Source: a virus. From it: DNA of 35,125 nt. Positions 1 through 35,125 of the stretch are shown in pieces. The position numbers and the translations under genes were made by a program. The notes below the pieces were generated by a model, which made no database searches, was not told the DNA's origin, and saw nothing but the letters and a program-made list of their open reading frames with translations. Location of the stretch: the IMG/VR virus record IMGVR_UViG_3300028550_000195, positions 1 to 35,125 of that record; one strand, written 5' to 3'. How positions within the stretch are numbered: the first letter of the stretch is position 1; every line of letters starts with the position of its first letter.

Positions 1-157
1 CGCGTTCTATGTGATCATTAATCACTTCATTAGCCACTGATTGGATTTCTTTTAAGTTGCTTGAGTCATCGACCCAGCACACTATTTCATACTCAGAAGT
101 TTCAATGTTACCTTCTTTTTTCTGCGCAAGCATAAGATACATTTCGAATCTTGGCAT
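1..157 (-). CDS. hypothetical protein, 3' part missing
   Basis: An open frame starts with ATG at 157 and runs off the window edge without a stop after 52 codons. It begins MPRFEMYLMLAQ and continues as a hydrophilic mix with a Cys-Trp (IVCWVDD) pair. The start overlaps the stop of the DUF6378 gene by one base (TGATG), the translational-coupling arrangement used throughout this genome, which supports it as real. I do not recognise the family. It lies at the far end of the replication operon, so an accessory DNA-metabolism or host-takeover role is possible but is only inferred from position. Confidence 0.6.
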   Translation of the reverse strand, partial: MPRFEMYLMLAQKKEGNIETSEYEIVCWVDDSSNLKEIQSVANEVINDHIER

Positions 158-426
158 CATAACTCCCGTGTGGCTAATTCACCACCACATGCCATATAAC
201 CTGCACCATCCACCCAGTTGTCAGAGTGTTTAGGGTTAGACTTAATGCGTGCCACTTTTAGGAGGTTCATCATAACACCTACGTCATGTGGCTTTACAAT
301 TACACCTAAGTAAATTGACCATAATTCTGCAATCATAGTAAAATTGCTTTCCATATCACCATGATCAGACGCGCGGTCTTTTGTGACGTATAATTTAGCT
401 GTGTTTAGTATTTCGCTTCTATTCAT
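157..426 (-). CDS. DUF6378-family protein
   Basis: This 89-aa protein matches my memory of the DUF6378 family, which is common in phages and prophages. It shows an N-terminal helix ending in a DRASDHGD segment, a central IAELWSIYLG segment, then KPHDVGVMMNLLKVARI and a C-terminal NWVDGAGYMACGGE segment. The length is normal for the family. No biochemical role is established. Family members usually sit among small replication or nucleotide-metabolism genes, as here. The start overlaps the helicase stop by 8 bases (ATGAATAG), so translation is probably coupled to the helicase. Confidence 0.75.
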   Translation of the reverse strand: MNRSEILNTAKLYVTKDRASDHGDMESNFTMIAELWSIYLGVIVKPHDVGVMMNLLKVARIKSNPKHSDNWVDGAGYMACGGELATREL

Positions 427-2104
427 CTTGTATCTCCATCAGCTTTATTCTTTCGAAAATTATCTTATCAATCTTTTGTTTATTCCAATAGTAGCTCAAA
501 CAACATCCTGCCTTATACTTAGTCCAAGAGAAATCAATCGCGCTAATTTGTACGCCGTTTCTACGCAAATGATCCTTTTGCTTGTCAGTAGCCGCTTGAT
601 TTAACCAACGCTTACTTTTGTTAGCCGCGTTGCTATCTTCAATCTCACGGAGAAAATCATCACCTGCTGCCATAGCTTGTACTTTATCACCGATAGAAAC
701 CACTCTAGGACGCCCATTCTGAGCCTTGACGATGGCTATCCAGTATTCTCCGATATTACCTACCAAAGTAAACCCACTGAAGCCCATAGCCATCATAGCG
801 TTTCCATTTCCAAACGCATCAATCCACATAAACGGAGACATCTGCATCAGGTCATACTCAGTCATAACGAAGCTATCTAATTCTTCTTTGATTTTATTTT
901 GGAACTCATATTCACAGATTGGACATACGCGAATATTTAAAGGAACTTCGCTATCACATTCTGGACATTTTTTTGTTGGCGCTTCGGCGTCCGGGTCTTT
1001 GGGTCTTCCATCTAGGTTTGCAGTTTCATCTAAAGCTCCATGAGTAAGTATAGATGTGCCAAAGTCCATGACAACGCAATCGGTCTTAATCGTATTTGGG
1101 TATAACTCAGGATCAAGAATGCGCAAACCACGCCCAATCATCTGCACCATTGTGCCTTTTTGTGAGCATGGTCTAGTTAGAATTATACAGGATACAGGCG
1201 GAGCATCAAATCCTTCTGTCAGCACCATAACATTCACAATTACCTGCGTGTCACCAAACTCAAGATCGTGCAGCATCGCGGCTCGTTCGTCTTTTGGTGT
1301 TTCTCCAATTACGAAATTTGCCTTAATTCCAGCGTTTAGGAAAGCTTCGCATACGTGTTCAGCGTGCGCTACAGTAGAACAAAACACAACGGTCTTGCGA
1401 TCTCCTGCCTTCTCTTTCCACTCTTGTACGATACGATCATTAATAACCTGACGATCCATGATCGCCGCAACCTCTTCCATGTCATATTCTTTGCCACGCT
1501 TAGTAACGTTTTCAAGTTGTTCGCCTACTCCAAGATCAATCACGAATGATTTAGGACGAACTAAAAAGCCTTCACGGATTAAAGTAGCTAATTCAATTTG
1601 GTGAGAGCAGTTATTAAATACAGACCGCAAAGCTTTACCATCGCCACGATTTGGCGTTGCTGTAAATCCTACAATCTCTGCTTTGTCGTTATCTTCAAGA
1701 ACCGCGTCAATAACCTTGCGATAAGTGTCAGCCGCCGCATGATGTGCTTCGTCAATAACAATCATATCAAATAAAGGACGATCTCTAAGGTTTTTATTCC
1801 TCGACATTGTTTGAACCATTGAGAACACAGCTTCGCCATCCCAGTGCTTTATTGTACCATTGACAATGCTTGTCGTGATGTAAGGATTAACCTTCTCAAA
1901 CTTTTGCTTGTTCTGCCTAACAAGCTCGTCACGATGTTGCATGACTAGAATTCTTTTGCCCTTATTGTGGCGTTGACCAACTAGAGCTGAAAGCATAATT
2001 GTTTTGCCAGCTCCTGTAGGAGCAACGACAAGGGTATTTCCGTGCTTATCTAATGCGTTACACGCGTCAGAAACGGCTACCTCTTGGTAAGGACGTAATA
2101 TCAT
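419..2104 (-). CDS. DEAD/DEAH-box SF2 helicase with zinc ribbon
   Basis: A 561-aa superfamily 2 helicase that would unwind or translocate on nucleic acid using ATP, probably in phage DNA replication, recombination or repair. Visible motifs are Walker A APTGAGKT (residues 28-35), DEAH (118-121), motif III-like TATPNR (148-153) and motif VI QMIGRGLR (321-328). Two CxxC pairs at C380/C383 and C394/C397 look like a zinc ribbon after the helicase core. Residues 400-561 form an extra domain I do not recognise. It follows the Sak4-like ATPase and its partner in one operon. Its Shine-Dalgarno is weak, and a strongly structured 93-base leader (2105-2197) precedes it, so translation may be controlled there. 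The helicase assignment is firm; the exact process is inferred. Confidence 0.93.
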   Translation of the reverse strand: MILRPYQEVAVSDACNALDKHGNTLVVAPTGAGKTIMLSALVGQRHNKGKRILVMQHRDELVRQNKQKFEKVNPYITTSIVNGTIKHWDGEAVFSMVQTMSRNKNLRDRPLFDMIVIDEAHHAAADTYRKVIDAVLEDNDKAEIVGFTATPNRGDGKALRSVFNNCSHQIELATLIREGFLVRPKSFVIDLGVGEQLENVTKRGKEYDMEEVAAIMDRQVINDRIVQEWKEKAGDRKTVVFCSTVAHAEHVCEAFLNAGIKANFVIGETPKDERAAMLHDLEFGDTQVIVNVMVLTEGFDAPPVSCIILTRPCSQKGTMVQMIGRGLRILDPELYPNTIKTDCVVMDFGTSILTHGALDETANLDGRPKDPDAEAPTKKCPECDSEVPLNIRVCPICEYEFQNKIKEELDSFVMTEYDLMQMSPFMWIDAFGNGNAMMAMGFSGFTLVGNIGEYWIAIVKAQNGRPRVVSIGDKVQAMAAGDDFLREIEDSNAANKSKRWLNQAATDKQKDHLRRNGVQISAIDFSWTKYKAGCCLSYYWNKQKIDKIIFERIKLMEIQDE

Positions 2105-2117
2105 AATAAAACCTATT

Positions 2118-2172
2118 TGCTAGAATAGTTGGGGGGTTAGCGGCTCACGGCCCCCCTGTCCGTGTTCTAGCA
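2118..2172 (-). promoter_or_regulatory. structured GC-rich leader upstream of helicase
   Basis: The gap between the helicase and the preceding gene holds an outer inverted repeat, TGCTAGAA (2118-2125) with TTCTAGCA (2165-2172). This encloses G6 (2131-2136) and C6 (2151-2156). A competing hairpin pairs CACGG (2146-2150) with CCGTG (2160-2164). The two inner pairings cannot form together. The region is far more GC-rich than its surroundings. It could be an RNA element controlling helicase translation, an attenuator or part of a replication origin; the sequence does not decide between these. Confidence 0.5.
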
Positions 2173-2197
2173 GGCGCAGATTGGCCTTGCCGCTAGA

Positions 2198-2812
2198 TTA
2201 ACTTTGCGCCCATGCAGGAACTGCACCAGTTGGCTGTGGAGCCGTTTGTTGTGCAGTCTGATTAACCGGTTGTGTTTGTTGTGCCGGTATATTCCCTTGG
2301 GTAAAAAATTCGCTGTTTTCAGGCGTTAGTGCCACCATTAGCTGATTGCTATCTGGATAGCCATTAGTGCCTTTCTTAACACCAATTTTCGCACAAATCT
2401 CTAATGCGTTCAAGTCGAACATGCCAGAGATATTACGATTTTGTTGTGCTTGCGGTGACATGTCAGTAGGTAAAATGCTTCGTGCGCTTTCTACGATTGA
2501 CTTCAATGTACGAAGACCGATTTCTTTTGCAAGAGGCATACCGCTTGCTCCTAGCTTATCACCATCTACAAAGATGCTGTGCCAGAACTTGCGACGATCA
2601 AAATCACCACCAATAATAGTAAATTCAAGGTTCATCCACTTTGCAGACGTACTTGCTGATTTCTTAAACCATTGGCCTTGACCAAACTCAGGGACTTCAA
2701 TGTCACCAGCCTGAACTAAGACTACAGCACGAACTACAGTTCCTTTTGGAATTAATGTAAATTCTTGATTTTGTGGGTTTTCGTCTTGTGGGACGTTATT
2801 TAGATTAAGCAT
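2198..2812 (-). CDS. ssDNA-binding-like protein (DUF669-like), partner of Sak4
   Basis: A 204-aa protein. The N-terminal two thirds (about 18-165) contain alternating beta segments, such as FTLIPKGTVVRAVVLV and WMNLEFTIIGGDF. The C-terminal 35 residues are low-complexity Gln/Pro/Thr (QQTQPVNQTAQQ) and probably disordered. This layout, a beta-rich core with a flexible tail placed next to a Sak4-like ATPase, is typical of phage DUF669-type or ssDNA-binding proteins. The tail ends AWAQS rather than in the acidic tip of bacterial SSB, so classical SSB recruitment is unlikely. Its start shares one base with the stop of the ATPase gene (TAATG). The function is inferred mainly from neighbours. Confidence 0.6.
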   Translation of the reverse strand: MLNLNNVPQDENPQNQEFTLIPKGTVVRAVVLVQAGDIEVPEFGQGQWFKKSASTSAKWMNLEFTIIGGDFDRRKFWHSIFVDGDKLGASGMPLAKEIGLRTLKSIVESARSILPTDMSPQAQQNRNISGMFDLNALEICAKIGVKKGTNGYPDSNQLMVALTPENSEFFTQGNIPAQQTQPVNQTAQQTAPQPTGAVPAWAQS

Positions 2813-3678
2813 TATGCTTCTCCTTCGCTAGAGATTTGTGTTGCAGGATCGACAAAGGTTAATTCTTTGTCTGTTTTTGGACCACCACTGCTCATTTTCT
2901 CAATGAGCTTACCTAAGTGTGGTTCTTCAAGTGTATCAAGTCTACCAGAACGATCTTTAGCTGGGTAGCCCCATTCATTCAAAGGTTGACACACGAATGC
3001 TCGGTACTGTCCATGATCACCTGTCAAGATTGACATTGTGATTACTTCGTCTACAATTCCGGGCAATTCTCTACCAGTTTTGCTACCTTCTATTTGAAGG
3101 GCATACTGTTTTCTTCCATATTCGTCTGTAATCTCGTCAAGTATACCAACAAATATTACATTTTTTGATCGAATATGCTGTATGTGGGTTAGCCACGACA
3201 TCATTTCACGACCATGTAAGCCATAAGCTGCACGAGTATCTAACTTTCCAGAGCGATCAGAACGTACTTCTGGTTGCTGTAAGCACCATTGAAAGCACAA
3301 TCGCCCTGCTACAGTTATTGAGTCAACAAAAAGTGTGTCATATTTGTTCCACACGTCTTGTGATCCGTCACCATACATAGACTCGACATAGTTGTAGTGA
3401 GACTCACTATACGGCTGGTCTTCTGCTAGTGATGGATTTGGTCCACCTAAGAAGCAAGCTAAGTCACGACATTCTGCCCATGTTCTAGGTCGAACTACAT
3501 CAATAGGATGTCCTTCAATAGCCGCGTCACCAGCCTCTAAATCCATAAACAAAGTTCTGTCTGGGTTAAGTGTGCGAGCTAGTGTAGTTTTACCTACACC
3601 ACTTTGACCACACACTACGATCTTATGGCCTTTAGTCTCTGCCATACGTTGATCGGCTGTAATAATTTGTAAAGCCAT
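2812..3678 (-). CDS. Sak4-like RecA-fold ATPase (AAA_24 type)
   Basis: A 288-aa P-loop ATPase with Walker A GQSGVGKT (residues 24-31) and Walker B YDTLFVDS (113-120). After Walker B the chain carries a RecA-like ladder of hydrophobic strands (SKNVIFVGIL). Phage proteins of this shape are single-strand annealing recombinases or recombination mediators (Sak4 type), acting with an ssDNA-binding partner. That partner is likely the next gene. It starts one base after the stop of the coiled-coil gene upstream. The C-terminal 40 residues are charged and probably disordered. The ATPase fold is firm; the recombination role is known for the family and not proven here. Confidence 0.8.
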   Translation of the reverse strand: MALQIITADQRMAETKGHKIVVCGQSGVGKTTLARTLNPDRTLFMDLEAGDAAIEGHPIDVVRPRTWAECRDLACFLGGPNPSLAEDQPYSESHYNYVESMYGDGSQDVWNKYDTLFVDSITVAGRLCFQWCLQQPEVRSDRSGKLDTRAAYGLHGREMMSWLTHIQHIRSKNVIFVGILDEITDEYGRKQYALQIEGSKTGRELPGIVDEVITMSILTGDHGQYRAFVCQPLNEWGYPAKDRSGRLDTLEEPHLGKLIEKMSSGGPKTDKELTFVDPATQISSEGEA

Positions 3679-3679
3679 T

Positions 3680-4078
3680 TTATTTATCCAATTCTACTGT
3701 GAAACGACCAACTTCTGTTGTTCGGCAATTTTCAAGAATTCTCTTGATTGTTGGTGGCGCTGCTGTAAACTTGCGCTCTTCAACGGCAAAGGTCATCTTG
3801 CCATAGTGTCGTGCATCTTCTTCAGACAATTCGCCTAAAGCTCTACGCAGTCCATCTTGATCCCATGAAATCTTTTTAGATAAAACTGCTTTGATTTTAC
3901 GGTTGCCATCTAAGATGTGAGCCGTACCAAAGTCTTTACCTTCTTCATGCAAAGCATCTCTTGCACGAGATAAATATGTGCATGACAATTTATTTTCAAC
4001 GTCATTTAATTCACCCTTCAGTTGATTAATAACTGATTTAAGTTCCTCTCGACGTTCGAATAGTTCGCGACTTTTCAT
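3680..4078 (-). CDS. coiled-coil hypothetical protein of the replication operon
   Basis: 132 aa. The first 45 residues are a heptad-like helix (ELFERREELKSVINQLKGEL). A mixed alpha/beta part follows (KIKAVLSKKISWDQDGLRRA), ending in a short strand-rich tail. I do not recognise a named family. A good ribosome site (AAGGA, 6 bases before ATG) supports the start. It is the first gene behind the sigma70-like promoter at 4112-4142 and is almost fused to the Sak4-like gene, so it is probably made early and works with that ATPase. A host-nuclease inhibitor (Gam-like) role was considered because of the coiled coil, but the length and sequence do not clearly support it. Confidence 0.7.
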   Translation of the reverse strand: MKSRELFERREELKSVINQLKGELNDVENKLSCTYLSRARDALHEEGKDFGTAHILDGNRKIKAVLSKKISWDQDGLRRALGELSEEDARHYGKMTFAVEERKFTAAPPTIKRILENCRTTEVGRFTVELDK

Positions 4079-4111
4079 GTCGTTTCCTTTCTGCTTGTTA
4101 CTAGAGTCCCA

Positions 4112-4142
4112 ACTATAAGCATACAGTGTGATATACTGTCAA
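4112..4142 (-). promoter_or_regulatory. sigma70-like promoter of replication operon
   Basis: On the minus strand a perfect -35 TTGACA (4142-4137) is followed after 19 bases by TATAGT (4117-4112). The spacing is slightly long. It lies in the 60-base gap before the coiled-coil gene, and the -35 overlaps the DUF1064 stop codon. It would drive the genes from 4078 downward. Confidence 0.55.
4123..4139. promoter_or_regulatory. inverted repeat overlapping promoter, candidate operator
   Basis: ACAGT (4123-4127) and ACTGT (4135-4139) are exact inverted arms separated by 7 bases. They lie between and over the -35 and -10 of the minus-strand promoter. A symmetric site in this position suits a dimeric repressor. 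The ribbon-helix-helix gene 400 bases away is the obvious candidate binder; this is inference. Confidence 0.35.
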
Positions 4143-4513
4143 GAACTTTTTTTCGATAATAGAATATCAATGCCTAGACAGGCTTTCATAAGCTTCTTTT
4201 TTAGCTTAAATTCAGGAGTTTCAACGCCCTTGGCATCGTCAACAATATCATGCCATACGCCATCTTTATCTTCGCGCTTGTAACAGAAGTCAGCGATGTA
4301 GGCACATATCTTCTGATCATTAACCATCAAGTTAAATCGCACCTGTAGCTCAAGGTCTTTGATTGTTCCAGCTCGTTCAAGCGACTTTAGGTAAAGGTAA
4401 TGTTCGCCTTCCCATTTAGAATCAAACTTGATACCCTGAATGATAACTTTTTTGTTTCCGTATTTGGGTCTTGACCCACGCCGCTTGGGATTATATACAT
4501 TAGGGAAAGTCAT
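4139..4513 (-). CDS. DUF1064 endonuclease-like protein
   Basis: 124 aa. The order of motifs fits the DUF1064 family of small phage nuclease-like proteins. These are KYGNKKVIIQGIKFDSKWEG near the N terminus (about 17-36), a central LELQVRFNL, a YIADFCY acidic strand, and KGVETPEFKLKKKLMK near the C terminus. The Glu, Asp and Lys residues of this core resemble a PD-(D/E)XK or VRR-NUC-like active site, hence a proposed role in resolving or trimming DNA branches. The start ATG follows a GGAGG at a rather long 13-base spacing. It lies 18 bases from the divergent regulator start, so its promoter must be inside the regulator gene; a good one is at 4654-4683. Confidence 0.8.
   Translation of the reverse strand: MTFPNVYNPKRRGSRPKYGNKKVIIQGIKFDSKWEGEHYLYLKSLERAGTIKDLELQVRFNLMVNDQKICAYIADFCYKREDKDGVWHDIVDDAKGVETPEFKLKKKLMKACLGIDILLSKKSS
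4471..4499 (+). promoter_or_regulatory. sigma70-like promoter of the plus-strand regulator
   Basis: TTGACC (4471-4476), a 17-base spacer and TATACA (4494-4499) form a strong sigma70-like promoter. It reads into the ribbon-helix-helix gene, with a leader of roughly 25 bases. It lies inside the DUF1064 coding sequence on the other strand. The -35 overlaps an inverted repeat, TGGGTC (4465-4470) with GACCCA (4473-4478), a possible autoregulatory site. Confidence 0.6.
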
Positions 4514-4531
4514 TTATGGGAAGGAACCTCC

Positions 4532-4756
4532 ATGCCAAACCCCGGTAAGTATAAATCCGTAGGCGTCTCTATTGAAGCTTATGATAAACTTGTTATCATT
4601 GCTGAAAGCGAAGATCGCGCTATTGGGCGACAACTTGCGCGTATGATCGACGAAACATACGAACATATTAATGCTAGTGTCAAGTCTAGGCGTCAAGCTC
4701 CAAATAGCTATGGCACAGTTGGTCTAGGTGGACTGTCTTCTGTCTTAGAAGACTAA
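4532..4756 (+). CDS. ribbon-helix-helix regulator (CopG/Arc-like)
   Basis: 74 aa, the only plus-strand gene seen. Residues 7-14 (YKSVGVSI) form the expected beta strand. A first helix (EAYDKLVIIAESED), a turn and a second helix (RAIGRQLARMIDETYEHI) follow, the ribbon-helix-helix pattern of small dimeric DNA-binding repressors. The tail (51-74) is flexible. A GGAAGGA ribosome site lies just before the ATG, and a sigma70-like promoter sits at 4471-4499. It is divergent from DUF1064 by 18 bases and convergent with the ejection-protein gene, whose stop overlaps its own stop within CTAA. It is therefore antisense to both the late transcript and the DUF1064 leader. It is the likely switch between early and late transcription. 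The fold call is good; its targets are inferred. Confidence 0.75.
   Translation: MPNPGKYKSVGVSIEAYDKLVIIAESEDRAIGRQLARMIDETYEHINASVKSRRQAPNSYGTVGLGGLSSVLED
4654..4683 (-). promoter_or_regulatory. sigma70-like promoter inside the regulator gene, reading to DUF1064
   Basis: The minus strand has TTGACA (4683-4678), an 18-base spacer and TATGTT (4659-4654). Transcripts would start near 4646 and run antisense through the ribbon-helix-helix gene before reaching the DUF1064 ATG at 4513. This gives the replication genes a promoter independent of the late operon. Confidence 0.45.
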
Positions 4757-7647
4757 AGAAGATCAGCGCTACCTAAACCACCTAACAGAGTAGCCGCCGC
4801 CGCAGGGCTTTGCCTTGCTCGATCTCTAACTGAAGGTGTCTGCATAGGAGAAACGGCTTCTGGATTGTAAAACGATCTATTTAAAGATGTTACTTCTGGT
4901 ATTTCTATACCTTGTGATCTTATTGATGGCGTAGTAGGTTCAGAAACTATTTCATTTTGAATATCACTTATTAAATTAGAAGCGTTATCTCTTGTAGAAG
5001 ATACAACATTTGAAGCCTCCCTAACTCCAGTTTGTTTTGCAAAAGATTGTGCAGTTTGATTCATAATACTTAAAAACACTTGCATCTTACCTTCAGGAGT
5101 TTTAACTTTTGCAGCTTCTTTTCCATATTTAGCCGCGAATGATTTATACATTGCTTCGTTTGAAAGAAGTTTACCTATTACAAAAAATCTTGCAATTCTT
5201 CCTAGATTTTGAAGAGGGTTAGCCGCAATGTTAGCTGCAACAAGATCACCACCTTGAGCAGACTTACCAAGAACATTCATAATTCTACCAAATTTATAAA
5301 TGTCTTTAGCTTGATCTGCGCTAAACAATTCATCTAAGGTACCTGTTTTTTTAGCGGAATCAAATCTTTTAGCTAAAAGCTTAAATGCAGATTTGTCTGT
5401 TAAGAAAGTTTCTTCAAAGTCACCAATGAGGTTGTTCATATAATAACTTCGCACATTTTCCATTTGAGCAGGATCGTCATTAAAGTATTTTATTAATTTT
5501 TTTACATCAGGCCCACGCATAGCGGGACTTGAAATTAAATCAGCAGCTTCTTCTGCACTAAGGACGCCAGTGCGAAGTTTGGCATTTACAGAAGTCTTTT
5601 TAAATAAAGCTTCTTCGTCCATAGCTGTTTGAACTTTTTGCAACAAGCTTATTCCAGCATCATCAGCACCAGATTTTGCAAAATCATTAATTAAACTTTG
5701 ATTTACGTTAGTTAAAGAAAGTGCATCTAGTTGATCTGCAAGTTTTTTTATTTCTGCTGCTTCTTTTCCGAACAATTCATCGGCTGTAGAGCCAAGCTTG
5801 TCTAATTTATCTTTAAATCTGCTGCCGCTAAACTTCTTTTTAGAACCCTCACCTACTCCAGATTCTTTTAAATTTCTTCTTAGCCATTCACCAGCAGCAC
5901 GTTTTCGCAAAGGCTCGTAAGTGTTAGGGGCAAATTTATCTAAAGCACTTTTTGTATCTTTTAAAAGTCTTGCGTTGTCATTTCTGATTAGATCACCAAA
6001 CTTACCTGCTGGGTTGGCTTCTTTGCTTCCAGACTTAACCGCTTTTGCGAGTTCTTTCATACTAGCCGCTTCAGATACTGCCTCAAACTTTTCCATTCCT
6101 TCTCTAAAGAATTTATTAGCTGGAACTAATTGTTTAGATGCAACTTTCATTAAGTTTTTTTGCGTTTCATTAAGATTTCCAGCAGCATTGCTTCGTAAAG
6201 CGGCTCCAAGACCTTTGGGCTGAATGCGACTATCTAGCTGTCCAAGAAACTTGTCTTTCATAAACCTAACGCTGTCAGAGCCATAGTTGCCCATCCATGT
6301 GTCGTTTAAAGATTTTCTTGCTTTGTATATTTGCGCAAAAGAAGCACTATCTCCTAGATTTATTATATCTTGCAAGGCATTTTGAACTTTTCCTAAGTTA
6401 CCACCACCAGCAGCCACTAATTGATTAAGTTCTCTTTCTGCGTCTTTGACTATCGCAGATGTCTTAAAAATATTTGCATCACCAGTTGCGCTAGATACAA
6501 GATTATCTATGTTTTCATACTGTATTCTAGCTTGAGTATCAAATTCTTTAAACGCTTGACTAAAAGACTTTTGTATTCCAGCATCTATATCGACATCTTT
6601 AACTGCGGCTTTACCCATTTGAGTAGCTATGTCATCCATGTGACGCAAAAGATCAGAAGATGTTTTCTTTGATTGGTTTAATAGCGCTGTGTCTCCAGCT
6701 TTGACTGCATTAGTTAATAAATCTGCTGTTTGAATTACATCTACAATTCCATTGCTTCCTAAAACTCTTAATTTTGATAGGTCTTCCATAATTCTTTTAT
6801 TGTTATTAACCAACCGACCAGTCGATCCTAAAACTTTATCACTAATTGCTTGCTGTCTTGAAATAATTGAGTTTGCGCCAATAGCATCCATTGAAGGTAA
6901 TAATCCTGCTTCTATAGCTTCGGCAGCGTCTTTTGCTTCTTGAGCCGATAGCTTATTGCCAACACGACCACGCCCTGCAACTGCTCCAAACCCCTTACCT
7001 ACTGCCGCGAATATACCTTCACCAGCGGCGGCTATTAAAGCTTCTTTACCTGCGGCTTTGCTAACATCAAGAAAGCTTTCTTCTTGCGTTCCTCTTAGCG
7101 TTTCTATGCCCTCTTCTACAAACTTACCGCCACCAGCACCAATGCCAGCACCAATCATTGCACCAAGAATTGGAATAGGAATCATGGCTTGACCAGCTAT
7201 AGCACCAGCAATACCACCAACAATCTCTTCTCCAGCTTCTCCAACAAAATCTTGCAAGTCAGCTAAACTAAACCCACTTTCATCAATCATAATTGGCTTA
7301 TCAGTTTCAATATCTAACAGTAAAGCGCCTTGCGGTGTTAAAGCAAGATTGCCACTACTATCACGAATGTAGTCGCCTTCTCTAAATCCATACCGACCTA
7401 ATACATTTTCTTCTTCTTTATAATTTTCTGCTCCACCTAATTGACGGCGCAAAGATGAGTCTTTAATTCCTGTTTCAGTGTCAAATTGGCTTGAGCCTTT
7501 AGGAGAAATTCCGCTTTCACGAGAGTTCATTTCATTTTTACGAACAAGTTTTTCAGCTTGCATCATTTCAGAATATGTAGGCTCTTCACCTTTTATTTCA
7601 AAAGGAACAAAGTTTCCGGGTTCAATTTCTAACTCAATAGTTCCCAT
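4753..7647 (-). CDS. large internal virion / ejection protein
   Basis: 964 aa, the last gene of the late operon. The N terminus (LEIEPGNFVPFEIKGEEPT) resembles a short beta motif seen at the start of many podovirus internal proteins. Residues 141-174 form a glycine-zipper hydrophobic hairpin (GGIAGAIAGQAMIPIPILG then GAGIGAGGG) that could insert into a membrane. The rest is long, charged, mostly helical sequence with coiled-coil character up to about residue 880. It ends in a Pro/Ser-rich tail. Such proteins are stored in the capsid and ejected to form a channel across the cell envelope. No lytic or enzymatic motif is visible. It shares one base with the previous gene (TAATG) and converges with the regulator gene. 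Confidence 0.7.
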   Translation of the reverse strand: MGTIELEIEPGNFVPFEIKGEEPTYSEMMQAEKLVRKNEMNSRESGISPKGSSQFDTETGIKDSSLRRQLGGAENYKEEENVLGRYGFREGDYIRDSSGNLALTPQGALLLDIETDKPIMIDESGFSLADLQDFVGEAGEEIVGGIAGAIAGQAMIPIPILGAMIGAGIGAGGGKFVEEGIETLRGTQEESFLDVSKAAGKEALIAAAGEGIFAAVGKGFGAVAGRGRVGNKLSAQEAKDAAEAIEAGLLPSMDAIGANSIISRQQAISDKVLGSTGRLVNNNKRIMEDLSKLRVLGSNGIVDVIQTADLLTNAVKAGDTALLNQSKKTSSDLLRHMDDIATQMGKAAVKDVDIDAGIQKSFSQAFKEFDTQARIQYENIDNLVSSATGDANIFKTSAIVKDAERELNQLVAAGGGNLGKVQNALQDIINLGDSASFAQIYKARKSLNDTWMGNYGSDSVRFMKDKFLGQLDSRIQPKGLGAALRSNAAGNLNETQKNLMKVASKQLVPANKFFREGMEKFEAVSEAASMKELAKAVKSGSKEANPAGKFGDLIRNDNARLLKDTKSALDKFAPNTYEPLRKRAAGEWLRRNLKESGVGEGSKKKFSGSRFKDKLDKLGSTADELFGKEAAEIKKLADQLDALSLTNVNQSLINDFAKSGADDAGISLLQKVQTAMDEEALFKKTSVNAKLRTGVLSAEEAADLISSPAMRGPDVKKLIKYFNDDPAQMENVRSYYMNNLIGDFEETFLTDKSAFKLLAKRFDSAKKTGTLDELFSADQAKDIYKFGRIMNVLGKSAQGGDLVAANIAANPLQNLGRIARFFVIGKLLSNEAMYKSFAAKYGKEAAKVKTPEGKMQVFLSIMNQTAQSFAKQTGVREASNVVSSTRDNASNLISDIQNEIVSEPTTPSIRSQGIEIPEVTSLNRSFYNPEAVSPMQTPSVRDRARQSPAAAATLLGGLGSADLL

Positions 7648-9443
7648 TATTTTTTTATCCTTTGAATTTTTCCGTCAACAAATACAAGGTCTCCTTGACC
7701 TTTTAAGTCATCGTAAGTTCCAAATTTTTTCAATATTTCAGCACGAGTGCTTTTTTCGTGATTAGTCGGGTCAAGTAATTCTTCTAACGCGCCATCAAAT
7801 TCTTTTTCTTTTTTGTAAAAAATTCTATCTAATTTATCTAAAGCTAAATTAGTCGCATCAAGGTTTGAAAATATGGTTTGATTCCCCATTAAATCTTTAG
7901 TCCACATTTCAACATCTTTATCAGAAATTCCGTTACCTGTTTCTTGTGTTAAAAACCTTTTAAATTCAGCTAATATTGATTTTACACCTTTGTCATAATC
8001 TTCAACATTAGTAGGTTGTCCAGTTAAATAGTTAGCAGGCATTACCGCTTTTCCGAAAGAAAGAAGTTTGTCATATACAAAAGCTTTACTACCTCCACCT
8101 TCAGCTATTTCTGCGGCGGCTCCCTTTAACCCAGTAATCAATTCCCTCGCGTCAGTAACTCCCTCTCGTCCCTGTATATGCTTTTTAATTGCATTCTCTG
8201 GTTTTAATAGGAATCCTCCATTGGGGTCTGTGCTATCATATACATACTTTACTTCCCAAGAAGCCGCAGACCCTTGGCCTACTGCATATGTTCTACCGTC
8301 AACTTTAGTAAAATCTTTTCCTGCCGCTTCAGCTTCTGCCATTTGCTCTTGAATGGTTAGCTTACTTTCTAAAAGATTTTCTTCGCGCTTTAGAGAGGAA
8401 TCATAAAACTTTAAATACAAATCGTTTTTGAATTTTGCACTAGATGATATTGCAGCACGCTCTGCTGCAACATCAGCCTTTTGTTGACCAAGTGCGTATT
8501 GACCTGCTGCAAGCTGGCCTGCTTTAGCATTAGCAGTTGCTTTGTCTAAGGCAGGAAGCGCTTCTTCACCCGCAACAGCAGTTTCTTTAAGTATTTTACT
8601 GACATTAAAATCTTTACCAGCTTTATTTTGCATAAGAGCTAAACCAAAAGACATTAAAGCTCTGCCTTTATCAACCTTACCACTAACATCTATTCCTGTA
8701 GCTTCTGAAAATTCTTTTTTATATCTTTCAAGAGAATCTTTTTTGCTTTCACTTTCTTTGGGAGAGGCATCAATTCCTAAAATTGATTGAGCATCTTGCC
8801 AAGCGGCAGAAAATCCATCATCTAAATTTTCTTGTGAACCTAATACTTTAGGTTCTCCACCTCTAAATCCATCATCTGGACCCTTTGATGTAGAGTTATC
8901 TAACAATGAAGCTTTTAACCCTTCACCAGCCGCCTCAATGCCACTTGATGCAGAGCCGTCTAAGATAGGTTGTTGAGCTTCAGCTAATGTTGCAGCTATT
9001 TGATCAAGTCCAGATTCATCAAAAACCGAAGAGTTGTTCGGCATATCTTCTATTCGAAGAGAATCTTTTCTAAGTTCTTCTTTTTGAGTTAAATTTCCAA
9101 TTCCATCAAATCTTCCAGCACCTGCGTTATCTAGTATTTCTCGTTTAGCAAATCCTAACTCGCTAGACTTAAAAGGATCATCTAAAAATATACCTAAACC
9201 ATCAGCTCCGGCTGTTCTTGAATTAATATCATCAACTATTCCTTGATATATTCCAGATTTTTTAGGGTTTGCTTTAATTACTGGAGAAAATCTTTCACCA
9301 ATTTCTTTAAACGCGTCTAATCTACCTCCGGGACTACTTTGAAAAGAAGGCACTTCAAAATAAGTACCACCAGATTCTGGGCCTTCAGTTTGGAATAAGG
9401 TTTTTAATGTTTTTGCAATTTCGCTACCACTAGGATCAGCCAT
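7647..9443 (-). CDS. internal virion / ejection protein candidate
   Basis: 598 aa of hydrophilic, mainly helical sequence with no signal peptide and no clear membrane segment. There is a long Ala-rich coiled-coil-like stretch around 255-350 (DKATANAKAGQLAAGQYALG). The N-terminal 230 residues are rich in Gly, Ser and Asp and probably flexible. The position is between two other large helical proteins behind the nozzle gene, the usual site of podovirus ejection proteins, which often come as a set of three or four. The start has AAGG 8 bases before ATG. I recognise no enzymatic motif; the role is inferred from context and composition. Confidence 0.6.
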   Translation of the reverse strand: MADPSGSEIAKTLKTLFQTEGPESGGTYFEVPSFQSSPGGRLDAFKEIGERFSPVIKANPKKSGIYQGIVDDINSRTAGADGLGIFLDDPFKSSELGFAKREILDNAGAGRFDGIGNLTQKEELRKDSLRIEDMPNNSSVFDESGLDQIAATLAEAQQPILDGSASSGIEAAGEGLKASLLDNSTSKGPDDGFRGGEPKVLGSQENLDDGFSAAWQDAQSILGIDASPKESESKKDSLERYKKEFSEATGIDVSGKVDKGRALMSFGLALMQNKAGKDFNVSKILKETAVAGEEALPALDKATANAKAGQLAAGQYALGQQKADVAAERAAISSSAKFKNDLYLKFYDSSLKREENLLESKLTIQEQMAEAEAAGKDFTKVDGRTYAVGQGSAASWEVKYVYDSTDPNGGFLLKPENAIKKHIQGREGVTDARELITGLKGAAAEIAEGGGSKAFVYDKLLSFGKAVMPANYLTGQPTNVEDYDKGVKSILAEFKRFLTQETGNGISDKDVEMWTKDLMGNQTIFSNLDATNLALDKLDRIFYKKEKEFDGALEELLDPTNHEKSTRAEILKKFGTYDDLKGQGDLVFVDGKIQRIKK

Positions 9444-9455
9444 ATTATTTACCTT

Positions 9456-10859
9456 TTATTTAGAAGAGTTTAGACCCTGAAAAGTTGCATAACCGCCAAC
9501 GCCTTGCAAGAAAGGATTAGGCGCTTGGCTTGGAGCCGAATTATATTGCGAATACATTGATGCAGAAGGTGCTCCCGTTAAGAAATTTTGTGCATAACTG
9601 TAAGGTGCCAAAGCTTGCTGAGTATTAGCCAATTGGTTTTGGCGAGCAAAATCGTTGTACTGTTGATTGTACTGACGTTGTTTTCCACCAAGTTCATACA
9701 TAGTTGATAAGTCTTGTGGAGCTTGACCTGCATAAACTCGACCAATATCAGCAGATGTTCCTGCTAACTGTCCGTATGCCTTGCCAATGTTAGCTTGTGC
9801 TCCACCTAGTTGACCCATGCTTGATCCAAGTCCACCCACAAGGCGACCTGCTTCTAAATTACGTTTTCTTTCATCTTCACCAGCACGAGCTTGCGCTTCA
9901 GCACTGGATAGACCCATGCTACGATACATATCAGCCGCTTTAAGTAAACGACCTTCAGCACCTTCAAAGCTCTTTGCTTCCGTACCAAGTTGAGTTGAAG
10001 CAATTGATCCAAGTTGCTGACCACCAGCTATGCCACGCTTTGCCGCATTTTCATATGCACCTTGCGCTCCAGCTAAAGACTTATCGTAACCTTGAGACAT
10101 CAATTGAGAAATAGTTGCCTGTTTAGCTTCCTCAATAGCTCTTTCTGTTTCAGCGGCTTGAACACCCGAACGTGACCCACCAAACGCACCTTTACTAATT
10201 GCAGTAGCAGCGTCACCTTGACGCCGTTTTGCGCCCTCACGGTCTATTTTGCTTAAAGTAGCATCAATAACTTGTTCTTTGTATGGGTTCATAAATGATT
10301 CAGCAGAAGATGGGTTAAAGCTACCCAAACCGCCTTGAATTGCGCTACGAGCATCGCCAAGAAGTGAATTCGCTCGGTCTTGTGCGTTAAAAGATTGTGT
10401 TGATTGATCGGCTCGTAATTTTGCGCCTGCAAGTTCTGTATCGTAAAAACCTTTTGTATTAACTCCGCCAACACCTTGTTGTAAATAATTTTTTGCATCA
10501 GGGAAATAATTTTCAAGTGAATCTGCTATAGTAGATGAACCTGCATCAAAATTAGCAGATGCTTGTGGTAAATATCTAGCAATGCCGTTTCCATCCATAA
10601 AATATGGTTGAGCACGATCCATAAATGCTTGTCGTTTTTCTTGAGTGTCAAATGTTCCATATACAGAACTTTGAAGCGGGTCTTCACTAGCTTGAACTTG
10701 ATCAGGAACTCCGAACAAATTTGGATCATCAATTAGTCCACCTGTTAGAACGCCATCATCGTCAGGAGAGCCAAAAATACGCTGAAGCAACGCCTCATCG
10801 TATTCCTGCATATAAGCTGGAAGTTGTCTTATCTGGGTGCTTGTTACTTCATCAACCAT
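9456..10859 (-). CDS. Ala/Gln-rich internal virion protein candidate
   Basis: 467 aa, with an N-terminal acidic part (to about 95) followed by a long Ala/Gly/Gln/Arg-rich helical region. Examples are AISKGAFGGSRSGVQAAETE and the Gln/Tyr-rich YNQQYNDFARQNQLANTQQA. The last 40 residues are Ser/Pro/Asn-rich. The GAFGGSRSGVQAA segment followed by helices is typical of phage internal proteins delivered with DNA. No membrane span or catalytic motif is visible. The start shares one base with the stop of the preceding 322-aa gene (TAATG). It belongs to the ejection block with its neighbours. Confidence 0.6.
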   Translation of the reverse strand: MVDEVTSTQIRQLPAYMQEYDEALLQRIFGSPDDDGVLTGGLIDDPNLFGVPDQVQASEDPLQSSVYGTFDTQEKRQAFMDRAQPYFMDGNGIARYLPQASANFDAGSSTIADSLENYFPDAKNYLQQGVGGVNTKGFYDTELAGAKLRADQSTQSFNAQDRANSLLGDARSAIQGGLGSFNPSSAESFMNPYKEQVIDATLSKIDREGAKRRQGDAATAISKGAFGGSRSGVQAAETERAIEEAKQATISQLMSQGYDKSLAGAQGAYENAAKRGIAGGQQLGSIASTQLGTEAKSFEGAEGRLLKAADMYRSMGLSSAEAQARAGEDERKRNLEAGRLVGGLGSSMGQLGGAQANIGKAYGQLAGTSADIGRVYAGQAPQDLSTMYELGGKQRQYNQQYNDFARQNQLANTQQALAPYSYAQNFLTGAPSASMYSQYNSAPSQAPNPFLQGVGGYATFQGLNSSK

Positions 10860-11827
10860 TAGGCTTTCCTCTCGAACTTATCCATCATGCTATACATATT
10901 ATTAATACCACCTGCACCCTCAACTGCATCACGAGTCATTACAAACTCACCAGCAGTCAGCATTGCAGGTACGTCATCTTTAGTCCCAGAACCTTCGCTT
11001 GGCATTATTCCACCATTTCTACGAGGAAAATAAGCTGGTCCGCCTTCGTTTCTATACAAAATATCTGTTTGCCTGCGTGGAGCACGTTGACGAAGAGTTA
11101 CAGGTGCTTGACCTGCTCCTCTTGTAGCTCTAGCCATACTTCCATATGGATCAGGGTCTTCATCTTTGCTAAACAAACTATCCGCTAATTGAGATGCAAG
11201 TCCAGAAACTATGCCTTCGCCTGCTTTTGTATTAAGAAACCGGCCAATTCCGCTATCGACGTTATCAAAGCCAAACATTTCACCTATACCTAAAAGACCT
11301 TCGGTTCTTTTTGACTGATTAGCTGCTGCCTTTGTTACTGCTTCTTTAATCGCGTCTACTTCTGAACCACGGCCTCCAACATTTGTTCCTGTTTTAATAA
11401 AATTTCCCATATCAGATTGGCCAAGGTTATCTAAAAATGGTATTCCTGTTCCGCCTTTTGCCATAGCACCGCCTAATCCACCGGCTAGTCCACCTAATAA
11501 AGCATCACGAAGACCTACATCTTTTCCTTGTATTTTTCGCAGTGCAAGATTTCCAAGAGCGCCTGATATTGAAGGGTTTCCCATAATAGCGCCAAATACT
11601 TTATCAAGAAAAAATTCTCTTTCACCAGTTACAGGATTGATGCTGTTTTGACCTGATCCAACAACATAACGACTAGGATCAACACCTGAATCTGTAAACG
11701 CACGACCAAGGCCACGAGCTACTTGTGGGTTCTGTTGAAGAACCTGCTGTGGAACAATTGTTTCACCCGGAGTTAGGTGTCCCATAGTAGTGTCACCGTT
11801 TCTTCCATATCCAGCCATGTTCTGCAT
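10859..11827 (-). CDS. virion protein with PAMLxxGE motifs
   Basis: 322 aa. The C terminus carries GTKDDVPAMLTAGEFVMT (about 281-298), a motif I know from tape-measure and internal virion proteins. A related TPGETIVPQQVLQ lies near the N terminus (about 19-31). Between them are Gly-rich hydrophobic segments (LLGGLAGGLGGAMAKGG, about 119-135) that could insert into or pack against membrane. It is too short for a tape measure, and the tail is evidently short, so I place it in the ejection set. GAGG 8 bases before the first ATG supports that start over the ATG three codons later. Confidence 0.6.
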   Translation of the reverse strand: MQNMAGYGRNGDTTMGHLTPGETIVPQQVLQQNPQVARGLGRAFTDSGVDPSRYVVGSGQNSINPVTGEREFFLDKVFGAIMGNPSISGALGNLALRKIQGKDVGLRDALLGGLAGGLGGAMAKGGTGIPFLDNLGQSDMGNFIKTGTNVGGRGSEVDAIKEAVTKAAANQSKRTEGLLGIGEMFGFDNVDSGIGRFLNTKAGEGIVSGLASQLADSLFSKDEDPDPYGSMARATRGAGQAPVTLRQRAPRRQTDILYRNEGGPAYFPRRNGGIMPSEGSGTKDDVPAMLTAGEFVMTRDAVEGAGGINNMYSMMDKFERKA

Positions 11828-11880
11828 TATACCAACCTCGTGTTTAATGTCTTTAAGATAACAAATGTTTTAACAAAATA

Positions 11881-12111
11881 CTAGAGCGTTGACCCAGAAA
11901 TTCCTTCAGGGGCCGTAACTTGAATACTTGTGCTTCTTTCTTCCGTCCCAACCCAGCTTTCACCGCAATCTGGACAGTTACCATCCGGATAGGACGCAAT
12001 CTCTTCCGGTGTATCTACCTCATTTTTACAGTTTGCGCAACAAACAGTATCTTTGCTAATTGCAGGCTTCCATTTTGAGCCGTCTTCCATTGTAATAATT
12101 GTATCAGTCAT
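11881..12111 (-). CDS. small zinc-ribbon protein
   Basis: 76 aa. Two CxxC pairs, C25/C28 and C46/C49, separated by 17 residues, form a four-cysteine zinc-ribbon pattern (CCANCKN and NCPDCGESW). The last 20 residues are Ser/Thr-rich and probably flexible. Its start overlaps the previous gene's stop by 4 bases. It sits between nozzle and ejection genes, so it could be a small virion component or an RNA-polymerase-binding protein. Nothing in the sequence decides between these. Confidence 0.6.
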   Translation of the reverse strand: MTDTIITMEDGSKWKPAISKDTVCCANCKNEVDTPEEIASYPDGNCPDCGESWVGTEERSTSIQVTAPEGISGSTL

Positions 12112-12422
12112 GCTATTGTCACCGTTGTTGCTCCTACTCCACCTGTTGCGGTATTGCCTCTTAGATTAGAAGTATCTGCCAATGTAATCTTTACATACCC
12201 CATCATTCCAGAAGCGTCTCTATAATTAAACAATTCGCCCGGAGCTAAACCTTGATCGTCTGTTTGCAGGTTTGTAAGGTTTAAACCTGTATTACGACCT
12301 TCGCCGGGATTCTGCATTTGAGTCAAATACACGGTAAATGATCTCATTATTTCTGCCATATATTCTTTACTGTACTCTTCTGGAGGTACAGGAAAGAACG
12401 GTAGGACTAAATTTCTTGACAT
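12108..12422 (-). CDS. small virion-module protein, unknown
   Basis: 104 aa. The N terminus is aromatic and Pro-rich (LVLPFFPVPPEEY), followed by a helix (YMAEIMRSFTVYLTQMQNPG). A beta-rich second half (MGYVKITLADTSNL) ends in a Gly/Thr-rich tail (GGVGATTVTIA) resembling the tail of other virion proteins here. There is no signal peptide. The start shares one base with the nozzle gene stop (TAATG), and the stop overlaps the zinc-ribbon start, so it is cotranslated with both. A structural role next to the nozzle is likely but unproven. Confidence 0.6.
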   Translation of the reverse strand: MSRNLVLPFFPVPPEEYSKEYMAEIMRSFTVYLTQMQNPGEGRNTGLNLTNLQTDDQGLAPGELFNYRDASGMMGYVKITLADTSNLRGNTATGGVGATTVTIA

Positions 12423-14545
12423 TAACGCCTCCCGTCAGGTCTAATGTCAACCCGTGGAGAGCCTAACCGCCATGCAACCCCAGTATCTTCACTTTCAATT
12501 CTAAATGCAAATGATCTGCCTCTAAGCCGAACAAATACCTGTTCTGTAAATTGTTCTATAGGCACACTTGCTGTTTTTGTTATAGAATTTGCATTTGAGT
12601 CAAGATAATTACCTCCGGGGAAGTTTCTAACTTTAAGCGTCATAGTTGCGCTAGGCACTGCTGCCGTAGAGTTTCTAAACGTCATGTCTGGAATTAAACG
12701 GCGCATAAAGGCAAATTGTTCGCCATCTCCTAAATCCATCTGACTGCTTTCAATATACGAAGATATAGCGGTAGCAGGACTTGTGCTTCCATCATCAAAG
12801 CCAACTTCTTGTAAGTATAGGAAGTGGTCATCACCAGCCGCTATAGGGTCTGCATTTACACCACGATCCAACCATACAGTGCGTGACATAGTTCCATAAT
12901 ACCATATCTTTTGCTCATAATTGTAAGTTACATAGCTATCGTTTTCTTCACTAGATGCTGAAGGATAAAACCAAGTAACTTCGGAGAATGCAGAATTTAC
13001 ACCAGCAGTAACTTTTTCAAGTTGATTACTGTTAATATTTGAAAAGACATAATCTCGAACAGAACAAGGAAGTCGTTGCACTGTTCCGCCATAAACATAA
13101 AACTCTTCAGCACCCATCCAGAATACGTTGTCCTCAACGGCAATAGCAGCAAGCGGACTTGCTATAGTAATACCTTCAGAAATAGAATTAATACCAAAGG
13201 TAAATGGTGGGCCTAAAAATTGCATGGCGTGTAATGAAACGTCAGTAAACACTAGGACTTGCTGGCGAGTTTCTACAGCAGTTACAATCTTAGAGCCTGA
13301 ACCAATACGCAAGTCACCAGCCGTATTAGTTGCAAGTGATTGCCATTCTGTAACATTTTCTTGATCTGAAAAACGAATTAATAAAGGGTCTTGAACTCCG
13401 GGATTAGTTTCTGAATCACAGCCAAATGCTATAACGTGACGGTCTATGTCAGATACAATAACTTGTTTTGCTATAACTGGAGCTTTGTTAGCCCCTGTTA
13501 TACTAGAAAGATCGACAGCACGACCAAATGTAGTTCCAGAGTTTGCAGATTTATCCCAATAAAACAGTCCACCATCTCGCACATTAATAACGAGGTCTTC
13601 ACCAAAATTATCATGTGACCAAATTCTAAGTGTGTCTCCAGATGCTGTTAAATCAGCGGCAGAACCCCAAGTGCTTCTACCCCAACCACCAGCGCTCCAT
13701 CCGTTACCCACAATAGTTGTATCAAGGCCAGTGTTTATCTGGTAAGCTCCAACAACAGAACTACCGCCGCTAGCTGAATCAGAAGTGCTTGCAAAAACAA
13801 ATGTTTCATTTAAACCATAAGATTCTGTAATACTGCTGATAGATTCAACTATTCTAGCTTCGACTTGATAGATGCTACTGCTAACAATAGTTGTAATTTG
13901 ATATTCTTGGTTTACTATAGCCGCAGTTACGTTTCCACCAAGGCTTGCAGACCCAGAAAAAGTAACAAAATCATTTTCAAGAGCACCATGATCAGCATCT
14001 GTTACGATTAGAGTTGCGCATAATACAGCAGCACTGGAAGAATGAGATGCAGCGGCTGTATCGTTTACGCCACGCACACAACCAGTAAGATTGTTTCCAT
14101 TTAAAGCTGCATAAGTAATAATTTCACTATTAATCTTAACTCGACCTGAAGTTGGGAAGCCTGAACTAGACGTTAAGGTCAAAGTAGTTTGAATAGCGGT
14201 TGCAGAAGCAGCAAGAGTATTTGCGTTTGCAGAAAAAGTTACATCACCAGCAGATGTTGTTAATCGGATAGGTGTAATGTCGTTGTAAGAACCACCCTGA
14301 TTTATATAGTATTTTAAATGAGTTCCAACACCTAAATAATTAGTTCCATCAAGAGCAACCCAAGGGTGCAAGGCGCGACACGTTCCAAGGAATGTACTTG
14401 CAGAAGATTTAATCCATCCTCCAATTTTTTCAGGGTATCCAAATCGAAATCTAACTTTATCCATATCAAACCAGCCGCCTTCGTTGCTGTAAGACGTAGT
14501 TTCACGGTTTACACCCGGACGAAATTGAAGTTTTTGTAACGGCAT
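12422..14545 (-). CDS. tail nozzle / stabilisation-like virion protein
   Basis: 707 aa, almost entirely beta-rich. It starts MPLQKLQFRPGVNRETTSYS and carries DKVRFRFGYPEKIGGW near residue 30, the opening typical of a phage tail nozzle or stabilisation protein (P22 gp10-like role). An inserted small beta domain near residues 120-170 has TGCVRGVNDTAAASH, a module seen in other tail proteins. GGWGRSTWG lies near the middle. A longer frame opens 10 codons upstream, but AGGAG 8 bases before this ATG decides the start. It follows the terminator behind the endolysin and heads the nozzle and ejection operon. The family is a judgement from length, fold and position. Confidence 0.65.
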   Translation of the reverse strand: MPLQKLQFRPGVNRETTSYSNEGGWFDMDKVRFRFGYPEKIGGWIKSSASTFLGTCRALHPWVALDGTNYLGVGTHLKYYINQGGSYNDITPIRLTTSAGDVTFSANANTLAASATAIQTTLTLTSSSGFPTSGRVKINSEIITYAALNGNNLTGCVRGVNDTAAASHSSSAAVLCATLIVTDADHGALENDFVTFSGSASLGGNVTAAIVNQEYQITTIVSSSIYQVEARIVESISSITESYGLNETFVFASTSDSASGGSSVVGAYQINTGLDTTIVGNGWSAGGWGRSTWGSAADLTASGDTLRIWSHDNFGEDLVINVRDGGLFYWDKSANSGTTFGRAVDLSSITGANKAPVIAKQVIVSDIDRHVIAFGCDSETNPGVQDPLLIRFSDQENVTEWQSLATNTAGDLRIGSGSKIVTAVETRQQVLVFTDVSLHAMQFLGPPFTFGINSISEGITIASPLAAIAVEDNVFWMGAEEFYVYGGTVQRLPCSVRDYVFSNINSNQLEKVTAGVNSAFSEVTWFYPSASSEENDSYVTYNYEQKIWYYGTMSRTVWLDRGVNADPIAAGDDHFLYLQEVGFDDGSTSPATAISSYIESSQMDLGDGEQFAFMRRLIPDMTFRNSTAAVPSATMTLKVRNFPGGNYLDSNANSITKTASVPIEQFTEQVFVRLRGRSFAFRIESEDTGVAWRLGSPRVDIRPDGRR

Positions 14546-14566
14546 CAGCAGACTCCTGTTGAAAGG

Positions 14567-14572
14567 ATTATA
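14567..14572 (-). promoter_or_regulatory. possible -10 element before nozzle operon
   Basis: A perfect TATAAT (14572-14567) lies just after the terminator T-run and 21 bases before the nozzle ATG. No convincing -35 is present at 16-18 bases, so it would need an extended contact or an activator. It could restart transcription after the terminator. Confidence 0.25.
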
Positions 14573-14575
14573 CAC

Positions 14576-14613
14576 AAAAATTCGGCTTATGCTAGAGTTA
14601 GCTTTAAGCCGAA
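14576..14613 (-). terminator. intrinsic terminator after endolysin
   Basis: Arms TTCGGCTTA (14581-14589) and TAAGCCGAA (14605-14613) pair over 9 bases. An inner GCTA/TAGC stem and a 4-base loop extend the hairpin. On the minus strand five T residues follow directly (14580-14576). It lies 44 bases past the endolysin stop. The rest of the gap to 14656 is AT-rich and holds a 10-base direct repeat (CCGAACAATT at 14609 and 14648). Confidence 0.8.
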
Positions 14614-14656
14614 CAATTGTTAATTTTATTTAGTTTTTAAAAATAAACCGAACAAT

Positions 14657-15169
14657 TTATATCATTTTTAAAGATTGCTCTAACGTTTCCTTGTTGCGCC
14701 TAGTCCATCCACGTCCAAATGTTTTAAACGTATCTAAACTTTCGTAAAATCCCTGACGTACATCATGGACATACTCAATGATAAATTTAGGGTCTTTTTC
14801 CATGACCAATGCAAGTGTAGCGGGGCCAATGGCTCCGTCTTGCGTAGCGCCCACTGCTCGTTGCACAGCTTTTGCAGGTCTACCTGAACCGGAATTTACG
14901 GCCCAATCAAAGCAGGCCCAATCCAAACCAGAATAAAGTGAATCTCCTTTAACTCGATTCCAGTAGTTTTTCTTGTATATCGGGCCAACATCATCAGGTG
15001 TTAGGTCACGCATTTCTTGCTCCGTAGACTCACGACCAATCCACTCGTCGTACACCTTTTTAGTGACTCCCAAATTTGTGATACCTCCGGGATCATCTGG
15101 ATGATTTACAAATCCCCCTTCGTGTTTTAACAACATTTTCAAGCACTTATCAAAGTTTTCTGCACTCAT
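14657..15169 (-). CDS. GH108 endolysin (peptidoglycan hydrolase)
   Basis: 170 aa. The N-terminal domain has HEGGFVNHPDDPGGITNLGV (residues 16-35), the glycoside hydrolase 108 signature, with E17 as the catalytic acid. The C-terminal half (about 90-165; KAVQRAVGATQDGAIGPATL) matches the peptidoglycan-binding domain that usually follows. The length is standard for this family (about 170-180). It cuts the glycan strands of the cell wall at lysis. No signal peptide or SAR anchor is visible, so it depends on the holin encoded just upstream, whose stop overlaps this start by 4 bases. An intrinsic terminator follows the gene. A firm call. Confidence 0.95.
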   Translation of the reverse strand: MSAENFDKCLKMLLKHEGGFVNHPDDPGGITNLGVTKKVYDEWIGRESTEQEMRDLTPDDVGPIYKKNYWNRVKGDSLYSGLDWACFDWAVNSGSGRPAKAVQRAVGATQDGAIGPATLALVMEKDPKFIIEYVHDVRQGFYESLDTFKTFGRGWTRRNKETLEQSLKMI

Positions 15170-15519
15170 TTTTTGCCTCCAAAGAATTTACTTACGCCAC
15201 GCATACCAATGCTCGCACTAACTATACCGCCAAGACTATACTGATACCAATCAGGCATAACTTCTAGTGCCACAAAACCACGTTGCACAATGTCATTACC
15301 CCAATCCCCACAGAACGCCAAAATAAGGGGAATACTGAACAAAAGTGTAATCCACTCATCCTTCCAACTATTCTGTGTAGCCTTCATAGCTTCGATGTCC
15401 CAGTCTATTTCACCTGTGGCTATCTTCATTTTAGTTTCGGCTTCTGCTTTCTTTACGACAGTCTTTCCGTCAATAAATGCTGTAGCTAATCCTGCTACAC
15501 TATTAATAATACCTAGCAT
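15166..15519 (-). CDS. holin, GTA three-TM type
   Basis: 117 aa. A short hydrophobic N terminus (LGIINSVAGLATAFI, 2-16) is followed by a charged amphipathic linker (about 19-50), then a clear membrane helix (WITLLFSIPLILAFCGDW, 56-73). A third weak hydrophobic segment near 92-112 ends in GMRGVSKFFGGKK. The KDEW, PDWYQ and GMR features fit the three-TM holin family first described in gene transfer agents. It would form membrane lesions that release the endolysin. The start shares one base with the stop of the EF-hand gene, and the stop overlaps the endolysin, giving a compact lysis cassette. Confidence 0.8.
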   Translation of the reverse strand: MLGIINSVAGLATAFIDGKTVVKKAEAETKMKIATGEIDWDIEAMKATQNSWKDEWITLLFSIPLILAFCGDWGNDIVQRGFVALEVMPDWYQYSLGGIVSASIGMRGVSKFFGGKK

Positions 15520-15836
15520 TATGAATCACCCTTTTTCTTAATATTAGTAAAGCCAAAGAACGCACCTACTATTGCACTAACAGATATAAAATACACACCA
15601 GCAATAGATTTTAATCCCTCAGTAGCTTCAGTTAGGCCAGCTATAGCTGTAATGATAATTGCAAATGGATATATAAGCATACCAACCAGAGCAAACCACA
15701 CCATCTTTCGTTGCTGATCTCGCTTCGAGTCTTCATCGTCAATTTGTCTTCGCTTGTCGTCAAGTAACAAAGCGTCCCACTCACTTTTTTCAATTGAGCC
15801 GCTTTTATCTCTATCTATGTCATCAAATGTAGTCAT
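15519..15836 (-). CDS. EF-hand membrane protein of the lysis cassette
   Basis: 105 aa. Residues 8-19 (DRDKSGSIEKSE) form a textbook EF-hand calcium loop, with D1, D3, S5, G6, I8 and E12 all in place. A charged linker and two membrane helices (about 46-68 and 76-98) follow, then a KKKGDS tail. The EF-hand probably faces the cytoplasm if the positive inside rule holds for the QRK and KKK flanks. It lies directly upstream of the holin, so it may be a second holin, an antiholin or a calcium-sensing regulator of lysis. A single EF-hand would need to pair with another copy. AGGAG 6 bases before the ATG supports the start. Confidence 0.7.
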   Translation of the reverse strand: MTTFDDIDRDKSGSIEKSEWDALLLDDKRRQIDDEDSKRDQQRKMVWFALVGMLIYPFAIIITAIAGLTEATEGLKSIAGVYFISVSAIVGAFFGFTNIKKKGDS

Positions 15837-15845
15837 TTTGATCTC

Positions 15846-16346
15846 CTAATCTGCCAAAGGATTGTCTAAAGCTCTTTGTAATTTGCCCATTAGTCTGTCT
15901 TCTAATTCTTTCATATCGGAGTTTTGTGACGTTCTAACACGTTCTCTCTGATTTTCAAAGCGAACTTCTGCTGCATCAATCATTGCCCGTATCTTGTCTT
16001 CGCTCTCACGAACCATATCTTCGATGCGGTCTGTCTGTTGTTCAATGCGCAGTATGTCATCTTTTAGGCCATTTTTAATGTCGCGTGTGTATTCAACACT
16101 TTCTTCTACTTTGTCAGATATGCCACTTATCTTAGCGTCAGACACGTCCATTTGCTGTTGGTATTCACCAAGGTCTAACCCTGCGACAGCCTCAATCTTT
16201 TGGTATAGGACAAAGCCACCATACAACCCACCAACCACGCTTGATATAAATGCGAGTATAGCCATGATTGATCCAAACGACATCTTAACACCGCCAGCTT
16301 TAAACTCACGATCTTCAAGTTCACCAACTGTTGTTAAATCCACCAT
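15846..16346 (-). CDS. membrane-anchored coiled-coil protein
   Basis: 166 aa. One membrane helix (SIMAILAFISSVVGGLYGGF, about 25-50) follows a short N-terminal tail. About 110 residues of charged coiled coil come next (VEESVEYTRDIKNGLKDD, IEQQTDRIEDMVRESEDK). The layout is like an inner-membrane spanin or a holin-associated factor, although no outer-membrane partner with a lipobox is visible. It heads the lysis cassette, and its start shares one base with the secreted 132-aa gene (TAATG). I do not recognise a named family. A role in lysis or in linking the secreted cassette to the inner membrane is inferred. Confidence 0.65.
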   Translation of the reverse strand: MVDLTTVGELEDREFKAGGVKMSFGSIMAILAFISSVVGGLYGGFVLYQKIEAVAGLDLGEYQQQMDVSDAKISGISDKVEESVEYTRDIKNGLKDDILRIEQQTDRIEDMVRESEDKIRAMIDAAEVRFENQRERVRTSQNSDMKELEDRLMGKLQRALDNPLAD

Positions 16347-16744
16347 TAGTTTTCAAAGTCCATTTCACCGTCCGCTTGTTGTAGATTTTTTAACGCTTCA
16401 AGTTCGTCTCGTAGCTTCTGTACTTCTAACCTACGCTTAGTTAATTCTATTTGATAAAGATCATCACAATTTATACGTGAACGTGGTTTGTCCAACGGAA
16501 TAACTATACGAGCGTACACGCCTATGTCTTTACCACGACTGCTTGTATCCAACCCAGAAAGTACCCCTGTCACACCGTACTCAAGGTTTACGCCTCCGCC
16601 TACTGCGTTACTGCACCGTAGGTTGCCTGACGAAAATGAGTCTGATTGGTAGTTCATCGGTGGATTTGGCAGGGATAAAGATAGCGAACTACTATCTGCA
16701 ACAGCAGAACTAGCCATAGCACAAAGAGCGAGAGCTAGTCTCAT
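16346..16744 (-). CDS. secreted protein with C-terminal helix, unknown
   Basis: 132 aa. A good Sec signal peptide (MRLALALCAMASSAVA, cut before DSS) is followed by a Ser/Leu/Pro-rich segment (SSLSLSLPNPPMNYQSDSFS) and a Gly-rich beta part with two cysteines (C35 and C88). A long charged helix ends the protein (IELTKRRLEVQKLRDELEAL). A frame opens 9 codons upstream, but the ATG at 16744 overlaps the previous stop in the ATGA pattern and gives the signal peptide directly. It is the last of the secreted cassette (18964 to 16346). I recognise no named family; periplasmic or surface location is predicted from the signal peptide. Confidence 0.65.
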   Translation of the reverse strand: MRLALALCAMASSAVADSSSLSLSLPNPPMNYQSDSFSSGNLRCSNAVGGGVNLEYGVTGVLSGLDTSSRGKDIGVYARIVIPLDKPRSRINCDDLYQIELTKRRLEVQKLRDELEALKNLQQADGEMDFEN

Positions 16745-17127
16745 GCAGGCTTTCCATCTAACCGTGAACATATCCTAGAAGAAATAAGTGTGCTTGATAC
16801 TAACGACTTCTTAACTTTCGAAGTAGTGCAGAGATACACCGCTTCGGGTAAATCGTATTTACGGATGTATACATCAAACGCTTTATGTTCTTTGTAACCT
16901 ACCTTTATAATCCTGTACGTTGTAGAGAAGGGGATGTTTGTCCAATTTAAATCAAACAACTCAATTTGATAATACTTGATTTCTTCCCTAGAATTAAACA
17001 GAGACATCTCCACTTTAACCACATCCTTGACGTGTGAAGGCTTTACCACAGGGTACGCAGGTGTCATCTCATGCCCAGATAGAGCTGTTGCCCAGAGCAA
17101 AAATGCTATGATGATGCTACTTCGCAA
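16741..17127 (-). CDS. secreted Ig-like / chaperone-like protein, TTG start
   Basis: 128 aa from a TTG at 17127. This start gives a clean signal peptide (MRSSIIIAFLLWATALSG) and only an 11-base overlap with the pilin-like gene upstream; the frame is open to an ATG at 17229 with no signal peptide there. The mature part is beta-rich: SHVKDVVKVEMSLFNSREE, then YYQIELFDLNW, and AFDVYIRKYDLPEAVYLCTT. This strand pattern is like an Ig-type domain such as the N-domain of a pilus chaperone. It follows a pilin-like protein, which strengthens that reading, but no usher gene is present. The fold comparison is by eye and uncertain. Confidence 0.5.
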   Translation of the reverse strand: MRSSIIIAFLLWATALSGHEMTPAYPVVKPSHVKDVVKVEMSLFNSREEIKYYQIELFDLNWTNIPFSTTYRIIKVGYKEHKAFDVYIRKYDLPEAVYLCTTSKVKKSLVSSTLISSRICSRLDGKPA

Positions 17128-17605
17128 TGCAACTAGCCAACACAACAGCCGTGTATGTGCCCCCCGGTAGCGGTTTTGCTGAACCGTATATGGCACTTGA
17201 AGCAGTGCTGAACCACGTTGACCCTGCAAGTGTCAGATTGAATATAGTGCTATTACCTACCACTGTTTTAGCTGCATTATAGGCTGACATACCCGCAACA
17301 GATGTCTGTGTAACTGCTGTACTACCAGTCCAAGCAACTGTATCAGAAAGTGTAGGAGAAGAACTGAAGGCTGTGGGATGTGTTATATTAGCTGTGTAAG
17401 CATCAGCAATAGAAACATCGTATCGAACGATAGGTAGTACACCACCATCCGCAGGTGTTGTGCTTAATTTACTAGCAATCGGGTTGCCGTAAACACCTGA
17501 TTTATTTGTTTGGATAACACATTTAGCTTCTACACTGCCTGTGATTTCTACATTTGCTAGTGCAGGAAAAGCACAAAGCGAAAGTACCACAATAAAATAT
17601 TTCAT
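17117..17605 (-). CDS. secreted pilin-like beta protein
   Basis: 162 aa from the ATG at 17605, chosen over an ATG 4 codons upstream because GAGG lies 6 bases before it. A Sec signal peptide (MKYFIVVLSLCAFPALA) precedes NVEITGSVEAKCVIQTNKSG. The mature chain is Ser/Thr/Ala-rich and beta-rich. It has cysteines near each end (C29 and C159) and a terminal strand LPGGTYTAVVLASCIAK. The opening and closing strands resemble CS1/CFA-I-type pilins or spore-coat-U-like domains, in which a long strand closes the fold. It lies between a 290-aa secreted protein and a chaperone-like protein. The pilin comparison rests on pattern only. Confidence 0.6.
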   Translation of the reverse strand: MKYFIVVLSLCAFPALANVEITGSVEAKCVIQTNKSGVYGNPIASKLSTTPADGGVLPIVRYDVSIADAYTANITHPTAFSSSPTLSDTVAWTGSTAVTQTSVAGMSAYNAAKTVVGNSTIFNLTLAGSTWFSTASSAIYGSAKPLPGGTYTAVVLASCIAK

Positions 17606-17613
17606 ATTAAACC

Positions 17614-18486
17614 TCATTGGTTGTATTGCATATTAACCATTTTCTCATGCAAAATTTGTTGCGCCAAATTATTACGCAAGGCTTTCTTATTATCAGGCAA
17701 TTTAGAATCAACCAATCCAGCAACATCTTCATATGCGCCACCGTTAATAGACGCATTATAATACATATTAATGTTTGTTTGTCGATTGATAGCCATAATA
17801 ATATCAGATTGTCCCTGCGCTTTAAATAAAGTCAAAGCGTTGGCAGACGCAATTAACCCCATCTCTAACCTAGTTTCTTTTTCTTCCATTTCTTCTTCAA
17901 GTATAAGATCACCATTTTCATCATACTTAAATTCTGTGTCTTCGTCTATAGCACCCAAAACTGCTTCATCTTCTAGCGCATCATAGATTTCTACTACGGG
18001 GATAACAGGGATAGGTTTGACATACCCCGGACATGCAGGGTTAGACTGTTCATCGTAACACTCGTCTACTCGGTAACTATATATAACAAAAGCGTCTGAC
18101 ACACTGCCTTTACCTTCAACAGCAATTGAACCGTTGCCCCACTTAGAAGCTGCTACGTTAGCTAGAGGGAAAGACTTAACGATTGTGTTGCCGGGAACTC
18201 CAGACCAATCATCCGTTTCACTGAACGTGTATCCGTCACCTTTTGCATTTAGATTACGGACGTGAACTTTCATGTCATCTTCTGGGTTTTTAACTGCGGT
18301 GTATCTGTATAGAAGTCCGTTTATATCTAAGCCGGGAATAGATGGCAGAACAGAACCCATACTCCAGCTCAGTGCTGTGGACGCCGCGTTCCCTGATACC
18401 CCATAACTGTAGGGATCACATTGCGAGTAAGAAGGCCAAAGTGCCAAGAATAACACTAAGCCCTGTTTTAGTTTCAATGTTTTCAT
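17614..18486 (-). CDS. secreted acidic protein, unknown
   Basis: 290 aa. The signal peptide is MKTLKLKQGLVLFLALWPSY, cut near SQC. A beta-rich part (about 25-150) contains RYTAVKNPEDDMKVHVRNLN and a GYTFSETDDWSGVPGN segment, a motif I have seen in other uncultured marine phage proteins without a known role. A strongly acidic linker follows (about 170-205, EEEMEEKE), then a helical C-terminal part. GAGGAAG 8 bases before the ATG supports the start, although it overlaps the previous gene by 71 bases. It is the largest member of the secreted cassette and could be an adhesin or scaffold. No enzyme motif is visible. Confidence 0.6.
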   Translation of the reverse strand: MKTLKLKQGLVLFLALWPSYSQCDPYSYGVSGNAASTALSWSMGSVLPSIPGLDINGLLYRYTAVKNPEDDMKVHVRNLNAKGDGYTFSETDDWSGVPGNTIVKSFPLANVAASKWGNGSIAVEGKGSVSDAFVIYSYRVDECYDEQSNPACPGYVKPIPVIPVVEIYDALEDEAVLGAIDEDTEFKYDENGDLILEEEMEEKETRLEMGLIASANALTLFKAQGQSDIIMAINRQTNINMYYNASINGGAYEDVAGLVDSKLPDNKKALRNNLAQQILHEKMVNMQYNQ

Positions 18487-18964
18487 TGAACAGCTTCCTC
18501 ATCGGGTTGTTTTGTTCGTATTCAATTTCGTCGATTTCGGCTTGCATTTCCCAAGCTAACCTAGCCTTATCTCCCACCAATCCATCTTTGGGGCAGGGAG
18601 TTCCAGCATTCATCATCGCGTCAAACACACGTTCATCCTGACACATTACAGATACGGCAGCTACCTTCATGCCCATATCATACATGGTTTTAGCGTTTTT
18701 TAATTTTTCGCAATTCATATCACGTACAGTGCGACCTGCCGATATGCCTAATATCTGTGTCTGAACTGCACCAGCTACACCAACAGTACACAAATCAGAG
18801 TTACTTGCGCTAATCTGCGGTGATATAGCTGATGGTGGTGGACTGTTAATAGTTGTGTCCATTTCACCATCAGATATTACTGTAGTCTCAGTCCTGATTG
18901 TATCATCGGCAAAAGCTAAACTGCCAAATACAATAAAAAATGCAAGTATAAGTAACCGTATCAT
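18416..18964 (-). CDS. secreted protein with C-terminal membrane anchor
   Basis: 182 aa. The signal peptide is MIRLLILAFFIVFGSLAFA, cut before DDT. The mature part has at least four cysteines, including MNCEKLKNAKTMYDMGMKVA and VMCQDERVFDAMMNAGTPCP, suggesting disulfides. A terminal hydrophobic run (GLSVILGTLAFLLAM, about 168-182) looks like a tail anchor. I recall similar proteins in marine phage contigs but know no function. It heads the secreted cassette, and its start overlaps the previous stop by 4 bases. A periplasmic protein tethered to the inner membrane is the simplest reading. Confidence 0.65.
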   Translation of the reverse strand: MIRLLILAFFIVFGSLAFADDTIRTETTVISDGEMDTTINSPPPSAISPQISASNSDLCTVGVAGAVQTQILGISAGRTVRDMNCEKLKNAKTMYDMGMKVAAVSVMCQDERVFDAMMNAGTPCPKDGLVGDKARLAWEMQAEIDEIEYEQNNPMRKLFNENIETKTGLSVILGTLAFLLAM

Positions 18965-19197
18965 TTTCGCTCCAACATACGATCCATTTTGCCATCTAGC
19001 GCGTCTAGCCTACTAATCACACGATCTATTGATGCAGTGGTATCGGTTTTTGTGGAATATTCTTTTGCGAGTTCTTCTCGCGTTCTATTAATAAGTATGG
19101 TGACGCGCTTTAGTTCATCGTGTTGTGTCTTAGCCCACCAAATGATGAAACCAAACCCAGCGGTTAGTAGGACATTCCAAAGCGCGTCCATTCCCAT
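18961..19197 (-). CDS. small membrane coiled-coil protein
   Basis: 78 aa. One N-terminal membrane helix (ALWNVLLTAGFGFIIWWA, 5-22) is followed by a charged coiled coil (LKRVTILINRTREELAKEY, then ISRLDALDGKMDRMLERK). Small proteins of this shape occur near the lysis genes of many phages and may act as holin-like or spanin-like factors. There is no lipobox. Its start shares one base with the preceding stop (TAATG), and its stop overlaps the secreted cassette. The role is inferred from position and shape. Confidence 0.6.
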   Translation of the reverse strand: MGMDALWNVLLTAGFGFIIWWAKTQHDELKRVTILINRTREELAKEYSTKTDTTASIDRVISRLDALDGKMDRMLERK

Positions 19198-19442
19198 TAG
19201 GAAGCCGTGTAACCATTACCAGCACTGATTGCATTTGTAGTAGCAGTCATAGACTCACTACCCCAGTCTGATTTAGCTTTCATTAGCTCAAGATGCTGTG
19301 TGTTACGATCAACACAACCTTGGCGATCTGCCGCAACATCTTCTGCCATTGCATTGCCTGCAATAACGTCTGTGATGAGTGCAATAGAGTGACCCATTGC
19401 TGTGAAGTCTTGTGCTAATTCTGCCGCTGTTCTGTCTGTCAT
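19197..19442 (-). CDS. conserved small phage protein, unknown
   Basis: 81 aa, mostly helical and soluble, with one cysteine in a DRQGCVDRNTQHLELMKAK segment and a tail AISAGNGYTAS. Proteins with the QHLELM pattern are familiar from marine phage contigs behind fibre genes, but no function is known to me. AAGGA 8 bases before the ATG supports the start. Its place between the fibre and the lysis-associated genes suggests a small virion or lysis-timing protein; the sequence does not decide. Confidence 0.55.
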   Translation of the reverse strand: MTDRTAAELAQDFTAMGHSIALITDVIAGNAMAEDVAADRQGCVDRNTQHLELMKAKSDWGSESMTATTNAISAGNGYTAS

Positions 19443-19447
19443 ATTCT

Positions 19448-22400
19448 TTATCCTTCTAGGGTTGTTATACGTGCTTCTAAAGCATCGTTCTTTGCTGATA
19501 GTTCTTGTAGTGCTTTGACTAATGGTATGACAAACATCTCACGAGATACTTGTTGCACTCCATTCTGGTCTTCTTTCCAACCAGCAAAGTTAGAAACCCC
19601 TGCTGTGTCTAATGCGGCTTTTACTTCTTGAGCAATAAAGTTGTGCATTACTACATCTGTATTCATCTCATTGTCTGCCGCATCCTCTTTATAAAGATGT
19701 GCTAACTGAGCATCTGTAGAGTCGAGTTCGTTACTTGCCTTCCAGTTATATTTAACAGTCCTAAGATCATTAATAAAATCTAAACCTAATGATTGATTTA
19801 CAATGTTTTTCTTTAATCGTTCATCGGATGACCGTGACCAGTTAGCATCTGCATCAAAGTCGTTTGTTACAACATTACCAGATTTACCAAATGAAAAGTC
19901 ATCTGAACTGGCAGTCATTGCTACTCCAATAGCTATAGCATTGTTCTGGGTAGCGCTAGTAAGAGTAGCGTTACGACCTATACATATATTATCAGTTCCA
20001 CCTCCAACACCATCACCAGACTCTTTACCTACAAAAGTATTGCCTGATGATGTTACAGCATCACCAGCATTATATCCCAAAACAGTGTTGTTATTACCCC
20101 CAGCAATTAAGCCACCTGAGACTGCACCAAAAACCACGTTTCCAGTTCCTGTTGTTACTGATAGACCAGCCTGATACCCAACGGCTGTATTGTTGCTGGC
20201 GGTGGTGTTTGCACCCAAGGCATCCCGCCCTATACCTATATTATTACTTCCTGATGTAAGAGCGTTAAAACATGCAGTACCTATTCCGACATTGTGAGAG
20301 CCTGTAGTAGTACCATCACGACCAGCAGAGTTTCCAACAAATGTGTTTTCTGTTCCTGTTGTATTACCTCGCCCAGCCTTACGACCAAAAAATGTATTTT
20401 GTGCGCCAGTAGTAGTACTAAACCCTGATTCGAAACCCACGGCTGTGTTGTTGGCTGCTGTCGTATTTGCAGTTAAAGAGTTGTACCCAACTGCTGTGTT
20501 GGTACCACCAGTTGTCGTAGCGTCACCTGAAAGGCCACCTATAAAGGTATTCTGTACGCCTGTGGTTACACTTCCTCCTGCGAAATGACCCATAGCCACA
20601 TTGTAAGCATCGGTAGCAGACGTAAAGTTCTGTGCTTCAAGTGCCTTATAACCAATCGCAATAGACCGACTACCTAAAGTATCTGAGGTTAAAGCAGATG
20701 TACCTAATACTACATTATAGTCTGCATCTGTTAAAGCATCACCTGCATTAGAACCAACGAGGGTGTTTTGTATGCCCGTGGTGATTGAAAAACCTGCACT
20801 AGCGCCAATTGCTACGTTGAAAGTATCGGTAGCAGACGTAAAGTTCTGAGTTGCTAAAGCACCATCACCTATAGCTGTAGATTTACTACCTAATGTATCT
20901 GAGCTTAGAGAATTATACCCAAGTGCTACGTTTTTATCTGCATCAGTTAATGCGTCACCAGCTAATCCACCTATGAGAGTGTTTCTTAGGCCTGTGGTTA
21001 CTGCGGCTCCTGCAAGATTGCCCACTGCTACGTTGTATGTGTCAGTAGCTGACGTAAAGTTTTGTACTCTTAATGCTCCCCATCCGATTGCTACACTCCT
21101 GCTACCTAGAGTGTCTGTTGATAAAGCTTCTTGTCCAACAGCAGTATTAAAATCAGCATCAGTTAAAGCATCACCTACACGACCACCGATTAAGGTGTTT
21201 TCTTTGCCTGTGGTTACTGATAGACCTGCATCAGCGCCAATTGCTACGTTGTAACTATCGGTAGCTGTAGTAAAGTTTTGGTTAGCTAACGCCCTATAAC
21301 CAACAGCAGTAGATAAACTTCCTAGTGTATCTGCTGTGATAGCTTGATGACCAATACCTATATTAAAGTCAGCATCCGTTAAGGCATCACCCGCTAGTCC
21401 ACCGATAAGGATGTTTCTTATGCCTGTGGTTACTTGTTGACCTGCATTGTAACCTACTGCAACGTTATAAGTATCTGTAGCAGACGTAAAGTTTTGACTA
21501 AATAATGTAGCATGACCAAGGGCAGTGCTTCTACTACCTAGAGTGTCACTGCTTAATGCAACAGTACCAACAGCTACGTTAAAATCAGCATCAGTTAAGG
21601 CATCACCTGCCTGAGTACCTATTAGAGCATTTTGTATGCCTGTGGTTACTAATAGACCTGCTCTATAACCTACTGCTGTATTGTCAGCATTTGTAGATGA
21701 TGTAAAGTTTTGTTGCCTTAAAGCTTCTCTACCAATAGCAGTAGAATTACTCCCTAAAATATTAGTAGCAAGTGCCTCTGAACCAAAAGCAGCATTTCCT
21801 GCACCTGTGGTGTTTGCTTTAAGAGCCAAAGACCCAACTGCCGTGTTGTTACTTGCGGTAGTGTTTTGGAGCAAGGCATCATAACCTATGCCAACATTAC
21901 TAGAACCAGAAGAATGATTATAACCAGCCCTATGGCCTATTAAAACGCTATCACTACCTGTCGTGCCATTGTAAAAAGCATCCATGCCAACAGTAACGTT
22001 ATCATTACCTGTTGTACTACTATAGCTTGCCCGATACCCAACGGCTGTATTGTTATCTGCCGTAGTAATTGCAGTACCTGCTTCATCGCCCACAGTCACG
22101 TTGTAGTTACCGCCAGATTGTATTGAGTTACCTGCGTTGACACCAAGGCGTAAGTTGGATGTACCTGCTGAAGCAGTAATAATATCTGCACCAGTTGCAA
22201 TAGTTACGTCTGCTGCAAAGTTTGCTGCTCCGTCTACGTCTACTACGTCTAGGTTAGTTGTGCCGTCTACGTCTATGTCTCCTGAGATGTCTAAGGAAGC
22301 ACCTGTAAGAACTCCTGCAACTGTAAGTGTAGAGGCCATATCAACAGCACCGTCGATATCTACCACGTCTAGGTTAGTTGTGCCGTCTACGTCTATGTCA

Positions 22401-22945
22401 CCTGAGATGTCTAAGGATGTTGCTGTTAATACTCCTGTCACACCAAGCGTTCCACCAACGGTCATATCATCAGTAACTGTTAGATCGTCACTAACTATCA
22501 AGTCATCAACAGTGGTTGTTCCAGCTAAATTAACCGCAGTAAGAAGATCGTGAACCACGCCTCCTGAACCTAGACCATCTGTTGCAATAACTTTGGTTTG
22601 ACCCGCAGGAATTATTACATTAGCGCCACTTCCGCAGGTAAAAGTCAAAGCAGCAGCCGTTGCGTTATACATGAACCAAGTTTTAGAACTCGTATTTGGA
22701 AGAAGTGTGACAGTACAAGCTTGTCCGCCGCCTGTGAGCTTTAGCCCAAGGCACCTGTCTGCGTCTAACGCACCATCGGCAATCGTAATATTGTCCGTGG
22801 AGGCGTTTGCAATTGCTCTGGTTCCCCAAGCAACTGATTGACCAATTATTTCTAAGTTAGTGTTTGTTGTATCGCCCCAAGTACCAGACTGTTCACCAGT
22901 GCCGATTTCTTCAAGGCGTAGATTGTTGACATATGTACTAGCCAT
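19448..22945 (-). CDS. trimeric tail fibre with S74 autochaperone
   Basis: 1165 aa. Residues 1-140 form an N-terminal region that probably attaches to the tail. Residues about 150-235 hold two 40-residue copies around LDISGDIDVDGTTNLDVVD. Residues about 285-1000 are built from 23-24-residue repeats of the NTAVGxxAL type, known from YadA-like beta-roll heads, grouped into five 72-residue super-repeats. The C terminus (1039-1165) is a peptidase S74 intramolecular chaperone with SSDERLKKNI, where the chain cuts itself at the SD serine after trimer folding. It ends in a coiled coil (ALQELSAKNDALEARITTLE). It binds the host surface. Its DNA repeats invite copy-number change. A firm call for fibre and S74. 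Confidence 0.92.
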   Translation of the reverse strand: MASTYVNNLRLEEIGTGEQSGTWGDTTNTNLEIIGQSVAWGTRAIANASTDNITIADGALDADRCLGLKLTGGGQACTVTLLPNTSSKTWFMYNATAAALTFTCGSGANVIIPAGQTKVIATDGLGSGGVVHDLLTAVNLAGTTTVDDLIVSDDLTVTDDMTVGGTLGVTGVLTATSLDISGDIDVDGTTNLDVVDIDGAVDMASTLTVAGVLTGASLDISGDIDVDGTTNLDVVDVDGAANFAADVTIATGADIITASAGTSNLRLGVNAGNSIQSGGNYNVTVGDEAGTAITTADNNTAVGYRASYSSTTGNDNVTVGMDAFYNGTTGSDSVLIGHRAGYNHSSGSSNVGIGYDALLQNTTASNNTAVGSLALKANTTGAGNAAFGSEALATNILGSNSTAIGREALRQQNFTSSTNADNTAVGYRAGLLVTTGIQNALIGTQAGDALTDADFNVAVGTVALSSDTLGSRSTALGHATLFSQNFTSATDTYNVAVGYNAGQQVTTGIRNILIGGLAGDALTDADFNIGIGHQAITADTLGSLSTAVGYRALANQNFTTATDSYNVAIGADAGLSVTTGKENTLIGGRVGDALTDADFNTAVGQEALSTDTLGSRSVAIGWGALRVQNFTSATDTYNVAVGNLAGAAVTTGLRNTLIGGLAGDALTDADKNVALGYNSLSSDTLGSKSTAIGDGALATQNFTSATDTFNVAIGASAGFSITTGIQNTLVGSNAGDALTDADYNVVLGTSALTSDTLGSRSIAIGYKALEAQNFTSATDAYNVAMGHFAGGSVTTGVQNTFIGGLSGDATTTGGTNTAVGYNSLTANTTAANNTAVGFESGFSTTTGAQNTFFGRKAGRGNTTGTENTFVGNSAGRDGTTTGSHNVGIGTACFNALTSGSNNIGIGRDALGANTTASNNTAVGYQAGLSVTTGTGNVVFGAVSGGLIAGGNNNTVLGYNAGDAVTSSGNTFVGKESGDGVGGGTDNICIGRNATLTSATQNNAIAIGVAMTASSDDFSFGKSGNVVTNDFDADANWSRSSDERLKKNIVNQSLGLDFINDLRTVKYNWKASNELDSTDAQLAHLYKEDAADNEMNTDVVMHNFIAQEVKAALDTAGVSNFAGWKEDQNGVQQVSREMFVIPLVKALQELSAKNDALEARITTLEG
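20621..21700 (-). repeat. five 216-bp tandem repeats in the fibre gene
   Basis: The short sequence CGTAAAGTT or a near copy recurs at 20621, 20837, 21053, 21269, 21485 and 21701, exactly 216 bases apart. This marks five units of 72 codons. Each unit encodes three 24-residue beta-roll repeats, with QNFTSATDTYN, TTGxxNTLIGG and DALTDADFN as landmarks. The units are diverged but alike enough for recombination. Confidence 0.9.
22245..22416 (-). repeat. near-identical direct repeat, 120-bp offset
   Basis: Two nearly identical 52-base copies at 22245-22296 and 22365-22416 encode the two SLDISGDIDVDGTTNLDVVD segments of the fibre. The low divergence compared with the larger repeats points to a recent duplication or gene conversion. 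Confidence 0.85.
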
Positions 22946-22955
22946 TTTTTAATTC

Positions 22956-23441
22956 CTAGAATGCTGCAACCTGACCCCACGATGGTGAGGAGGTTGGGTT
23001 TATTGGATTGTAACTCGGATTCTGGTTGGGATCAAGGTCGCCCCACACAAGAAGTTGAGTCGGTGTAACACTTGCGGTAGCAGAAAGACCTATAAGGTAT
23101 ACGTTTGAGTCAGCTTCTGCGACTGCATTACCAACCTGTCCCGTACAAGATAGCCCTGTTAGAGCTACGTTAGCTATACCTATAACAGTAACTGCTCCAG
23201 ATGAGCCTGTAGCTGTTATTCCTGTTACAGCGACATTAGCTGTTCCTGTTACGGTTACTCCACCTACTGATCCAGTAGATGCAAGCCCAGTAGCAGGTTG
23301 AACAGCGTTAGCTACGACGACTACAGAAGCCCCTATAGACCCTGTAGCTCCCGGAAGTGCTATGTTGTTGCCCCAAGTGCTTTGTCCCCAGCCTTGGCTA
23401 GAAGAGTTCCACCCTAAATAGGCAACAACCTTATTAGTCAT
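22956..23441 (-). CDS. repeat-rich beta virion protein
   Basis: 161 aa. The N terminus has GWGQSTWGNNIALPG, and the C terminus is Pro/Asn-rich, ending SPSWGQVAAF. Between them (about 40-130) lie four to five 22-residue repeats such as NVAVTGITATGSSGAVTVIG, each a likely beta hairpin. The same motif forms the tail of the 108-aa protein at 24841, and GWGxSTWG recurs in the nozzle-like protein. It has no signal peptide and sits directly upstream of the fibre gene, so it probably connects or decorates the fibre. The start shares one base with the previous stop (TAATG). Confidence 0.6.
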   Translation of the reverse strand: MTNKVVAYLGWNSSSQGWGQSTWGNNIALPGATGSIGASVVVVANAVQPATGLASTGSVGGVTVTGTANVAVTGITATGSSGAVTVIGIANVALTGLSCTGQVGNAVAEADSNVYLIGLSATASVTPTQLLVWGDLDPNQNPSYNPINPTSSPSWGQVAAF

Positions 23442-23884
23442 TACGCTATCCTAATTATCGCGTTGCTTGCATCTGCCGCTGGGAAAACAACTGTAAATGT
23501 TCCGTTACTGGCTGTTTTATCTGCACCAAAGTCCAGAACAACAACAGTAGGATCACCAGACGCGGTGTCGTTAAAAATTAAAGCGCCACGAGCCGTAAAA
23601 GTTGCAGAACTAAAAGAAGCATCAGCAAAATCTGTTAATGCGGTAGTTCCCGAAGCGGAAGGGTTTACGTTCGTTAAGGCCACACCCTTCGCAGTGTACG
23701 CACTACCAGCAGTGTTGCTGATTTCATTAGTGCTAGTGTAAGCTGTAGTAGCCGCAGTAAATGTTGCGCTGTTAGTATACAGCGCCAACCTAAACGTGTT
23801 GCCACCGCTCGCTAAAAAGTTGTGCTTGGCCTCAAGAAGCTCTTTCTTAAAGCTCGTACACATGAAATTACCGTTAAAGGCCAT
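23441..23884 (-). CDS. conserved virion protein, unknown
   Basis: 147 aa. It opens MAFNGNFMCTSFKKELLEAK, then HNFLASGGNTFRLALYTNSA, a pattern I know from many tailed-phage virion genes without an assigned role. The rest is Ala/Thr/Ser-rich beta sequence ending in NAIIRIA. A strong AGGAG precedes the ATG. Its position between adaptor and fibre genes and its beta-rich composition suggest a small structural component of the tail hub. Confidence 0.6.
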   Translation of the reverse strand: MAFNGNFMCTSFKKELLEAKHNFLASGGNTFRLALYTNSATFTAATTAYTSTNEISNTAGSAYTAKGVALTNVNPSASGTTALTDFADASFSSATFTARGALIFNDTASGDPTVVVLDFGADKTASNGTFTVVFPAADASNAIIRIA

Positions 23885-23885
23885 G

Positions 23886-24182
23886 TCACAATCTCCTTAT
23901 AAGTGACGCAAGCTCTGGATGTCCCGCGTCTGTTAATGCGTTATATATAGTAGTTCTGTCGTTTTGCACAGCATCTGCTAGATAAAATTCTACCAGCTTA
24001 ACTATATTCTTCCTAAATGCGTGTGCTTGCTGTCGAATTGCAGGATGAGCGCTGTCAGAAACAGAAAGAATCTTATCTGCGCACCGTTCTGCAATTTCTT
24101 CAGGATTAAAACCGCGTCCTTTAGAGGTATGAACCTCTACCTTGTAGTCAGCGGGTAAGTTAATGTTTAAACTAGGTATCAT
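23886..24182 (-). CDS. small conserved protein near the adaptor genes
   Basis: 98 aa. A short N-terminal strand part (SLNINLPADYKVEVHT) is followed by helices (EEIAERCADKILSVSDSAHP, IRQQAHAFRKNIVKLVEFYL). It is hydrophilic, with no membrane segment. Similar small helical proteins are common beside podovirus tail genes, and I know no function. It overlaps the upstream adaptor gene by 4 bases and is therefore likely coupled to it. Confidence 0.55.
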   Translation of the reverse strand: MIPSLNINLPADYKVEVHTSKGRGFNPEEIAERCADKILSVSDSAHPAIRQQAHAFRKNIVKLVEFYLADAVQNDRTTIYNALTDAGHPELASLIRRL

Positions 24183-24844
24183 GTTTTCTCCCTCATAATT
24201 AGACCAGTTCGGTAAGCATCAGTAACTTCTTGAGATTCACCAAAGTTCTTTACACGAGACATAGCTTCAGTAAAGCGTTGAGTATAATTTGCTACTAAAT
24301 CAGCTTCACCTTTCATAAATGTGTAAGCTTCGATTAAAGACCCGTAAAGTAAGGCTACAGAAGCGTTAGTGCTTAACCATGTCGTTCCAGAGTCTCCAGC
24401 AGAAGTTAAACTGGCTGGACGGTAGAAGTAATGAAGCTCAACCTCATATGCTTCGTCTGGAGTAGGAGCTATTATGAAGTGCGTTACATCAAACTGCGCG
24501 TAATAACGAGGTGATCCAACTGTTGTGCTATTAGGATTAAACGATTGAACAAAGTTTACGTCCTTAAATAACAAAAACTCTTTTGAACCGTTTTTTGTAA
24601 AAGAAAGACTAAAAGTTGATAAGTAATCTGTAGGAACAGTAAGGTATTTAGAATTTGTTGCATCTGTTGAGTACGGCGTTAGCGTACCTGATTGATTTTT
24701 TCTAAAAACCTCAAGCTGTGAAATCTTTAATATTCTTTCTTCAGCATTTTTTATAAAAATATCGAGACTATTCACAAAGGTTGTCTCTGTATTCTCAGTA
24801 TAGTTCTGAATTGCTGTTTTTAGTTCCGCGTATGTAAAGCTCAT
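24179..24844 (-). CDS. SU10-type adaptor protein
   Basis: 221 aa. The opening FTYAELKTAIQNYTENTETT, then FIKNAEERILKISQLEVFRK, matches the phage SU10 adaptor family, which joins the portal to the short tail. The middle is beta-rich (YAQFDVTHFIIAPTPDEAYE), and the last 60 residues are helical (LLYGSLIEAYTFMKGEADL). The length is normal for the family (about 200-230). It follows a 222-aa protein that also looks like an adaptor, so the connector may have two rings. Its start overlaps the previous stop by 4 bases. A good call on the family. Confidence 0.75.
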   Translation of the reverse strand: MSFTYAELKTAIQNYTENTETTFVNSLDIFIKNAEERILKISQLEVFRKNQSGTLTPYSTDATNSKYLTVPTDYLSTFSLSFTKNGSKEFLLFKDVNFVQSFNPNSTTVGSPRYYAQFDVTHFIIAPTPDEAYEVELHYFYRPASLTSAGDSGTTWLSTNASVALLYGSLIEAYTFMKGEADLVANYTQRFTEAMSRVKNFGESQEVTDAYRTGLIMREKT

Positions 24845-25167
24845 GTTATATTCACCGTAACGCTGCCAACTGATCCAGTTGCAACTAAGTTATTAGGGGT
24901 TAAACCACCATCAAATTTAAGACCTACAGGATTCCATCCGTATTGTATACTTCTCTGCTCAGATAAGTTCTGTTCTGGTCTAGGATTTCGTAAAGCCTGC
25001 GGATCAGGTGTGGCTCTAAGCGGCTCTAATTGCGGTTGTTTTCGCTCCCATTCGTCTTTACCAACCAAAAGGCCATTCCACTCCTTGCGCATGTCACGCA
25101 AGCGATATTGGAAGCCAGATCGGTCAGATATACCATATGCCCATTTTCCAGTGGCATATTTAGACAT
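24841..25167 (-). CDS. conserved small virion protein, unknown
   Basis: 108 aa. The N terminus (YAISDRSGFQYRL-like, here YGISDRSGFQYRLRDMRKEW) and the Pro/Gln-rich middle (KQPQLEPLRATPDPQALRN) form a pattern I have seen in many marine phage contigs. The tail NNLVATGSVGSVTVNIT copies the repeat unit of the 161-aa beta protein at 22956. It lies between the two adaptor-like genes, with AGGAG before its ATG, and overlaps the previous gene by 8 bases. Probably a connector or tail component; no assigned function. Confidence 0.6.
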   Translation of the reverse strand: MSKYATGKWAYGISDRSGFQYRLRDMRKEWNGLLVGKDEWERKQPQLEPLRATPDPQALRNPRPEQNLSEQRSIQYGWNPVGLKFDGGLTPNNLVATGSVGSVTVNIT

Positions 25168-25828
25168 AACGGTAGCTCCTTAAATCAGGCGCTACTCGGA
25201 AAGATGCACGATCTCTATCCTCGTCCATTGCACGGTTCATTTCTTCTTCATAGGTAGCTTTTAGCAATTGAGCGCGGTCTGGAGCACGTTTCATAGAGAT
25301 ATAATACGCCAAACCAGCGGCTAAAGCAGGGTAAAAACGGAAGGGAACTTGCGTTGTATTAGTGAATGAATCAGCATCATCCATGCGCACTAGAGCGTCA
25401 TAAATCACCAAATCAGTGCTATTATCAGGTAAAGGCCACATTTGAAGCACTGGATTTATCTGCCTATCAACAAAAAACTGTGTCGGGCGTGCAACTGTAG
25501 ACTTTGTTGGTATATTTAGGTATTCATCACGACTTATGCGATTTAGGGCATAATCTGTACCATCTCGTCGTATAACAAGTGATAATATGTCAATTATCTC
25601 AGCACCAATACGCTCATTACCATCGCCTTTTGTTACAGTAAAGTTTCTTTGTGCAATTGTCCATTGATTTAAGCCTCTATTGGCCCAATCAGCAAACATT
25701 ATATTCATAGAACGTTTTGCAGTTTTAAGATCGTATCCTGTACGCACTTCTAAGCCGCAACGCTCAAAAGCTTCCTCAATGTAGTCTGCTACATCTAATT
25801 CAAAGTCTTTTGAGCCTGATACAGCCAT
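25160..25828 (-). CDS. head-to-tail adaptor-like virion protein
   Basis: 222 aa. A helical N-terminal part (DVADYIEEAFERCGLEVRTG, then AKRSMNIMFADWANRGLNQW) leads to a beta part (ISRDEYLNIPTKSTV). A helical C-terminal part includes FYPALAAGLAYYISMKRAP. Residue order and length are like gateway or adaptor proteins that dock under the portal (P22 gp4-like role). The last 8 bases overlap the following gene, whose ribosome site lies inside this one. A paralogue-like adaptor (221 aa) follows two genes later. The family is judged by pattern. Confidence 0.65.
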   Translation of the reverse strand: MAVSGSKDFELDVADYIEEAFERCGLEVRTGYDLKTAKRSMNIMFADWANRGLNQWTIAQRNFTVTKGDGNERIGAEIIDILSLVIRRDGTDYALNRISRDEYLNIPTKSTVARPTQFFVDRQINPVLQMWPLPDNSTDLVIYDALVRMDDADSFTNTTQVPFRFYPALAAGLAYYISMKRAPDRAQLLKATYEEEMNRAMDEDRDRASFRVAPDLRSYRYV

Positions 25829-26035
25829 TTAAGTTTTCTTTCTTTTAGAAGGTTTTCTTTTTTTAGCAGTCTTAGCCGCTTTTTTAAAATTCTTTGCTGT
25901 TGGTGCGCCTTTTGTTCCGGGTTTGCGCATTTTTTCGTTAGAACCAGCCTTTATACGCTTTCTCTTAGCAGCAATATTAGCGTAAAGTCCGGGTTTTGTC
26001 ACCTGTTTAGATGATTGTGATCTTCCTGTAGCCAT
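25829..26035 (-). CDS. small lysine-rich protein
   Basis: 68 aa with about one third Lys/Arg. It starts MATGRSQSSKQVTKPGLYAN and ends in a run of lysine-rich residues (KKAAKTAKKRKPSKRKKT). It is unstructured in appearance and strongly positive, so binding to DNA or to the acidic capsid interior is plausible. The start overlaps no ribosome site and probably relies on coupling to the 91-aa gene just upstream. No named family is recognised. The even Lys-rich reading frame and tight packing support it as a real gene. Confidence 0.55.
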   Translation of the reverse strand: MATGRSQSSKQVTKPGLYANIAAKRKRIKAGSNEKMRKPGTKGAPTAKNFKKAAKTAKKRKPSKRKKT

Positions 26036-26311
26036 TTAACAATTCCACCTTTTTCTAGCTTGGCGCAATCGACTGTTCGGGTCTTTTGCGGCCTTTGGAA
26101 ACTTTTTTGCTTGACCTGCTGAACGTGCGCAATAAGATTTACGGCGTTTGGCAGCGGCGCTACCTTTTTTAACCTTACCAGTAACGGCAGTTTTAAGTTT
26201 AGAGCCGGGATTTTTCTTACGATATGAGGCAACTCCAGCTTTTGTCATTCCCGCCCCAGACTTAGTGGAACGGTAATTTTTCTTATTTCGTTTTATAGGC
26301 TTGTCTGCCAT
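26036..26311 (-). CDS. small basic virion-associated protein (DUF6321-like)
   Basis: 91 aa, very basic. The core AGMTKAGVASYRKKNPGSKL followed by KTAVTGKVKKGSAAAKRRKS and YCARSAGQAKKFP matches a small basic protein I know from many phage contigs, probably the DUF6321 family. It has two cysteines (positions about 61 and 91) and no membrane segment. Its position among capsid genes and its charge suggest DNA binding in the head or during packaging. AAGGA lies 6 bases before the ATG. The family name is from memory and should be treated with care. Confidence 0.65.
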   Translation of the reverse strand: MADKPIKRNKKNYRSTKSGAGMTKAGVASYRKKNPGSKLKTAVTGKVKKGSAAAKRRKSYCARSAGQAKKFPKAAKDPNSRLRQARKRWNC

Positions 26312-26327
26312 TTATTTTCCTTCGAAT

Positions 26328-26939
26328 TTAGCAGTGGTAGAACATCATTAAATCAATAGTGCCTACAATAAACGTAACAAAGCAACCATTTTTAAACAGT
26401 ACACCTTCATCTGGAATAAACGGGTCATCCGAAGTGCTATCTGTTCCAATAGATCGAAACTGTATAAATTCAGTACCCGTGGCACCACCGTCTCTAAGAT
26501 TAGCTTTACCAGCGGTTCCTCCAGAAACAAAAGAAAATCCCTGCAATCGGGTTCTGTCTGCAAAAATTACACCTAGCGCATTATTGTTAATACCAGCGGA
26601 TACGTTTCCCGCAGGATTACCAACAGCGGTAATGCTTAAAATAGTCTTAAAATAACCAGAGCTTGTTGCTGTTCCAGCGTTAGCTCCCGTGACATTCTCT
26701 GTAAGAGATGCACCATTTACATCCGTACCAACTACATTAAATGATTTACTTGAATCATTGCCTGCTGATAATATTGTTACTTGTCTTCCAGAAGCGTTAG
26801 TAACGCTACCTCCATCGGCTAATGCTCCGCCAATTGTCAGAGCGGCATTGTTGCCCACTCCAGCGGCAACTGAAATGCCGTCTGCGTCTAAAGCCACTTC
26901 ATCACTGATGATGACTGGTTTTACGTCTGATGCTGCCAT
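26328..26939 (-). CDS. beta-rich virion protein, unknown
   Basis: 203 aa rich in Gly, Ala, Ser, Asn and Thr, with alternating strand and turn segments (VTILSAGNDSSKSFNVVGTD, SITAVGNPAGNVSAGINNNA). The last residues are hydrophobic (FIVGTIDLMMFYHC). This composition is typical of capsid decoration or tail accessory proteins. A strong AGGAGG lies just after the terminator at 26953-26982, so it is translated well from read-through. No named family is recognised. Confidence 0.6.
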   Translation of the reverse strand: MAASDVKPVIISDEVALDADGISVAAGVGNNAALTIGGALADGGSVTNASGRQVTILSAGNDSSKSFNVVGTDVNGASLTENVTGANAGTATSSGYFKTILSITAVGNPAGNVSAGINNNALGVIFADRTRLQGFSFVSGGTAGKANLRDGGATGTEFIQFRSIGTDSTSDDPFIPDEGVLFKNGCFVTFIVGTIDLMMFYHC

Positions 26940-26952
26940 TTTGGCCTCCTAT

Positions 26953-26982
26953 AAGAAAAGGGGGGAGCCAAAGCTCCCTCCC
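26953..26982 (-). terminator. intrinsic terminator after 198-aa gene
   Basis: GGGAGC (26963-26968) pairs with GCTCCC (26973-26978) around a 4-base loop, extended by GGG/CCC with one bulge. The minus-strand run TTTTCTT follows at 26959-26953. It lies 7 bases past the stop of the 198-aa gene and just before the next ribosome site, so partial read-through is likely. Confidence 0.7.
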
Positions 26983-26988
26983 AATTGT

Positions 26989-27585
26989 TTATGCGATTTG
27001 CACATACTCAATGATGAACGTAAACGAACCTGCTGTTGTAGCATTAACTGTATTTGTGATGTTACAGAAAATATTACGAGCTGCTGACGCATACTGAACA
27101 GAAGCTGGTGCAGTTGTACCATCTTGTGTTTGAAGAACTAGTTCTGTTAAAGTTACGTTGCCTAAGACAACTGTTGTACCAGCGTCTAAGATTTCGTCAG
27201 CCTGAGTAGCTACAATCTGCGCACCAGAAGAAGATGTACCTACTTCATAACCAATGTCACCACTTCCCGTTACAGGTGCAACGGCGCAAAAGATTTTAAT
27301 GTTAGTGATAATAGTGTTTGCAGGCTGTGCAAATGTACCAATAGTTGGAGAGTCACCTGCTGTAGAGTTTACTGTCACTCCAGTAACGTGAGCTACGTGT
27401 TTTACAAACAAACTATTAACAGCCGCTGACAATGTTGTTGCGCCTGTTACAGCAAGTGTTCCACCTACTGAGGCGTTTGTACCATATGTGGAATTAGTTG
27501 TTTGAGTGCCAGTTGTGGCATTGGTTGTGATGTCTTCAAAACCATTTTGCGAACGTACTGGTCCGCTGAAAGTAGAATTACCCAT
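26989..27585 (-). CDS. beta-rich capsid-associated protein
   Basis: 198 aa. The N terminus has STFSGPVRSQNGF, a short motif I know from other marine phage virion proteins. VGGTLAVTGATTL follows, resembling VGGTLGVTG in the fibre. The remaining 130 residues are beta-rich (SPTIGTFAQPANTIITNIKI, FTFIIEYVQIA). It lies directly after the major capsid gene and is bracketed by terminators, with a candidate promoter at 27617-27646. A capsid decoration protein made in its own amount is the best reading; no biochemical evidence. Confidence 0.6.
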   Translation of the reverse strand: MGNSTFSGPVRSQNGFEDITTNATTGTQTTNSTYGTNASVGGTLAVTGATTLSAAVNSLFVKHVAHVTGVTVNSTAGDSPTIGTFAQPANTIITNIKIFCAVAPVTGSGDIGYEVGTSSSGAQIVATQADEILDAGTTVVLGNVTLTELVLQTQDGTTAPASVQYASAARNIFCNITNTVNATTAGSFTFIIEYVQIA

Positions 27586-27616
27586 GAGAATCTCCTGTCG
27601 GGGTTAAGTCAGCCGC

Positions 27617-27646
27617 ATTATGCGACTGTCAGGGATAAGGCCACAA
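27617..27646 (-). promoter_or_regulatory. candidate promoter between capsid and next gene
   Basis: TTGTGG (27646-27641), 18 bases and CATAAT (27622-27617) resemble a moderate sigma70 promoter. The -10 is embedded in a small palindrome, CGCAT-T-ATGCG (27614-27624). It lies just downstream of the strong capsid terminator and could restart transcription of the 198-aa gene. The -35 is poor. Confidence 0.3.
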
Positions 27647-27660
27647 TACATTACATTTTT

Positions 27661-27691
27661 AAAAAAAGAAAGGGGCAACCGAAGCTGCCCC
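27661..27691 (-). terminator. strong UUCG-capped terminator after capsid gene
   Basis: On the minus strand GGGGCAGC (27691-27684) and GTTGCCCC (27679-27672) pair over 8 bases, with one G-U pair. They cap a TTCG tetraloop closed by C-G, the very stable UUCG form. The run TTTCTTTTTTT follows at once. It lies 25 bases after the capsid stop. Confidence 0.9.
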
Positions 27692-27716
27692 TTTCCTAAA
27701 ACAACAAGACTTGTTG

Positions 27717-28625
27717 TTACGCTCCCGGAGAACCGAATACGCAACGTGGGTCAGAAAAGCCGAAGCTGTAACGCTCACGCGCTTTGAAACGCATATTGCC
27801 TGTATCGAAATCAGCTTCCATGTTCGTTCGCATTGGTGAACGCTCAAAGTGTTTGAATCCGTTAGGAGCATCAGTTTTGATGAAAAACGCATCTGGGTCT
27901 GTCAAGAAGTGGTTTATTGTATAACCTTCTGGAACCATACCCATGTTTTTAGTTGCGTTTACATCATTGTCTGATGAACCCGGACGAAGAGTTGATTCCA
28001 ACAAACGATCCGCAACGAATTGCAGTTGTGGTGGAATAATCATCTTTGAACCGCGAAGGGCAATGATCATGTTACGCTCGTCTACAAACGTTGAAATATC
28101 AATCAAAGCATTTTCTAACGAAGTTTCGTTAAGGTCTGCTGCTGTTGATGGTTCATTGCGGAAAGTACCGCCGCCTGAAAGTGGGTGAGCAGTTGAACAA
28201 AGCTCAACGCCGTCACCACCTGAAAAGCTGCTATTGAACGCATTGTTCAATACAGATGCAGCTTTGACTTGCTTAGTGTGCGCCATAGAACGCGCTAGTG
28301 CTTTTGTATAACGAGCGCCAAGGCGATCATACAAATTGTCTTCGATTGCTTCTTCAGTCAATGCGAATGCAAGTGCCACTGTTTCGTGTGAATAACGAGC
28401 AGTGTATGCTTCATTTGCATTATCAAAGTCAACACCCGAACCTTCGGATTTTGTGGGAGCATTCCCAAATCCGACAAGCATAACTTCTTCTTCAAACGCT
28501 CGGTCTGATGATTCAGTTTCGAATATTTGAGCATGTTCGCCTTCATAGCGCTCATACTCCATGCCGAACAGAGCGTTGAGGCCCGGTTCTAGCTCTTTGA
28601 CAAGTTGTGAACGTGAAATAGCCAT
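27717..28625 (-). CDS. major capsid protein (HK97 fold)
   Basis: 302 aa. The opening SRSQLVKELEPGLNALFG and the middle RGSKMIIPPQLQFVADRLL, ending ARERYSFGFSDPRCVFGSPG, fit the Mu-like or P22-unrelated group of HK97-fold major capsid proteins. It has no N-terminal delta domain of obvious length, consistent with a separate scaffold gene. Position behind scaffold and decoration genes and a strong AGGAG are as expected. A UUCG-capped terminator follows, which may help it accumulate as a stable short transcript. A confident call on role, moderate on exact subfamily. Confidence 0.88.
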   Translation of the reverse strand: MAISRSQLVKELEPGLNALFGMEYERYEGEHAQIFETESSDRAFEEEVMLVGFGNAPTKSEGSGVDFDNANEAYTARYSHETVALAFALTEEAIEDNLYDRLGARYTKALARSMAHTKQVKAASVLNNAFNSSFSGGDGVELCSTAHPLSGGGTFRNEPSTAADLNETSLENALIDISTFVDERNMIIALRGSKMIIPPQLQFVADRLLESTLRPGSSDNDVNATKNMGMVPEGYTINHFLTDPDAFFIKTDAPNGFKHFERSPMRTNMEADFDTGNMRFKARERYSFGFSDPRCVFGSPGA

Positions 28626-28638
28626 AACTTAGTCTCCT

Positions 28639-29214
28639 TTACGCTAGACCCGCAGTGCCAGCACTGAACAGGTGGTTATTGATTTTGACAATTACGTTAG
28701 TATTTGCCGAAGAAACATCGCTATTCTCAGGGTCTTGAGAAATGTCGATTGCTTTTAAACAAAGCCCTGCGGTGGTTGCACCAGTTGATACAGCAAGCTC
28801 CATGTGTGAATTACCACTTGTAGTAGTTCCTACGGGAGATTGATCTACCATATCGAAGTTACCAAACAAGTCAGCTATAGGCATAGCAGCATTTGCTTGG
28901 ATTTCAAAAGTGGCAGATGGATCATCAATTACATTTGCAAAGATTTTTGTGCCAACTGTACTAGCAGGCCAGTGATTTGAGAACACTACGTTCCCACTGG
29001 CATCTACATATTCACAGCCATTAAATACGCCTAAAATTAGATCAGTCGCACCAGCAACAACACGTTCAATTACACCACCAGTGACGGCTTTAACCATGTC
29101 ACCTTGGAAAATTGTTACGTTGTACTCAGAGGCAATACGATAACGGTTTTGCCGCTGAGAGCTTGTACTTGTTCTAATTGGACGAAGGCCAAAGGCAGCG
29201 TCTTGATTTGACAT
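28639..29214 (-). CDS. capsid-associated protein, probably decoration or head stabilising
   Basis: 191 aa. The start MSNQDAAFGLRPIRTSTSSQ and the beta-rich middle (VFNGCEYVDASGNVVFSNHW) form a pattern I know from marine phage contigs directly upstream of the capsid gene. No signal peptide or enzyme motif is visible. A strong AGGAG before its ATG suggests high expression. A decoration or head-completion protein is likely from position and composition. Confidence 0.6.
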   Translation of the reverse strand: MSNQDAAFGLRPIRTSTSSQRQNRYRIASEYNVTIFQGDMVKAVTGGVIERVVAGATDLILGVFNGCEYVDASGNVVFSNHWPASTVGTKIFANVIDDPSATFEIQANAAMPIADLFGNFDMVDQSPVGTTTSGNSHMELAVSTGATTAGLCLKAIDISQDPENSDVSSANTNVIVKINNHLFSAGTAGLA

Positions 29215-29216
29215 GC

Positions 29217-29696
29217 TTACTCTCCTTCAGAGTTTCCATTTCCCTTTTTCCCAAAGGAAACGGATGATTTACGTTGAGGATTCAGCTTTGGCATGGCTGG
29301 ATTGTTTTCACGCATCCAATCACGATCCACTGCATCCATTTGATTTTGTGATACACCTTGATAGTGTTTACTCCGCTGCTCTGCCATTTCGACGGGGATT
29401 CTTGCGAGAACAAGACCACCAACACCAATGATGCCAGCGTTTCTTCCTTCGTCTACTACAGGGCCGTAATAGTCATCGTAGTCCTCAGCGCGAACGAGGT
29501 CCCAACCTTCTTGCCGTTTTTTATGTACGTTAGTCTTATCGTCGAATTCAAATATTGATTCGCGTATCCAACGGTGTTTAAAACCAATGGGTGGCTCTGG
29601 TGCTTCTAAAGCTGAACCCGGACGCCATTCTTGTAAGCGCTCTCCGCGCTCCCGCGTACCTGAGTCGCGTGGTGTCCTATTTTGATCTTTTCCCAT
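29217..29696 (-). CDS. conserved head-module protein, unknown
   Basis: 159 aa and highly charged. It begins with an Arg-rich segment (NRTPRDSGTRERGERLQEWR), followed by GFKHRWIRESIFEFDDKTNV and WDLVRAEDYDDYYGPVVDEG. I have seen this pattern next to scaffold genes in other phage contigs but know no assigned role. It ends in a Lys/Ser/Gly-rich tail. Cotranscribed with scaffold and capsid genes; a capsid assembly factor is a fair guess. Confidence 0.55.
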   Translation of the reverse strand: MGKDQNRTPRDSGTRERGERLQEWRPGSALEAPEPPIGFKHRWIRESIFEFDDKTNVHKKRQEGWDLVRAEDYDDYYGPVVDEGRNAGIIGVGGLVLARIPVEMAEQRSKHYQGVSQNQMDAVDRDWMRENNPAMPKLNPQRKSSVSFGKKGNGNSEGE

Positions 29697-29698
29697 GA

Positions 29699-30625
29699 TT
29701 ATTTACTCCGTTTACTTAGTTTGGCTACTTCTTGCGCGTACTTTTCGAGTGGTATTCTCATTTTCCTTGCAAAAGCAACTTGACCCGGTGATAACTCAAC
29801 CGATTTTTTCCGCCCTGATTTTATAGACCGTCCTTGGGACGTGGGAGCGACAGTCTGGGCGTTGGACCGTTTTTCCTTAAACTTTTGAGGCATTTCCCTG
29901 CGCATCCGTGAGTCGATTTCTTTGTAGTAATCGCTGGATGAAGGATCATAGTCCTCTTCTAAAACTAACTGTTCGTGAATAGCTTGGGCTGCTCGCGTCA
30001 TAATGCGATCATTACCAAACCAGCTATTCTTATCTAGCCAGCCTTCTAATTTAGCGTCACGCTCTTTTGGCGCAACGGGTTGTGGAGCAACAGATTGCTG
30101 TTGTTGCTGTTGTTGCTGTTGTTGTTGCTGAAGTTGATTTGATTGACGATCAATATTAACTTTTTGAGATCGAACCTTATCTTTAGCTACAGCAATTTGG
30201 GCAAGAGCTTGTTGAGCTTTAGCTGCACGATCATAATCGCCAGCCTCACTAGCTTCAGAATAAGCGCGAGTTGCTTGGGCTTCTTGTGCATTCAAGCGGC
30301 CTTCAGCTTCTGAATTGTAACCCTTACTTACTTGTTGCAAGCGGGTCTTCATTTGCTCGTTTTCTTGCTTAATAGTTTCAGCATATTGGTACGCGGCTTG
30401 AGCTTCTTCAGAAGCCTGCTTACGTTTTGCTGTTAATTGATTAATTCTGCGTTGAACTGATTCACTATAATTTTCTAGCTCATCGTCGCCACCAGATTTT
30501 TTACGAACTTTTGTTCGGCTTTCTTCTTCTTCAGAAGATTCATCAATATCTTCGTCTTGGTCATCTTCGACCTCAACAGATGTATTGGCTTCAAAGTCAT
30601 CGTCTTCACGAATTTCTTCAGACAT
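29699..30625 (-). CDS. scaffolding protein
   Basis: 308 aa. The N terminus is extremely acidic (residues 1-50, with DDQDEDIDESSEEEE). A long helical coiled-coil region follows (about 55-165, AKRKQASEEAQAAYQYAETI). A run of 12 glutamines lies near 170-182, and the C terminus is basic (GRSIKSGRKKSVELSPGQ, about 275-290). This acidic, helical, Gln-rich layout upstream of the capsid gene is classic for a phage scaffold, whose basic end binds the capsid protein. AAGGA lies 8 bases before ATG. No protease domain is visible. The call rests on composition and position. Confidence 0.8.
   Translation of the reverse strand: MSEEIREDDDFEANTSVEVEDDQDEDIDESSEEEESRTKVRKKSGGDDELENYSESVQRRINQLTAKRKQASEEAQAAYQYAETIKQENEQMKTRLQQVSKGYNSEAEGRLNAQEAQATRAYSEASEAGDYDRAAKAQQALAQIAVAKDKVRSQKVNIDRQSNQLQQQQQQQQQQQQSVAPQPVAPKERDAKLEGWLDKNSWFGNDRIMTRAAQAIHEQLVLEEDYDPSSSDYYKEIDSRMRREMPQKFKEKRSNAQTVAPTSQGRSIKSGRKKSVELSPGQVAFARKMRIPLEKYAQEVAKLSKRSK
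30095..30130 (-). repeat. CAR trinucleotide run (12 Gln codons)
   Basis: Twelve consecutive glutamine codons, CAA and CAG mixed, in the scaffold gene. Slippage here would change the length of a flexible linker without a frameshift. Confidence 0.9.
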
Positions 30626-30651
30626 AACCGTTTTCCTTGTTCTCTATTAAC

Positions 30652-31140
30652 TTATACATAAGAAATATCCTTGGGGTCAAGGATTGTTGAGATAATATTG
30701 TCGTCATTTATAATACGAACCTCAAGTCCTTCCACTTTGAACCTATTTCCACTATATCTTCCTATAAGAACCCAATCTTTCTCATTACACCACGCACCAC
30801 TTGGGAATTTCTGGGGGTCACTGTAGGCATCTGGGCCTAGTTTGACAACGTAAGCGGCTACAGTAGCAAAAGATTCACGTTCACGAACAGCGTCAGGAAC
30901 AATAAGTCCGCCCTTTGTCTTTTCGCTAGGATAGTAAGGAATTATGAGAACTCGGTAGCCTGTAGGCTGCGGCAGTCGCTCTAAAGATGATTGTTCCATT
31001 TCTGAAGGATCATCTGTATTTTTACTCTTGGCAGCTTTGCCAAATGCGTTTTCTATTGGTTGTGGAAGCTCTGATGCTCCCTTAATTGCCTTTTGCGCTG
31101 CTTTTGCAACGTATTCTGGCACAAATAACTTTTTAGTCAT
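30652..31140 (-). CDS. GroES-like co-chaperonin (Cpn10)
   Basis: 162 aa. Residues 60-156 match the Cpn10 fold: PTGYRVLIIPYYPSEKTKGG, then IVPDAVRERESFATVAAYVV, a glycine-rich roof segment and NDDNIISTI at the end. The mobile loop is present but short (KTKGGLIVPD, about 74-83). About 58 extra N-terminal residues have no counterpart in bacterial GroES. Phage GroES-like proteins, such as T4 gp31, work with host GroEL to fold the capsid protein. The position between portal and scaffold fits this. It overlaps the previous gene by 8 bases. A confident call on the fold. Confidence 0.85.
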   Translation of the reverse strand: MTKKLFVPEYVAKAAQKAIKGASELPQPIENAFGKAAKSKNTDDPSEMEQSSLERLPQPTGYRVLIIPYYPSEKTKGGLIVPDAVRERESFATVAAYVVKLGPDAYSDPQKFPSGAWCNEKDWVLIGRYSGNRFKVEGLEVRIINDDNIISTILDPKDISYV

Positions 31141-31330
31141 CCGCGTACTCTATACCTTTCATCGCGGCTTGAAGTTCTTCTTCAACGTAGGCCATGCCAC
31201 GTATTTGGCCTACTATATACCGATACTCCTCGAAGGTTTGTATCGAACTGTCCGCAAGCTTGTCTTTAAGACGAGCATCGCGCTCACGAATGCTTTTAAA
31301 TAAAAATTCTGCTAAATGTAGTGCATCCAT
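31133..31330 (-). CDS. small conserved head-module protein
   Basis: 65 aa, all helical (LAEFLFKSIRERDARLKDKL, then EYRYIVGQIRGMAYVEEELQ), soluble. A protein of this shape often lies between portal and scaffold genes; its function is unknown to me. There is no Shine-Dalgarno. A TATACT about 10 bases upstream in the 98-base gap (31331-31428) could place transcription almost at the ATG, giving a nearly leaderless message, but no good -35 is seen. The rest of that gap shows no gene. It is coupled to the co-chaperonin gene by an 8-base overlap. Confidence 0.55.
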   Translation of the reverse strand: MDALHLAEFLFKSIRERDARLKDKLADSSIQTFEEYRYIVGQIRGMAYVEEELQAAMKGIEYADD

Positions 31331-31428
31331 ACCACATATAGTATAAGACTATGCGGGAAACACAAGTATAATTACCAGATAATCAGAAAATACCTTGGAA
31401 CCTCTGGGGTCTTGCTATTTTGCTAAAT

Positions 31429-31650
31429 TTACTTAGACTTTTTGTTTGATTTTTTAACAGAGCTTTTTTTGGTTTTAGCTTTGATTGGGCTTTCAACTCT
31501 AATTTCTTTTTCTGGGACGATTGAGTCATCGGATACAAATCCACCTTTTCCATTTATTGGTTCAACCTTTACGGTTTCTTTTACAACTTTAGGAGTACGC
31601 TTTGCTTCGCGTATTTGTGTAATTATTTTATCTCTTACTGATGATGACAT
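31429..31650 (-). CDS. small lysine-rich protein behind portal
   Basis: 73 aa. The N terminus is helical (SSSVRDKIITQIREAKRTPK), and the second half is acidic to basic and flexible, ending KTKKSSVKKSNKKSK. AAGGA lies 8 bases before the ATG, which is one base after the portal stop. No family is recognised. Its charge suggests contact with nucleic acid or with the acidic scaffold. I am not sure of a role. Confidence 0.55.
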   Translation of the reverse strand: MSSSVRDKIITQIREAKRTPKVVKETVKVEPINGKGGFVSDDSIVPEKEIRVESPIKAKTKKSSVKKSNKKSK

Positions 31651-31651
31651 A

Positions 31652-34144
31652 TTACTGTCCTTTCATATTTGCGTTTAGCGTTGCAATGTCGCGCTGTGTT
31701 TTAATACGGTTTTCTGCTATTCTAGTTTTGTCAGCCAAAGCGGCTTCTGAAACATCAATTCTTTGTTGAGCTGTAAGAACATCATTTCGTTCTTTTTCGC
31801 GATCAAATTCTTGCTTTGCTTCAAATTCTTTTTCTTTACGTTCCAGATCGGCAACTTTTATTTGTAGCTCTTGGTTTCTAATATCTACAAGAGGATCAGA
31901 TTGTTCAGGTGCAGATACAGCCTGCGCAAGTTCTTCAGTTAAGTCAGCAATAATTTGAGCCGCTAAAGAATCTATCTGTGGCTTGAATTGATCCATAGGA
32001 TCAGGAGCTTGACCTTGTGGTCCTTGTTGCTGTTGCATCATTTGAGCTTGTTGCTGCATCATTTGCATCTGCTCTGGAGGAATTTGACTCATAATTTCCT
32101 GTTGCGCTTGTGCTTCAGCCAATAGACCTATGTGCTCCTGTATGTGGCCCTGTAAGGACATAATAGCCTGCTGGTTAAGTTGCATTGCAGGAGTGGACAT
32201 AACAGCCATGTGAGCCTCTATGTGAGCCTCATGGTCTTGTTCTGGGAATGCCTGTAAAGGAGCGCCCATCAAAGCGTTTTGATTTTCCTTAGAAGGATTA
32301 ACAGGAGGAGCTGGTGGTGGTGGTGGTGGCAATATGCCATCAATGTTTGTTACACCTAGAGCTTCGTACATTTTTCGATACGCTGTGTATAGACCTTGTG
32401 GTCCTCCATGTATCTGCGGGTTAGACTGAACCAATTGCAATTCTGTTTGTGCCAACGCAATACGCTGAGACATTGAGAATATGTTAGGATCGGAAACAGG
32501 CAAAACATCTACACGAGAATCAAAGTCTTGTGCAAATATTTCTGGACCAGATTGCATGTCAGCTTGATAAGGATAAGCAGGTATGCTTTCGGCAAAAATC
32601 TTTGAAAGAAGTTTAAACTCAATTTTTTGAGAATAATGCAAGCGCTTGTGGATTGCGGACATAACCTTAGTGCCACGCTCCATAATAGCCATAGTTGTAC
32701 CAACTGGCGTATCTCCACTCATTTCGCCAACCTTCATGTCAGCCATTGATGCAAACCTACGTCCAGCATCTACAAGTGTTCCAAGCAAATTGTATAGCGT
32801 CCCTGAAGGCTCCTTAAAGGGGAGGGGCATCAAAGAGCCTTGCAGGGTACCCCCAACAACATCAATATCGCGGAATTCACCCGGTTGAAGGGGTGAATCT
32901 TCATCACGAATTCGAGCACCACGGGCTTTGAAACCTGCTGGTAAGTTGGAGAGCGTGCCTGCATCAATAAGCTGACGCAGGATAGAAGTAGAAGCTTGTG
33001 CCAAACCGCCAATCATATGCGTTAAGCCTAAGCCATAGAAACCCAATCCCGGAAGGAATTTATAATGTACGAAATATTGCTTTGCACGTTTCATTTGATC
33101 CATAGGATCATAGTTTCTACGAACAGCAAGAACTTCACCTGAATCTTCAAGAATAGTCACAATATATGGCAAACGTAAACCTGTAGGCTCTTCATCTTCT
33201 CCAAGGTCTTCAAAACCTTCGATGTCTAATGACGTATGAACTTCGTACAGTGTAAGCTCGTCTGATGGACCTGATGGATGAACGCCTTGAATGTCATCAA
33301 TAGACTCCTCAACTTCACCCATAGATAAATCGCCACCTCCAGATTCAGAAGGCAGATCAATGTCACGATAAAATCCAGCAAGCTGAAGCTTACGAATTTC
33401 ATTTGAATCCATAGTTAAACGGTGTGTAATACGAGGAGATGAACTTAAATCAGTTGCTCCATAAGGAACAATCATATCTTCTGCGTGAACAAAACTACTA
33501 ACAGCACGTTGCTTTAGTGGATCGTTGTAAACTTTTTTGAATGTGGAGCCAATCACTGGAAGATAGAACAACATTTGGTCTAACTCAGGATCGTATTCTT
33601 CCATTTCATAAGTAATCATATAATTCATATAATCTTTTACGCGCTCTGCTTGACGTACAAGCATTTCGTTTTGAGCGCCAACAACTTGCGATCGTACAGG
33701 ACCAGTAGCAGGTAAAAGCTCACGATAAGCTTGTGCTTGGAACTGTGTAACGCTTTCGGCAAGTAAAGGGTGAATAACGCCAGAAGAACCTTCAAACGGC
33801 TCTGAACGCTCTTCAGTCTTCATGCCAAGAAACTCAAGACCCTTTTTGTAAGTGTCTTCCCAATCTTGACGCGCAGACAAATCATCTTCAATTGATCCAA
33901 CAAGATTAGAAGAAATTAAACTTAATTCATCTTCGTCGATAATATCAGCTAAGTTGCCATCAAATTCAATTTCTTCAAGAGCTTCTGTCTCTTCTTCGTA
34001 TTCGCCAATAACAGCACTGCCATCGTCAAATTCTGTAATGCCCGGATTAACAGGCAATTCAGGAATTTCCATCATACGAGTGTTATCTTCGACTATAGGT
34101 TCTTCAGTAATACCACCTGCGCCTATACCTTGCTCAATTGCCAT
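31652..34144 (-). CDS. portal protein
   Basis: 830 aa, a size typical of large podovirus portals. The N terminus is acidic (about 1-95). The core (about 100-570) includes GLEFLGMKTEERSEPFEGSS, VGSTFKKVYNDPLKQRAVSS-like segments, and helices around GDTPVGTTMAIMERGTKVMS. The C-terminal 230 residues are disordered and Gln/Met/Pro-rich, including a PPPPPPAPP run, and end in a coiled coil. It forms the dodecameric ring at the capsid vertex through which DNA is packaged. The position at the head of the virion genes fits. AGGAG 6 bases before the ATG supports the start. The family is judged by size, motifs and position. Confidence 0.8.
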   Translation of the reverse strand: MAIEQGIGAGGITEEPIVEDNTRMMEIPELPVNPGITEFDDGSAVIGEYEEETEALEEIEFDGNLADIIDEDELSLISSNLVGSIEDDLSARQDWEDTYKKGLEFLGMKTEERSEPFEGSSGVIHPLLAESVTQFQAQAYRELLPATGPVRSQVVGAQNEMLVRQAERVKDYMNYMITYEMEEYDPELDQMLFYLPVIGSTFKKVYNDPLKQRAVSSFVHAEDMIVPYGATDLSSSPRITHRLTMDSNEIRKLQLAGFYRDIDLPSESGGGDLSMGEVEESIDDIQGVHPSGPSDELTLYEVHTSLDIEGFEDLGEDEEPTGLRLPYIVTILEDSGEVLAVRRNYDPMDQMKRAKQYFVHYKFLPGLGFYGLGLTHMIGGLAQASTSILRQLIDAGTLSNLPAGFKARGARIRDEDSPLQPGEFRDIDVVGGTLQGSLMPLPFKEPSGTLYNLLGTLVDAGRRFASMADMKVGEMSGDTPVGTTMAIMERGTKVMSAIHKRLHYSQKIEFKLLSKIFAESIPAYPYQADMQSGPEIFAQDFDSRVDVLPVSDPNIFSMSQRIALAQTELQLVQSNPQIHGGPQGLYTAYRKMYEALGVTNIDGILPPPPPPAPPVNPSKENQNALMGAPLQAFPEQDHEAHIEAHMAVMSTPAMQLNQQAIMSLQGHIQEHIGLLAEAQAQQEIMSQIPPEQMQMMQQQAQMMQQQQGPQGQAPDPMDQFKPQIDSLAAQIIADLTEELAQAVSAPEQSDPLVDIRNQELQIKVADLERKEKEFEAKQEFDREKERNDVLTAQQRIDVSEAALADKTRIAENRIKTQRDIATLNANMKGQ

Positions 34145-34170
34145 TTTAGGCTCCTGTTATAATGATGCTA

Positions 34171-34347
34171 TTAATCTTCTTCAAAGTCTTCAGCCATTAC
34201 TGCACCACAAGTTGGGCAAGTAATGACTATTTCTTCTGGAGCATCTTCATCAATAATGTCTTCAACGATTAGCACCTCATCTTCTGGCATATCATATTCT
34301 GGCATATCATCGTATGGAAGATGAATGTCTATAGTTATTTTGGGCAT
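34171..34347 (-). CDS. 58-aa acidic CxxC protein
   Basis: A short gene, 58 aa, reading MPKITIDIHLPYDDMPEYDM onward. More than a third of residues are Asp or Glu. One CxxC (C44-P-T-C47) followed by GAVM is a half zinc-ribbon. Its ATG shares one base with the stop of the 107-aa gene (TGATG). It ends 27 bases before the portal ATG, and the portal ribosome site lies in that gap. The coupling and the clean frame support a real gene. Function unknown; it might dimerise through a shared metal site. Confidence 0.55.
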   Translation of the reverse strand: MPKITIDIHLPYDDMPEYDMPEDEVLIVEDIIDEDAPEEIVITCPTCGAVMAEDFEED

Positions 34348-34670
34348 CACTTCACCCCAGAAAATTTAGTTCCACGAAGAGCAGCACCGCCACCACGAGA
34401 ATTACCTGAACCTGTACCACCTTTGGTAGAAGCCGATTTAATCTTTGGAGAACCTTCATACATAACACCACCCACTTCTGAACTAGGAGCATTAACTTCG
34501 CCGCCGTAATTGTAATTCATAACCTTACCACCATTCATATACATAGAAGCTTTAGGCTTGTTTACAGCTCCGCCTTCCATATATTTCATAGCAGCATTAG
34601 GGTCCATTTTCTGTTGAACTGCTTCTGGCAGTTTAGAAAAACCTTTAAATTTCTTTGGTGTATTAGGCAT
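34347..34670 (-). CDS. Gly/Lys-rich small protein with GG-x-V motifs
   Basis: 107 aa. Four copies of a MxYxxGGxV motif occur: MKYMEGGAV, MYMNGGKV, MNYNYGGEV and a final GGVMYEGSP. Lys-rich and Gly-rich ends flank them. It shares the motif with the next gene upstream (NGGKVMGYEDGGAV), suggesting a common origin. AAGGA lies 8 bases before the ATG, and the start shares one base with the preceding stop. Location before the portal gene suggests a virion or packaging accessory protein. No family name is known to me. Confidence 0.55.
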   Translation of the reverse strand: MPNTPKKFKGFSKLPEAVQQKMDPNAAMKYMEGGAVNKPKASMYMNGGKVMNYNYGGEVNAPSSEVGGVMYEGSPKIKSASTKGGTGSGNSRGGGAALRGTKFSGVK

Positions 34671-35011
34671 TATGTAATTCCTTTAAATTTGCCGCCGCGA
34701 CCAGCCATTACGCAACCCATCTTGGGCTTATTTTTCTTCTTAGTAACAGCACCGCCATCTTCATAACCCATGACCTTGCCGCCATTTTTAAATGGTCGTG
34801 CCTTGTCTCTATCTGACATAGTTCTACCAGATTCGGCTCTTGCTTTGTCGCGCAGTATCATTTTCATTAAATCAGCATCTGACATATTTTTACCAGATTC
34901 ACCTAATATACGCTGCATCATGGCTTCAGATGCAGCATCCTCTTCATCATCAGTAGGTCTTCCGCCAGACATTCTTTTTAAAAGTGCTGCTTTTAAATCT
35001 TCTAAACCCAT
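34670..35011 (-). CDS. small basic protein with GG-x-V motif
   Basis: 113 aa. The N-terminal two thirds are charged helices (LEDLKAALLKRMSGGRPTDD, then EAMMQRILGESGKNMSD). A near repeat occurs: ESGKNMSDADLMKMILRDK and ESGRTMSDRDKARP. The C terminus has NGGKVMGYEDGGAVTKKKNK and ends GRGGKFKGIT. AGGAG 6 bases before the ATG supports the start. It is common in uncultured marine phage contigs in my recollection, with no assigned role. It shares the GG-x-V motif with the following gene and lies in the head module. Confidence 0.55.
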   Translation of the reverse strand: MGLEDLKAALLKRMSGGRPTDDEEDAASEAMMQRILGESGKNMSDADLMKMILRDKARAESGRTMSDRDKARPFKNGGKVMGYEDGGAVTKKKNKPKMGCVMAGRGGKFKGIT

Positions 35012-35020
35012 AATATTCTC

Positions 35021-35125
35021 CTAATAATATTCACGTTTCTGACGGAAAAAAGCCGCCTCTTCTTCATCATCATAATCGCTTGGAGTGGTAATAAAACCAC
35101 CCTGTCTAAATCGTAGTATAGCCTG
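35021..35125 (-). CDS. partial gene, C-terminal 34 residues
   Basis: The window edge cuts a gene whose last 34 residues read in frame from QAILRFRQGGFITTPSDYDD to the stop at 35021. The tail is acidic then basic. Its stop lies 9 bases before the next ATG, with that gene's ribosome site between. The position upstream of the portal block would suit a terminase or a small head gene, but the fragment is too short to say. Confidence 0.5.
   Translation of the reverse strand, partial: QAILRFRQGGFITTPSDYDDEEEAAFFRQKREYY

Follow-up and report, generated by a model that had tools for sequence, protein, structure and literature searches.

A conserved cassette of exported proteins in a phage late operon contains a separable trio with predicted pilin-like and chaperone-like folds

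What does a virus gain from encoding five exported proteins in a row? This question is raised by the IMG/VR virus record IMGVR_UViG_3300028550_000195, of which positions 1 to 35,125 were analysed (35,125 nucleotides, referred to here as the window). The original prediction described four consecutive, overlapping genes with signal peptides, and a fifth gene with one, between the fibre and the lysis genes, and suggested that their products may build a periplasmic or surface structure, act in lysis, or block superinfection. All five open reading frames are present on the minus strand, from 18964 to 16346, and are named P1 to P5 (Table 1). They are flanked, as described, by a tail-fibre-like gene with an S74 domain on one side and, on the other, by lysis genes of which the last encodes a GH108 endolysin. 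The consecutive overlaps P1/P2, P2/P3, P3/P4 and P4/P5 measure 71, 4, 11 and 4 nt, and P5 shares 1 nt with the following gene, d1. The predicted start positions hold with the exception of P3, for which 17605 is a second in-frame ATG, the full reading frame beginning at 17617. P4 starts with TTG in the window and with ATG in most relatives. A scan for promoters and terminators gave background levels only.

Table 1. Genes of the cassette and its surroundings in the window
Feature	Coordinates	Strand	Description
tail-fibre-like gene	19448-22945		with S74 chaperone domain
u1	18961..19197	-	78-aa transmembrane and coiled-coil protein immediately upstream of P1
P1	18416..18964	-	182 aa; exported; Cys-containing conserved domain, hydrophobic C-terminal tail
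P2	17614..18486	-	290 aa; exported; acidic middle; conserved C-terminal 'NNLAQQ-LHEKMV-MQY' segment
P3	17117..17617	-	166 aa; exported; predicted Ig-like subunit, chaperone-usher pilin-like
P4	16741..17127	-	128 aa; exported; one domain; predicted fold of chaperone-usher chaperone N-terminal domain
P5	16346..16744	-	132 aa; exported; possible outer-membrane anchor or exporter
d1	15846..16346	-	transmembrane helix and coiled coil; weak spanin-like match
d2	15519..15836	-	small, EF-hand-like; hydrophobic membrane segments
d3	15166..15519	-	membrane protein, possibly holin-like (role inferred); phrog_2524 (function unknown)
GH108 endolysin	14657..15169	-	ends lysis genes

The five best signal-peptide scores among the 40 genes of the window belong to P1 to P5. 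All exceed 3.8 on a rule-based scale on which the known leaders of OmpA, PhoA and MalE reach 3.8 to 4.5; a looser cut of 2.4 is passed by 10% of shuffled N-termini. By the same score, the signal peptide is kept in 107 of 108 family members. The genes are under strong purifying selection, with dN/dS values against relatives of 0.05 to 0.13 where synonymous sites are unsaturated. No matching family was found for any of the five in Pfam, NCBIfam or PADLOC, the last including the models of known defence proteins, and the sole library matches are PHROGs of unknown function. A near-identity search of phage records returned no match. The view of these proteins as exported, beta-rich and undescribed is borne out. 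The GC content of the cassette (40–44%) lies within that of the window (37–46%) and does not stand out, so there is no sign of very recent acquisition.

Gene order was compared across 176 distinct viral loci. All five genes occur in 127 of these and are out of order in none, so the genes are not scattered singly among phages. The order proposed for the cassette is conserved, and the idea of one five-gene system needs to be refined, as the cassette consists of two modules, namely P1-P2 and a separable trio P3-P4-P5. The trio is found without P1-P2 in Vibrio phages belonging to the Demerecviridae or to a 79-kb group, in other viral contigs, on Vibrio and Mesorhizobium plasmids, and in Hyphomicrobiales chromosomes, always in the same order. 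Cultured carriers include the Vibrio phages pVp-1, AG74 and VPT02 and the bacteria Fulvimarina and Mesorhizobium. On the viral contig L236 the trio is duplicated in tandem, and a V. nigripulchritudo plasmid encodes an extra secreted protein whose C-terminal half resembles P3. Genes with EAL/GGDEF domains, associated with c-di-GMP, flank the trio in two plasmids and two viruses (L208, L236, L277 and L279). Such neighbours fit a role in adhesion, the loci being few, two of them related, and these genes being common in both Vibrio and Mesorhizobium. A Rhodobacteraceae bin holds four P5 copies, which were set aside as host evidence because their contigs show the same phage gene order and are probably phage-derived. 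A weak genome match (L174) looked spurious on inspection of its reading frames.

The genomic surroundings bear directly on an involvement in lysis. P1 to P5 and d1 might weaken or bridge the envelope in the manner of spanins or disruptins, letting holin and endolysin finish the process. In the window, the overlapping genes continue unbroken into d1, d2, d3 and the endolysin, and d1, which consists of a transmembrane helix and a coiled coil, matches spanins weakly. The trio also adjoins holin and endolysin genes in Vibrio T5-like phages unrelated to the window phage, where a separate small lipoprotein-like gene overlaps and follows P5. However, d1 lies immediately after P5 in 114 of 133 loci and not in the other 19. 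Furthermore, the chromosomal and plasmid trios are stand-alone operons next to metabolic or c-di-GMP genes and are devoid of lysis genes, which argues against a purely lytic role. P3 and P4 also resemble a subunit and its chaperone, unlike lysis proteins. A lysis-stage envelope module is consequently regarded as improbable.

The resemblance to a chaperone is clearest for P4. Its AlphaFold model has a mean pLDDT of 81, and the best 13 PDB matches in Foldseek are all chaperones of chaperone-usher systems, aligned over the N-terminal domain only. FaeE ranks first (E 4e-4, probability 1.00). The invariant pair Cys100/Cys120 is located on strands F1 and G1 of the model and is probably disulphide-bonded. 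FGL chaperones have an F1-G1 disulphide and an anchoring lysine on G1 (PMC4133393). In P4, a basic residue (Lys or Arg) stands two positions after Cys120 in 96 of 109 distinct sequences, which fits this G1 lysine. Chaperones of the pathway also have an anchoring arginine near the N-terminus, and FGL members an N-terminal extension; in P4, no basic residue near the mature N-terminus is invariant, with 'PTR' in the Vibrio plasmid member and other residues elsewhere. P4 lacks a second chaperone domain, and relatives from phages and chromosomes are similar in length. In hhalign, P4 against K-12 chaperones gave a sub-threshold 19%. On the structural predictions, P4 appears nearest to the N-terminal domain of chaperone-usher chaperones.

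P3 was modelled with a pLDDT of 88, residues 22–32 forming an unpaired N-terminal segment of low confidence. Its best seven Foldseek matches are all pilin subunits of chaperone-usher systems, including the PapG pilin domain (E 1.2e-3, probability 1.00), a type 1 tip subunit, CfaB and CsuA/B. Cys33 and Cys163 are invariant. Pilins carry a C-terminal motif with glycine as the 14th residue from the end and a penultimate aromatic residue. P3 has this glycine in 79 of 96 sequences and at position -12 in the chromosomal forms, and its penultimate residue is not aromatic. For P3, hhalign gave a sub-threshold 83% against K-12 pilins, confined to the signal peptide and first strand. A BFVD search with P3 returned unnamed or generic proteins only. 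P3 thus appears nearest to chaperone-usher pilins in the AlphaFold and Foldseek comparison, a weaker match than that of P4, as generic Ig folds score as high.

This last point raises the question of whether P3 and P4 are periplasmic Ig-like proteins with no relation to pilins and chaperones beyond a generic fold, with a different role for the trio. VIA-align ranks generic Ig domains as high as pilins or chaperones. For P3, the best scores (Z up to 7.5) go to generic Ig-like adhesin and integrin domains, pilins being absent from the top 50; for P4, a glycosidase Ig domain (Z 10.1) exceeds FimC (9.1), with SafB also at about 9. PDB sequence searches with the P3, P4 and P5 profiles found no significant match either; matches to the chaperone-usher family stayed below threshold, with E 1.2 for DraB and about 0.9 for Caf1. 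On the other side, the top Foldseek matches of the two neighbouring genes come from a single system, P4 has the F1-G1 cysteine pair and the basic residue on G1, and the pairing of the two genes is invariant. A generic Ig resemblance is therefore considered rather unlikely. The pilin and chaperone reading is favoured because two adjacent genes independently match both partners of one system, and for P3 and P4 this supports the proposed periplasmic or surface structure.

Known chaperone-usher pathways (FGL, such as F4/Fae and Dr; class 5, CfaA-CfaB) share with the trio the P4 fold with its cysteine pair, the pilin domains nearest to P3, and adjacent subunit and chaperone genes with Sec-type signals. 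In contrast, their chaperones consist of two Ig domains arranged like an L, while P4 is a single domain of about 110 residues when mature. The trio is further distinguished by the third small Cys-paired protein P5, by the lack of Pfam matches, and by its phage as well as bacterial carriers. The usher itself (PF00577), the large outer-membrane pore on which such pathways usually depend, was found in no trio carrier tested, the search covering the scanned reading frames of the window, 6 bacterial genomes and 18 phage or plasmid records, of which the viral ones may be fragments; the E. coli control was positive. The best explanation, with a probability of roughly 0.5, is that the trio is related to chaperone-usher pilus systems, or at the least works in an analogous way, while dispensing with the usher, and that late in infection it forms a structure on the surface or in the periplasm.

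The usher's place might be taken by P5. This protein has invariant cysteines, Cys44 and Cys93, on either side of amphipathic beta-like segments, and ends in a coiled-coil-like helix; from its sequence, it could be an outer-membrane anchor or exporter. P1 is conserved across many marine phages. Pelagiphages are among them and carry it without P2-P5; in those examined, no trio was seen in its vicinity. A homology of P2 to the large acidic protein following P1 in pelagiphages is not claimed, as hhalign aligns 13 columns only.

In the proposed mechanism of an usher-less system, P3, P4 and P5 would all be exported via Sec. Once in the periplasm, P3 would adopt an Ig-like fold, its N-terminal beta segment remaining free as a donor strand, and the G1 strand of P4, as a single PapD-like N-terminal domain, would hold it until assembly. 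The amphipathic segments of P5, followed by its coiled coil, could fix the product to the outer membrane or export it there, perhaps by docking on the coiled coil of d1. In phages, translation of the trio would accompany that of the late lysis genes, and P1 and P2 would add two further exported proteins, so that a surface or periplasmic structure might form on the infected cell just before it lyses. The likely benefit would be a change in adhesion or aggregation, or a surface masked against later phages. A more speculative version, which we hold to be doubtful, sees the trio as a minimal usher-independent secretion and assembly pathway. P5 would then oligomerise through beta hairpins and coiled coils, and the resulting pore or platform in the outer membrane would serve the P3 fibres. 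The pathway would have been exchanged among phages, plasmids and bacteria, and phages would use it to alter the surface of the dying cell.

Superinfection exclusion is another possible role of the cassette, with the exported proteins covering or occupying the receptor for the phage on the infected cell. Late-made exported proteins could act in this way, as does Llp of phage T5, a small superinfection-exclusion lipoprotein acting at the outer membrane (PMC9586334). The trio also lies between tail-fibre and lysis genes in two unrelated phage groups. However, P3-P5 have no canonical lipobox, form a multi-gene block and differ from Llp in sequence. The low dN/dS contrasts with the rapid evolution that might be seen in a receptor blocker caught up in an arms race, and the chromosomal copies have no phage context. 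As the main function, exclusion thus seems unlikely, and it could also be the purpose of the pilus-like structure favoured here.

Another phage precedent is found in pelagiphages, which encode curli or type VIII secretion genes (CsgG, CsgF, CsgA/B and FecR). Aggregation, defence against superinfection or lysis have been proposed as their roles (PMC9599517, PMC9004378). Like the cassette on the reading favoured here, these phage genes specify an exported structure of the cell surface that the host itself lacks. An identity with curli, which comprise the CsgG pore, CsgF and the CsgA/B repeats, was rejected, since P1-P5 match no curli family in Pfam or NCBIfam and gene content and order differ. 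No papers on phage-borne chaperone or pilin genes were found in the open-access literature.

Every copy of the trio, whether in cultured Vibrio phages, bacterial chromosomes or plasmids, is annotated as hypothetical. It can be tested now because cultured phages and bacteria carry it. If the reading is correct, an exported pilin and chaperone pair without an usher is conserved in many environmental phages, from marine and other settings. A simpler form of chaperone-assisted surface assembly would then exist, and phages would gain a way of remodelling the host surface ahead of lysis.

Five overlapping genes for exported proteins (P1 to P5) lie in a window, a virus record of 35,125 bases, that also carries portal, head and tail genes. 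The successive overlaps measure 71, 4, 11 and 4 nt, and P5 is followed, nearly without gaps, by the genes d1, d2 and d3 and a GH108 endolysin gene. The original observation of such a run is confirmed and does not reflect chance, as P1 to P5 hold the top five scores among the 40 window genes in a simple signal-peptide ranking, 107 of 108 relatives retain the signal peptide, and the dN/dS of the cassette genes is 0.05-0.13 where computable. Near the major head protein gene, the window also contains an Rfam match to the Mu-gpT-DE RNA (RF03012, 61.9 bits).

Relatives of P1 and P5 occur in at least 586 and at least 512 IMG/VR stretches, respectively. Three scans yielded 176 distinct viral loci for scoring, found via P1 or P5 similarity rather than sampled at random; 127 of them contain all five genes. 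A fixed order, P1-P2-P3-P4-P5, is present in every complete locus (127/127), but the cassette is not a single unit, since P1 and the trio P3-P4-P5 also occur separately. P1 is found without P2-P5 in the cultured pelagiphages HTVC115P, 202P, 033P, 023P, Mosig and Baldr. Trios lacking P1-P2 were located in T5-like Vibrio phages (pVp-1, VPT02, AG74 and numerous further Demerecviridae), a 79-kb Vibrio phage, the viral contigs L198, L199, L208, L213 and L236, a conjugative plasmid of V. nigripulchritudo, a Mesorhizobium plasmid and Hyphomicrobiales chromosomes. Thus, the five-gene cassette joins two modules. L236 harbours two tandem trios, the second being divergent. In Fulvimarina pelagi HTCC2506, the first chromosomal case found, the trio is flanked by phospholipase-D-like and alanine-dehydrogenase-like genes (named by sequence inspection), and a second P3 copy often closes chromosomal forms. 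The trio is rare in bacteria, with a P5 match in 8 of 297 Hyphomicrobiales genomes and 2 of 385 genomes of the class.

The AlphaFold2 models of P3 (pLDDT 88, 21 aligned sequences) and P4 (pLDDT 81, 27 sequences) are confident. In Foldseek comparisons with the PDB, P4 best matches the chaperones FaeE and Caf1M, followed by FimC and SfaE; the alignments cover one of their two domains, and VIA-align places the match on the N-terminal residues. For P3, pilin domains come first, namely those of PapG, a type 1 tip subunit, CfaB and CsuA/B. VIA-align is less specific, as generic Ig domains reach Z 7.5 for P3 and Z 10.1 for P4, against 8-9 for chaperones. The weight of the pilin/chaperone reading therefore comes from adjacent P3 and P4 being nearest in fold to both partners of one system. 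The sequences fit this reading in detail. Strands F1 and G1 of P4 each carry one Cys of an invariant pair, at the place of the bridge that marks FGL chaperones (PMC4133393), and Lys/Arg stands at second Cys +2 in 96/109 distinct sequences, comparable to the G1 lysine of these chaperones. P3 has a free N-terminal beta segment with alternating hydrophobic residues and a conserved Gly that lies 14 residues before its C-terminus (79/96). Profile comparisons with chaperone-usher proteins, made with cross controls, are sub-threshold and point in the same direction.

Mature P5 contains an invariant Cys pair (108/108 distinct sequences) enclosing amphipathic segments with alternating hydrophobics at ~52-61 and 74-84, followed by a heptad-like helix. 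Such a pattern would be compatible with a hairpin protein that oligomerises in the outer membrane and extends a coiled coil into the periplasm; P5 may act as anchor or exporter.

No usher (PF00577) was found in the window, in six trio-bearing bacterial genomes, or in 18 trio-bearing phage and plasmid records, where virus records may be fragments; the E. coli control was positive. A host usher may serve the trio phages and is unlikely to do so in the six bacteria. P4 also differs from chaperone-usher chaperones in lacking the second domain. With these two defining features of the family absent, the trio is classed as an usher-less variant or analogue rather than a member, and in its working would be most like a chaperone-assisted pilin pathway. 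Cassette and trio represent a real, widely conserved and so far unannotated system.

Directly downstream of P5, d1 is present in 114 of 133 viral loci. Its homology to gp49 of HTVC115P makes the P1 and d1 neighbourhood common to a pelagiphage without P3-P5. In Vibrio phages, a small protein gene overlaps and then follows the trio; its product carries a lipobox-like motif ('LIISGC'/'FLVSSC') and is possibly a fourth member, a spanin or an Llp analogue.

Coordinates of the cassette and associated features
Feature	Location	Strand	Remark
P1 to P5	window 18964 to 16346	minus	overlapping genes
d1	window 15846-16346		TM + coiled coil; homologue of HTVC115P gp49, E 4e-43
Small membrane protein	window 15519-15836		lysis region; N-terminal EF-hand-like calcium-binding motif
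Mu-gpT-DE RNA match	window 27583-27634	minus	
gp49 (HTVC115P)	L001:10685-11113		d1 homologue
gp46 (HTVC115P)	L001:13387-13836		near P1 region; annotated toxin-activating lysine-acyltransferase
Second trio	L236:6852-8112		
Post-trio gene, Vibrio phages	L089:7239-7442, L088:7284-7442, L278:7077-7478		
EAL or GGDEF genes beside trio	L208:3899-4606, L236:2703-4703, L277:7362-8084, L279:505-2931		

EAL/GGDEF (c-di-GMP) genes are common controllers of adhesion and biofilm. They adjoin the trio on both plasmids and in the viruses L208 and L236, and seem unusual in viruses. The V. nigripulchritudo trio operon encodes an extra secreted protein of 264 aa whose second half resembles P3 on sequence inspection, a layout that a tip adhesin would have. 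Chromosomal and plasmid trio copies lack lysis genes, making a purely lytic role unlikely. Exported exclusion proteins have a precedent in Llp of T5 (PMC9586334). The curli genes of pelagiphages and relatives, with proposed roles in aggregation, superinfection defence and lysis control (PMC9599517, PMC9004378), are unrelated to P1-P5. In the phage, the overlap of the cassette with the lysis genes suggests that its product would be a structure built shortly before lysis.
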